Source of the DNA: Desulfobacterales bacterium | GTDB taxonomy: Bacteria; Desulfobacterota; Desulfobacteria; Desulfobacterales; JAHDSC01 | Length of the DNA: 47,382 nucleotides | Assembly: GCA_016931455.1 (NCBI GenBank) | Contig: JAFGES010000115.1 | Span: 1 to 47,382 of the forward strand | Direction of reading: 5' to 3' | In this document: in pieces, positions 1 to 47,382 of the stretch | How the letters are laid out: each line of letters begins with the position of its first letter | Position numbering within the stretch: position 1 is the first letter of the stretch | Notes under the pieces: generated by a model | Seen by the model: the letters and a program-made list of their open reading frames with translations, nothing else | Told to the model about the DNA's origin: nothing | The model's database searches: none | Made by a program: the position numbers and the translations under genes

Positions 1-140
1 GAAAAATCCGAGTAAGTCGTGCTGAGTTGTACGTCGTCGAGGATTTTGACTGATAACGCAGTGAAATTAATTATCTGAAAATCTATAGTAGGATGATTCG
101 AGAGTCAGAAGACCTGCCATCTGAGTTCATGTTTGAGGAG
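1..140 (+). promoter_or_regulatory. 3' part of a cobalamin riboswitch (left end outside window or divergent)
   Basis: Positions 90-118 carry the conserved 3' core of the cobalamin aptamer (GATGA, then GAGAGTCAGAAGACCTGCC). This stretch differs at one base from the core of the complete riboswitch at 3661-3688. The upstream B12-box-like segments seen in the second copy (GGGAA, CCGCCGCTGT, GCCACTG, GGGAAGG) are not recognisable in 1-89, so the aptamer either starts before the window or has an unusual variable arm (a stem is possible between about 4-10 and 40-47). It precedes an attenuator stem and the operon ending in cobT, as expected for B12-repressed cobamide genes. Confidence 0.65.
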
Positions 141-145
141 AAGGC

Positions 146-190
146 AAATCCTCAAGCGATTATTTATTATCGCTTGAGGATTTTTTTTTG
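146..190 (+). terminator. Attenuator (intrinsic terminator) of the first riboswitch
   Basis: A perfect 15-bp inverted repeat (146-160 with 169-183, 8-nt loop) ends in an unbroken T run. The sequence TTTGAGGA at 132-139 is almost the same as the right arm of the stem (173-180) and could pair with 149-156 instead, so it is a natural antiterminator. Ligand-bound aptamer would be expected to release the terminator and stop transcription of the operon that starts just downstream. Confidence 0.85.
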
Positions 191-217
191 AAAAGACAAA
201 GCGAGGTTGTGGATTTT

Positions 218-1261
218 ATGATGAAAGCCGCCGTCCTAACGGACACACAAAATTTGGAAATTAGAAAAATTCCAATACCCGCCTGTCCGCCAAACGGGGT
301 CCTGGTACAAGTCAAGGCCTGCGGAATATGTACGGCTGATGTAAAAATGGTCGCAGAAGGGCACCGAGCCTTAATTTATCCCAGGATATTGGGGCATGAG
401 ATTGCCGGTGTTATAGCCGAAAGCCGAACCGATCAATATAGCCCCGGTGAGCGGGTTCAGATTGCTCCCGGTCTGAGATGCGGCAATTGTGATCCATGCG
501 GCCGGAATGCCGATCATCAATGTCTGAAGCGGGAAATTTTCGGTTTCACACGTGATGGTGGGTTTACGAATTTTTTAGCCGTGCCTCTGCAAGGGCCCAT
601 GCGAGGTGCATTAAATCGGCTTCCTGCGACGGTCAGTGCGGAAGAAGCAACTTTGGCCGAACCTATTGCCTGTTGCCTCAATGCCCAATACAAGGTTGCC
701 GTAAAAGAAGGGGATAGCGTTTTAATCGTGGGGGCCGGAACGCTGGGGTTGCTTCACTTGCTTATTGCCCGACTCAAAGGTGCCGGAAAAATATTTGTTT
801 CCGAGGTTCATGAATATCGAAGGAAAATGGCGCGTGAGTTCGGAGCGAATGAGGTTTTTAATCCGGAAAATGTGGATCTGTTTCAATGCATAATGGATGC
901 AACGCATGGAAGCGGTGTCGATATCATCATTTTTGCATGTTCTCAGGTGGGTATTGAAAATACATTTTTAAGAATGTCGGCGCCCGGAGGAAGAATTTCG
1001 GTTTTCAGCGGTATTTCGAACCGGTTTTCCAATATCCGGTTAGACTTAAATTTTATTCATTATCATGAACTTACCATAACCGGTGCATATGGATGTACAG
1101 CTGCTCAAAATGCGGAAGCTATTGGTTGGCTTGCTTCGGGTAAACTGCCGATTAAACGGTTTATCACTCAGCGGGTCGGCTTGGAAGAGGTTGCAGCCGG
1201 ACTTGAATACACTGCCGGCAAGAAGGGATTGAAGTCGATCATAAAGGTGCAATATGAATGA
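218..1261 (+). CDS. Zinc-dependent MDR alcohol dehydrogenase-like protein of the cobT operon
   Basis: This is a medium-chain dehydrogenase/reductase of about 347 residues, a normal length for the family. Visible features are the catalytic zinc ligands (Cys in ACGICTADV, GHE in ILGHEIAG), the four-cysteine structural zinc loop (CGNCDPCGRNADHQC), and a Rossmann dinucleotide site (GAGTLG). The family oxidises alcohols or reduces carbonyls with NAD(P). I chose ATG 218 because GAGG at 203-206 lies in front of it; the open frame reaches back to a TTG at 188, inside the terminator T run. It is the first gene after the attenuator and overlaps the next gene by 8 nt, so it is very likely a B12-repressed cobamide gene. 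The substrate is unknown; a role in making or modifying a lower ligand, or in aminopropanol formation, is inference only. Confidence 0.85.
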   Translation: MMKAAVLTDTQNLEIRKIPIPACPPNGVLVQVKACGICTADVKMVAEGHRALIYPRILGHEIAGVIAESRTDQYSPGERVQIAPGLRCGNCDPCGRNADHQCLKREIFGFTRDGGFTNFLAVPLQGPMRGALNRLPATVSAEEATLAEPIACCLNAQYKVAVKEGDSVLIVGAGTLGLLHLLIARLKGAGKIFVSEVHEYRRKMAREFGANEVFNPENVDLFQCIMDATHGSGVDIIIFACSQVGIENTFLRMSAPGGRISVFSGISNRFSNIRLDLNFIHYHELTITGAYGCTAAQNAEAIGWLASGKLPIKRFITQRVGLEEVAAGLEYTAGKKGLKSIIKVQYE

Positions 1262-2363
1262 AAGATTTGTAAAATTTGGAAATTCCATCGACCGGTTGAT
1301 TGCCGGAAAAGATCTTTCCCGTGAGGAAGCGCAGTTGTGTTTTGCTGAGATTCTCAAAGCAGAGCAAAGCGATATTCATCAAGGGGCCTTTCTTTCCGCA
1401 ATTACGGCTAAGGGGCCTAGTCCAAAAGAAATAGCAGGTGTTTGGCAGGCCATTTATGATTTTGACACCGTCAAAGTATCACCTAAAATCAAAAAACCGA
1501 TCGTTGATAACAGCGGTACGGGTATGGACGGTTTTAAAACTTTCAACATCAGCACGGCAGCGGCAATTGTAGCTGCAGCAGGAGGGCTCTGTCTGGCAAG
1601 ACATGGGGCACGTGCCATCACGTCTCGTTGCGGAACCGTTGATCTTTGTGAAGCTCTCGGCATTGATATGGAATGCCCGGCGCAGATCGTGCAAACAAGC
1701 ATTGAGCAAGCCGGTATCGGTCTATTTAATGGTATGAGCGCCTGCGTACATCCGCATGCTTTGTTCAGGATACTGTCGCAAATGAGGTTCGGCAGTATTT
1801 TGAATATTGCCGCATCATTGGCGAATCCGGTCAAGCTCGATTACGGCGTGAGAGGAGTTTATTCCGCAGAAATGATCACTCCCGTAATCTGCTCGATGAA
1901 AGAGATCGGCTTTAAAAGAGCCTTGGTGTTTCACGGACAAAGCGGCAATGGATCAGGGGGAATGGACGAAATTTCTCCGGTTGCCGAAAGTTTGGCCGCT
2001 GAACTCAGTGCCGAAGGTAACATTGCCTACTATAGGCTGGAGCCGAAAGATTTGGGATTAAGAGGGGCTTTAAATCTTTCGGAAATTGCAGGCGGCAGTG
2101 ACCCTAATCATGAGGCGGTAAGACTTTTAAAGGTTTTTAATGGTAAAGATAAAAAAACGCTTTATGAAACCATCTGTCTCAACACTGCGCCTATTTTTTA
2201 TGTGGCCGATGAGGTTCGAAATTTAAAAGAAGGGGTTGAAAAGGCTCGCGATATCATCGATTCAGGAGATGCCCTGGACAAATTGAGAATGTGGGTACAT
2301 ATGCAGAATCGGGATGCGGATGTCGGTGAGAAACGGCTGGATGAGTTGATGGATAGACTCTAA
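1254..2363 (+). CDS. Anthranilate phosphoribosyltransferase-like protein (TrpD-like) in cobT operon
   Basis: The 369-residue protein has the fold signatures of the AnPRT/nucleoside phosphorylase II family: a helical N-terminal domain, then a glycine-rich PRPP-type loop with the TFNIST phosphate motif (residues about 88-100), and an acidic GMDEI motif (about 236-240). The KHGNR motif of true TrpD reads RHGAR here, so the Asn that contacts anthranilate in TrpD is replaced by Ala. No other trp genes are near. The gene overlaps the upstream dehydrogenase by 8 nt (ATG inside its last codons, AAGGTG upstream) and lies 23 nt before the chosen start of cobT. The context suggests it phosphoribosylates, or makes, an aromatic or heterocyclic precursor of a cobamide lower ligand. 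That role is inference; a TrpD2/YbiB-type protein of other function is the alternative. Confidence 0.85.
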   Translation: MNERFVKFGNSIDRLIAGKDLSREEAQLCFAEILKAEQSDIHQGAFLSAITAKGPSPKEIAGVWQAIYDFDTVKVSPKIKKPIVDNSGTGMDGFKTFNISTAAAIVAAAGGLCLARHGARAITSRCGTVDLCEALGIDMECPAQIVQTSIEQAGIGLFNGMSACVHPHALFRILSQMRFGSILNIAASLANPVKLDYGVRGVYSAEMITPVICSMKEIGFKRALVFHGQSGNGSGGMDEISPVAESLAAELSAEGNIAYYRLEPKDLGLRGALNLSEIAGGSDPNHEAVRLLKVFNGKDKKTLYETICLNTAPIFYVADEVRNLKEGVEKARDIIDSGDALDKLRMWVHMQNRDADVGEKRLDELMDRL

Positions 2364-2386
2364 TTTTATAAATGGAGGTTAAGAAA

Positions 2387-3475
2387 ATGCTTCTGAAAGA
2401 TTTCGGTTTGGAAAAAATCATACATGGAATTGTTCCGGCGAATAAAAAATGGATCGAAAAAGCGCAAGACCGAACCGGCCGGTTGATTATGCCGACGCGA
2501 GCACTGGGGAAGCTCCATGACATTTCAGAAAGACTATGTGGAATTCAAGAGACCTTAAAACCTTCGATCAGCAAAAAGGCCGTTTTGGTAATGGCCGGAG
2601 ACCATGGTGTGGTGGCCGAAGGCGTCAGTGCTTATCCGCAGGAGGTTACCGGTGAAATGGTGCGTGCATTTCTCAAAGGCGGTGCGGGTATCAATGTGAT
2701 TTCGAGGCAGGTCGGTGCAGATGTCTGGGTCGTTGATATGGGTATAATTCCAAAACTTGACCCGGCCTTGCTTGAAGGTGGACAATGGCTTTTAGTGAAT
2801 AAAGTAGGTCCCGGAACGGCAAATTTAGCCCAAGGACCTGCCATGAAACGCCAAGATGCTGAAACGGCAATTTTAACCGGCTTTCATTTGGCGGCCGAAC
2901 TTTTCAACAAGGGTGTTGAAATTCTAGGTACGGGGGACATGGGCATCGGTAATACAACTCCATCGGCAGCCATCGGCACCGTTGTCGCCGGTGCAACCAT
3001 CGAGGAGATGGTCGGCCGAGGAACCGGGATCGATGATGAAGGACTTCAGAAGAAACAAACGGCCATTCGTCGTGGGATTCAGGTAAATATGCCCGACTCC
3101 GATGATGGATTGGATATATTATCTAAAATCGGCGGCTTTGAAATCGGTGGAATTGCGGGGTGTATTTTAGCAGGGGCTTACCATCACCGCCCAATCGTTA
3201 TTGATGGTTTAATTTCCACTGCCGGGGCTTTGGTAGCCCATAAAATTTGTCCAACGGCAACCGATTATATTTTTGCAGGACATTGTTCCGAGGAACCCGG
3301 TCATCGAATCATGTTAAATTATCTGGGGTTAGATCCTATTTTGAATCTCGGTATGCGTCTGGGCGAGGGCACGGGCGGAGCATTGGCAATGGGAATCATG
3401 GAAGGCGCGGTCCGAGTTTTTCGGGAAATGCTGACATTTGATGAAGCCAACGTTTCCAATAAAGAATCGGCATAG
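2387..3475 (+). CDS. cobT: Nicotinate-nucleotide:dimethylbenzimidazole phosphoribosyltransferase CobT
   Basis: CobT transfers the ribose phosphate of nicotinate mononucleotide to a lower-ligand base, giving the alpha-ribotide that is later joined to the corrin ring. Recognisable motifs are AGDHGV near residue 75, the TGDMGIGNTT segment in the middle, and the C-terminal LGEGTGGALA, which holds the catalytic Glu. The length of 362 residues is usual. I chose ATG 2387 because GGAGG at 2374-2378 is 8 nt upstream; the frame also has an ATG at 2372. It is the last gene of the riboswitch-led operon. No cobS, cobU, cobC or bza genes are in the window, so it was not possible to tell from neighbours which base is used. 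Confidence 0.96.
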   Translation: MLLKDFGLEKIIHGIVPANKKWIEKAQDRTGRLIMPTRALGKLHDISERLCGIQETLKPSISKKAVLVMAGDHGVVAEGVSAYPQEVTGEMVRAFLKGGAGINVISRQVGADVWVVDMGIIPKLDPALLEGGQWLLVNKVGPGTANLAQGPAMKRQDAETAILTGFHLAAELFNKGVEILGTGDMGIGNTTPSAAIGTVVAGATIEEMVGRGTGIDDEGLQKKQTAIRRGIQVNMPDSDDGLDILSKIGGFEIGGIAGCILAGAYHHRPIVIDGLISTAGALVAHKICPTATDYIFAGHCSEEPGHRIMLNYLGLDPILNLGMRLGEGTGGALAMGIMEGAVRVFREMLTFDEANVSNKESA

Positions 3476-3482
3476 AAATTTC

Positions 3483-3511
3483 TTGACTTTTATTCTATAC
3501 TTTTATAAATT
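3483..3511 (+). promoter_or_regulatory. Probable sigma70 promoter for the second riboswitch
   Basis: TTGACT at 3483-3488 is followed by TATAAA (3504-3509, 15-nt spacing) or TAAATT (3506-3511, 17-nt spacing). It starts only 8 nt after the cobT stop codon and lies about 25 nt before the aptamer, so the riboswitch has its own start site rather than depending on read-through from cobT. Confidence 0.5.
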
Positions 3512-3534
3512 TTTAAAAAAATGATATAAAGCTT

Positions 3535-3720
3535 AGGCGCTCATTTTGAGCTTAATAGGGAACTCCGTGTGAATCGGGACGGGCCCGCCGCTGTGATCGG
3601 GGACAAACGCCGCACGATGCCACTGTTTTGTGGATTAGAAAATGGGAAGGCGCGGTTAATAGGATGATCCGAGAGTCAGAAGACCTGCCTGAGCTTAAAG
3701 GTAACCTCCGTGGATATAAG
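3535..3720 (+). promoter_or_regulatory. Complete cobalamin riboswitch without a same-strand downstream gene
   Basis: All conserved blocks appear in the proper order: GGGAA and GTGTGAATC near 3558-3575, GGGCCCGCCGCTGT near 3581-3594, GCCACTG at 3619-3625, GGGAAGG at 3644-3650, and the GATGA...AGACCTGCC core at 3661-3688. A terminator follows at 3757-3791. Riboswitches of this class normally repress B12 synthesis or uptake genes. Here the next genes on the same strand are more than 14 kb away, so either its target was lost or it controls a non-coding or antisense transcript. Confidence 0.92.
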
Positions 3721-3756
3721 GTATACCAAAGGATCAGAGGATAAAAAAGGGAAATC

Positions 3757-3791
3757 CCCAGATCGATTAAATTCGGTCTGGGTTTTTTTTT
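3757..3791 (+). terminator. Expression-platform terminator of the second riboswitch
   Basis: The arms CCCAGATCGA (3757-3766) and TCGGTCTGGG (3773-3782) form a 10-bp stem with one G-U pair, and a run of nine T follows. This is a standard intrinsic terminator placed about 70 nt after the aptamer. Confidence 0.85.
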
Positions 3792-3840
3792 GAGTAAGGG
3801 CTCCTATGCTTCTTATCTTTCAGTCGGAAGCATACTCCAT

Positions 3841-3878
3841 AAGGAGGGGCGCTTTTGATCGGCGCTCCTCCTTTCATT
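3841..3878. terminator. Strong hairpin between the riboswitch and the convergent ykgJ-like gene
   Basis: A 12-bp stem (3841-3852 with 3862-3873, one G-U pair on one strand, 9-nt loop) lies 50 nt after the stop codon of the minus-strand gene at 3925. The T tract after it is poor on both strands, so it may be a weak bidirectional terminator or an RNA-stabilising stem. Confidence 0.4.
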
Positions 3879-3924
3879 TACATCCTTTATGCGGACAGGG
3901 CTCACAGCTTGGAGATTTTTTTGA

Positions 3925-4383
3925 TTAAGATTCGTTCGGATCAAGGTATACTAAATGAAAAGTCGACTGCACGATTTTCAAAATTTTTTCTTTGGAATAG
4001 AGTCGTCCTCGGTCAACTCCCGGGCACTCTCTGCCCAAACGTCGCCAGTTTTCTTTGGATCGCAGGTTTTCAAACCAAAACGGAAAAGTTCGGCATTGCA
4101 AGGGGCGGGTGGAATATATATGGCAGCCGCTTTGATAAAAAAGGCAGTTTCCGAATTCATCTTCTTTAATACTGTAGCTGTCTCGATAAGGGTAAAGGTA
4201 TTGATCGATGAACTCAACTGTCGGAAGTTTCAGATAATTGGCAATACGGGCAATTTCAGCTTTGTCGACATATACGGTTCCCGGGCCTCCCGTGCAACAG
4301 ACGCCGCAGCGCTGACACTCAAAGCGCAGCCCCTGATCGAAAAAATAAGACCGATTTTCTAACTTTTGTATAGTATTTACCAC
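3925..4383 (-). CDS. YkgJ-family cysteine-cluster protein
   Basis: The 152-residue protein has the family pattern CxxCGxCCxxxxG at residues 24-32, then a later C-x-Y-x-x-RP-x-x-CRxFPFW block (about residues 86-102) and a last CPG. These cysteines are thought to bind a zinc or an iron-sulfur cluster; the biochemical role of the family is not established. It is a single gene facing the orphan cobalamin riboswitch, whose read-through transcript would be antisense to it. No ribosome binding site of note was seen. The family call is firm, the function is open. Confidence 0.85.
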   Translation of the reverse strand: MVNTIQKLENRSYFFDQGLRFECQRCGVCCTGGPGTVYVDKAEIARIANYLKLPTVEFIDQYLYPYRDSYSIKEDEFGNCLFYQSGCHIYSTRPLQCRTFPFWFENLRSKENWRRLGRECPGVDRGRLYSKEKILKIVQSTFHLVYLDPNES

Positions 4384-4482
4384 AAAGAGAAAGCTTGTTT
4401 TATTGAATTAAAAAAAAATTATAGTGCATTTGAGGTAGGGGGTCAAGCAGCAATATGCGCATATTTTAGGAAGGAATGAAAT

Positions 4483-4525
4483 AGAAAAAACAAAGGTGGT
4501 TCACCATTTTAAGAACCACCTTTGT
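4483..4525 (-). terminator. Terminator of the acetate transporter-like gene
   Basis: A perfect 13-bp stem (4490-4502 with 4513-4525, 10-nt loop) lies 25 nt after the stop codon. Read on the minus strand it is followed directly by six T, so it is a classical intrinsic terminator. The remainder of 4384-4489, upstream of the YkgJ gene, shows no other feature. Confidence 0.88.
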
Positions 4526-4549
4526 ATAGTGTAGTTTTTTTATTATATT

Positions 4550-5149
4550 TTATTCAGCAACCGCTTCCGCGCCGGTCAGTTTCGGTTCGACTTTTTTGAT
4601 CCAAGCTTCGCCTACCGGAACGTTGACACCGAAATCGGCGAGAACCACATGCGCCATCACATACCATGCCAGGGAAGCACATACGATCAAATCAATTGCA
4701 GCAATTTTGGTCATTGCAGGATATCCGAAATGTGCAAGATCCAGGAGTATAAATCCGGCCAGCAAGGTGGTAAACGTCCAAGCCAGCGCATTATTAGTCC
4801 TCCAGGAGCCTATCCACATAATGGCAGTGTAGATGGTCCAGACCACTAGAAAAGCACCGATTTCGACCGCGCCGGATTTATAAATGTTAAAATGATTTAA
4901 AAGGAAAATGACGCCTAGGCAAATCCAGAAAGCACCGTATGATGTAAATGCGCTGTACCCAAAATTATTGCCCGTCTCCATTTCCTGCAACCCGGCAATC
5001 AATTGCGCAAGCCCCCCGTAAAGCAAGCCGCAGGCCAATATCGGGCCTACCCCGATCCAGCCTAAGTTGTGAAACTGCAGAATCATGGTAGTTAACGCAA
5101 ACCCTCCCAGTCCTACTGCTGCCGGATTACCCAATTTCGGTTGTGCCAT
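4550..5149 (-). CDS. GPR1/FUN34/YaaH (SatP) family acetate/succinate transporter
   Basis: The 199-residue protein has about six hydrophobic segments and begins with the family signature NPAAVGLGGFALTT; G-L-A-Q-L-I-A-G-x-x-E and the aromatic S-Y-G-A-F-W segment follow. SatP-type proteins move acetate or succinate across the inner membrane, probably with protons. The start is ATG 5149, which has AGGAGG 9 nt upstream; the frame extends to 5167 without a better site. It is a single-gene unit with its own strong terminator. Acetate traffic fits a sulfate-reducing or syntrophic way of life, but the substrate is not proven by sequence. Confidence 0.88.
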   Translation of the reverse strand: MAQPKLGNPAAVGLGGFALTTMILQFHNLGWIGVGPILACGLLYGGLAQLIAGLQEMETGNNFGYSAFTSYGAFWICLGVIFLLNHFNIYKSGAVEIGAFLVVWTIYTAIMWIGSWRTNNALAWTFTTLLAGFILLDLAHFGYPAMTKIAAIDLIVCASLAWYVMAHVVLADFGVNVPVGEAWIKKVEPKLTGAEAVAE

Positions 5150-5459
5150 AATAATACCCTCCTTCATTTAATATGTTATAGTTACTCTCCCCCGAGAGCT
5201 TTTTTTACCGAGAGTTTTTATCAAATATAATTTTCGGCACCAAAATAAAGCCCGGCATTTATCGGGGTATAAAAACTTGGCGCTTTTAAGTATATACTTA
5301 TTTGATGATAAATATACATATTTTTAATAAATGTATTGCTTTTGAATTAAATATATTAATATGCAAGATATTTAATTACTGAACCTGATTCACAATAGAC
5401 AATAAATTTTACCTTGTCAATAAAAAAACAACAAAAATTAAATTTGCTGAAAGAAAGTA
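5150..5459. other. AT-rich intergenic region upstream of the SatP-like gene
   Basis: No gene is visible. It holds the satP-like leader, including a short CTCTC/GAGAG hairpin at 5185-5198 that is followed by seven T on the plus strand (5200-5206), and a very AT-rich block (5290-5440) that probably contains the promoter. I could not fix a single -35/-10 pair. Confidence 0.5.
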
Positions 5460-6098
5460 TTAAATCGTGCGATACTTCTGATAAAGGTCGTCAAATATAG
5501 CCGGGAGTTTCTCTTTAAAGGCTTTCAACAGAGGAAGCATAATTTGACGAATTTGTGGATGAGCGGCTTTGGAACATCTAAGTTCGAAGACGTGGCGCCA
5601 TTGCCGGAGGTTACATGTCATTACGATTTCAGTCTTAAGACTGTTCGGTAGTACTGAGCGAGCCTGTTCAGCCGGTGCCCCCATTTCGATAAGTTCCATA
5701 TAAGCCTTTTCCGCATTTTTCATAGCGGCTAACCATCGTTTATATGCGGTCGAGTCTTCCGTCCAGAAGAGGGGTCGAATAACGGTAATCTCGTTTCCGA
5801 ACTTATTTTTGGAATAATTGGCGTAGCGAGTGCTTTCTTGGCTGAAGGAGGCCAAGCGGTGGCGAACCAACTCGTGCGAAACACCGCGGTCACAAATAAA
5901 TTTTACCGAGATATTCATATGCTCAATAACACTGTGGTGTCCGGAGAGTATCAAACGGCGTATAAATTGGTCGGCTGAATCCGCCGTTATTTTATTTTCC
6001 GATTTATAACAAATTCGACCCGCCTGTTCGATAAGCTTTAGAATAAGATCTGCATCCGGCATGAACAGAATTTCATATGAGGGGGATATAATTTTCAC
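5460..6098 (-). CDS. thyX: FAD-dependent thymidylate synthase ThyX
   Basis: ThyX makes dTMP from dUMP using methylene-tetrahydrofolate, FAD and NADPH. The 212-residue protein carries the diagnostic motif RHRLASFSQESTRY (residues about 78-91) and a late RQWRHVFELR segment that matches the C-terminal substrate-binding part of the family. The start is GTG 6098 with GAGG 5 nt upstream. It is monocistronic, with a possible promoter at 6172-6200. Its presence implies that folate recycling differs from a ThyA/DHFR organism, though thyA may exist elsewhere. Confidence 0.96.
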   Translation of the reverse strand: MKIISPSYEILFMPDADLILKLIEQAGRICYKSENKITADSADQFIRRLILSGHHSVIEHMNISVKFICDRGVSHELVRHRLASFSQESTRYANYSKNKFGNEITVIRPLFWTEDSTAYKRWLAAMKNAEKAYMELIEMGAPAEQARSVLPNSLKTEIVMTCNLRQWRHVFELRCSKAAHPQIRQIMLPLLKAFKEKLPAIFDDLYQKYRTI

Positions 6099-6171
6099 GT
6101 AAACCTCGCATTAGATTTTAGGTCTTATTGGGTTGAATCAAGCAAAACCCATCAAAACACAATTAGGCATT

Positions 6172-6200
6172 AATAAAACACTTACGCAAGCCATCGTCAA
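6172..6200 (-). promoter_or_regulatory. thyX: Possible thyX promoter
   Basis: On the minus strand, TTGACG (6200-6195) is followed after 17 nt by TTTATT (6177-6172). The -10 is weak, and the site lies about 75 nt before the GTG start of thyX. Confidence 0.35.
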
Positions 6201-6219
6201 GCTTATTTAAAACCGTCCA

Positions 6220-8616
6220 TCAGGTCTTTACCAACTTGCCGGTGCTGCAAAAAACCATGATATAAGCACCAGTCGCAAAACCGGCCAGAGTGGATATTCC
6301 AAAACAAAGAGCCAGTTGCGCAGATATTATGGAAGTTAGGACCGACGCACATCCATTAATCGCCCAGGCATATGACCTTTCTACCGGATTTTTTAAAAAA
6401 TAGCGCATGCCGAGTGGGAAGGGCACTCCCAATAAAAATCCAATCGGAAACAAAATACCTATGGCGATGAAATAACGCAAAATTACTGTAAAGCCGAGAA
6501 TACTATAGATCAATATATCGATACGATAGAAAACGAAAATCAGTGTCACAATCAAAGCAATCAGAGCGTACCGCAGACCGCGTCGTCCGATGAAGTGCGA
6601 GAAATATCCGCCGGCTGCGGAGAAAATCAGAAGGCTCGCCAATACGATTGTAAAACTAATTACCGGATCGCCGAAAAGAAGCGTATAGAACTTGATGAAG
6701 AAAATTTCGACAAACATAAAACCGACTCCAACGGCAAAAAAATACAAAATATGAGAAGCAGGGATCTTTTCGCTGCCTTTTGCAAAAGCAAAAAGCGGCA
6801 GTAAAATCAAAATGGTGCTGATGAGAATCGCTTCGACAAAAACAACGGCAATGACGATTTCACCGGACATAACTAGAGAGTAAAGTCTACTTCCGGTACT
6901 TTTATAGATGTCTTTGATGCGGCTCCATTTCAAAAATCGAGACGGAAAAGGACGGCCATCGGTTTGCGGATTTACATCAAGAAGATAATTATTGAAAAAA
7001 GTCTTTGAGTTACCGGTTTGGTAGGCATTAAGCAGGCGGCTGATCTCCTGATAGTGATAGGGCTGATCAAAAACATTGAATCGGTTTACCTGGTCCGGAG
7101 TTGCATCGGGATAGTAGACCCAATCAAAGTTGTTGCTGCGGGCAAAGTTTTTGATGACGCTATCGTCTTGAAAGGGATGAAAGGACACGATCAGTGTATA
7201 AATATCCCAGTTACGGATAATCCTGATATGATTTTCCGGTTTTTTGAGGCCGATGGATATCAAACTTTCGTAAGCCGTCGCCCAGAGGCGTAAAGCATCG
7301 GAAGGCGGCAGGAGCAGTTTGCGTGAAATCATCAGAATGCCGTCTTCGGTAAGGTGACTGATATATTCCTTGAAGGCATCGATGGTCAATAGATATTCTT
7401 GATTAAGGGCAGCCGCGCCCGGTATTGAACTTCCCCAGTTGTCGATATGAATGACCTGGAATCTTTTCGCTGACTGGGCCAGAAACACACGGGGATTTTG
7501 ATTGATCACCGGCCATTTGTAATGTTTTTGAGTGATTTTAGCGACTTGAAGATTGGATTCGACGATGGTAATTTTTTGCGCATTGGCGGACAGGGCACAG
7601 GCGATACCGGTTCCGCCGCCATGCTGGATTATGAGAACATGTTCGGGCTGCGGGGTTAAAAGGTATCCGGCATAGGGGAGGGTGAAACGTGAAAATGTCG
7701 GATCAGCGGAATCAGAAAAATTATAGAGGACAAAGGGTGCGTCACCATCTTTAAAAATTGCCGATTGAACTGGAATATTTCCTGGAAATTTCATACTCAA
7801 ACCCGGTGCAAAACGGATATAATCGCTTTTGACCTTGTCGATTCGTCCCCAAAGGCTATTATGGGTCTCTGTAATTTCAGTATTCGGGAACTGAAGTATT
7901 TGGCTCAGTGCTTTATAGGGTGAAGATTTGATTTCAACTCGAAAATCACTTGAAAAAATAAAGACCGTTGATATCCAAACTATGACAAAACTGATGAGCC
8001 AAGGACAAATTCTTTTCAGTAAAATTATTTTCGGATTCGGAGAAAATTTTCGGTTCAATTTTCGCTTGCCGCAAGGCAATATCAGTAAAGGGATGAGAGC
8101 TGATAGGATAATCAGTTTGCCTTCACCGAGAAACGGCAGCAATGGAACGGGAATAACCGCGCCCAAAGCCGATCCTCCCATGCCGGCAAGATAAATTAGA
8201 GCGGTTCGATCCGGCCAAAAAGCATAAGCCAGCGCGATAATCAATCCACTGAAAAAGAAGGGCAGGGATAATGTGATATAAGCGGCCAGAAGATAAAGCG
8301 TTTGAATCGGTTCTAAGGGCAGTCTGAAATAATCCAGTGGGATTTGATTCAGTATTAAAAAAGAGGAGATAGCAGTCAGTGTATAGCAGATTGCAAAAAT
8401 TTTTACCGGACCTGTGCCGGCAAGCTGCTTGGACCAATGTTTTTTGCGTGTTTCCAGCAGGCTAAGGAAAGTACCGCTTGCCGCAAAACCGAAAAGGGCG
8501 ATGCTGATTACCATAAAAGATAAATGGTTCCATTGGCAGATGGAAAAAACACGCGTTAGAAGCACTTCAAAGGTCAATGCGGAAAGTGATATCAAAAAAA
8601 CCGCTAGAAATATCAT
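6220..8616 (-). CDS. Membrane protein with internal spermidine synthase-like (Rossmann methyltransferase-fold) domain
   Basis: The protein of 798 residues has about six to eight membrane segments in the first 230 residues, a soluble middle part (about 230-560), and another membrane block at the C-terminus. The soluble part has the class I methyltransferase/aminopropyltransferase signs: QHGGGTG (nucleoside-binding loop), an acidic residue in TIVES, and HIDNWGSS at the place of the catalytic Asp in spermidine synthase. The canonical GGGDGG loop is altered (GGGTG). Such SpeE-membrane fusions are common in Desulfobacterota and Planctomycetes, but their reaction is not known. The gene overlaps the upstream exported isoaspartyl methyltransferase by 4 nt and ends the long operon. 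Confidence 0.8.
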
Positions 8617-9362
8617 CGATCATATCCATTTGAGGGCTTACCTTTTTCAAGCCCGTAGCCGGTCATAGGAACAAATAAAACCCCGGTGATCTGTTTGACG
8701 ATGTAGTCGTTACCGCGTTTGGTGACACGAACAAGATTCTGAAAGCTAAAAGGGTTTCCAAGTGGTAGAATGAGTTTTCCACCGTCTTTGAGCTGTTTTA
8801 AAAGCGGCGGAGGAATATGATCGATTGCCGCCGTGATCATGATGCAATCAAACGGCGCTGCTTCCGGCCAGCCGAAATAACCGTCCCCCCGGCGAGTCTC
8901 AACATTTTTTATTTCTAGTTTTTTAAGTGTATTGTGGGCTTTTTCATAAAGCTTTGGCTTAATTTCGATACTGTATACATTTTTGCAGATTTTCGCCAAA
9001 ATTGCGGCCTGATAACCTGAGCCGGTACCGATTTCAAGGACGCGCTCATCACCCGCCAACTCCAGGCTTTCAGTCATTAGGGCCACGATATAAGGTTGGG
9101 AGATTGTCTGCCCCTCACCAATCGGCAGAGGATGGTCGGCATAGGCTTGGGAAGATAGTTCAGGGGGGGCAAAAAGATGTCGAGGAACAGCGGTCATAGC
9201 CGCCAAAACATTTGAATCGCTTATGCCCCGACCCCTAATTTGTTTGGAAACCATGGTTTCCCGAGCTTTTTTGTAGCCGGAGGACTCATGCTGAATTTCT
9301 CCGCACAATACCGGTGAGATAAAAACAAAAAGCCAGAGAATCAGGAGTAATCTTTTCATCAT
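8613..9362 (-). CDS. pcm: Protein-L-isoaspartate O-methyltransferase with signal peptide
   Basis: The enzyme methylates abnormal isoaspartyl residues using S-adenosylmethionine, a protein-repair reaction. The core motifs are present: the GEGQTISQP segment (about residue 79), the SAM loop [11 protein letters not shown] (about 106-116), and [13 protein letters not shown]. At 249 residues it is longer than the usual 205-215 because of an N-terminal KR-plus-hydrophobic stretch ending near VLCGE, which looks like a signal peptide or lipoprotein signal. That would place it outside the cytoplasm, where SAM is normally absent. It lies 26 nt after the permease gene and overlaps the next gene by 4 nt. 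Confidence 0.9.
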
Positions 9363-9388
9363 CCGTCTCCCTTCTCTTTGATTGCCGA

Positions 9389-10369
9389 TTACTCCGGCTG
9401 GTACGGTTTGCCTAGAGCCGTCGGAATCCTTCCTGAAAACATTGCCAAAATGGATTTTATCCGGTCTTTATCTTCCGCCCAGTTTAAAACCGACTCTTTC
9501 TGGGATATATAGATAAGCAGCAAGGTGAAAATCATCAAAGGAAAAGGTGCAACTTGGAAGACCTGAGCCGGTACGGTGGGTAGCCAACTTTGAAAGTATA
9601 TACCCATTACCTGCAAAAACGAAAAAAAATAAGCCCCGGTAGCAGCCTTGATAGGATGCCAGCCACCGAAAATGACCAACGCCAGTGCAATCCAGCCGGT
9701 ACCTTCGGCGCCCTGGGGACGACCCCATCCGGGTTTGGTACAAAGGGAAAAAGTCGCCCCCCCAAGTCCGATCATCAGACCGCCGCAAACTGCATAAATT
9801 ATCTGTAACTTTTGAGGATTAATTCCTCTGGCATAAGCGGCGCGGGGATTTTCACCCACCGAACGTAGGTTAAGACCCAACGGTGTTCGATATATGTACC
9901 ACCAGCAGACAAATATAAGAATCAGGCTGAAATATACCGGTAAATTATGAGTAAAAAATATTTTACCGAAAAATGGAATATTTTTCAAAAAAGAAATCGG
10001 CATCGGATGAATCTGCAAACCTTGAAGCCGTGAATATGGATTACCGATAAAATATGCAAGATCACGTGCCGTAAGAGTCAGAACAAAACCGACAGCTACT
10101 TGCGATTGGCCGAGATAGACGCTAAATACCGCAACTATAGCGGCCACAATGGCGCCGACAGCGGCGGCAGCCAAAAAACCCAGGACGAGGCTATGAGTTT
10201 CAAAAGAAACTGCAAAAGCCGTCATGGCGCTGATTAAAATGGAACCATCCAATGAGAGATTGATTATCCCGGCTTTTTCGGTGATTGTTTCTCCCAGCGC
10301 TGCGAGCACAATGGGTGCCGCACCGGCGATAACGCTTGCAAATAAAATAGTAAAATCGATTTCATTCAT
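9389..10369 (-). CDS. BMP-type (nucleoside) ABC transporter permease, second subunit
   Basis: This is a polytopic membrane protein of about 326 residues in the branched-chain/nucleoside ABC permease family (YufQ/NupQ-like). The family signatures are visible: [17 protein letters not shown] near residue 35 and a C-terminal [22 protein letters not shown] segment that couples to the ATPase. I chose ATG 10369, which overlaps the stop of the first permease by 8 nt, with GAGGT 11 nt upstream; the frame reaches 10459, but that would overlap the upstream gene by almost 100 nt. It forms an importer with the genes at 10362, 11414 and 12890. Confidence 0.92.
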
Positions 10370-11417
10370 AGAAAGCGCCGACCTCATTAGAACGTATTCG
10401 CATGCGCCAGGCCTGCATTCCCAGGGCTGCCAAAACAGAAGCGCCCTGAATGACACCACTTAAGGATGAATCCAATTGAAGCATCATGGGCAGCTGAACG
10501 CTGCCGATATTCAAACAAGCGAAAAAAAAAGCCACTGCCGGCGAAATCCAAACATTAAAGTTTCCCAGCATCACGACCAACAAGGCGAGGTATCCGTAAT
10601 TGCTCGATATCGCGGGCAGCAAACGATGATAGACATCGGTTACTTGCAAACAGCCGGCAACACCGGAAAATCCTCCCGCAAAAATCATTGCCAGAAGCAT
10701 ATAGGGCTGAGGTTTAACACCAAATAGATAGGCTGCTTTTGGGTTGTTGCCGACGGCTTTTAAGCAAAGGCCTATTCGGGTGTAGCGCAGCATCAACGCT
10801 GTTAAAATAATCGCTGCAAAAGCCGAAAAAATTCCAATCGGGGAAATCCGCAGCAAGAAAGTCGACGGCAACCATAATGCCTTTGGAAAAAGCTCCGTGC
10901 CGCTCATAGAGGCAATACCAGGGCGTTTCCAGGGACCAAATATCAGCCAGAGTATAATTGCCTGGGCGACGAAGTTAAGCCCCAGCCCGGCAAATATTTC
11001 ATTCACGCCACCGGCGGTCTTTAAGTAACCGGCAATCAGTGCCCATATCGCACCTCCGGCAATACCGGCAAGAATGGATAAGAAGAGATAAAGCTCCGAA
11101 AAGTGACTCTCGACTCCGAAGCGGAGCACGGCCGTGGCAAAAATTGCTCCCATCATTACCTGACCCTCAACACCAATGTTCCAAAGACCGATACGAAAAG
11201 TATATAATAATCCGCAGGCACACAGCGTGAGTGGAATCCAGGTTTTGATAACATGACCAAATTTGGCCCAGGAACCCAGCGATCCTTTGAAAATATGATA
11301 ATAAACCGCTAAGACCGGCGCACCGGTAACCAGAAGAATGATCGTGGTAAATAGAAATACAACCGCCAACGTCAGAATCAGTTCTTTTGAATATCGCAAC
11401 AAAAGTTTCGGTTTCAT
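10362..11417 (-). CDS. BMP-type (nucleoside) ABC transporter permease, first subunit
   Basis: The 351-residue membrane protein belongs to the same permease family (YufP/NupP-like), with eight or more hydrophobic segments. Diagnostic parts are FRIGLWNIGVEGQVMMGA near residue 74, the AGGVNEIFAGLGLNF loop, and the GLCLKAVGNNPKAA motif, which is the cytoplasmic contact for the ATPase. Its start overlaps the ATPase stop by 4 nt and its end overlaps the second permease, so the subunits are translated together. Related systems carry purine nucleosides; the exact ligand cannot be read from the permease. Confidence 0.93.
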   Translation of the reverse strand: MKPKLLLRYSKELILTLAVVFLFTTIILLVTGAPVLAVYYHIFKGSLGSWAKFGHVIKTWIPLTLCACGLLYTFRIGLWNIGVEGQVMMGAIFATAVLRFGVESHFSELYLFLSILAGIAGGAIWALIAGYLKTAGGVNEIFAGLGLNFVAQAIILWLIFGPWKRPGIASMSGTELFPKALWLPSTFLLRISPIGIFSAFAAIILTALMLRYTRIGLCLKAVGNNPKAAYLFGVKPQPYMLLAMIFAGGFSGVAGCLQVTDVYHRLLPAISSNYGYLALLVVMLGNFNVWISPAVAFFFACLNIGSVQLPMMLQLDSSLSGVIQGASVLAALGMQAWRMRIRSNEVGAFYE

Positions 11418-12874
11418 CTTTTACCTGCGATCGCAAGGCCCAGCTCATAGCTTGAGGTCTCACAGGTACGGGTATCTTTGATCATTTTACCATTAAAAAA
11501 TACCAAAACACGATCCGCCGCCATAATAATCTCGTCCAGATCCGACGAAGAAAAAACAATCGTCGTGTTGTCCGAACAATACTTATGCAGATGCTGCCAA
11601 ACCCAACTTGAAGACTCCATATCCAAACCTCGGGTCGGATTTTCGAGCAATAGCAGGAGGGGATTGCGGGGTAAAAATGAAAGTAAAAGTCGCTGTTGAT
11701 TTCCGCCTGAAAGAGACTCGGCAAGAGAATCCGGTCTTCCGATAATACGGAATTCAGTCATCTTTTTTTTTGCGTCTGAAGTTGCATCAGACCATTTAGT
11801 GACAAACTTTTTATGATCACTTTGAAGAGCAAAATGTTCGGTTACACTACAGCCGGAAATCAGACCTTCTTCAAGTCGAGAGGAGGGCTGGAAAAACACT
11901 CCGGAATGTTTAAAACAATGATAATCCTTAGCGTTCATGCGTTTATCTTTCAGCATAACCGATCCTCCGGCAGGCCTCAACAAACCCGCCGCAATCCTAA
12001 GAAAAACATCCTGTCCGCTGCCCTCAAGCCCGGCAAGGCCGACAACTTCCCCCTGCCGAATCCTGATATTGCAGTCCGAAAGACCGCTGCGGCCGCCCGG
12101 AGCGGAAACATTGTCCAGCTCAAGAATTGTTCGGCCGGATTCTTGAAGGCAGCGGTTGAAGGGTATCGGCGTTTGGCCGAACATCATTTCCAATAAAATA
12201 TCCGTGTCAAAGGGGGCCTTCATTTCACCGGTTACTTTTCCGCGTCGAAGTACGGTCAACTGATTACAGACGGCTTCGACATCTTTTAACTTATGCGATA
12301 CCAGTATGATACTTTTACCTTCCGACGTCATCTTTTTCAGTGCACTGAAAAGATAATCTTTTTGTACGTTGGTAATGCCCGTAGTCGGTTCATCCAGAAT
12401 CAGTACCTGAATTCCCAATGATAAAAGTCTTAAGATTTCCAGTTGTTGTCTTTCGCCGATGGTCAAGCGGTTAACTTGAACATTCGGCCGTAGAGCAAAA
12501 TCAAAATCAGCTGCAAGCGAATCAAATTTTTTGCGATAATATTTCTTTTGATTAGCCAGCCCTACTGCCTGCCCGATCATGAAATTTTCCAGCACGGATA
12601 AAAATGGAAAATCAAGGGGATCCTGATATAACATACCAATTCCCAATTGTGAGGCTTCGGTCGGTGTTCGGTAGTCTACAGGGACTTGATCCATGCAAAG
12701 ATAACCGCTTGTTTTCCGGGTGTAACCAGCCAGGATTTTCATCAAAGTGGTTTTACCGGCACCATTTTCACCGAGAATACCGTGGATCCTTCCCGGTTCA
12801 ATGGTAAGGGTAATACCGTCATTGGCTCTGACAGGGCCATAGTGTTTATGAATATCGTGGACCTCAACTCGCAT
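11414..12874 (-). CDS. Double-domain ABC transporter ATPase of a BMP/nucleoside importer
   Basis: The 486-residue protein has two fused nucleotide-binding domains, as in RbsA, MglA and YufO. Domain 1 has a full Walker A (GENGAGKTT, about residue 35), signature TIGERQQ, and Walker B LILDEPTTG. Domain 2 has a degenerate Walker A (GLEGSGQD, no Lys), signature LSGGNQQ and LLLENPTRGLD with Asn at the usual Asp position. Such asymmetry is normal in this family, so domain 1 is probably the hydrolytic one. The gene is 15 nt after the binding-protein gene and overlaps the first permease by 4 nt. Confidence 0.94.
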   Translation of the reverse strand: MRVEVHDIHKHYGPVRANDGITLTIEPGRIHGILGENGAGKTTLMKILAGYTRKTSGYLCMDQVPVDYRTPTEASQLGIGMLYQDPLDFPFLSVLENFMIGQAVGLANQKKYYRKKFDSLAADFDFALRPNVQVNRLTIGERQQLEILRLLSLGIQVLILDEPTTGITNVQKDYLFSALKKMTSEGKSIILVSHKLKDVEAVCNQLTVLRRGKVTGEMKAPFDTDILLEMMFGQTPIPFNRCLQESGRTILELDNVSAPGGRSGLSDCNIRIRQGEVVGLAGLEGSGQDVFLRIAAGLLRPAGGSVMLKDKRMNAKDYHCFKHSGVFFQPSSRLEEGLISGCSVTEHFALQSDHKKFVTKWSDATSDAKKKMTEFRIIGRPDSLAESLSGGNQQRLLLSFLPRNPLLLLLENPTRGLDMESSSWVWQHLHKYCSDNTTIVFSSSDLDEIIMAADRVLVFFNGKMIKDTRTCETSSYELGLAIAGKR

Positions 12875-12889
12875 TTTACATGAAAATTC

Positions 12890-14089
12890 CTATTTCGCGC
12901 TGCTTGCTCCCTGCATCCCCTCTAAAAGTTGCCGCATATACCAAATCTGCTGATCAGAGGCGATTTCTCCATCTTTCAGAAAAATGCTGCCGTCTTGATA
13001 AAAAAGAGGTCCTTTCAGCAGATTGGTTTTACCGGCGCCCAATTCTTTGATAAACGCATTCAGTGATTGTTTTGCCGAAGCGGGCAGAGCAGCGCCGGTT
13101 ACAAAACCGATCGTACTGGTATCGGGCCGGTTGATATCCTGCCAGTCAGGGCCCCGCCAGACCCATTCGGATTTCCAATCGCCGGATATCACCGCTTGAA
13201 TGCAATCAACATACCCCGGTCCCCAATTAAAATAAGGCACTCCCAGACAGACTTCCGACGCTCCTTCACAGGCGCCGATATAATCGTAAGGAACGACCCA
13301 GGCATCCTTTCCCTCCAATCGTTTTTGTTGCGCCACGCCGATTGCTTCGGTTGTATCGATGCCGGATATCACCACATCGTATCCGTTGTTGTAAAAATTG
13401 TGAGCCACCTGTGTTGGATCCGTCGTAACACCGGGTATGTTAAACCAAAAACCGATCCATGTGACTTGAAATTTCAAATCAGCAGGGTCTTTGTGCAATA
13501 CATTCTCCCATGCATGTCTTGCACCCAGATACGCCGATGAAGCAAGCCGGCGTGTCTCTTCGTTTATTAAAGGCCCCAAGTAACCGATTTTACCGGTTTT
13601 CGTTGTCAAAGCGGCGACAAAACCGGCCATCATTTTGCCGTATTCCATTCGTCCAAACAGGTTCATCAGATTTTGCGGCGCCTTGCCGGTTAATACATCA
13701 TCGCCGGATACATGTACAAAATAGATTTTCGGATGCATTGATGCAGCTTCACGGATGCCGTCCTTCATGTCATCTGAATTTGCAATAACTAAACGGGCAC
13801 CTTTTTCCATCAAATCATCAACCAACTGGGGAATCGTAATTCCTGGTCGATCAGCCGGGTTGACTTTGTCTATATAAATCATTTTTGCGCCGGCAATTTT
13901 TCTCTCGACATATTGTCCCCCCTCATAATGTGCTTGGCTGTAGCCATGATCATTATACGGTCCTACCAATAATAATCCAAAAATAAACGGTTTCTCTGCA
14001 GCAGTTGCAGTGATTGGATGGGTTGGTAGAGCCCATATCAAAATCCAAAACCAAAAAATCGACAAAATCCGTAAAAATATTTTATTCAT
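12890..14089 (-). CDS. BMP/PnrA-family periplasmic substrate-binding protein
   Basis: The 399-residue protein begins with a hydrophobic signal sequence ending near TATAAEK; there is no lipobox cysteine, so it is predicted as soluble periplasmic rather than a lipoprotein. The mature part matches the BMP family (GPYNDHGYSQAHYEGG near residue 43, then LMEKGARLVIANSDD and the WVVPYDY segment). BMP proteins bind nucleosides such as inosine, guanosine and adenosine. It overlaps the histidine kinase gene by 8 nt and precedes the ATPase and permeases, so sensor and transporter are co-expressed. Confidence 0.92.
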   Translation of the reverse strand: MNKIFLRILSIFWFWILIWALPTHPITATAAEKPFIFGLLLVGPYNDHGYSQAHYEGGQYVERKIAGAKMIYIDKVNPADRPGITIPQLVDDLMEKGARLVIANSDDMKDGIREAASMHPKIYFVHVSGDDVLTGKAPQNLMNLFGRMEYGKMMAGFVAALTTKTGKIGYLGPLINEETRRLASSAYLGARHAWENVLHKDPADLKFQVTWIGFWFNIPGVTTDPTQVAHNFYNNGYDVVISGIDTTEAIGVAQQKRLEGKDAWVVPYDYIGACEGASEVCLGVPYFNWGPGYVDCIQAVISGDWKSEWVWRGPDWQDINRPDTSTIGFVTGAALPASAKQSLNAFIKELGAGKTNLLKGPLFYQDGSIFLKDGEIASDQQIWYMRQLLEGMQGASSAK

Positions 14090-16364
14090 TTGAAAAATCC
14101 TCCTTTTCCAAAATTTCGCTGATCTTTTTCGACAATTGCTCCATATTAAACGGTTTCTGGATAAACCCTTTACAGCCGCGCTTCATTATTTCAGACGCCT
14201 TACCTTCGATACTATAACCGCTGGAAAGCAAAACTTTCACATTTGGATCAATTTCTTTCAATTTATCATAAGTCTCAGCAGCGCCGATATCGGGCATCAC
14301 GATATCGAGAATGACCATATCAATCTTAGCATTGTTTTCTTTATAAACTTCGATGGCCTCTTTGCCGCTACACACCTCAATCACGGAATAACCGAATCGT
14401 CTGAGCATCTGTGCACTAACATCAAGAATCATAGCCTCATCGTCGACCAACAAAATGGTTCCTTTTCCTTCAATAATCTGTTCAGCATTTTCGACGGTTT
14501 CCTCAAATCCATTATACGATGCAGGCAAATAGATGCTGAAAATCGTCCCTTTCCCCAATTTGGAATCAACATCAATGTATCCGCCATGCCCTTTGATAAT
14601 ACCGTAAACCGAGGCAAGTCCTAGCCCTGTTCCTTTGCCCATCTCTTTGGTTGTAAAAAAGGGGTCGAAAATGCGTTCCTGAGTTCTTTTATCCATCCCG
14701 GCTCCGTTATCCGCAACGGTTAACAGAACATAACGACCGGGCTTCGTTACATATATTTTATCGTGCATATCTTTGTGGGTTATATTCATCGTCCTTAGAA
14801 TCATTTTGCCGCCTTCCTTCATAGCGTCTAAGGCATTGACATATAAATTCAAAAGAACTTGTTCAATCTGACCCGGGTCCGCTTTTACGGCCATTAAGTC
14901 TTTCGCAAGATATCGGTAAATTGTAATCTCCTTCTTTGTTCGACCAATCGTTTCGGAAGTTTCTTCCACAATTTGATTCAGATTGATCGGCTTGACCTCA
15001 TATCTACCCTTACGGGCATATCCAAGCAGTTGGGATGTCAGTTTAGCGCCGCTGCAAACACTTTTTTCAATTCTTCTCAATTTTTCATAATGGGGGTGGT
15101 TGGAGTCCAGATCATAGAGCATCAGAGAAATATTACCCTCGATAGCCATAAGTAAGTTATTGAAATCATGCGCAATTCCACCGGCCAATGTACCCACGGC
15201 TTCCATTTTCAGGGCCTGACGCAACCGCATTTCAAGGTTCTTTTGTTCAGTAACATCAATGAGATATCCTTTGATCTCCACTAGCTGATCCATTTCATCA
15301 AAGACGCCGACTGCATTCTCGATGACATGGACTTGGGCCCCCTTTGAGTTAATGAGTGTTGTTTCATGTTGTTCGAGTTTCTTTTGATTTCCCAGACGCG
15401 ATAGAAAAATTTTTCTTGAATCCGGATCACGATAGATGGAATTCAGATTGGTGTGCATGACTTCTTCAATGGAAGTAAACCCGAGAATACGGGCAAAAGC
15501 CGGGTTGCAGGTAATCAGACGTCCATTCGGGTCGGATATATAAGCGCCGGAGAGATCTTCCTCAAAGTACTGCCGGTAACGCTCCTCACTTTTGCGCAAC
15601 GCCTCTTCCACCCGCTTACGTTCCAGGATTTCTTCCTGCAGTTCTTGATTCATCAGTTGAAATGAATTTTCTCTGCTCTGAATTTCAGCCGCCATTTGAC
15701 AGAACCGGTTTGCTATTCCTAATAGTTCTCGATAACGAATTTTCTCAAACCCATGCGCAAAATCACCTCTGGCAATTTGATCCATGCTTTGTAGAAAAAT
15801 ATTGAAGGGTTTGCGCATGAAAATGCGGAGCAAAATGCCGGTGGCGATAAAGATTACGGTCAACGATCCGGCCAAAAAGAGAAGGATTGAATTTCGCAGC
15901 CAAATAAGCTTCTGCATATATCGTTTTAAAGATAAATACAAATCGACTCGACCAATGAGTTGATCTTCATAAACGATGTTTTCAGAACGTTTAATATTAT
16001 TCTTACTGATTATAGGAACATTCGGATTGAAAAGGGTTTTACCTTTGGAATCGCTGATGTAAATTTTTTCTACGATATCGTTTTGTAAAAACCCGAAACC
16101 GATTTTTCGAATCTGTTCATCATCGAAATCCCAAACCGGTACAGCCAAAACCTCACTGAGTTTAGCGGCATAATCTTCAGCTTTCAATTCAATATCACGC
16201 AGCATCGCACGCGACTGCGTTTGGTAGATATATGCTAAAAGCGTAACCTCAACCAGCATTACAATAAACAAAAGGCTTATTGTCAGGTTTCTGGAGATGG
16301 ATTGGCTTCTAAGCTTGAATGAAGGCAGCCAAAAATTTTCTTTTTTCTTTTTCACGACAGGCAT
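14082..16364 (-). CDS. Membrane hybrid histidine kinase (sensor, HAMP, PAS, HisKA, HATPase, REC)
   Basis: The layout of the 760 residues is: a membrane segment at 28-47, an extracytoplasmic part of about 105 residues, a second membrane segment at 158-180, HAMP-like linker to about 232, coiled coil, PAS at about 255-375, HisKA with His399 (GGIAHDFNN), HATPase with N box (NLYVNALDAM), DNGAG and GTGLGL, and a C-terminal receiver with DD641-642, Asp687 and a KP pair near 743. It has no DNA-binding output, so it must signal through its receiver or to another protein. It sits between the tandem binding protein gene (40 nt upstream) and the nucleoside importer (8-nt overlap), which suggests ligand-dependent control of that importer. 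Confidence 0.93.
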   Translation of the reverse strand: MPVVKKKKENFWLPSFKLRSQSISRNLTISLLFIVMLVEVTLLAYIYQTQSRAMLRDIELKAEDYAAKLSEVLAVPVWDFDDEQIRKIGFGFLQNDIVEKIYISDSKGKTLFNPNVPIISKNNIKRSENIVYEDQLIGRVDLYLSLKRYMQKLIWLRNSILLFLAGSLTVIFIATGILLRIFMRKPFNIFLQSMDQIARGDFAHGFEKIRYRELLGIANRFCQMAAEIQSRENSFQLMNQELQEEILERKRVEEALRKSEERYRQYFEEDLSGAYISDPNGRLITCNPAFARILGFTSIEEVMHTNLNSIYRDPDSRKIFLSRLGNQKKLEQHETTLINSKGAQVHVIENAVGVFDEMDQLVEIKGYLIDVTEQKNLEMRLRQALKMEAVGTLAGGIAHDFNNLLMAIEGNISLMLYDLDSNHPHYEKLRRIEKSVCSGAKLTSQLLGYARKGRYEVKPINLNQIVEETSETIGRTKKEITIYRYLAKDLMAVKADPGQIEQVLLNLYVNALDAMKEGGKMILRTMNITHKDMHDKIYVTKPGRYVLLTVADNGAGMDKRTQERIFDPFFTTKEMGKGTGLGLASVYGIIKGHGGYIDVDSKLGKGTIFSIYLPASYNGFEETVENAEQIIEGKGTILLVDDEAMILDVSAQMLRRFGYSVIEVCSGKEAIEVYKENNAKIDMVILDIVMPDIGAAETYDKLKEIDPNVKVLLSSGYSIEGKASEIMKRGCKGFIQKPFNMEQLSKKISEILEKEDFSNE

Positions 16365-16404
16365 TATCTGTTAAATCCTTGACTAACATTTCTTAAAAAT
16401 ATTT

Positions 16405-17880
16405 TCAGGGGGAAATCGCTTTTTTTAAATCTCGTGTTTGAGTATACTTTGTGTAAAGTTTTTGATAAAAACCATCTTTTTTTATTGCATCCAGCGTCTC
16501 TTGCCATTGTTTTACGATCTCATCCGGTGTTTGTATTGAAAAGGCAATGTAATTTTGGACCGTACATAAGGGATATACAAGTTCCAATTCAGCTGGGTTG
16601 ACTTTTGCCTGATAGGCAATCGAATGCATATTAAAATCGGAACTGACCCAGAGATCGATTCCACCTTGGATCAGATGCTTCACATTAGCGGTATTTTTGT
16701 TCGTGCAAACCAAATTAGTAAATCCTTTTTCCAACAAGTATTGTTCTTTAGCATCATTGTGATAGGTGCCGATCCGAGCCACGTTTTTGGCATCTTCAAG
16801 CGAGTTGATTCGTATATCGGAACCTTTTTTCGCATAGAACCCCCATTGTTGTGTATAAAGGGGACCAACCCATTTGAACAATTTTTCCCGCTGCGGCAAG
16901 CGGGTGGTTGAAAACAAGGCTACATTGGGCATAGTCTGCAACAAGGCGTATCCACGAGCCCATGGTACGACTTTGATATTAATCTTCAGTTGCAGACGAC
17001 GCAAAATTTCATACACCACCTCAACTGCCAATCCCTGTAACTTATTATCGGCAAGATAATTGCCGGGCGGCGAGTTTTCAGTATAAATCTGAATAGGAGC
17101 CGAACGATAGGTATTATTGAAATGATCTGGAAGTGATGGGATATTGTCGGTAGTAAACCATTTTTTGCATTTTTTTTTAAATGTCCCATCGCTTTTCAGG
17201 TCATTGAGTGTTGCCTGCCATTCGGCCACTACCCGGTCAGGCGTCTTTTTGGAAATCGCAATATAAAGTGTAAAGTTATGAGGACTATATAAAAGTTCAA
17301 GCTCCGAAGGATCAATACCTGCCTGCAAAGCGGTAAAATTCATCGTGAGATCATCGGAAAACCAGAGGTCAATGCGGCCAGCTATTAATTTTTTAAGGTT
17401 ACTTATGTTGGAATTGGTACTGTCAAAATTGGTAAACCCTTTTTCGATGAGAAATTCCTCACGCACATCATGTTTGTATGTTCCAATGGCCCTTACCTTT
17501 TTAAGATCTTCAAGTGAGGTGATTCGTATACCGGATCCCTTTTTCGCAAAAAATCCTACCTTGATGACGTTTAATGGCCCAACCCATTTAAAAAGATGCT
17601 CACGTTTTTGGGTTCTGGCAGTTGGAATCAGCGCAATATATGGACTACTCTGTACAATTTCGTATCCACGAGCCCAAGGAACAAGCTGGATATCTTCGGA
17701 CAAGTTTAGACGGTGAAATATCTCTCTAACGATTTCCACATAACATCCCGCTAATTGATCTTCCTGCAAATAGCTAAGAGGAGGAGAATCCTCAAATAGA
17801 ACTTTCAGCCCTTGAGCATTCAAACGAGTTGTTAAAAAGAAAAGACAAAGCAAAATAGTTATACTTAATTTTTGTCTCAT
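16405..17880 (-). CDS. Tandem family-3 periplasmic solute-binding protein (internal duplication)
   Basis: After a signal peptide (cleavage likely after LNA, residue 22) the 491-residue protein holds two complete family-3 binding domains, at about 24-250 and 265-485. They are clearly duplicated: each has VPWARGY, FKWVGPL, a SLED helix with IGTY, FLIEKGFTN or its variant, and a D-L-W ligand-contact region. This lineage is related to amino-acid-binding proteins but is often not tied to an ABC permease. It is the first gene of the operon and the next gene is a membrane kinase, so it may be a ligand receptor. A promoter is seen upstream at 17929-17961. Confidence 0.88.
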   Translation of the reverse strand: MRQKLSITILLCLFFLTTRLNAQGLKVLFEDSPPLSYLQEDQLAGCYVEIVREIFHRLNLSEDIQLVPWARGYEIVQSSPYIALIPTARTQKREHLFKWVGPLNVIKVGFFAKKGSGIRITSLEDLKKVRAIGTYKHDVREEFLIEKGFTNFDSTNSNISNLKKLIAGRIDLWFSDDLTMNFTALQAGIDPSELELLYSPHNFTLYIAISKKTPDRVVAEWQATLNDLKSDGTFKKKCKKWFTTDNIPSLPDHFNNTYRSAPIQIYTENSPPGNYLADNKLQGLAVEVVYEILRRLQLKINIKVVPWARGYALLQTMPNVALFSTTRLPQREKLFKWVGPLYTQQWGFYAKKGSDIRINSLEDAKNVARIGTYHNDAKEQYLLEKGFTNLVCTNKNTANVKHLIQGGIDLWVSSDFNMHSIAYQAKVNPAELELVYPLCTVQNYIAFSIQTPDEIVKQWQETLDAIKKDGFYQKLYTKYTQTRDLKKAISP

Positions 17881-17928
17881 CAGCTACGCCTTATTCTTAA
17901 ATGATTTATTTGATGGAGATACTTTTGC

Positions 17929-17961
17929 ATTATAAATAAAAAAACCCTGATCTTGTGTCAA
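17929..17961 (-). promoter_or_regulatory. Promoter of the sensor-importer operon
   Basis: On the minus strand, TTGACA (17961-17956) is followed after 17 nt by TATTTA (17938-17933), which runs into a perfect TATAAT at 17934-17929. It lies about 50-80 nt before the start of the tandem binding-protein gene. The rest of 17881-18136 holds the mutY leader and shows no other clear element. Confidence 0.6.
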
Positions 17962-18136
17962 GAAAAAGCCATTTCCGTTAAATAGGTGCATACATATTTT
18001 CTCGTTGCATAGGTTAAATTATATCTTTACATGTTACCGGTAATCCGTGTTATTATAATCATTAATCCAATAAGATTATACGGCATGATTATAACTTTAC
18101 CCATATTGATAATCCGGACAATGTTCGAACCGACAT

Positions 18137-19222
18137 ATGAATCAATTCATCCGTACTCAATTGATTAAATGGTATTTAGAAGATCACCGGCAATTGCCGT
18201 GGCGTGAAACCGATGATCCATACAAAATATGGGTTTCCGAGGTCATGCTCCAGCAAACTCAGGTCAAAACCGTTGTGCCGTATTATATTAAATTCTTGTA
18301 CGAATTTCCCAACTTGCAAAGCCTGGCCGAAGCGAATTTGCAGACGGTGCTCAAGGTATGGGAAGGCATGGGATATTATGCCCGCGCCCGCAACCTGCAT
18401 CAAGCTGCAAAAACGGTGCTGAACGAATATGCCGGTAAAATACCCGACAATATAAAATTATTTCGAAAATTACCTGGTGTGGGTGAATATATCGCGGCTG
18501 CCGTCTTGAGCATCGCTTTTCATCAACCCTATTATGTCGTGGATGGAAATGTAAAACGCGTCCTGGCTCGTTTGTTTAAAATTGATGCTCCGGTCAACAA
18601 AACGGCTTCTTTCAAGATATTTAAAGATTTTGCGGATAAGTTGATCGATACGAGCAATCCTGGAATTTTCAATCAAGCGATCATGGAACTAGGTGCGATC
18701 GTTTGCAAACCCAAAAATCCGGAATGTAACCAGTGCCCGGTTCATTCCGCCTGTAAGGCTCATCAAAACGGAAAAACGGCTCAATATCCGAAACGTCTCT
18801 CAGCCAAAAAGATACCTGAATATTATATTGCAGTTGGTATTGTTCACAAAAACAATAAGGTTTTGATTACTCGCAGGAAATCCGACGGACTTTTAGGCGG
18901 ATTATGGGAATTTCCCGGTGGAAAAGTCATGGAAGGTGAACCGGCAAACCAGGCCTGCATCAGAGAAATAAAGGAAGAAGCGAATTTGCAGGTTGAAATC
19001 AATTATTATTTAACCCGCATAAAACATGCATATACACATTTTAAAATCATTATGGATGTATTTGATTGCAATTATATTTCAGGCCGGGTTAGACTCAAAG
19101 GGCCGGTGGATCATGCCTGGGTGACGATTCAAAAAATTGACGACTATCCGTTTCCAAAAGCCAATCACAAGTTTATTCCCCTGCTTAAAAAATCTGAGCG
19201 TAATTGTTTGGAATTGATTTAA
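18137..19222 (+). CDS. mutY: A/G-specific adenine glycosylase MutY with NUDIX-like C-terminal domain
   Basis: MutY removes adenine mispaired with 8-oxoguanine. The 361-residue protein has the HhH-GPD core: SEVMLQQTQV with the catalytic Glu, LPGVGEYIAAA hairpin (about residue 113), VDGNVKRVLAR with the catalytic Asp (about 133), and four cysteines for the 4Fe-4S cluster (C191-C198-C201-C207 spacing type C-x6-C-x2-C-x5-C). The C-terminal domain keeps nearly the whole NUDIX box (GGKVMEGE...REIKEEAN), which is more complete than in most MutY proteins. It is the only plus-strand gene in a long minus-strand region and its stop overlaps the converging kinase gene by 4 nt. Confidence 0.95.
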   Translation: MNQFIRTQLIKWYLEDHRQLPWRETDDPYKIWVSEVMLQQTQVKTVVPYYIKFLYEFPNLQSLAEANLQTVLKVWEGMGYYARARNLHQAAKTVLNEYAGKIPDNIKLFRKLPGVGEYIAAAVLSIAFHQPYYVVDGNVKRVLARLFKIDAPVNKTASFKIFKDFADKLIDTSNPGIFNQAIMELGAIVCKPKNPECNQCPVHSACKAHQNGKTAQYPKRLSAKKIPEYYIAVGIVHKNNKVLITRRKSDGLLGGLWEFPGGKVMEGEPANQACIREIKEEANLQVEINYYLTRIKHAYTHFKIIMDVFDCNYISGRVRLKGPVDHAWVTIQKIDDYPFPKANHKFIPLLKKSERNCLELI

Positions 19223-21756
19223 TCCACCAATTCGCCCTCCACTCCTTTCAGGATTTCTAAAGCCTCTTCGTATTCATAATCCTTTATCTGAGTTTCAAGA
19301 TCGTGTAAAATTAATTGATCGATATCCGGAGCGATATCCTTCATAGATTTTTGAATTTCCTCCGGATTGGCAAGATTAAGCGCATTTTCAAGTCTTTTGA
19401 GCCGAGATATGAGGTTTCTTGTAGTGGGGGTAATTTGAGTTTGAGAGGAAGAACCGATGTTGGAAGTATCAGTAAGCAGTTGAATAGATTTCAGCACCTG
19501 ATTCAAAGCGGCATCTAATTTTTCAATGGAGTTGGAGGCAGGCGGCCTATCCGCTGCTTGACGGAATGCTGTTTCCAGCTCTTGTGCTGCCGTCTGCAAG
19601 TCATCAGCTCTAATATTGGCGGCACTGCCTTTGAGGTTGTGGGCCATCAAATGAAGCGATTCCCAATCGTTTCGGGTAGCGGCTGCTCGTATTTTGTTCA
19701 TTGTTTCCTGATTGTTTTCAAAAAATCCGCTCAGGATTCGTTTGAAAATATTCGGATCAAGATTTAGCGCATTCAGGGCCTCCTGAATGTTAATTCCCGG
19801 AACTTTAGCCGGCAAATTTGTCGCCTCTTTCCGTAATGCTTTAACTTTATCGGTTTCATTATACCGCTTTTCCGGTTCTTTGTCGGATTCTTTCCTTTTC
19901 TGATGTTTAATCGACTTCCATATGGTGTAAAATAATCGATCTTGATTGATAGGTTTACTAATATAGCCATCCATGCCGGCTTTCAAACATTTTTCCTCAT
20001 CTCCTTTCATTGCATGGGCCGTCATTGCGATAATAGGGAGCGATTTAAACCTTGAGTCCCGGCGCATGGTTCTCGTTGCCTCATAGCCATCCATCTCCGG
20101 CATTTGAATGTCCATGAGGACGGCATCGAACCGGCCTTTTTGCACAGCTTCAACAGCTTCTTTTCCATTCTTAGCGATTTCAGCGGTAATACCTGCATCT
20201 TCCAGAATTGCCAATGCAATTTCCTGGTTTGTAGGATTGTCTTCTGCGATCAGAATCCGTATTCCTTGGAGGCGATTTTTGTAAACAGAAGCCTTGGTCA
20301 TAATATGATCATTTTTTTTAATGCTTTTGAGCGCTTTTTTTCCGAATGTATCCATAATCGTATTAAAAAGTATGGATGGATAAATAGGCTTGGTAAGGAA
20401 AGCATTCACCCCGACCTTCTCAGCCTCCGAGATTTCGGATTCCTTGCTGAAAGCGGTCATTAAAATAATCGGCGTCGTGATTTTTAAATTTTGCCGAATT
20501 TCTCGGGCAGTCTTAATACCATCCAATTCGGGCATCAGCCAATCAATAAAAATTAATTCAAACGGTTCATGTTGCGTCTGTGCCGCTTTGAGCCGAACCA
20601 ACGAATCCCGTCCGTTGGAGACTGCCGTTATACGGAACCCGAAGGATTCGAGCATCTTTTGTATAATCGACCGACTGTCGGCACAATCGTCGACAACCAA
20701 TACCTTTAACCCTTGAAGATCCAATGGAGGTAAATAGGTTTGTTCTTGTACATTTTGTTGGCGCTGGAAAGTGATCGTGAAAAAAAACGTACTGCCTTTT
20801 CCCAGCTCACTTTCAGCCCAAATACGACCCTTCATCAATTCTATAAGCTTTTGACAAATGGATAGCCCCAGACCGGTCCCTCCATATTTTCGTGTTGTTG
20901 AGCCATCGCCTTGACTGAAAGGGTTAAAAATTTGATCGAGATATCCGGGTGCAATTCCTATTCCGGTGTCTTTTACAAAAAATTTTAAGGTTACCTGATT
21001 GGACGATTTTTTTATATCTTTAACGCCGACTAAAATGACACCGCTACCCGGGGTAAATTTAACCGCATTATCCAACAAATTAGTGAGAATTTGGCGCAGG
21101 CGCAGAGAGTCACCGATTAGTGCAATAGGAACTTCAGGACAGATATCTACCAAAATTTCAATCCGTTTCTCCGCGGTTTTTTTGATAAACATTTCTACAA
21201 CGCTGTCCAGAACTTCGTCCAACCAAAAAGAGCGTATTTCAGGTTCGAGTTTACCGGCTTCAATTTTTGAAAAATCCAGGATATCATTAATCAGTCCAAG
21301 TAAAGAATAAGCTGAAGTGTGGATAATCTTAAGATAATTTTCTATTTTGGGAGAAACTTTTTCACTCAGCGCCAGATCTGTAGCGGCAATGACTCCATTC
21401 ATCGGTGTCCGAATCTCATGGCTCATGTTTGCCAGAAAATCGCTTTTAGCACGTGTTGCTGATTCAGCCGATTCTTTTGCTGAGATTAATTTTTTTTCCG
21501 CCATCTTAAGCTTATTTGTATCATAGGCCAGTTTTGCCACTGCGATAAATCCAACCGCCAAGACAAGTATTGTTTCCAGGATTGCCTCTTGCCAGTTAAT
21601 CGGACTGTGGGAAGCTCCCAACAAAAGATGCGGCAGGTCAAACAGTTCATTGAGCCAGATCAAAATAGTCAGCAGAATAAACAGACTGATGAAGGATAAA
21701 GATATAGATTGCCGGTAAGATGTTTTCGGTTCCTTTTTTTTATCTTTATCTTGCAT
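19219..21756 (-). CDS. Hybrid histidine kinase (two membrane helices, HisKA, HATPase, REC-REC, Hpt)
   Basis: From ATG 21756 (AAGGTGA 5 nt upstream; the frame reaches 21789) the protein has 845 residues. Two membrane helices lie at about 21-37 and 57-77 with only a short loop between, so there is no large external sensor domain. Then follow HisKA (His113 in SHEIRTPMNG), HATPase (DNAVKF, DTGIGI, GTGLGL), receiver 1 (VVDDC, IDWLMPELDG), receiver 2 (AEDNPTNQE, MDIQMPEMDG), an Hpt domain (AHNLKGSAANI) and a helical C-terminal tail. It is closely similar to the C-terminal half of the symporter-kinase at 22860-27677 and is separated from it by an HD-GYP regulator gene, all in one direction. Confidence 0.94.
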   Translation of the reverse strand: MQDKDKKKEPKTSYRQSISLSFISLFILLTILIWLNELFDLPHLLLGASHSPINWQEAILETILVLAVGFIAVAKLAYDTNKLKMAEKKLISAKESAESATRAKSDFLANMSHEIRTPMNGVIAATDLALSEKVSPKIENYLKIIHTSAYSLLGLINDILDFSKIEAGKLEPEIRSFWLDEVLDSVVEMFIKKTAEKRIEILVDICPEVPIALIGDSLRLRQILTNLLDNAVKFTPGSGVILVGVKDIKKSSNQVTLKFFVKDTGIGIAPGYLDQIFNPFSQGDGSTTRKYGGTGLGLSICQKLIELMKGRIWAESELGKGSTFFFTITFQRQQNVQEQTYLPPLDLQGLKVLVVDDCADSRSIIQKMLESFGFRITAVSNGRDSLVRLKAAQTQHEPFELIFIDWLMPELDGIKTAREIRQNLKITTPIILMTAFSKESEISEAEKVGVNAFLTKPIYPSILFNTIMDTFGKKALKSIKKNDHIMTKASVYKNRLQGIRILIAEDNPTNQEIALAILEDAGITAEIAKNGKEAVEAVQKGRFDAVLMDIQMPEMDGYEATRTMRRDSRFKSLPIIAMTAHAMKGDEEKCLKAGMDGYISKPINQDRLFYTIWKSIKHQKRKESDKEPEKRYNETDKVKALRKEATNLPAKVPGINIQEALNALNLDPNIFKRILSGFFENNQETMNKIRAAATRNDWESLHLMAHNLKGSAANIRADDLQTAAQELETAFRQAADRPPASNSIEKLDAALNQVLKSIQLLTDTSNIGSSSQTQITPTTRNLISRLKRLENALNLANPEEIQKSMKDIAPDIDQLILHDLETQIKDYEYEEALEILKGVEGELVD

Positions 21757-21814
21757 ATGATTCACCTTAATTAAAATAAACATCCTCACTCAAGCTATAA
21801 ATTTCCACCCATTC

Positions 21815-22852
21815 TTAATCAAATTTGAAACCCCTTTGTCTGAAAAGCCGCACGCATGCATTGACTGCATCTGGATCGTAAAGTTTCCCGCTGTTTTTGG
21901 AAATATCCTCAAGTGCGAAATCAATTCCGAGTGCAGGCCGGTAAGGCCGATAGGAACTCAAGGCTTCGGTTACATCGGCCACTGATAGGATTTTTGCCTC
22001 TAGAATAATATTCTCACTTGTAAGGCCTCGAGGATATCCGGAGCCGTCCAACCTCTCGTGGTGTTGATATATTATCTCTGCAAAGGGCCATGGTGAAGGA
22101 ATATTTTTCAATAGATCATAACCGATTTGAGGATGAATCTTAATTAATTTGAATTCAACATCCAATAATTTTCCCGGGCGGTTAAGGATAGAGACCGGTA
22201 TCCGAATTTTACCAATATCATGCAAGTGTCCTGCAAACCGAATGGCATTGATTTGATTATTTGACAAATCCATCTGCATAGCTATTTCAATGGCTAGCTG
22301 CGTTACCCTTTGCTGATGACCGGCGGTATAAGGATCTCTGATTTCAACGGTTCGTGCCATGGTATTTATAATTGCCTTCAGCATTTCTTGAAGCTCAGCG
22401 GTTTTTTCCTCGACTTTTTGTTCCAAGATGATATTTTGAGCATTGAGTTCCTCTCTCATTTTTTTGAGCGATAAATGGGTTCGAACTCTTGCTTTAACTT
22501 CGGTTGCATGAAAAGGCTTGGTGATATAATCCAATCCGCCCACTTCAAACCCGCGTGTCTTATGACCGGCTTCACTTAATGCAGTAATAAAAATTACGGG
22601 AATATCCTTTGTTTCCGGTATCGTTTTCAATTGTTGGCAGACTTCATAGCCATTCATGTCAGGCATCATGATATCCAGAAGGATGAGATCCGGCAAATAT
22701 TTACGGGTATATTCGATAGCTTTGGGACCATTTTTAGCAATTCCTAAACGATAGTCGGTTTTTAATGTATTGACTAATAAATCGATATTTGTTGAGTTGT
22801 CATCAACGATCAAAACCAAGGGTTTTGTTTCTTTCAATTTCATTCCCTTCAT
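21815..22852 (-). CDS. Response regulator with HD-GYP output (RpfG-like cyclic di-GMP phosphodiesterase)
   Basis: The 345-residue protein has an N-terminal receiver (VDDNSTN near 17-23, phospho-Asp in LLDIMMPDMNG near 60, KPF near 112), a coiled-coil linker, and an HD-GYP domain at about 165-335. The HD pair is in GHLHDIGKIRIP and the GYP motif is HHERLDGSGYPRGL, so both metal-binding and GYP signatures are intact and it probably degrades cyclic di-GMP. It starts 7 nt after the symporter-kinase stop and is followed by the second kinase, so it is the likely phosphorylation target of one or both Hpt domains. Confidence 0.93.
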   Translation of the reverse strand: MKGMKLKETKPLVLIVDDNSTNIDLLVNTLKTDYRLGIAKNGPKAIEYTRKYLPDLILLDIMMPDMNGYEVCQQLKTIPETKDIPVIFITALSEAGHKTRGFEVGGLDYITKPFHATEVKARVRTHLSLKKMREELNAQNIILEQKVEEKTAELQEMLKAIINTMARTVEIRDPYTAGHQQRVTQLAIEIAMQMDLSNNQINAIRFAGHLHDIGKIRIPVSILNRPGKLLDVEFKLIKIHPQIGYDLLKNIPSPWPFAEIIYQHHERLDGSGYPRGLTSENIILEAKILSVADVTEALSSYRPYRPALGIDFALEDISKNSGKLYDPDAVNACVRLFRQRGFKFD

Positions 22853-22859
22853 TGCTGCT

Positions 22860-25800
22860 TCATAGAAGCTTTATTTTAGAATTTTTTTCTATTTTTTTAA
22901 GGGTCGTCAGGGCTTCATCGTAGTCATAAGCATCGATCTGGTTTTCCAGATCCTGGAGAATAGTACGGTCAAAATGTTCCTTGAGGATTTCCATGTTTTT
23001 CGTGATCTCTTCAGGGTCTGCATGTTCAAGGGCATCAGATAGTGCCTCTAGCTGTTTTAAAAATTGTGCGGAATCCACGCTTTTTTCTTGAACATATCGC
23101 GACTCAATGGCTTCAGTATCGGTAAGTGTTTGGAGCGATTCCAAAACTTTATTCAGAGCGATTATCACAACGTCTATCAATTGACTGTCCGGCGTTTTTG
23201 TCGGCGCATCAGTGCAGGCCTTTTCAAGTGCCTGAGCCGCTTTTTGAAGTTCATCGGCACCAATATTTGCAGCACTGCCTTTTATACTATGGGCCGATAA
23301 TCGGAGCGTTTCCCAATCGTTTGCTGCCGCAGCCGCTTGGATTTTGTCGATTGTATCTTTATTGTTTCTAAGAAATCCGAGCAGAATACGTTTAAAAATA
23401 TATTTCTCAATATTGAGGGCTTTTAAGGCATCCTGAATATTGATACCCGGCAGTTTCAGCGGCAAATCTTCCGTCATAATATTCCGGCGATGCGATTTTT
23501 CGGTTATAGCGTCGCTTTCCGGCAATTCTTCGGGAGGCGCTGATCTTTTCTGCGATTTAATTGATTTCCAGATGGTATGAAATAATCTATCCTGGCTGAT
23601 GGGTTTGGAAATATATCCATCCATACCGGCTTCAAGGCATTTTTCTTCATCACCTTTCATCGCATGCGCCGTCATGGCGATGATCGGCAGACTCGCAAAC
23701 TGCGGGTCATTTCGAATGACTCGGGTTGCTTCATAGCCATCCATCTCCGGCATTTGGATGTCCATCAGAACAGCATCAAACTGTTGTTTTTGCACGGCTT
23801 CAACAGCTTCTTTTCCGTTTTTCGCAATTTCAGCAATGATTCCAGCTCCTTCTAATATTGCTACCGCGATCTCTTGGTTTGTGAGATTATCTTCGGCCAC
23901 AAGTATCCGCATTCCTCTGAGACGGTTTTTATAAAGGGATGCTATGGTGGTAATACGGTCTTCCTTTCTTGCGCTTTTTAGCGCTTCTTTGCCAAAGGCA
24001 TCCATAATCGCATCAAATAAGGTTGAAGGATAAATCGGTTTGGTCAAAAAGGCATTAATACCCACCTTTTCAGCATCCAGCATTTCACTTTCTTTACCAA
24101 AAGCCGTCATAAGAATAATAGGCAGTGTAAATTTTAGATCCTCGCGTATTTTTTTGGACGTTTCTATGCCGTCTATATCAGGCATCATCCAGTCAATCAG
24201 AACCAAGTCAAACGGTTCTTGTCGGATCTTTTTTTCTTTGAGTCTTTCTATGGCTTTGAGGCCTGCTGAAACGGCCTCGACACGAAAACCGAAAGACTCC
24301 AATATTTTTTGCATGATGATTCTACTATCATCGCAATCGTCAACTACCAGTATGTTCAGACCTTGGATGTCCAAAGGTGGTATAAGCTTTTGTTCCTCTT
24401 CCTTGGGTTGGCGCTTAAAAGATACGGTAAAGTAAAAAGTGCTGCCTTTGCCCAATTCGCTTTCAGCCCAAATACTGCCGCCCATTAAATCAAGAAGTCT
24501 TCGGCAGATGCATAATCCAAGGCCGGTGCCCTCATATTTTCTGGTCGTGGATGCGTCGACCTGGCTGAAACATTCAAAGATTTTGGTGAGATTTTCAGAA
24601 GCGATTCCCACCCCTGTGTCTTTTACAAAACATTTCAAAATAATGTGATCTTCGGATTTTTCGGTATCTTTAGCACCGACCAGAATGACGCCGCCTTTTT
24701 CAGTAAATTTTACAGCGTTGCTTAAAAGATTAATCAGTATTTGCTGAAGACGCAGGGAATCGCCGATAAGAGCCTTGGGGGTTTCCAGGTCAATATCGAT
24801 CAAAAGTTCAATCCGTTTTTCCGCCGTCCGATTAATAAACATGTCGACGACTCGATCGAAAACTTGATCCAATCTAAAAGGCTGTATCTCCAAGTCGAGT
24901 TTACCGGCTTCGATTTTTGAAAAATCTAAAATATCGTTAATCAGGCCTAGGAGAGAATACGCAGAGGAATGGATGATCTCCAGATAGTGTTTGGTTTTTA
25001 AAGGCAATTCTTCACCCAAAGCCAAATCGGCCGCAGCGATGACGCCGTTCATGGGAGTCCGGATTTCATGGCTCATATTGGCCAAAAATTCGCTTTTCGA
25101 TTCTGTGGCAGCCTCAGCAGCTTCTTTGGTTTTTTGGAGTTCCCGATTGGTAATCTGCAGCTCGTGTGTACGCTGTTCCACTCGATCTTCCAATTCTTTA
25201 TTGGCTTTTTGCAGTTCTTCCTCAGCCTTTTTGCGCTCCGAAATATCTTGATTAAACCCCTCGATAAACAATAAATTGCCATGAAGGTCTCTTATGGCAC
25301 GGGCTTGAATCGATATCCAAATCGAACTGCCGTCTTTGCGATAAAATTTACATTCAAAATCTCTTATGATGTCGTTTTCTTGTAACAGGCGCAGAAGTTT
25401 CTTTCGCTGCTGCGGGTCCACATACAATTGGTTTTCGATATCGGTTACTAATTCTTTCAATTCATCAGTGCAATGATAACCTAAAATACGGGCCATCGAA
25501 GGACTTACACTGACAAAACGGCCTTGAGGCGTGCTTTGAAAAATTCCATATGGGGAATTTTCGAATATGCTCCGATACTTTTTTTCCGATTCACCCAAGG
25601 CTTTCTCTGCTTCTTCCTGTTCAATAATACGCAATTCAAGCATCTGATTGAGATATTCCAACTCCTTGGCATGATTGGTGAGCAGTTCCTCTTTTTCGCG
25701 ATAATAATCAATTTTTGCATGCAGTTCTTCCGGCGTCACTCTGAGTTTGGCAAAAACTTCGCGATACACTTCCATGAGATCTTGGGTTTCTTTAGCCGTG

Positions 25801-27677
25801 AAACAGGCCCCCCGGCTCATGGTTTTATGCGCCGCAGCGGCGCCGATTGAGCCGGCTAGAGACTTTTCAACTTCGTTATGGAGTCTGACCAATTCGACAA
25901 CTGAAATATGGCTTTTGTCTTCAACTCCTACTGCTCGGCAACATTTATCCATTGTGGTTTTAACATCCGAGGCTGAAAAATATTGGGATAACAGATTCTC
26001 AATACAACTTTTCTTTTTAACTAACTCAATATAGGATTCTGCGTGGGCAGGCTGGCCTACTACGGGAATAGAAGATAAAATACTCACAAATTCATTAGCC
26101 GAACTCCGTTGCTCTCGGGTTTGTTTGAAATACAAAGAGCCTAAGACATAAAGCCCGATATTAAAAACCATTGTCCAGAAAACCGTGTGGCTCAGAGGAT
26201 CAAAAATCGTCAAACCGAAAAGGTTTTCAGGTTTCAAAAACTCTATTCCCCAAGGGCCGTTTTCAAGTAAGCTGGAATGGGCCTGAAGACTCTTTAAAAA
26301 AGAAGGCAGCAGCAAGGTATAAAACCATATCAGAAAACCAACGCACAGTCCCAAGAAAGCCCCTATTTTACCCCCACGCTCCCAAAAAATACCGCCCAGA
26401 ATTACAGGAGCAAACTGAATGACTGCGGCAAAAGAAATCATTCCGATATTGACCAACATAAAAGATTGGTCCACTTGCTGCTCAAACCAGTATCCAAATA
26501 AAATGACAACTGCTACCGCCGCCCATTTGCATTTTAAAAGGTGTCGTTGCAGAAAAGATAACCAGCGGATCCATCGGATTACAGGTAAAAAAAGATGATT
26601 GGTAATCATCGTAGACAATGTCATTGAACTGATCATAATCATACCGGTGGCAGCGGAAAACCCACCGATAAATACCAACATGGCCATCCAGTTTTTACCC
26701 TGCTCAATCGGCAATAACAAAACGAATCGATCTGCTTCTCCTATAGGAAAGCCTTTCAAAACCCCCCCGGCGGCAATTGGGAAGACAAAAATATTTATTA
26801 ACAAAAGATAAAGTGGAAGAAGCCACATAGAGGTTAGGATATGTTTTTCATTTGTATTTTCTACCACTGCGACATGAAACTGCCTTGGAAGAAATAAAAT
26901 GGCGGACATCGAAAGAATGAGATATGTCATCCAGATCAGATAGGAACAACCCTCTGTGCCCCCTATGTTCATCAGCCTTTTAAAAGGACTTTCGTTTAGT
27001 CGTTGGAAAATATCGAGGAATCCATCGTAAACAAAATAGGTAACAAAAATTCCGGCTGCAAACAAGCCCAACAGCTTAACCAAACATTCTACGGCTAAAA
27101 CCATCACCATACCTTCGTGACGCTCGGTGGGGTCCAACCGTCTGACGCCGAAAATAATCGTAAAAAGAATCATCAAACCGACAACTATGGAATCAAAATG
27201 GGTTCCAAGCCAGGAAACCGTAGATTTATCAGGGTGAGTAATAATATCGAAAGTGAAGTGAATCGCCTTTAATTGGAGGGCGATATAAGGCATTAGGCCC
27301 ATAAGGGCAATGAAGGTTGCAATCGCCGCCAGTCCCTCTGATTTATCATAACGGGCGGATATAAAATCAGAAATACTAGTGATTCGGTGAATGCTTTTGA
27401 TCCGTACGAGCTTACGGAGCACGGTCCACCAAAGGGTAATTGCAATCGTCGGGCCCAAAAAGTAAGTCAGAAACAACATTCCGCAACGCGCAGCGTTACC
27501 GACACTACCATAATAAGTCCATGTGGTACAATAAACAGCCAAAGAAAGAGAATAAATAAAAGGATTGTTGACTAAACTCCTGCCTTGAACCGCTTTTCGT
27601 TCCGCCCATAAGGCAATAAGAAATAAGCAGCCAATATAAAGTAAAAAAACGCTAATGGCTGTCAAAGAATCAACCAT
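22860..27677 (-). CDS. CbrA-like sodium/solute symporter-hybrid histidine kinase fusion
   Basis: This is a 1605-residue fusion. Residues 1 to about 520 form a sodium:solute symporter-like membrane domain of some 13 helices (for example CTTWTYYGSVGNAA near residue 50 and GGFSAATGMIMISSMTLS near 338). A linker with a STAC-like position (about 560-680) and a PAS domain (about 690-815) follow, then a coiled coil, HisKA (SHEIRTPMNG), HATPase (SNAVKF, DTGVGI, GTGLGL), receiver 1 (VVDDC, IDWMMPDIDG), receiver 2 (AEDNLTNQE, MDIQMPEMDG) and Hpt (AHSIKGSAANI). CbrA of Pseudomonas has the symporter-kinase plan and senses nutrient state. Receiver, second receiver and Hpt make this a complete phosphorelay in one chain. 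The small gene at 27681 lies 3 nt upstream. Confidence 0.93.
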   Translation of the reverse strand: MVDSLTAISVFLLYIGCLFLIALWAERKAVQGRSLVNNPFIYSLSLAVYCTTWTYYGSVGNAARCGMLFLTYFLGPTIAITLWWTVLRKLVRIKSIHRITSISDFISARYDKSEGLAAIATFIALMGLMPYIALQLKAIHFTFDIITHPDKSTVSWLGTHFDSIVVGLMILFTIIFGVRRLDPTERHEGMVMVLAVECLVKLLGLFAAGIFVTYFVYDGFLDIFQRLNESPFKRLMNIGGTEGCSYLIWMTYLILSMSAILFLPRQFHVAVVENTNEKHILTSMWLLPLYLLLINIFVFPIAAGGVLKGFPIGEADRFVLLLPIEQGKNWMAMLVFIGGFSAATGMIMISSMTLSTMITNHLFLPVIRWIRWLSFLQRHLLKCKWAAVAVVILFGYWFEQQVDQSFMLVNIGMISFAAVIQFAPVILGGIFWERGGKIGAFLGLCVGFLIWFYTLLLPSFLKSLQAHSSLLENGPWGIEFLKPENLFGLTIFDPLSHTVFWTMVFNIGLYVLGSLYFKQTREQRSSANEFVSILSSIPVVGQPAHAESYIELVKKKSCIENLLSQYFSASDVKTTMDKCCRAVGVEDKSHISVVELVRLHNEVEKSLAGSIGAAAAHKTMSRGACFTAKETQDLMEVYREVFAKLRVTPEELHAKIDYYREKEELLTNHAKELEYLNQMLELRIIEQEEAEKALGESEKKYRSIFENSPYGIFQSTPQGRFVSVSPSMARILGYHCTDELKELVTDIENQLYVDPQQRKKLLRLLQENDIIRDFECKFYRKDGSSIWISIQARAIRDLHGNLLFIEGFNQDISERKKAEEELQKANKELEDRVEQRTHELQITNRELQKTKEAAEAATESKSEFLANMSHEIRTPMNGVIAAADLALGEELPLKTKHYLEIIHSSAYSLLGLINDILDFSKIEAGKLDLEIQPFRLDQVFDRVVDMFINRTAEKRIELLIDIDLETPKALIGDSLRLQQILINLLSNAVKFTEKGGVILVGAKDTEKSEDHIILKCFVKDTGVGIASENLTKIFECFSQVDASTTRKYEGTGLGLCICRRLLDLMGGSIWAESELGKGSTFYFTVSFKRQPKEEEQKLIPPLDIQGLNILVVDDCDDSRIIMQKILESFGFRVEAVSAGLKAIERLKEKKIRQEPFDLVLIDWMMPDIDGIETSKKIREDLKFTLPIILMTAFGKESEMLDAEKVGINAFLTKPIYPSTLFDAIMDAFGKEALKSARKEDRITTIASLYKNRLRGMRILVAEDNLTNQEIAVAILEGAGIIAEIAKNGKEAVEAVQKQQFDAVLMDIQMPEMDGYEATRVIRNDPQFASLPIIAMTAHAMKGDEEKCLEAGMDGYISKPISQDRLFHTIWKSIKSQKRSAPPEELPESDAITEKSHRRNIMTEDLPLKLPGINIQDALKALNIEKYIFKRILLGFLRNNKDTIDKIQAAAAANDWETLRLSAHSIKGSAANIGADELQKAAQALEKACTDAPTKTPDSQLIDVVIIALNKVLESLQTLTDTEAIESRYVQEKSVDSAQFLKQLEALSDALEHADPEEITKNMEILKEHFDRTILQDLENQIDAYDYDEALTTLKKIEKNSKIKLL

Positions 27678-27680
27678 TTG

Positions 27681-27914
27681 TTATTCCTCCTTTTGATTCT
27701 CGTCCTCATCCACATTTCTAAGATGATGGCTCCAAGCAATCAGGAATAACAAAAAAATGATAATACCCCAAATGAGAAATAAATAGATAAATATCGTTAT
27801 ATTTTGTTTCCGATCGGCAATGGTCAAAATCGGCCAGCTGAATAAAACAAAGCAAAGACAAAACAGGAAAGAATGAAACCCCGGTTTTCGAAACAAGGAC
27901 TTTAGATTATTCAT
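27681..27914 (-). CDS. Small two-helix membrane protein upstream of the symporter-kinase
   Basis: The 77-residue protein has two hydrophobic helices (about 14-32 and 40-60) and a strongly acidic tail (DEDENQKEE). It ends 3 nt before the symporter-kinase start, so the two are translationally linked. The position recalls CbrX, the small protein encoded before cbrA in Pseudomonas, and the small partner subunits of some sodium:solute symporters. Sequence similarity to either cannot be judged by eye, so the name is left open. Confidence 0.75.
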   Translation of the reverse strand: MNNLKSLFRKPGFHSFLFCLCFVLFSWPILTIADRKQNITIFIYLFLIWGIIIFLLFLIAWSHHLRNVDEDENQKEE

Positions 27915-27931
27915 CAGAGTTCCTCCTTTAA

Positions 27932-28390
27932 CTATTTTTGAATCAACATAACTATCCCTTCCAAAGCCAGCGTATAACCATAAGCCCCAAAACCGGCAAT
28001 TTGAGCTGTTACCACTTCGGTGATCATTGATTTGTGCCGAAACGGTTCTCTTTGGTAAATATTGGAAAGATGAATTTCAATCACCGGTATATCCAATAGA
28101 GCAAGAGCGTCACGGATTGCTATACTGGTGTGCGTATATGCCGCCGGATTGATGATAAGACCGCTATATCTACCTATAGTCTCCTGAATTTTTTCGACAA
28201 TAGCGCCTTCATAATTTGATTGAAAGGTTTCGATAAAAATTCCCTTTTGTTCACCGACCGTTTTTAATCGGTTATTTATTTCATCAAGTGTGGTTTCGCC
28301 GTATATATCCGGCTCTCTTTTTCCAAGCAGATTAAGATTAGGGCCATGGATCACCAAAATTTTATTTAATTCTTTACCATTTTTTTTCAT
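27932..28390 (-). CDS. aroQ: Type II 3-dehydroquinate dehydratase AroQ
   Basis: The enzyme dehydrates 3-dehydroquinate to 3-dehydroshikimate in the shikimate pathway and acts as a cytosolic dodecamer. At 152 residues it has the type II signatures: HGPNLNLLGKREPDIYG (about 14-30, with catalytic Arg and Tyr), QSNYEGAIVEKI, NPAAYTHTS with the active-site region, and EIHLSNIYQREPFRHKS. It sits 17 nt before the small membrane protein gene and 21 nt after rpe, in a housekeeping run. Confidence 0.97.
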   Translation of the reverse strand: MKKNGKELNKILVIHGPNLNLLGKREPDIYGETTLDEINNRLKTVGEQKGIFIETFQSNYEGAIVEKIQETIGRYSGLIINPAAYTHTSIAIRDALALLDIPVIEIHLSNIYQREPFRHKSMITEVVTAQIAGFGAYGYTLALEGIVMLIQK

Positions 28391-28411
28391 AAATATTCCG
28401 GAAGCAAAAGA

Positions 28412-29068
28412 TTAAGATTGGATTTTATTTCTTAAACGATCAATGGTATTTTTATAATCTTTACTTTCAAAGATGGCCGATCCGGCCACAAAAGCATCCG
28501 CACCTGCAAGCGATATGTCACTGATGTTCTTTTCATTCACACCGCCGTCAACTTCAATCAAGATTGACAGCCCTTTTTGATTGATCATTTGACGCAGACG
28601 CCTGACCTTTTCCAAACAGTTGGGAATAAAAGTCTGACCACCAAATCCGGGATTGACGCTCATTATTAGGACATAATCAACATATTCCAGAATCCACTCA
28701 ACCGAATCCAAATTCGTTGAAGGGTTCAAAACAATTCCGGCCCGGACACCTAAATCTTTTATCATCTTTACCGTGCGATTCAAATGGATACAAGCTTCTA
28801 CTTGTACGGATATCCAATCAGCCCCGGCGGTTACAAATTCGGGAATATAGCTATCCGCATTTTCAATCATTAAATGGACATCAATGGGAAGTGCGGTGAT
28901 ACGTTTGACGGCACGCACGATCATGGGTCCGATGGTGATGTTCGGTACAAAATGACCGTCCATAACATCGACATGGATCCAATCTGCACCCGCTGCTTCA
29001 ACGGATCGAATTTCATCACCGAGTTTAGTAAAATCTGCAGATAATATTGAGGGTGCAATAATTTTCAT
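28412..29068 (-). CDS. rpe: Ribulose-phosphate 3-epimerase
   Basis: Rpe interconverts ribulose 5-phosphate and xylulose 5-phosphate. Typical TIM-barrel motifs are IIAPSILSADF at the start, HVDVMDGHFVPNITIG with metal-binding His and Asp, MSVNPGFGGQTF, and EVDGGVN near residue 172. The start is ATG 29068, with AGGAG 8 nt upstream; the open frame begins at a TTG at 29086. With 218 residues it has normal length. It lies 27 nt after the PASTA gene. Confidence 0.97.
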   Translation of the reverse strand: MKIIAPSILSADFTKLGDEIRSVEAAGADWIHVDVMDGHFVPNITIGPMIVRAVKRITALPIDVHLMIENADSYIPEFVTAGADWISVQVEACIHLNRTVKMIKDLGVRAGIVLNPSTNLDSVEWILEYVDYVLIMSVNPGFGGQTFIPNCLEKVRRLRQMINQKGLSILIEVDGGVNEKNISDISLAGADAFVAGSAIFESKDYKNTIDRLRNKIQS

Positions 29069-29095
29069 TAAATTATCTCCTAACAATCAAATTGA

Positions 29096-30064
29096 TTACG
29101 CATTATAAATTTTGTAGTTCAATAGGTTATCATCTTCGTAAAGAAAAACCGTCGCATCATTGTTTCCAGGTATTAAAAGCCAAATTTCTTCACCGGGTTT
29201 CATAAAATCATCGAAAAGATCATTTGAGACACCAAAACAGTTTAAGCGTATTCGTATTCGTCTTTTTAAAAAACCATTTTCCAAACGATATCTAAAAAGT
29301 CGGACGCCCAGTGAACCACTTAAGACGTTCCGGTCCTTCGGGCTGTATTTTCGATTAATGACAAGATTAACGCGGCTCCCTTCCAATACACGGTAACCGG
29401 CTAAAGGTTCTTGGCCGACAATGATGTTTTTGGGTTTTTTAACTTGATAAAAAGATTTTATTTCCCCCAGTACCAAATTATTTTTTTCGATTAAAAGGAT
29501 TGCATCTCCGAGTGTAAGCCCTTCAAGCTCAGGGAGCATATTGGTTTTCGGCCGTGGACCCAAACTCAACAAAAGGTTTACACGCTCTCCTTTTTGAAGT
29601 GTAATTCCCGGGGAAGGCACCTGGGCAATTACATCATCTTTTTTTTGCGCCTGATTGTACGTCAGCGTTAATTGTCCTTGAATTAAGCCGTTTTCTTCTA
29701 AAACAATCCCGGCTTGCTGAATTGAAAGTCCTTTTAAATCCGGCATTAAAATGGTTTCAGTGCCCTTTGAAATTATTATTTTAACATCCCGTCCTTTTTT
29801 TATCTCAACACCGGGATCAGGGTCTTGATAAACAATATGGTTTTTAGGGATAGTAGAACTGTATTCGGAGCCTCCGACCTTTGTATTAAGCCCCAGATCC
29901 GTCAGGACTTCAAGAACATAAACCACATCTTTTTCAATAAGCTTAGGAACAACGACTGTGTCTTCACTTTTTATTAAAAACGTAAGGGTGAAATACGCAC
30001 TTAAACCGATAACAATGATAAAAGTAGCCAATAAAGTTAAAATTTTTATGATTCGTATAATCAC
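29096..30064 (-). CDS. Membrane-anchored PASTA-domain protein without kinase
   Basis: One N-terminal membrane helix (about 8-30) is followed by three PASTA repeats (about 34-100, 105-170, 175-240), recognised by repeated VP or MPDLxGL, QxPxPG and G-x-x-V-x-L-x-x-S patterns. The last 85-90 residues do not look like PASTA and have an extra beta-rich part. PASTA domains bind peptidoglycan fragments in Gram-positive kinases and PBPs; here there is no kinase or transpeptidase. The start is GTG 30064, which overlaps the rsmB stop by 4 nt with AAGGG just upstream; the frame extends to a TTG at 30082. The role is unknown, possibly envelope anchoring. Confidence 0.85.
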   Translation of the reverse strand: MIIRIIKILTLLATFIIVIGLSAYFTLTFLIKSEDTVVVPKLIEKDVVYVLEVLTDLGLNTKVGGSEYSSTIPKNHIVYQDPDPGVEIKKGRDVKIIISKGTETILMPDLKGLSIQQAGIVLEENGLIQGQLTLTYNQAQKKDDVIAQVPSPGITLQKGERVNLLLSLGPRPKTNMLPELEGLTLGDAILLIEKNNLVLGEIKSFYQVKKPKNIIVGQEPLAGYRVLEGSRVNLVINRKYSPKDRNVLSGSLGVRLFRYRLENGFLKRRIRIRLNCFGVSNDLFDDFMKPGEEIWLLIPGNNDATVFLYEDDNLLNYKIYNA

Positions 30065-31389
30065 GTTACCCTTTTCAAACAAACTGCAAAAAAACCGTCC
30101 ATATGATGAAGGTGAGGATAGGTCCGCAGATATCGATTTTGATCTCTTCCTTTTTTTATAACAAAATCTGAGTGCTTATTCAAAAAAGTTTTTATCACAT
30201 ATTCATTTTCTTCAGGTTCAATGCTGCAGACTGCATAAACTAAAACACCTTCCGGCTTAACCCGATGGGCCAAATTTTCCAGAAAACGTAGCTGTCTTTC
30301 TCCGTAATGTCTCAATTTTTCCTCCGATGCGGACCATTTAGTATCCGGATTTCTGCGTAAAACCCCCAGACCCGAACAAGGAGCGTCTACCAAGATGCGG
30401 TCAAAAAGTTTAAAAGATCCAATCTCTATGTGCGTATCGATCTTATGAATATAAGGTTTAACAATTGAAATGCCGAGGCGTTGCATTTCAGCTTCCAATC
30501 GTAGCAGTTTTCCTTTATCTTTATCCATGGCGATAATCATTCCAATATTTTTCATTAATTGAGCCATATGACCCGTTTTCCCGCCCAAACCCGCACATGC
30601 ATCTAAAATCGTCTCCTCAGGCTGCGGATTCAATAGTTCGGTAACAAGCTGAGCCGCCTCATCCTGGACCTGGAACCACCCCATTTTAAAAGCTTTCATT
30701 TCCGGAATCGATATTTTGGGATTAAAACAGCGAATCCCATCAGATGTATCATTTGAAAATTCAATTCGCTCAAAATCTTTTTGAAGACATTCCATCAACT
30801 TGTCGCGGTTTATTTTAAGGGTATTTGTTCGTACGGTAATAGGCGCAATAGTATTGACGGCATCGCAAAGCTGACGGGTTTCCAATAATCCGAAGCGATC
30901 CAACCACCTTTTTATAAGCCATCTTGGAAATGATTTTTCGATAGCCAAAGCGCCCACCGGATCTTTATTAAGTTCTGGAGAGGCAACGTTTTGATAGTCC
31001 CGGGCACAGCTGCGTAAAACGGCATTCACAAAAGGAACAACCCATGGAGCAGCAAATAATTTGGTCATTTCAACCGATGTATTCACCGCCGCCGAAACCG
31101 GTATCCGATCTAAAAACATGATCTGAAACAATCCCAGCCGTAAGATATTTAAAACCTTTGGATTGATTTTTTTAAGGCCTTTTTTCGCAAAGTGTGCCAA
31201 AATCCAATCCAGCCGAAGGCGCCATCTTAAAACACCATATATTAGTGAATACAATAAGCGTCGGTCACTTGGCGTAAAAAGATTGATTTGATCATTTGTA
31301 TCTTCCAGGACGGCATCAAGTGTTTTTCTGCCGTTTTCCAAAGCGTCTAATATCAACAAAGCGGTTATACGTGAATTATTGGGTATCAT
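30061..31389 (-). CDS. rsmB: 16S rRNA cytosine-967 C5-methyltransferase RsmB
   Basis: The 442-residue protein has an N-terminal NusB-like RNA-binding domain (about 1-140) and a SAM methyltransferase domain with DACAGLGGKTGHMA (about 260), the catalytic VDAPCSGLGVLRRNPD and the second cysteine in AVCSIEPEEN. It methylates C967 of 16S rRNA. Arrangement next to fmt and def is the common bacterial order (def-fmt-rsmB). A 96-nt gap separates it from fmt and the next gene overlaps it by 4 nt. Confidence 0.95.
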   Translation of the reverse strand: MIPNNSRITALLILDALENGRKTLDAVLEDTNDQINLFTPSDRRLLYSLIYGVLRWRLRLDWILAHFAKKGLKKINPKVLNILRLGLFQIMFLDRIPVSAAVNTSVEMTKLFAAPWVVPFVNAVLRSCARDYQNVASPELNKDPVGALAIEKSFPRWLIKRWLDRFGLLETRQLCDAVNTIAPITVRTNTLKINRDKLMECLQKDFERIEFSNDTSDGIRCFNPKISIPEMKAFKMGWFQVQDEAAQLVTELLNPQPEETILDACAGLGGKTGHMAQLMKNIGMIIAMDKDKGKLLRLEAEMQRLGISIVKPYIHKIDTHIEIGSFKLFDRILVDAPCSGLGVLRRNPDTKWSASEEKLRHYGERQLRFLENLAHRVKPEGVLVYAVCSIEPEENEYVIKTFLNKHSDFVIKKGRDQNRYLRTYPHLHHMDGFFAVCLKRVT

Positions 31390-31485
31390 GATTGATAATC
31401 CATATCTTTACAATAATGACTTATTATAAGGGTCACGGTAAGAGGAGGAAAGAAAGAGGGGGCCGGAGACAATTGATACGGAAAA

Positions 31486-32427
31486 CTATTCCAAAACGGT
31501 TCCCGGAGAAAGCGGATACCCCCGAAGAAAATCTTTAATCAAAAGACGTTTTCCAGATGTTCCCTGGATCTCTAAAATAGATAATATACCTTTGCCGGTT
31601 GCAACCCGCAGTTCATTCGGAAAACTTTTGATGACAGTCCCCGGCAATTCATCGACATCTATTGGGCAGGGCTCGACCTTAAAAATTCTAATACGCTGGA
31701 TTCCATGAAATGTAAATGCCCCCGGCCATGGAGTTACCCCACGAATAAAGGCTTCAAGTTTTTCAGCCGGCGCTTTCCAATTGATTCGACCGTCATTTTT
31801 TTTGAGCAAGGGTGCATAAGTGGCAATAGAAGAGTCCTGGGCAATAGGATGAATTTCGTTTCTTTCAAAAGCTTCTAATGTTCGGACCAACAACTTTGCG
31901 CCGAGATCCGCCAAACGGTCATGCAGGGAAGCAGAGGTGTCATCCGATGCAATTTTAATTTTTTCAGATAAAAGTATATCCCCGGTATCTAAACCTTCAT
32001 CCATTAACATCGTCGTGACCCCGGTTTCCGTTTCTCCATTAATAATTGCCCACTGGATCGGCGCAGCACCCCGATATTTTGGAAGTAGAGACGCGTGAAC
32101 ATTGATGGCTCCCAGCGGGGGAAGCTGGAGAATAGTTTTCGGCAAGATCCGGCCAAAAGCTACCACGACAATCATATCAGGTGATAGCTGCAGCATTTGA
32201 TCGGCAAACGCCTTCGTTTTGATCGATTCAGGCTGAATGACATCGTCGCCCATCCGAATAGCCGCTTCTTTTATGGGGGAGGGGATTATTTTGCGGCCTC
32301 GTCCTTTTGGCCGATCAGGCTGAGTTACGACTAAAACGACCTCATGTTGTGTATTATGGAGCGCCTTTAAAGTGGGTACCGCAAAATCCGGGGTGCCCAT
32401 GAACACAATTTTGAATCTGTTTTTCAA
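31486..32427 (-). CDS. fmt: Methionyl-tRNA formyltransferase
   Basis: Fmt formylates initiator methionyl-tRNA using 10-formyltetrahydrofolate. The 313-residue protein carries [13 protein letters not shown] at the start, [16 protein letters not shown] with catalytic Asn/His neighbours, and the SLLPKYRG formyl-donor signature; DTGDIL follows. The C-terminal domain (about 205-313) is complete. It overlaps the def gene by 4 nt, the usual coupling of the formylation and deformylation enzymes. Confidence 0.97.
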
Positions 32428-32933
32428 TTTCTTTTTAGTTTCTTTTTCATGTGTCGTTTATAAAGTTCCCTTTTCAAAGGGCTGATACGATCAATAAATA
32501 ATTTTCCGCTTAAATGGTCGATCTCATGTTGCAAAACTACGGCCAAAAATCCATCTGCTTCAATACGTAAAGGGTTCCCTTTACGGTCGACACCTTCTAC
32601 CAAAATAGTCGCTGCCCGTTTGACGTTTGCTCTGAAATCAGGAACGCTGAGGCAACCTTCGTCTTCTGAAATAAATGTTCCTTCGCTGGCAATGATACTT
32701 GGATTAATCAGAACCTGTAAAGAACGTTTTTCCTCTTTGCTCCTTAGATCATAAATAAGAAGACTTTTATCAATGCCGACCTGTATTGCCGCCAGCCCAA
32801 CCCCCGGCGCAGCATACATGGTTTCCGCCATGTCATTGATTAAATCCTGGATTCCACCGTCTATATCTTGAATCAGCTTTGCAGGTTTTCGCAAAATTTT
32901 GTCAGGATATGTTATGACTTTAAGAATTGGCAT
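32424..32933 (-). CDS. def: Peptide deformylase
   Basis: Def removes the N-formyl group from nascent proteins and uses a metal ion. The three family motifs are visible in 169 residues: [10 protein letters not shown] (about 44-53), EGCLSVP with the metal-binding Cys (about 93), and [12 protein letters not shown] with the HExxH-type metal ligands (about 134). Length and order are ordinary. It is coupled to fmt and follows ribF after 66 nt. Confidence 0.97.
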
Positions 32934-32999
32934 GATTTGAAACCTTTTTATAATTTTTTTTGTTGAAACGCATTATTTTCCGGCTCGATAGGTGAGATT

Positions 33000-33959
33000 T
33001 TATAATAACGAGGACAAAATTTCGCGCCCCTTGATGATATCTTTTTGAATTTGCTTTGAGAGTTCGGAAGCATTTGAAAATTTTTTTTCATCTCTTATTC
33101 TTTTGATGAAGTTAACGCGGATCTTTTCTTCGTATATGTCATTGTGAAAATCAAGGATGTGGACTTCAACGGTAAATATATGATCATCAAAAGTCGGGCT
33201 AAAGCCTATATTGGCAACGCCTTTATATCTTTCACCCTGACATTCCACGGTTACTGCATAGACACCCATTTTAGGGCAAAGTTCATCGGTTAAGTTAATA
33301 TTGGCCGTGGGAAATCCAAGATCCCTCGCTCCTCGTTTACGCCCGGGCACGACCTGTCCTCTGATCTGATAATATCGCCCGAGCAATTTCCGAGCATGGT
33401 CCACCTTTCCTTCCATAACCAGTTCGCGTATCCTTGTGCTACTGATTCTGCCGGGAAAATTTTCCGATACTTCGATCCAATCGGAGACAATTACTTCAAA
33501 ACCGTGGCGCTCGGCATAGTCTTTCAGAAGATCAAGGTTGCCGCCGCGGTTTTTGCCGAATGTATAATCTCCTCCAACCACAATTGCTTTCATCCCAATC
33601 CGTTTTACGAGGATATTTTCCACAAATTCCTTCGGCGTTATCGAAGCAACTTCCCGGGTGAACGGCACGCAGATCAAAACATCGAGATTTGATTTTCCAA
33701 TCAGCTCTACCTTTTGTTCATATAAAGTAATCAAGGGTGGAAGTCCGTTTTGCTCTAGGACTCTGATTGGGTGAGGCTCAAAGGTCATCGCAATCGACTT
33801 GCCGTCAATTTCTTTGGCTTTTGATTTCACCTTGTCGAAAAGCGCTTGATGGCCTAAATGCACGCCGTCAAAATTACCAATGGTAATGACTGCATTCTTG
33901 TAAGGTTTCTGAATTTTTTCAATCTGTTCGATTAATTCCATTTTAAATTTTACCAGCAT
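33000..33959 (-). CDS. ribF: Bifunctional riboflavin kinase/FAD synthetase RibF
   Basis: RibF phosphorylates riboflavin to FMN and adenylates it to FAD. The N-terminal nucleotidyltransferase has TIGNFDGVHLGHQAL (about 26-40) and SSTRIRELV (about 173); the C-terminal kinase domain has GxRKRGARDLGFPTANI and SPTFDD. The 319-residue length fits. The start may be ATG 33959 or ATG 33941 (MELIEQ); neither has a clear ribosome binding site. It is the first gene of a minus-strand run and is divergent from tRNA-Leu. Confidence 0.96.
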   Translation of the reverse strand: MLVKFKMELIEQIEKIQKPYKNAVITIGNFDGVHLGHQALFDKVKSKAKEIDGKSIAMTFEPHPIRVLEQNGLPPLITLYEQKVELIGKSNLDVLICVPFTREVASITPKEFVENILVKRIGMKAIVVGGDYTFGKNRGGNLDLLKDYAERHGFEVIVSDWIEVSENFPGRISSTRIRELVMEGKVDHARKLLGRYYQIRGQVVPGRKRGARDLGFPTANINLTDELCPKMGVYAVTVECQGERYKGVANIGFSPTFDDHIFTVEVHILDFHNDIYEEKIRVNFIKRIRDEKKFSNASELSKQIQKDIIKGREILSSLL

Positions 33960-34050
33960 TTAATTATGAGCTTGACAAGAATATCAAGAAGGATTATATA
34001 TCCTACTTTATATGTTAAATCAATCATTTTTAGGATTTAATATTTTTTGT

Positions 34051-34137
34051 GCCGAAGTGGCGGAATTGGTAGACGCGCTAGGTTCAGGGTCTAGTGGATG
34101 TACTTCCGTGCGAGTTCGAGTCTCGCCTTCGGCACCA
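34051..34137 (+). tRNA. tRNA-Leu (CAG anticodon)
   Basis: The 87-nt sequence folds as a class II tRNA: acceptor GCCGAAG pairs with CTTCGGC, the D arm has GGCGGAATTGGTAGAC, the anticodon CAG lies at 34085-34087, a long variable arm follows, and the T arm has GAGTTCGAGTCTC. CCA is encoded. The long variable arm and anticodon give leucine. A terminator follows directly. Confidence 0.97.
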
Positions 34138-34154
34138 TTTAGTAAGCAAGTTAG

Positions 34155-34186
34155 AGCCGTAACGGAAAAAGGGTTACGGCTTTTTT
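34155..34186 (+). terminator. Terminator of tRNA-Leu(CAG)
   Basis: A 9-bp stem (34155-34163 with 34173-34181) is followed by six T. It starts 17 nt after the tRNA. Confidence 0.85.
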
Positions 34187-34247
34187 ATTTTTTCAATATA
34201 CAGACGGTTTCAAAACGGTGCCAAAAGGTTCAACAGCAATCGATCAA

Positions 34248-34595
34248 ATGAATAAATTACAGAAATTTTTGGGAATCGGGGCGATTATTTTTGTGGTGAT
34301 CTATCTCGGGGCGGTTGTCATAACCGTTCAATCCCGAACCCGGATCAAAGATCGCACAACAACAATAGAGTCAACCCGCGCGGTTGAAGAGGAAAGACAT
34401 TTGATGTTGCCGGAGCTTTTGCTGCCGATGGGTATTCTCTTTACTTTAGCCGTCAGTTACCTGATTGTCAAACGGCGCAACAGAAAAAAATATATGCAAC
34501 TCGATAAGGATATCGACGAAGAGCAAAAGGAAGACGAATCACTTACCGGTTTGAATGTTAGCCCTCATCGCCACGATATTGACGAGGTTTTATAG
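34248..34595 (+). CDS. Small hypothetical membrane protein
   Basis: About 115 residues from ATG 34248, or 125 from GTG 34218; no clear ribosome binding site decides between them. Two hydrophobic helices (about 7-26 and 56-72 from the ATG) flank a polar loop with mixed charges, and the tail is highly charged (DKDIDEEQKEDES). I do not recognise the family. It is flanked by terminators on both sides (34155-34186 and 34645-34682), so it would need a promoter within 34187-34247. Confidence 0.6.
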   Translation: MNKLQKFLGIGAIIFVVIYLGAVVITVQSRTRIKDRTTTIESTRAVEEERHLMLPELLLPMGILFTLAVSYLIVKRRNRKKYMQLDKDIDEEQKEDESLTGLNVSPHRHDIDEVL

Positions 34596-34644
34596 GTAAT
34601 AATAACAGCCTTAAAAAATTAGTCCGCTCAAAATTCCGGATTTT

Positions 34645-34682
34645 AAAAGCAGGGTCAGGGTCAATTCCAACCCTGCTTTTTT
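34645..34682 (+). terminator. Terminator between the small membrane protein gene and carB (convergent)
   Basis: An 11-bp stem (34645-34655 with 34670-34680) runs into six T on the plus strand. On the minus strand, the stem ends in TTTT and can also serve carB, whose stop lies 29 nt away. Confidence 0.8.
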
Positions 34683-34710
34683 GTGACTTGAATGGATGAC
34701 CGAATGTCTA

Positions 34711-37700
34711 TTAAACAATGTCATTGTGATAACTCTGCAATGACCTGACCCGTGTTTGCCCTTTTCGACGGGCCGCAATACCTTTAGCAGCCGCCACAGC
34801 CGAGGCGATGGTTGTAATATTTAAGATCTTATACTTAATTGCCGCTTTACGAATATAAGAGCTGTCTTCCTTACTCCGCTTGCCGCTGGGAGTATTTACA
34901 ATCAATTGAATTTCTCCGTTCTTAATGGCATCTAGTATATCGGGGCGACCGTATCCCAGCTTGTGGATTAATTCGGAATCAAAACCTCGTTCTTTCAAAA
35001 AGCTGTGGGTTCCTTTTGTGGTCAAAATCTTAAAATTCAAATCTCTGAAAATTCTCGCCAATTCAAGAACACTGGGTTTATCTTTTTCGGCAATCGTAAA
35101 TAGGACGGTTCCCTCTATCGGCAACGACATTTGAGTGGCTTCTTGGGATTTAAAGAATGCAAGGCCAAAAGAATCCGCCAACCCCAAGACTTCACCGGTC
35201 GATCGCATCTCCGGTCCTAAGATCGGATCCACCTCAGGAAACATATTAAATGGAAATACCGCCTCTTTGACGCCAAAATGCGGGATTGCTTTTTGTTTAA
35301 GATCAAGGTCGGTCAAGTCTTTCCCTAGCATGATTTGGGTAGCTAATCGAGCCATGGAAATATTACAAACTTTGGAAACAATTGGAACGGTTCGTGACGC
35401 TCTCGGATTGGCTTCCAAGATGTAAACCGTATCATTTGCAATGGCGTACTGAATATTCATCAAACCGACGACCTGTAGTTCAATCCCGATTTTACGAGTA
35501 TATTCGCAAATGGTGTCAATATGTTTCTGAGGTATACTAACCGGTGGAATCACGCATGCCGAGTCACCGGAATGCACACCGGCCAGTTCGATATGCTCCA
35601 TCACGGCCGGTACAAAGGCCATTGCATTTGTCGCATCTGCAATGGCATCGGCCTCGGTTTCGATTGCGTTTTCCAGAAACTTATCGATTAGAATCGGCCG
35701 TTCAGGCGATACATCCACAGCAGCTGCCATGTAATGTTGCAGCATTTCCTCATCCTGAACAACTTCCATTGCGCGTCCTCCTAGAACATATGAAGGGCGA
35801 ACCATTAGGGGGTAGCCGATCTTTTGGGCAATTTCGCGAGCCTCTTCCAAGGTGCTGGCCATACCCGACTCAGGTTGAGGAATGCCCAGTTTACGCATCA
35901 TCCGGTTGAAAAGGTCACGGTCTTCCGCCAGATCGATCGCTTCCGGAGATGTACCCAGGATTTTCACCCCTGCCTGAGCCAATTCGTTAGCAATATTTAA
36001 AGGGGTTTGACCTCCAAACTGAACAATGACACCTTCGGGTTTTTCTTTTTCGTATATGCTCAAGACATCTTCTACAGTCAGGGGTTCGAAAAAAAGTTTG
36101 TCGGAAGTGTCATAATCCGTTGATACGGTCTCAGGATTGCAGTTAACCATGATGGATTCATATCCGGCCTCACGAATGGCAAAGGCCGCATGAACGCAGC
36201 AGTAGTCAAATTCAATTCCCTGACCGATTCGATTGGGTCCGCCGCCTAAAACCATAATTTTTTTCCGGTCGCTGATTTCCAACCGATTCGGTGCGTTGTA
36301 GGTTGAATAATAATAGACCGCATCTTCAACCCCACTGACCGGAACCGGTTCCCAAGCCTCAACGATGCCCAAAGCAATGCGCTTTTCACGAATATCTTTT
36401 TCAGGGCTATTTAGAAGCTGTGATAGATATTTGTCTGCAAAACCATCTTTTTTAGCTTGGATCAGCAGTTTATCAGGAAGGTTGCCGCCCTTGTACTTTA
36501 GAATTTCTTCTTCCAATTCCACTATTTCCAGCATTTGTTCAATAAACCAGGGCTTGATATAGGTTTTTTCATAAAGCACCTGAACATCAGCACCTTTGCG
36601 CAACGCTTCATACATGATGAACTGGCGTTCGCTAGTAGGTAGGCTCAAAAGATTCATCAATTCATCCAAGGTTTTTTTATTAAAATCCTTGGCAAAACCG
36701 AGACCGTAACGGTTAATTTCCAACGATCGGATGGCCTTTTGAAAAGCTTCCTTGTAAGTTTTGCCGATGCTCATGACCTCACCGACTGCACGCATCTGGG
36801 TGCCGAGTTTATCTTCAACGCCCTCAAACTTCTCAAACGCCCAGCGTGGAAATTTCACAACCGTATAATCTCCCGAGGGCGTATATTTATCAAGGGTTCC
36901 ATCTCGCCAATAGGGTATTTCATCCAGAGTCAATCCCCCGGCAAGAAGCGCAGAAACAAAAGCAATCGGAAAACCGGTTGCTTTTGACGCCAGCGCTGAG
37001 GATCGAGAAGTCCTTGGATTAATTTCTATGACAACCACCCGTCCCGTTTTTGGATCATGGGCAAATTGGACATTTGTCCCTCCTATAACCTCAATAGCTT
37101 CCACAATGTCGTAAGAATATTTCTGAAGGCGCTTCTGCAGGTCGGAATCGATTGTAAGCATCGGCGCAGTGCAGAAAGAGTCTCCCGTATGAACACCCAT
37201 AGCATCAACATTTTCGATGAAACAAACCGTAATCATTTGATTTTTCGCGTCGCGAACAACCTCCAGTTCCAGTTCTTCCCAACCCAAAACAGATTCTTCC
37301 ACCAAGACCTGCGTAACGATACTTTCAGACAGACCCCGTGCGGCCACCGTGCGCAATTCTTCAACATTATAAACTAAGCCGCCTCCCGTACCTCCCATTG
37401 TATAAGCCGGACGAATAACAACAGGATAGCCTAATTCTTCGGCGACTTTTTCTGCATCTTCGACATTGTTGACCGTCCGGCTTTTCGGCATTTCGATGCC
37501 GAGACGATTCATGGTTTCTTTAAATGCCGTTCGGTCCTCACCCCGCTTGATAGCCTCAACGTTAACGCCAATGACCTTTACGCCGTATTCATCCAGTATT
37601 CCGGATTTTGCCAGCTCTGATGACAGATTCAGCCCGGATTGCCCTCCCAAGTTCGGAAGTAGAGCATCCGGACGTTCGATCTCAATTATTTCGGTTAATG

Positions 37701-37917
37701 TTTTGACATTAAGCGGTTCGATATAAGTTGCATCGGCGGTACCGGGATCCGTCATGATTGTTGCAGGATTTGAATTTACAAGAACAATTTCATAGCCCAG
37801 TGAGCGTAAAGCTTTACAGGCCTGTGTGCCGGAATAATCGAATTCACAAGCCTGGCCTATAATGATAGGGCCCGAACCGATGATGATTACCTTCTTAATG
37901 TCGTCGCGTCTGGGCAT
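34711..37917 (-). CDS. carB: Carbamoyl-phosphate synthase large subunit
   Basis: CarB makes carbamoyl phosphate from bicarbonate, ATP and ammonia released by CarA, for pyrimidine and arginine synthesis. At 1068 residues it is full length: two homologous ATP-grasp halves (first begins IIIGSGPIIIGQACEFDYSG, second with VLGGGPNRIGQGIEFDYC near 555), each with PSY or PAYxxGGxG loops, and a C-terminal allosteric domain (about 935-1068). AAAGGAG precedes the ATG at a normal spacing. carA is not adjacent, so the two subunits are encoded apart or in a separate operon. Confidence 0.97.
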   Translation of the reverse strand: MPRRDDIKKVIIIGSGPIIIGQACEFDYSGTQACKALRSLGYEIVLVNSNPATIMTDPGTADATYIEPLNVKTLTEIIEIERPDALLPNLGGQSGLNLSSELAKSGILDEYGVKVIGVNVEAIKRGEDRTAFKETMNRLGIEMPKSRTVNNVEDAEKVAEELGYPVVIRPAYTMGGTGGGLVYNVEELRTVAARGLSESIVTQVLVEESVLGWEELELEVVRDAKNQMITVCFIENVDAMGVHTGDSFCTAPMLTIDSDLQKRLQKYSYDIVEAIEVIGGTNVQFAHDPKTGRVVVIEINPRTSRSSALASKATGFPIAFVSALLAGGLTLDEIPYWRDGTLDKYTPSGDYTVVKFPRWAFEKFEGVEDKLGTQMRAVGEVMSIGKTYKEAFQKAIRSLEINRYGLGFAKDFNKKTLDELMNLLSLPTSERQFIMYEALRKGADVQVLYEKTYIKPWFIEQMLEIVELEEEILKYKGGNLPDKLLIQAKKDGFADKYLSQLLNSPEKDIREKRIALGIVEAWEPVPVSGVEDAVYYYSTYNAPNRLEISDRKKIMVLGGGPNRIGQGIEFDYCCVHAAFAIREAGYESIMVNCNPETVSTDYDTSDKLFFEPLTVEDVLSIYEKEKPEGVIVQFGGQTPLNIANELAQAGVKILGTSPEAIDLAEDRDLFNRMMRKLGIPQPESGMASTLEEAREIAQKIGYPLMVRPSYVLGGRAMEVVQDEEMLQHYMAAAVDVSPERPILIDKFLENAIETEADAIADATNAMAFVPAVMEHIELAGVHSGDSACVIPPVSIPQKHIDTICEYTRKIGIELQVVGLMNIQYAIANDTVYILEANPRASRTVPIVSKVCNISMARLATQIMLGKDLTDLDLKQKAIPHFGVKEAVFPFNMFPEVDPILGPEMRSTGEVLGLADSFGLAFFKSQEATQMSLPIEGTVLFTIAEKDKPSVLELARIFRDLNFKILTTKGTHSFLKERGFDSELIHKLGYGRPDILDAIKNGEIQLIVNTPSGKRSKEDSSYIRKAAIKYKILNITTIASAVAAAKGIAARRKGQTRVRSLQSYHNDIV

Positions 37918-38435
37918 AAAAACTCCTTTATCCTCATATTAATAAAATGATATTTAAAACCTTGACGATGTCATATAAAATATAGAAGTGCATCAAACCT
38001 TAATCGGCACTCATTTAACGTGAGAATTATGGAAAATCAAGAAAAACTATTCCGAAAAACCGTAGCCGGTTTTCTCATTTTTTTTGTTGGTCGGCGATTT
38101 TATTTTTTTTCGACCCTTAAGTAACAAAATGATCTTACCGATATATTAGTAAAATAAAAATATTACAGTTTTAAGTAGCAATATAAGGACGTTGAGTCTA
38201 TGCCTTGAAAAGTGGATGATGTTCAATAATAATAAGGATTCTAATTTAACTTGATACCTTCCAATTTTAGCCTTTTTAGTCGAACTCCTTTTAGTTTTAA
38301 TTTTTTATATTTTCTGCTGATTGTTCTACATAAAATATGGTTTATTATTTGACATACGCAAAATAATAAATCTATATTTTTTAAAATTAGAAATTTTTTG
38401 TAACGGTTCGGCCTAAAATTTAACTTAAAATTAGA
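37918..38435. other. Long AT-rich intergenic region between carB and the small membrane protein gene
   Basis: No gene of normal size is visible in these 518 bases. Contents seen: the carB leader; a small hairpin (38056-38062 with 38067-38073) followed after a few bases by eight T on the plus strand; a 31-codon frame at 38029-38124 with a weak start; and the promoter at 38349-38378. The rest (38125-38348) is AT-rich without repeats that I could recognise. A pyrimidine-responsive control of carB could be hidden here, but no attenuator on the minus strand was found. Confidence 0.5.
38349..38378 (+). promoter_or_regulatory. Sigma70-type promoter for the 38445-41069 genes
   Basis: A perfect TTGACA (38349-38354) is followed after 18 nt by TATATT (38373-38378). 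The start site would be near 38385, about 60 nt before the first ATG. Confidence 0.6.
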
Positions 38436-38444
38436 GTGATTAAA

Positions 38445-38693
38445 ATGGCTAAAAACAAAATTTTATTAAAGATGGTATGGGGGGCTGTTCTTGTACTGGT
38501 AGGTTTAGGTGTGTTTTACCGAATACCCCAGGTTATGCCCAAAATAGAAGCCATGGAACAATTTTCTTCAGCTGTTTTTTTTATACGTTTTTGTTTCTAT
38601 CTTTTAGGGATTCTTCTTATCGGAGGGGGATTGAAAAGAATTTATGATAATTATCAGGAACTACAGAATCATAATCCACAAAATCACTCCTAA
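38445..38693 (+). CDS. Small hypothetical membrane protein upstream of the PilB-like ATPase
   Basis: The 82-residue protein from ATG 38445 (a GTG at 38436 is the alternative) has two hydrophobic helices (about 7-24 and 44-65 with GLKRIYDNY after the second) and a polar tail. The promoter at 38349 drives it and probably the next gene, which begins 66 nt downstream. Not recognised; it could be an accessory of the ATPase, but nothing in the sequence proves that. Confidence 0.65.
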   Translation: MAKNKILLKMVWGAVLVLVGLGVFYRIPQVMPKIEAMEQFSSAVFFIRFCFYLLGILLIGGGLKRIYDNYQELQNHNPQNHS

Positions 38694-38759
38694 TCGTTGG
38701 ATCGATTTATAAGAAGCCGTTGCTTATAAGTTTAAAAGAAAAGGTAAGTTTTTGCGAAT

Positions 38760-41069
38760 ATGATCAATAATCCAGATACTTCAAATGCCGAAAACACCGA
38801 GGTGCAATACCTCAAAGCTGAAGCAGGCGGCAAAAAGAAACTGCAGGGCATTGCCGACAGGATTTATGCCGCTTCAAATCTGGAAGAAATCATTATCGAC
38901 CTGGAAGAGGAAATCACTTCTTTCTTTAATGCTCAGCGACTTACCGTTTATGTGGTCGATGGAATCAAACGCGAACTTGTGTCACGTTTTAAATCCGGAA
39001 ACGAAATCGCAGAAATTCGCATACCTATATCCTATAAAAGTTTGGCAGGATTTACGGCTTTAAACCATCAGCTATTAAATATTAAAAATTGTTATGATCC
39101 AAAAGAGCTTGCTCAAATCGATTCCGCACTACAATTCGACAATACTTGGGATAAGAAGATGAATTTTATTACACGAGAAGTGTTGGTCGCCCCGATCATA
39201 TATAAAACGTTCTTATTGGGCACGATTCAACTAATAAACCGTAAAAATGCTCAGTCTTTTACCAAGTCCAACGAAGAATGTGTTACCGAGCTGGCCGAGA
39301 TACTCGGCAATGCCCTATATAACCAGAAACGAATGGCCGCCAAGGGCAAAACCAATAAATTCGATTACCTGCACGAAAATAATATTTTAACTCAGAAAGA
39401 GCTCAAAAAAGCCATCGTTGATGCCAGTCAGAAAAAAGAACCCATTGAAACATTTTTAATAAAAGACCTTAAAATCCCTAAAAAAGATGTCCTCGAATCA
39501 TTAAGTAAGTATTATAATGTTGATTACGTCGAATACAACACCAACATACCGATTCCCGGAGAACTTCTCGTCGGCCTAAAAATATCTTTTATGCGCAATA
39601 ATGTTTGGGTCCCTTTGCGCATTGAAAAAGAAAATATCGTGATAGCCGTAGACAATCCAAATCATTTGCAGAAAATTGATGAAATAAAATCGCTTTTTCC
39701 CGGCAAAAAACTTCGGTTCTGCGTAGCATTAAAGCAAGACATTCTTGATCTGATTAAGCTTTTTACTCAAGATGAAAAAGAAATGGCTGCTATTGACGAT
39801 ATTCTTTCCAAGCTTCAGCAGGAAGCCGAAGAGGAAGAAGAAGGCGAATCGGCAGCAGACGAAGTCGATAGCGCGGTTGTTCAACTTGTAAATAAAATCA
39901 TCCTTGATGCTAGTGCCCGTGGAGCTTCCGATATTCATATTGAGCCGTATCCCGGCAAAAAAAGTACTCAGGTACGGGTGAGGGTAGACGGCAATTGTTA
40001 TCTTTATCAAACGATCCCATACAACTATAGAAATGCGGTGGTATCTCGTATAAAAATTATGTCCGACCTAGATATCGCCGAACGTCGTATTCCGCAGGAC
40101 GGTAAAATCAAATTTAAAAAATACGGCGGTAAAGATATTGAACTTCGCGTGGCAACCGTACCCACCCAGGGAGGATTGGAAGATGTGGTCATGCGTATTC
40201 TAGCGGCGGGCGAGCCGATTCCGCTTGACAAGATGGCTTTTTCAAAGAGAAATTATGACAATTTCCTCAGTGTTATCACAAAACCTTATGGTATCATCTT
40301 TGTCTGTGGGCCTACCGGTTCCGGTAAAACCACCACGCTGCATTCCGCCCTGGGCTATATTAACAAAACGGAAACCAAAATCTGGACGGCGGAGGATCCT
40401 GTCGAAATCACACAGCAAGGTCTGCGCCAGGTTCAGGTAAAACCCAAGATCGGATTTGATTTCGCTACGGCAATGCGTGCCTTTCTAAGAGCTGATCCTG
40501 ATGTAATCATGGTCGGTGAAATGCGAGACAAAGAAACCACTCAGATCGGCATCGAAGCCTCTTTAACCGGTCATTTAGTGTTTTCAACCTTACATACCAA
40601 CAGTGCACCTGAAAGCATAACCCGTCTGCTGGATATGGGGATGGATCCTTTTAACTTTGCCGATGCAATTCTATGTATTTTGGCGCAACGTTTGGTTCTT
40701 ACGCTCTGTAAGGATTGCAAGGAATCTTATCATCCATCCGAGTCCGAATTTGAAGAATTGGTCAGAGAATACGGACCGGAAGATTTCAAAAGGAATGAAG
40801 ATATTTCATATACGGATGATTTGACACTTTTTCGGCCGAAAGGTTGCGATGCCTGTAACAATACCGGATATCGAGGCCGAATGGGTCTTCATGAATTGCT
40901 GTTGGGAACGGATGAAATAAAAAAATTGATTCAAAATAAAGCAAGGATGGAAGAAATACGAGTTCAGGCCATTAAAGATGGAATGACAACTCTAAAACAA
41001 GATGGCATCCAAAAAATTTTTAAAGGAAACTGCGATCTTATTCAAGTCAGAAAAGTCTGTATAAAATAG
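38760..41069 (+). CDS. GspE/PilB-type secretion ATPase with N-terminal GAF domain
   Basis: The 769-residue protein starts with a GAF domain (about 30-190), followed by a GspE/MshE N-terminal domain (about 205-325) and an AAA-type hexameric ATPase: Walker A GPTGSGKTT (about 521), Asp box with WTAEDPVEITQ, Walker B DPDVIMVGEMRD, and GHLVFSTLHTN His box. A zinc site of four cysteines appears in CKDC...CDACNNTGYRGR. Such ATPases power type IV pilus extension or type II secretion; GAF suggests a ligand- or redox-sensing regulatory input. No pilin, PilC, PilM-Q or secretin gene is nearby, so it is an orphan copy. Confidence 0.92.
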   Translation: MINNPDTSNAENTEVQYLKAEAGGKKKLQGIADRIYAASNLEEIIIDLEEEITSFFNAQRLTVYVVDGIKRELVSRFKSGNEIAEIRIPISYKSLAGFTALNHQLLNIKNCYDPKELAQIDSALQFDNTWDKKMNFITREVLVAPIIYKTFLLGTIQLINRKNAQSFTKSNEECVTELAEILGNALYNQKRMAAKGKTNKFDYLHENNILTQKELKKAIVDASQKKEPIETFLIKDLKIPKKDVLESLSKYYNVDYVEYNTNIPIPGELLVGLKISFMRNNVWVPLRIEKENIVIAVDNPNHLQKIDEIKSLFPGKKLRFCVALKQDILDLIKLFTQDEKEMAAIDDILSKLQQEAEEEEEGESAADEVDSAVVQLVNKIILDASARGASDIHIEPYPGKKSTQVRVRVDGNCYLYQTIPYNYRNAVVSRIKIMSDLDIAERRIPQDGKIKFKKYGGKDIELRVATVPTQGGLEDVVMRILAAGEPIPLDKMAFSKRNYDNFLSVITKPYGIIFVCGPTGSGKTTTLHSALGYINKTETKIWTAEDPVEITQQGLRQVQVKPKIGFDFATAMRAFLRADPDVIMVGEMRDKETTQIGIEASLTGHLVFSTLHTNSAPESITRLLDMGMDPFNFADAILCILAQRLVLTLCKDCKESYHPSESEFEELVREYGPEDFKRNEDISYTDDLTLFRPKGCDACNNTGYRGRMGLHELLLGTDEIKKLIQNKARMEEIRVQAIKDGMTTLKQDGIQKIFKGNCDLIQVRKVCIK

Positions 41070-41122
41070 TTTTAACTCTAATTTTTAACGCGGTTTTAAT
41101 TCTTAACGTAATTTCGCGCAAT

Positions 41123-42949
41123 TTATTTGATCTGATTTCTAAATTTTTTTAATTGGTTTTCATAATAATCTCGTTGTTCGTTTCCAACTAAATCAAGTGC
41201 CCGCATTTCCGCTGAGATAGCTTCGTTGAGTTGCCCGTTGATATAGTAACTTTCAGCAAGAGTATCGAGAATGTGCGGTGCTTGCTTTAATTTCGCAGCC
41301 TGTTTCGCAAGTTCGATAGCCTGTTTCGGTCGACGTAATGTTTTATTTTCACAGGTTGCATATAACCATGCAAGATTATTTAAAACTCTTGCTTGATTGG
41401 GATCAATCGATATGGATTCCCGATAGGCTTCAATTGCACCTTCATATTTTTCGCTACTATAATACAAGTCTCCCAGGATGCTATAAAGATTTGGATTATC
41501 AGGCGTCTTTTCAAGTGCCTTCAATACCGTCTTTTCCAAAAATTGTATACTGAGTTTGGATTCAGTATCGCCGAAGTTCAGTTGAAACCCGATACCGCCG
41601 ATCAGAAGCATGCCCACCACATAAACAGTAACGCTTTTCTTTATTTTCCGATCTTGACGGGAGATCCAGCTTTTATCTTTTTCACATTTTTTAAGGTATT
41701 CAATTCGCTCTTTAATACTAAAATGATGCCAATTCGGTTTGTCGGGTCGCTGGCCACTGGTTGCGGCGATCTTTTCAAGGGTGGAAATAAGTGCTTTGCC
41801 GCTCTCGAAAAGAGTGTATACATAAGTGTCTGCCTGCCGTTCAAAATTGCGCATGAAGTATCCGAAGATATACCGAAAATACAGAAAAAAAATTATAATT
41901 GAGGCAACGCTGAAGAAAGCCGACACCAAGATCGTCTGATCCAAACCAGTGGCAGCAACAAGATAATATAGAGGGTTTGTATAGATAATCGAAAAAATGA
42001 TCAGGTCAAATGTTGCATACGAAAGAAGCATATACCCCACAAAAAAAAACAAATAAAACAACAAATGTTTTTTTTTAATATGCCCGATTTCATGCGCAAT
42101 GACCGCGTCGATTTCTTCAGGTTCGAGAAAATGGAGCAAAGCATGAGTAACCAGAATATAGCGAAATTTTTTTATCATTCCCATTACCCCGGCCGTAATC
42201 ATTTTCCCTCCGAATATGGGCCAGTAAAGAATATTTGCATATTTTAAACCCGCTTTTGTGCATAAATGTTCAATTTGCAGTCGCTCATTACCTTTTTCTA
42301 AAGGCTTGCATCTCCAGAATTTTTGGATCAACGCGGGACCGAAAATTGCAACGGCAAAAAGAAAAACAAGGAAGTAAATAATCTCCCCCTCAGTGGTGGC
42401 AAGATAGTGCTTAGGCGGGTCAAACGGCAGGGCATTGATTATATCGCTAATCCCGGATAAAAAAACCCACGGTAAAAGTACCGGTATACTGAAGGAAATA
42501 TTAGACCATATGTAAGTCCTTCTGGATATGTCGGTTTCGTAAAGCGTTTGATAAGGGCCATATGCACAGCCCCATATAATCGCTAAATAGCCCACAAAAA
42601 GGCCGAGGAAGAGAAGCGCCTGAAAAGTAGGCAGGATTGAAAAAAAAGGTACTTTTAGGAAAAATGCCGGCAGGTTCAGCCCATAAAGGTTTATGGCAAA
42701 AATCAAAATTGCCGTCACCGTTTGCCGGGTCAAGATTGAGTTAAACTTATGGTCTAAACGATAAAGGTTTTCTCTTGTAATTTGTTTTTTAAGTCTATGA
42801 AATTGCACCCATGTGAAGCAAGTAAAAATTCCGGTTAACGCAAAGAAGAATAAAAGGGTTGCAAGAGGCCCGAAATTTGTTTTCTCGGACGGCTGATAGG
42901 TCGTATAGATCAGAAGAACAATAATAAAATGGATAAAATTAGCAAACAT
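41123..42949 (-). CDS. M48-family membrane metalloprotease with C-terminal TPR repeats
   Basis: About seven membrane helices and a zinc-protease core (HEIGHIKKKH near residue 286, third ligand Glu in NFERQADTY near 372) identify an HtpX/Ste24-type M48 peptidase. The last 130 residues form tetratricopeptide repeats (for example LYSILGDLYYSSEKYEGAIEA, then ARVLNNLAWLYA), which bind protein partners. Length 608 is larger than HtpX (about 290) because of both extra helices and TPRs. A role in membrane-protein quality control is inferred from the family. It lies 7 nt after queH on the same strand. Confidence 0.9.
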   Translation of the reverse strand: MFANFIHFIIVLLIYTTYQPSEKTNFGPLATLLFFFALTGIFTCFTWVQFHRLKKQITRENLYRLDHKFNSILTRQTVTAILIFAINLYGLNLPAFFLKVPFFSILPTFQALLFLGLFVGYLAIIWGCAYGPYQTLYETDISRRTYIWSNISFSIPVLLPWVFLSGISDIINALPFDPPKHYLATTEGEIIYFLVFLFAVAIFGPALIQKFWRCKPLEKGNERLQIEHLCTKAGLKYANILYWPIFGGKMITAGVMGMIKKFRYILVTHALLHFLEPEEIDAVIAHEIGHIKKKHLLFYLFFFVGYMLLSYATFDLIIFSIIYTNPLYYLVAATGLDQTILVSAFFSVASIIIFFLYFRYIFGYFMRNFERQADTYVYTLFESGKALISTLEKIAATSGQRPDKPNWHHFSIKERIEYLKKCEKDKSWISRQDRKIKKSVTVYVVGMLLIGGIGFQLNFGDTESKLSIQFLEKTVLKALEKTPDNPNLYSILGDLYYSSEKYEGAIEAYRESISIDPNQARVLNNLAWLYATCENKTLRRPKQAIELAKQAAKLKQAPHILDTLAESYYINGQLNEAISAEMRALDLVGNEQRDYYENQLKKFRNQIK

Positions 42950-42956
42950 GGATTCT

Positions 42957-43487
42957 TTAAAAAGTGAAATATCTTTCTTTTTCGCTGTAAATACATCCGC
43001 AGTACTGTTGACGATACAATCCTAGACGTTTTGATTCCTTAATCCCTATTTTCCACCCCTCACGAAAATCACGATAATAAAATGAAACACCGATCGATTT
43101 GCCGATTGATTCTCCCATTTGCTTGATAATATTATGCTTCTGAAATTTGCTGTAAAGCAGGGTGGTTGTGAAATAATCAAATTTACCCCGCTTTGCAATC
43201 AGCGCCGTTGAGCGAAGTCGGTCATGGTAACAGTAAAGGCAACGCTCGGATTCTCTAAACACCACGTTTTGCAGAAAACCCTGCAAGTCGTAGTCGGGTT
43301 GATAAATAACCTGAAGCTTTATCATTTCAGCATATGTCTGCAGCGTTTTCTGCCTTCGTACGCATTCCATATATGGATGGATATTATGTTTGTAGAAATA
43401 TCCCATTACTTCCAAACCTTCCGTACGAAGGGTTTCTAAAGGATAAATTGAACAGGGTGCACAGCATATATGCAGCAAAATCTTCAA
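42957..43487 (-). CDS. queH: Epoxyqueuosine reductase QueH
   Basis: QueH reduces epoxyqueuosine to queuosine in tRNA and replaces QueG in many anaerobes. The 176-residue protein has the family cysteines: HICCAPC at the start, CLYCY in the middle (about 93-97) and YCGC near the end (about 164), which ligate an iron-sulfur cluster and a second metal. This is a DUF208 protein of normal size. It overlaps yggS by 4 nt. Confidence 0.93.
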
Positions 43488-44167
43488 TTTCTTTCCCCGA
43501 AAATTGCGGTTCCAATACGAACAAGTGTTGCACCCTCCTCAATAGCGACCTCAAAGTCTCCGGTCATGCCCATTGAAAGCTCGTTCATCGAAACATTGGG
43601 TATATTCTCTTTTTTCAAGCGATCGCGCAGGTTGCGAATCTCAACAAAATAAGGCCTGACTTTTTCCGGATTATTGAAAAACGGGGGCAATATCATTAGC
43701 CCTTTGATCGACAGATTTTGCAAAGTACTCATCTCTTTTATCAGATCCCGAGCGTTTTGAACCGATATACCGGATTTTGAATTTTCTTCTCCGATATTGA
43801 CCTGAATTAATATCTTTTGGATTTTATTTATTTTTTTGGCCTGTTTGTCTATTGATTGAGCCAGTTTCAAACTGTCGACGGAATGGATCAAATCCGCAAA
43901 TTTAACGACATACTTTGACTTGTTTGTCTGAAGATGCCCAATAAAATGCCATGATACCGGGTAGGAGGATAGGGCAGTGACTTTTTCACGTGCCTCTTGG
44001 ATATAATTTTCACCCAGAATCGTTACACCGGCATCAATCGCTTCGGCAACTCGATCGACCGATACGGTTTTAGTGACCGCAACAAGACGGATCGTCTCAG
44101 GATCTCGGCCACTTATCTCGGCTGCTTTTCGAATACGCTCAATGACATTCTTTAATTTTTTTTTCAA
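43484..44167 (-). CDS. YggS-family pyridoxal phosphate homeostasis protein
   Basis: The 227-residue protein matches the PLPBP family: an alanine-racemase-type barrel with the PLP lysine in LVAVTKT (Lys33), ILGENYIQE (about 51), [11 protein letters not shown] (about 73) and the phosphate site [24 protein letters not shown] at the end. It has no known enzyme activity and buffers PLP. It overlaps both neighbours, maf and queH, by 4 nt. Confidence 0.96.
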
Positions 44168-44778
44168 AATTTATTATTCCCCCTATCCAAGCCCGCCACG
44201 CCCTTTTTGATCAGAAATTCAATGACTTCACAAATCGGAAGTCCGACAACATTGGTATAAGAGCCGTGAATACTTTTGACTATAAAAGTTCCCAGTCCCT
44301 GTATGGCATATGCACCGGCCTTGTCAAAGGGTTCGTCGGTATGAATATACCATTCGATTTCTTTATCGGTTAAGTTTTTGAAAAGGACTTCGGTTGTAAT
44401 GGTTTCTGAAAAGTTTTCTTCTTTTGCCTGACAGCAGATACAATAGCCCGTCAACACGCGATGGGTTTGTCCGCTGAGGTGCTTTAACATTGTGCGTGCC
44501 TCATCTCTTGAAGCCGGCTTACCGAGTATCAAATCGTTTATCAAAACAATAGTGTCGGCCCCAATCACCCAGCTTTCGGGATATTTATTGGATATGTCGT
44601 GTGCTTTAGCCTCAGCTAAAAACTTTACATAGGTCTCGGGTGATGACAAAGAGACGGAGTTTTCATCAAAATTGCTCGGGATAACTGTAAAATTAAGCCC
44701 GGCTTGTTTCAATAAATATCTTCGTCGCGGGGATTGAGAAGCTAGGATTAAAGTCGGACTTTGATTAACTTTTCTCAT
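44164..44778 (-). CDS. maf: Maf-family nucleotide pyrophosphatase
   Basis: Maf proteins hydrolyse non-canonical or ordinary nucleoside triphosphates such as dTTP, UTP and modified bases. Signatures in the 204 residues are LILASQSPRRRYLLKQAG at the N-terminus, the DTIVLIND region with the catalytic Asp (about 77), GKPASRDEARTMLKHLSG and DKAGAYAIQGLG. It is the first gene of the maf-yggS-queH-M48 run and is divergent from the gene at 44937. Confidence 0.95.
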   Translation of the reverse strand: MRKVNQSPTLILASQSPRRRYLLKQAGLNFTVIPSNFDENSVSLSSPETYVKFLAEAKAHDISNKYPESWVIGADTIVLINDLILGKPASRDEARTMLKHLSGQTHRVLTGYCICCQAKEENFSETITTEVLFKNLTDKEIEWYIHTDEPFDKAGAYAIQGLGTFIVKSIHGSYTNVVGLPICEVIEFLIKKGVAGLDRGNNKF

Positions 44779-44936
44779 TGTTTCTTATTATCAAATGCAC
44801 TATGATTTGACAAGTAGCAAGCAATTCATTCAAGCGAATAAATTCCGCATAAATATTCATTTTGCATAATCCTATATCTGTAAGGGCGGCTGGGGTTTAA
44901 AATCAAAGATAGGGTAGGGGGACTTAAAAGATTTTT

Positions 44937-45620
44937 ATGGAAAATATTTGGATTATCGGTGCCGGAAAAGTGGGACTAAAGGCAGCAAAAGTACTCGGGC
45001 CCAAACACGGGGAAACCGACATCATTCTTGTCGAGAAAGATAAAGATCGCTGCAAGCAGCTCAAGTCGCTGTCTTTTAAAATTGTCTGCATGGATGGTGT
45101 TAAATATCTTGTGGAAAACCTAAAAGAACCTCTTTGTCCGGGTTGGATCATTCCTGCGATTCCGGTTCATGTGGCCTATGAATGGCTTAAAATTAAGCTT
45201 TCTGAAAAATTTATTTTTGAGCCGATTCCTGTACCGGACCAATTGGAAACGATATTACCGAATCCGATCAAAGGGGATGTGGGTCAATTTTATATCAGCA
45301 ATGCTGATTTTATCTGTCCGGAAAATTGCCCTGAGCCGGATGAAATATGTACGTATACAGGCAAACCAAGGCCGAGAATTTTACATCAATTTTTGCAGTC
45401 CATAAAATATGAAAATTTCCGATCCTTTGTCATTACCAGCCGACAATTGGCCCCCGGTCTTGGAGGATATCCACCGCATACGCTGTTTAAGGCATTGGCC
45501 GAAATACAGGATTCAACTGCACCGGTGCTTTTGAGTACGGCTTGCCGCTGCCATGGCGTTATGCACGCTTTTAAGATCTCAAAAAAAATTTTACTAGAAA
45601 AAAATAAAAAATTGTTTTGA
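44937..45620 (+). CDS. Conserved-looking protein with Rossmann loop and cysteine motif, function unknown
   Basis: The 227-residue protein opens with a dinucleotide-binding motif (IIGAGKVGLKAAK, residues 6-18) and an acidic end of the second strand (LVEKD, 31-35), as in the TrkA-N/potassium channel NAD-binding domain. From residue 121 a different part follows with Cys127, Cys131 and Cys138 (FICPENCPEPDEIC) and Cys203/Cys205/His206 (ACRCHG), a possible iron-sulfur or zinc site. No membrane helix is seen. The start is ATG 44937, with AGGGGG about 15 nt upstream. It is a single gene, followed by tRNA-Leu. The function is unknown; potassium-uptake annotation by the N-terminus alone would be unsafe. 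Confidence 0.8.
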   Translation: MENIWIIGAGKVGLKAAKVLGPKHGETDIILVEKDKDRCKQLKSLSFKIVCMDGVKYLVENLKEPLCPGWIIPAIPVHVAYEWLKIKLSEKFIFEPIPVPDQLETILPNPIKGDVGQFYISNADFICPENCPEPDEICTYTGKPRPRILHQFLQSIKYENFRSFVITSRQLAPGLGGYPPHTLFKALAEIQDSTAPVLLSTACRCHGVMHAFKISKKILLEKNKKLF

Positions 45621-45675
45621 GTTCTTGACAATTATAGCGATAATAGATAGAAATTTTAAAAAACAAAGTTTAAAT

Positions 45676-45764
45676 GCCTGGGTGGCGGAATAGGTAGACG
45701 CAAGGGACTTAAAATCCCTCGGTCCATAGTGGCTGTACGAGTTCGATTCTCGTCCCAGGCACCA
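45676..45764 (+). tRNA. tRNA-Leu (TAA anticodon)
   Basis: The 89-nt class II tRNA has acceptor GCCTGGG pairing with CCCAGGC, a D arm with GGCGGAATAGGTAGAC, anticodon TAA at 45710-45712, a long variable arm, and T arm GAGTTCGATTCTC with encoded CCA. A stem-loop follows. The D arm and variable arm resemble the tRNA at 34051, as expected for two leucine isoacceptors. Confidence 0.97.
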
Positions 45765-45774
45765 AAGAAATCAA

Positions 45775-45821
45775 GGGGTTACGGCGTTATTGCTGTACCC
45801 CCTTTTCTTTAGTTTTTTTCT
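45775..45821 (+). terminator. Terminator after tRNA-Leu(TAA)
   Basis: A stem of about 10 bp with one mismatch (45775-45785 with 45792-45802) is followed by T-rich DNA (CTTTTCTTTAGTTTTTTT). The remaining gap to 46247 holds only a possible interrupted frame and the pldA promoter. Confidence 0.7.
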
Positions 45822-45865
45822 TGTCTGTGTAATTCCTGTGTAATTGTGTCAGAATTTTAAGTGGA

Positions 45866-46108
45866 TTATTCACCCACATAGCCATCAAAAATAAATTCAT
45901 CACTCTCCTCTGAAATACAAATAATATGGGATGCGCCGATTCTCGGGATTTGCGCATTAACAATCGGTTGTTCACACACTCCAGACTTTAGCATAGGGGA
46001 TAAAAATAATTCGCTTTCATATTGGAATAACTAGTGAACAGATTCCCATCTTTGCCCGAATTTTTTGCGGTGGTGGACGTGTTCGATTGGAGACCCCGAT
46101 ACTAACAT
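45866..46108 (-). pseudogene. Possible short interrupted coding frame (remnant)
   Basis: On the minus strand, an 81-codon frame from ATG 46108 to the stop at 45866 is broken by a single TAG at 46033-46031. The second part looks protein-like (IGASHIICISEESDEFIFDGY). No ribosome binding site and no family resemblance were seen. It lies between tRNA-Leu and a pldA pseudogene, where leftover gene pieces are plausible. It could also be chance. Confidence 0.2.
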
Positions 46109-46149
46109 AGAGGGACATAATTACAATTACTGATGTATATACAACCGGC

Positions 46150-46178
46150 TTGACCGTCACCGGGCCGGTGGCTATAAT
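46150..46178 (+). promoter_or_regulatory. Near-consensus sigma70 promoter of the pldA pseudogene
   Basis: TTGACC (46150-46155) is followed after exactly 17 nt by a perfect TATAAT (46173-46178). It lies about 70 nt before the ATG at 46248, which has AAGGAGG 9 nt upstream (46232-46238). Confidence 0.8.
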
Positions 46179-46247
46179 GCTTTCACAACCGGAAAGCAAT
46201 CAGGGCGCCCAAAAGGCTCAGTGCAACTCTAAAGGAGGGGATCTACG

Positions 46248-46951
46248 ATGCTCAAATATATCGAATGCACAGTCGTGTAGCTGATGTTGCTGATGGTTAA
46301 CGCCGTTTGGGCAACCAATTCCCTCATCACCATCCAGGTGGAAAAAGCGCGGCCTGAAGCATGGATTGGCGAGCAGGTGCCTCTTGATCAGGGTAAAACA
46401 TTGGCCCAGTCTTTTCTGGAGAGTTTGTCCGTGCATGAGCCCATTTATTTTCTGCTGGGTGTGGAACCGGGGTTGGAACAGAGTAAATTTCAGGTTGAAG
46501 ACACCAGCTATATTCCGGAACTCTTTTACCTGCTTCCCAAGATCGACCTGAATATCAGACGTATATTCGCCTTTGGTGTTCAAGGCGGTTTTGAGCACGA
46601 GTCAAACGGCAAGAGCGGTGACGCTTCGCGTAGCACCAACTACCTGTATTTGAAACCTATTTTAGGTGTGCACCTGATAGACGACTTCTATCTTAAGATT
46701 GCTCCAAAAATATACACGGATATCAACAATTCCGAAAACACCAACGACGACCTGATGGATTACATGGGATATTTTGATTTGGAGGTCGATATCGTAGATC
46801 CGGAGGGGTTGGCACTGAATTCTCATCTATGGTGGGCAAAAGCTTGAATTTATATCTGCAAGCCCAATGCATCAGTGGCTACGCTGAAACGCTGATCCAT
46901 TATAACGAACGTCATGACGCCTTAAGGTTGGGATTTTCCATCGTCAGATAA
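46248..46951 (+). pseudogene. pldA: Degraded outer-membrane phospholipase A1 gene
   Basis: PldA (OMPLA) is a calcium-dependent outer-membrane phospholipase. The middle frame (46284-46847) has the family features SYIPELFYLLP, catalytic HESNGKS with His and Ser followed by SRSTN, and MDYMGYF. After a frame change near 46829 the conserved end appears (LYLQ...SGYAETLIHYNER, ending LGFSIVR at 46951). Damage seen: an in-frame TAG at 46278, in the presumed signal peptide, and a frameshift near 46829. Comparison from memory of the family suggests lost segments both between the N-terminal strands (around KFQ/VEDTSY) and at the frameshift. The promoter and ribosome binding site upstream are intact. Confidence 0.85.
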
Positions 46952-47143
46952 ACCATTAGCATGTTGACTCGGTTTCCCAATCGGACCACACTGAGTTTTC
47001 TCCGGTAAAAATGGCTATGGTCATCTTTAAACGTCCTGAACAGATGGGAAACAACGCCAAACAAGGGCATGTGGTAGGGTGTGCGTTCAACGACGGGTCA
47101 TCCAGTCCCAGCCCTTTGAAACAAATGAAAAGCCGATAATAAA

Positions 47144-47382
47144 ATGGATATTGCAACTGACATTATTCTTCTGATCATTGCATCATTTTTCTGCGGTATG
47201 CTGCTACAACGACTCGGTCAACCCTTAATTCTGGGTTACATCGTGGCAGGGATTGTTTTGGGACCACATACCGGGGGACTTACCGTCTCAAATATTCACG
47301 ATATTGAATTGCTTGCTGAAATAGGCGTAGCCCTTCTCCTGTTTGCCCTCGGTCTTGAGTTTTCTCTAAAAGATCTCAAGCC
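47144..47382 (+). CDS. CPA2-family monovalent cation/proton antiporter, N-terminal part (runs off the window)
   Basis: The 79 visible residues hold three hydrophobic helices and the family signature: [22 protein letters not shown], then [19 protein letters not shown]. This is the start of a KefB/YbaL-type sodium or potassium/proton antiporter. The gene is cut by the window end, so the presence of TrkA-N domains cannot be judged. The start is ATG 47144 without a strong ribosome binding site. Confidence 0.9.

Follow-up and report, generated by a model that had tools for sequence, protein, structure and literature searches.

A cobalamin riboswitch-linked dehydrogenase and TrpD-like phosphoribosyltransferase beside CobT, a candidate module for cobamide lower-ligand supply

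A candidate module preceding CobT

At the start of the window (the whole 47,382-nucleotide stretch of DNA analyzed here), a putative cobalamin riboswitch is followed by a terminator and then by genes encoding a dehydrogenase (ADH), a TrpD-like protein (TrpDL) and CobT (Table 1). On balance, we favor the prediction that ADH and TrpDL form a two-enzyme module dedicated to assembling the cobamide nucleotide loop, acting immediately before CobT and most likely supplying the lower-ligand base. The features pointing to such a role are the riboswitch linkage, the stable ADH–TrpDL pairing, the linkage and fusion to CobT, the intact PRPP/Mg site and altered acceptor site of TrpDL, and the intact dehydrogenase. 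Our analysis suggests that this module has been unrecognized until now; among open-licence papers, the titles and abstract openings retrieved contained no description of an ADH–TrpDL pair with cobT.

Table 1. Features identified in the first part of the window.
Feature	Position (nt)	Strand	Basis
Cobalamin riboswitch (putative), 3' part, truncated by contig start	1–135	+	RF00174 model positions 90–189
Attenuator (intrinsic terminator) separating the riboswitch from ADH	146–183	+	15-pair stem and T tail
ADH, Zn- and NAD-type medium-chain dehydrogenase	221–1261 (ATG 221, stop 1261)	+	Pfam ADH_N and ADH_zinc_N
TrpDL, TrpD-fold phosphoribosyltransferase, TrpD paralogue	1254–2363	+	Glycos_transf_3; re-made acceptor site
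CobT, NaMN:base phosphoribosyltransferase	2387–3475 (ORF start 2372 possible)	+	DBI_PRT; TIGR03160
Second cobalamin riboswitch, intact	3518–3706	+	RF00174, 108.8 bits, above gathering cut-off
Terminator of the second riboswitch	3757–3782	+	Terminator prediction after riboswitch

Riboswitches and genes of the operon

Position 1 of the window is the first base of contig C30, and this contig edge falls inside the putative riboswitch. The RF00174 match of this cut element had 13.4 bits (E 0.32), under the gathering score of 31.5, so the score alone does not prove a riboswitch, and a chance match to another family outscored RF00174 in the same interval. In the B12 box region, 31 of 36 bases were the same as in the intact copy (3656–3691), and a full RF00174 element was found at the equivalent place in most homologous operons. 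From the B12-box identity and the homologous operons, we interpret this interval as the probable 3' portion of a cobalamin riboswitch. The first-pass annotation had described a riboswitch 3' core with attenuator, followed by ADH, TrpD-like and CobT genes with an 8-nt overlap, which lies between ADH and TrpDL; this arrangement was confirmed, the riboswitch core as a probable one. The second riboswitch and its terminator, located 3' of cobT, were absent from that annotation, and the ORFs gave no convincing same-strand gene behind this riboswitch.

In the alignment of 83 ADH sequences, C37, H59, E60 and E147, which we take to be catalytic, and C87, C90, C93 and C101, presumably structural, were conserved. 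ADH scored 160.7 bits against L-threonine 3-dehydrogenase (TIGR00692), below the equivalog cut-off of 458.35, and is related to this family without being a member. CobT passed the TIGR03160 equivalog cut-off (426.7 vs. 319.3 bits) and retains the catalytic-Glu motif RLGEGTG. The CobT start at 2387 is more likely than that at 2372, judging by a GGAGG that ends 8 nt before the ATG.

Recurrence and linkage of ADH and TrpDL

A search for the three-gene set beside riboswitches, as the first-pass annotation had proposed, showed that the set recurs widely. ADH adjoined TrpDL in 95 of 100 TrpDL loci. CobT was beside TrpDL in 49 of 100 (28 bacterial-type and 21 archaeal-type, some of them partial, e.g., L040 and L135) and near none of 46 TrpD and group-2 control loci, group 2 being a more distant ADH and TrpD-like set with about 35% identity. 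Of 41 bacterial TrpDL loci scanned, 35 had a cobalamin riboswitch no more than 300 nt upstream, compared with none of six group-2 loci. The annotation had expected the pair not to occur apart from cobT or riboswitches. This held for the riboswitch in most of the scanned bacterial loci, but 51 of 100 TrpDL loci were without CobT inside 3 kb and group 2 was without either.

ADH and CobT formed a single open frame of 704–767 aa in seven genomes, two of which were also confirmed by Pfam. Two loci, L041 and L108, had a riboswitch and TrpDL and no ADH in the available sequence. The gene order was nadB–cobD–cbiB–ADH–TrpDL–cobT at L142, and TrpDL–ADH–btuF/btuC-like–cobU at L152. Carriers of the pair were bacteria and archaea of oxygen-poor habitats, and TrpDL hosts included Desulfobacterota, Firmicutes, Dehalococcoidia, Aquificota, Methanothrix, Methanomassiliicoccales and ANME-1; the pair is presumably shared between bacteria and archaea through horizontal transfer. 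Divergence of ADH and TrpDL was correlated (r = 0.84 over 68 loci), although shared ancestry alone also yields a correlation. Among the 45 largest ORF clusters of 80 loci and 12 loci inspected by eye, no third partner was conserved across distant lineages except ABC ATPases and TonB receptors; many of these ORFs were antisense shadows, and a minority were searched against families. In a Chlorobium with cobalamin riboswitches, a figure legend places trpD and a dehydrogenase in variable regions, with adjacency unstated in that legend (PMC8620254).

The linkage seen in bacteria and archaea, the riboswitch control and the ADH–CobT fusions support an ADH–TrpDL–CobT unit. They lend good support to the earlier proposal of an unrecognized, cobamide-repressed unit that may work with CobT to supply a lower ligand or an alpha-ribotide.

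Lower-ligand genes and alternative roles

In the host genome, CbiK, CobN and TonB receptor genes were found directly behind riboswitches, CbiZ further on, together with a CbiA/CbiP-type gene. Neither BzaF nor BzaA plus BzaB was found in this draft genome (G000, 97% complete), in which the sole ThiC-family gene found had a TPP riboswitch upstream and 41% identity to a BzaF. BluB (TIGR02476 above cut-off) was detected in 0 of 116 genomes of relatives, the host included. The host has a single CobT and not the tandem homologues by which ArsAB is recognized. A replacement of bza by ADH and TrpDL agrees with the lack of bza-type genes in most classifiable TrpDL hosts, but not with the BzaF- or BzaAB-type genes found alongside TrpDL in two of the 17 genomes from the host's order and in six of the 31 that could be classified outside it. 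In the carrier Desulfosporosinus hippei DSM 8344, a ThiC-type gene was the only one found. A test inside the order of whether TrpDL and BzaF exclude each other was not significant: among 85 CobT-bearing genomes the observed overlap of TrpDL with bza was 2 and the expected 3.6 (P = 0.24, or 0.15 when three BzaF fragments were counted). Since 52 of these 85 had neither bza nor TrpDL, ADH and TrpDL are no universal solution to the missing-base problem.

A less probable reading places the pair on the phosphoribosyl side. TrpDL would use PRPP and the nicotinate released by CobT to regenerate NaMN or an equivalent beta-ribotide donor, or the two enzymes would make the alpha-ribotide by a second route, with PRPP transfer followed by C1' epimerization via a keto-sugar. 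The intact PRPP site, the nadB gene of NaMN synthesis at L142 and the host genome, in which no NAPRTase match was found, are in line with this, as are the consumption of NaMN and release of nicotinate by CobT (PMC9561151). However, NAPRTase-family matches occurred in 12 of the order's 17 TrpDL genomes and in 61 of the 99 from elsewhere; their presence showed no association, giving no sign of replacement, and replacement of nicotinate phosphoribosyltransferase by TrpDL was dropped. Nicotinate recycling would also leave ADH unexplained. All but one of the order's 17 TrpDL genomes had CobT, as did 13 of 16 bacterial ones outside it, so that a CobT-independent route is unneeded; such a route to the alpha-ribotide was rejected. 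The four bacterial TrpDL genomes without a CobT match (G100, G126, G136 and G154) are draft or metagenome-derived assemblies, and PF02277 detects archaeal CobT so poorly that archaeal zeros carry no meaning.

It is rather improbable that the pair serves a different part of the loop, or uptake and remodeling, and that its link to CobT reflects a general cobamide regulon. The threonine dehydrogenase-like ADH could then serve the aminopropanol linker, or the pair could break down foreign bases released by CbiZ, which is encoded in the host genome; L152 is placed among B12 uptake genes. Against this, the linker enzyme CobD is already encoded at L142, the fusion partner of ADH is CobT, and it is not evident what a phosphoribosyltransferase would do in making the linker.

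TrpDL as a TrpD paralogue

TrpDL passed the trpD model TIGR01245 (243.7 bits vs. a cut-off of 199.05), as did all five TrpDL tested against the standard trpD annotation cut-off, which may be why it was overlooked. The predicted structure (mean pLDDT 88.3, informative on the fold alone) matched the TrpD fold with Z 41.7 and rmsd 2.0–2.3 over up to 340 residues. The PRPP/Mg motifs GTGxD, NxST and DE are present, with the PRPP/Mg residues intact in 98 of 98 aligned sequences. TrpDL differs from TrpD in B12 control and in the acceptor site: the Asn (KHGN) and Arg found in 11 of 11 true TrpDs were missing from 98 of 98 TrpDL, being replaced by Ala/Ser and Leu, respectively. Asn159, Arg172, Ser188 and Arg200 were invariant in TrpDL and were not at those columns in the 11 true TrpDs. 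The TrpDL clade was monophyletic in one FastTree run with a modest support of 0.61; it was set apart more clearly by a gap in scores, with at least 487 bits on one side and at most 266 bits on the other, across 148 genomes of one archaeal phylum (9 positive). We conclude from these sequence comparisons that TrpDL is a TrpD paralogue and very probably not a TrpD. A true tryptophan-pathway TrpD was rejected on the basis of the acceptor-site losses and the separate trpD of the host on contig C8 (417.3 bits), and a second TrpD placed beside cobT by accident is, despite the cut-off and the fold, extremely improbable with the linkage maintained across phyla.

Proposed function

In the favored two-enzyme module, expression would be shut off by cobamide. 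TrpDL may move phosphoribose from PRPP onto a small aromatic or N-heterocyclic acceptor other than anthranilate, and ADH may oxidize the product. Since sugars, polyols and threonine are the substrates of the named ADH relatives, this oxidation could plausibly target the ribosyl part. The lower-ligand base formed in this way, or its immediate precursor, would pass to CobT, which would make the alpha-ribotide from NaMN; in the ADH–CobT fusions the product may be channeled, as in BluB–CobT. No route that leads from PRPP to a benzimidazole or purine in two steps is known to us, which counts against the module. More tentatively, the pair could be a third, oxygen-independent lower-ligand route, using PRPP and NAD chemistry where BluB destroys flavin and Bza relies on ThiC-like reactions, and common to bacteria and archaea, for an orphan or new base. 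A candidate product is 5-methylbenzimidazole, which we take to be a known orphan base.

Shelton et al. found that 42% of the bacteria predicted to produce cobamides were without a known gene for benzimidazole synthesis or phenolic base attachment (PMC6461909). ADH and TrpDL, under B12 control and found with either CobT class, with ADH fused to CobT in seven genomes, are a concrete candidate for part of this gap. The pair reaches methanogens, ANME-1 and sulfate reducers, in which the cobamide type may affect who feeds whom.

Comparison with known systems

Like ADH and TrpDL, bza operons (bzaF–cobT; bzaA–bzaB–cobT–bzaC and others) are anaerobic and stand beside cobT, and a cobalamin riboswitch was found ahead of four BzaF-type genes of relatives. 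BzaF, BzaA and BzaB belong to the radical-SAM class. They are ThiC-like and act on AIR, whereas ADH and TrpDL are a dehydrogenase and a PRPP-type transferase of unrelated families. The bza operons make the benzimidazole base (PMC8123684, PMC6461909). ArsAB belongs to the CobT family and activates unusual lower ligands (PMC6461909), with tandem CobT homologues in contrast to the one CobT of the host. Archaeal CobT (MjCobT class), which adjoins ADH and TrpDL in 21 of 100 loci, activates 5-hydroxybenzimidazole and adenine, and the available text of PMC9561151 describes no base-forming partner for it. BluB is an oxygen-dependent flavin enzyme, unlike ADH and TrpDL. In the BluB–CobT2 fusion of Propionibacterium freudenreichii, for which channeling was shown (PMC4657239), the base-forming enzyme is joined to CobT; here it is ADH that is joined to CobT.

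Organization and probable cobalamin control of the operon

The window opens contig C30 of a draft genome of 3.38 Mb, and re-examination bore out the first-pass annotation of its operon: the 3' portion of a cobalamin riboswitch and an attenuator, followed by genes for a zinc/NAD-type medium-chain dehydrogenase (ADH), a TrpD-like phosphoribosyltransferase (TrpDL) and CobT. In its B12-box region, the cut riboswitch matches the intact riboswitch at 3518-3706 in 31 of 36 bases. This intact element and its terminator (3518-3790) lie 3' of cobT, with no convincing same-strand gene downstream. At the equivalent position in the related locus L044, a riboswitch sits upstream of a TonB receptor, and on contig C104 of the window's genome a TonB receptor is located downstream of a riboswitch. 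The element at 3518-3790 may be the remnant of a btuB-like gene that has been lost.

Coordinates of the operon and of the more distant group-2 ADH and TrpD-like pairs
Feature	Location	Position	Remarks
3' part of cobalamin riboswitch	window	first bases	rest cut by contig edge; RF00174 positions 90-189, 13.4 bits; gathering score 31.5 not reached
Intrinsic terminator	window	146-183	after cut riboswitch, before ADH
ADH	window	221-1261	
TrpDL	window	1254-2363	8-nt overlap with ADH
CobT	window	2387-3475	
Group-2 pair	L055	6348-8453	
Group-2 pair	L056	6296-8361	
Group-2 pair	L057	7953-10257	
Group-2 pair	L058, L066, L067		

In 35 of 41 bacterial loci (15/16, 12/14 and 8/11 across three sets), the unit is preceded by a cobalamin riboswitch that exceeds the gathering score and ends no more than 300 nt away. 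The loci lacking one were L050, L111, L142, L152, L164 and L175; upstream sequence is short or absent for L164 and L175, and L142 and L152 have other cobamide genes upstream or around. No cobalamin riboswitch was detected at the six group-2 loci scanned.

Eight cobalamin riboswitches exceeded the cut-off in the window's genome. Immediately 3' of three of them are genes for CbiK, CobN and a TonB receptor. A protein that combines a CbiZ domain with a periplasmic binding domain is encoded farther along, with CobN, and near a fourth riboswitch, on the opposite strand, there is a CbiA/CbiP-type gene; from these genes, the host is predicted probably both to make and to remodel corrinoids. At L060 (10731-12752), fetched from this genome for its cobalamin riboswitch, a single 673-aa frame encodes the periplasmic-binding and CbiZ amidohydrolase domains.

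Distribution and gene neighborhood

TrpDL was identified in 17 of 116 genomes of the host's order, its own included and three partial matches excluded, with 46-76% identity to the window's protein; the remaining full-length matches were only 28-36% identical. A scan of an 84,980-species collection yielded 304 relatives, the best 80 of which came from Desulfobacterota, Desulfosporosinus, Candidatus Formimonas warabiya, Peptococcaceae, Dehalococcoidia, Aquificota, Methanothrix, Methanomassiliicoccales, ANME-1 and others. Among 100 TrpDL loci (98 distinct), ADH was encoded on the same strand within 1.5 kb in 95; within 3 kb, CobT was encoded in 28 and its archaeal type (arCobT; confirmed by TIGR00303 in both loci checked) in 21. 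The gene orders observed include ADH-TrpDL-CobT, CobT-TrpDL-ADH and arCobT-ADH-TrpDL. Neither CobT type was found in any of the 46 control loci (37 distinct, many with short flanks), which encode true TrpD or group-2 proteins. L142 carries, in a row, nadB (542.0 bits vs 452.75), one further gene, cobD, cbiB, ADH, TrpDL and cobT, and L152 carries BtuF-like and BtuC-like genes and cobU downstream of TrpDL-ADH.

Three of the five loci lacking ADH (L119, L151 and L175) end at a contig edge. L041 and L108 have no ADH in the sequence at hand, and no contig end simply explains this; in L041 (3871-5249), a riboswitch is followed by TrpDL and a Phenol_MetA_deg-family gene. The group-2 pair, whose TrpD-like member has the motif GTGSD and shares about 35% identity with TrpDL, has no riboswitch or CobT nearby and is another uncharacterized enzyme pair of the same kind.

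TrpDL differs from TrpD at the acceptor site

All five TrpDL proteins tested exceeded the NCBIfam trpD cut-off of 199.05 (242-289 bits), so TrpDL will be annotated as TrpD. The predicted structure (mean pLDDT 88.3) superposes on TrpD at Z 41.7, PRPP-bound entries included. Contig C8 of the same genome encodes another TrpD-family protein, 31% identical to TrpDL, which scored 417.3 with the trpD model, where TrpDL itself reached 243.7. In an alignment of 98 TrpDL, 6 group-2 and 11 true TrpD sequences, the PRPP/Mg motif residues were kept, whereas the Asn of the TrpD KHGN motif was replaced by Ala or Ser, and a second conserved residue, Arg, by Leu, in all 98 TrpDLs. We take these to be Asn138 and Arg193 of Mycobacterium tuberculosis TrpD, which have a role in anthranilate handling and appear as mutated residues in structure-entry titles. 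Leu174 and Ala/Ser119 set TrpDL apart from the 11 true TrpDs, Leu174 also from group-2, and TrpDL is alone in having invariant Asn159, Arg172, Ser188 and Arg200. The separate, higher-scoring C8 gene and the loss of both acceptor-site residues make it very unlikely that TrpDL is a true TrpD. Since the PRPP/Mg motifs are kept and these two residues replaced, TrpDL is predicted to use PRPP with a different acceptor.

Residues C37, H59, E60, E147, C87, C90, C93 and C101 of ADH were kept in 81-83 of 83 sequences, from which the enzyme looks intact, and the catalytic-Glu motif of CobT was present in all complete sequences aligned. Some members of the Desulfobacterota clade encode ADH and CobT as one chain in the gene 3' of TrpDL: frames of 704-767 aa similar to both occur in seven genomes (L046, L050-L054 and L174), and Pfam identified ADH_N, ADH_zinc_N and DBI_PRT in two of them.

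Other base routes in carrier genomes

BluB did not score over the cut-off in any of the 116 genomes. The ThiC family formed two groups: ThiC proper, nine scanned copies of which have a TPP riboswitch at their locus, and BzaF, 62-81% identical among themselves and 37-48% to ThiC. Of five BzaF genes, four were scanned for a cobalamin riboswitch, and all four lie directly 3' of one. The window's genome has ThiC only. BzaF proper (at least 63% identity, full length) was present in 20 of the 116 genomes, and up to three others have fragments of it; two genomes (G035 and G040) have both BzaF proper and TrpDL. Within the 85 CobT-bearing genomes, this overlap of 2 vs 3.6 expected was not significant (P = 0.24; 0.15 with fragments), and 52 had neither gene. 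Of the 31 TrpDL genomes classified outside the order, 6 had either BzaF-like genes (in four records of Methanothrix/Methanosarcinales) or tandem genes named BzaAB-like from their adjacency (Desulfosporosinus lacus and Firmicutes HGW-14). Given this co-occurrence and the 52 genomes with neither, ADH and TrpDL are often, not always, the sole candidate for base supply in their genome, and do not close the whole base gap, which PMC6461909 puts at 42% of predicted producers.

The ThiC-family proteins of Methanothrix and relatives (L212-L215) branch in the tree as sister to BzaF and are candidate archaeal 5-hydroxybenzimidazole synthases.

Proposed function and comparison with known systems

The riboswitch linkage, the ADH-TrpDL pairing, the fusion and the active-site residues kept and lost are established by sequence. 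We prefer, with modest confidence, base supply as the role of the pair, on the grounds that ADH, like BluB, occurs fused to CobT, that CobT is itself retained, and that the hosts are mostly of anaerobic lineages, where BluB cannot work. TrpDL would attach phosphoribose to an acceptor, ADH would then oxidize the product, and CobT would use the resulting compound. That the pair instead supplies or recycles the phosphoribosyl donor is rather doubtful: it leaves the dehydrogenase unexplained, and the pair shows no association with NAPRTase, matched in 12 of 17 TrpDL genomes vs 61 of 99 others. A linker-related role, or one in uptake and remodeling, is improbable, as CobD already stands beside the pair in L142.

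No description of an ADH-TrpDL pair in cobamide synthesis was found in open-licence papers, the literature covered by our search. Base supply by this pair would belong to a known kind of system, lower-ligand supply beside CobT, to which these enzymes are, as far as could be found, new. A parallel is BluB-CobT2, a fusion in which, according to PMC4657239, the enzyme that forms the base passes DMB on to CobT; here ADH occupies the place in the fusion that BluB has there.
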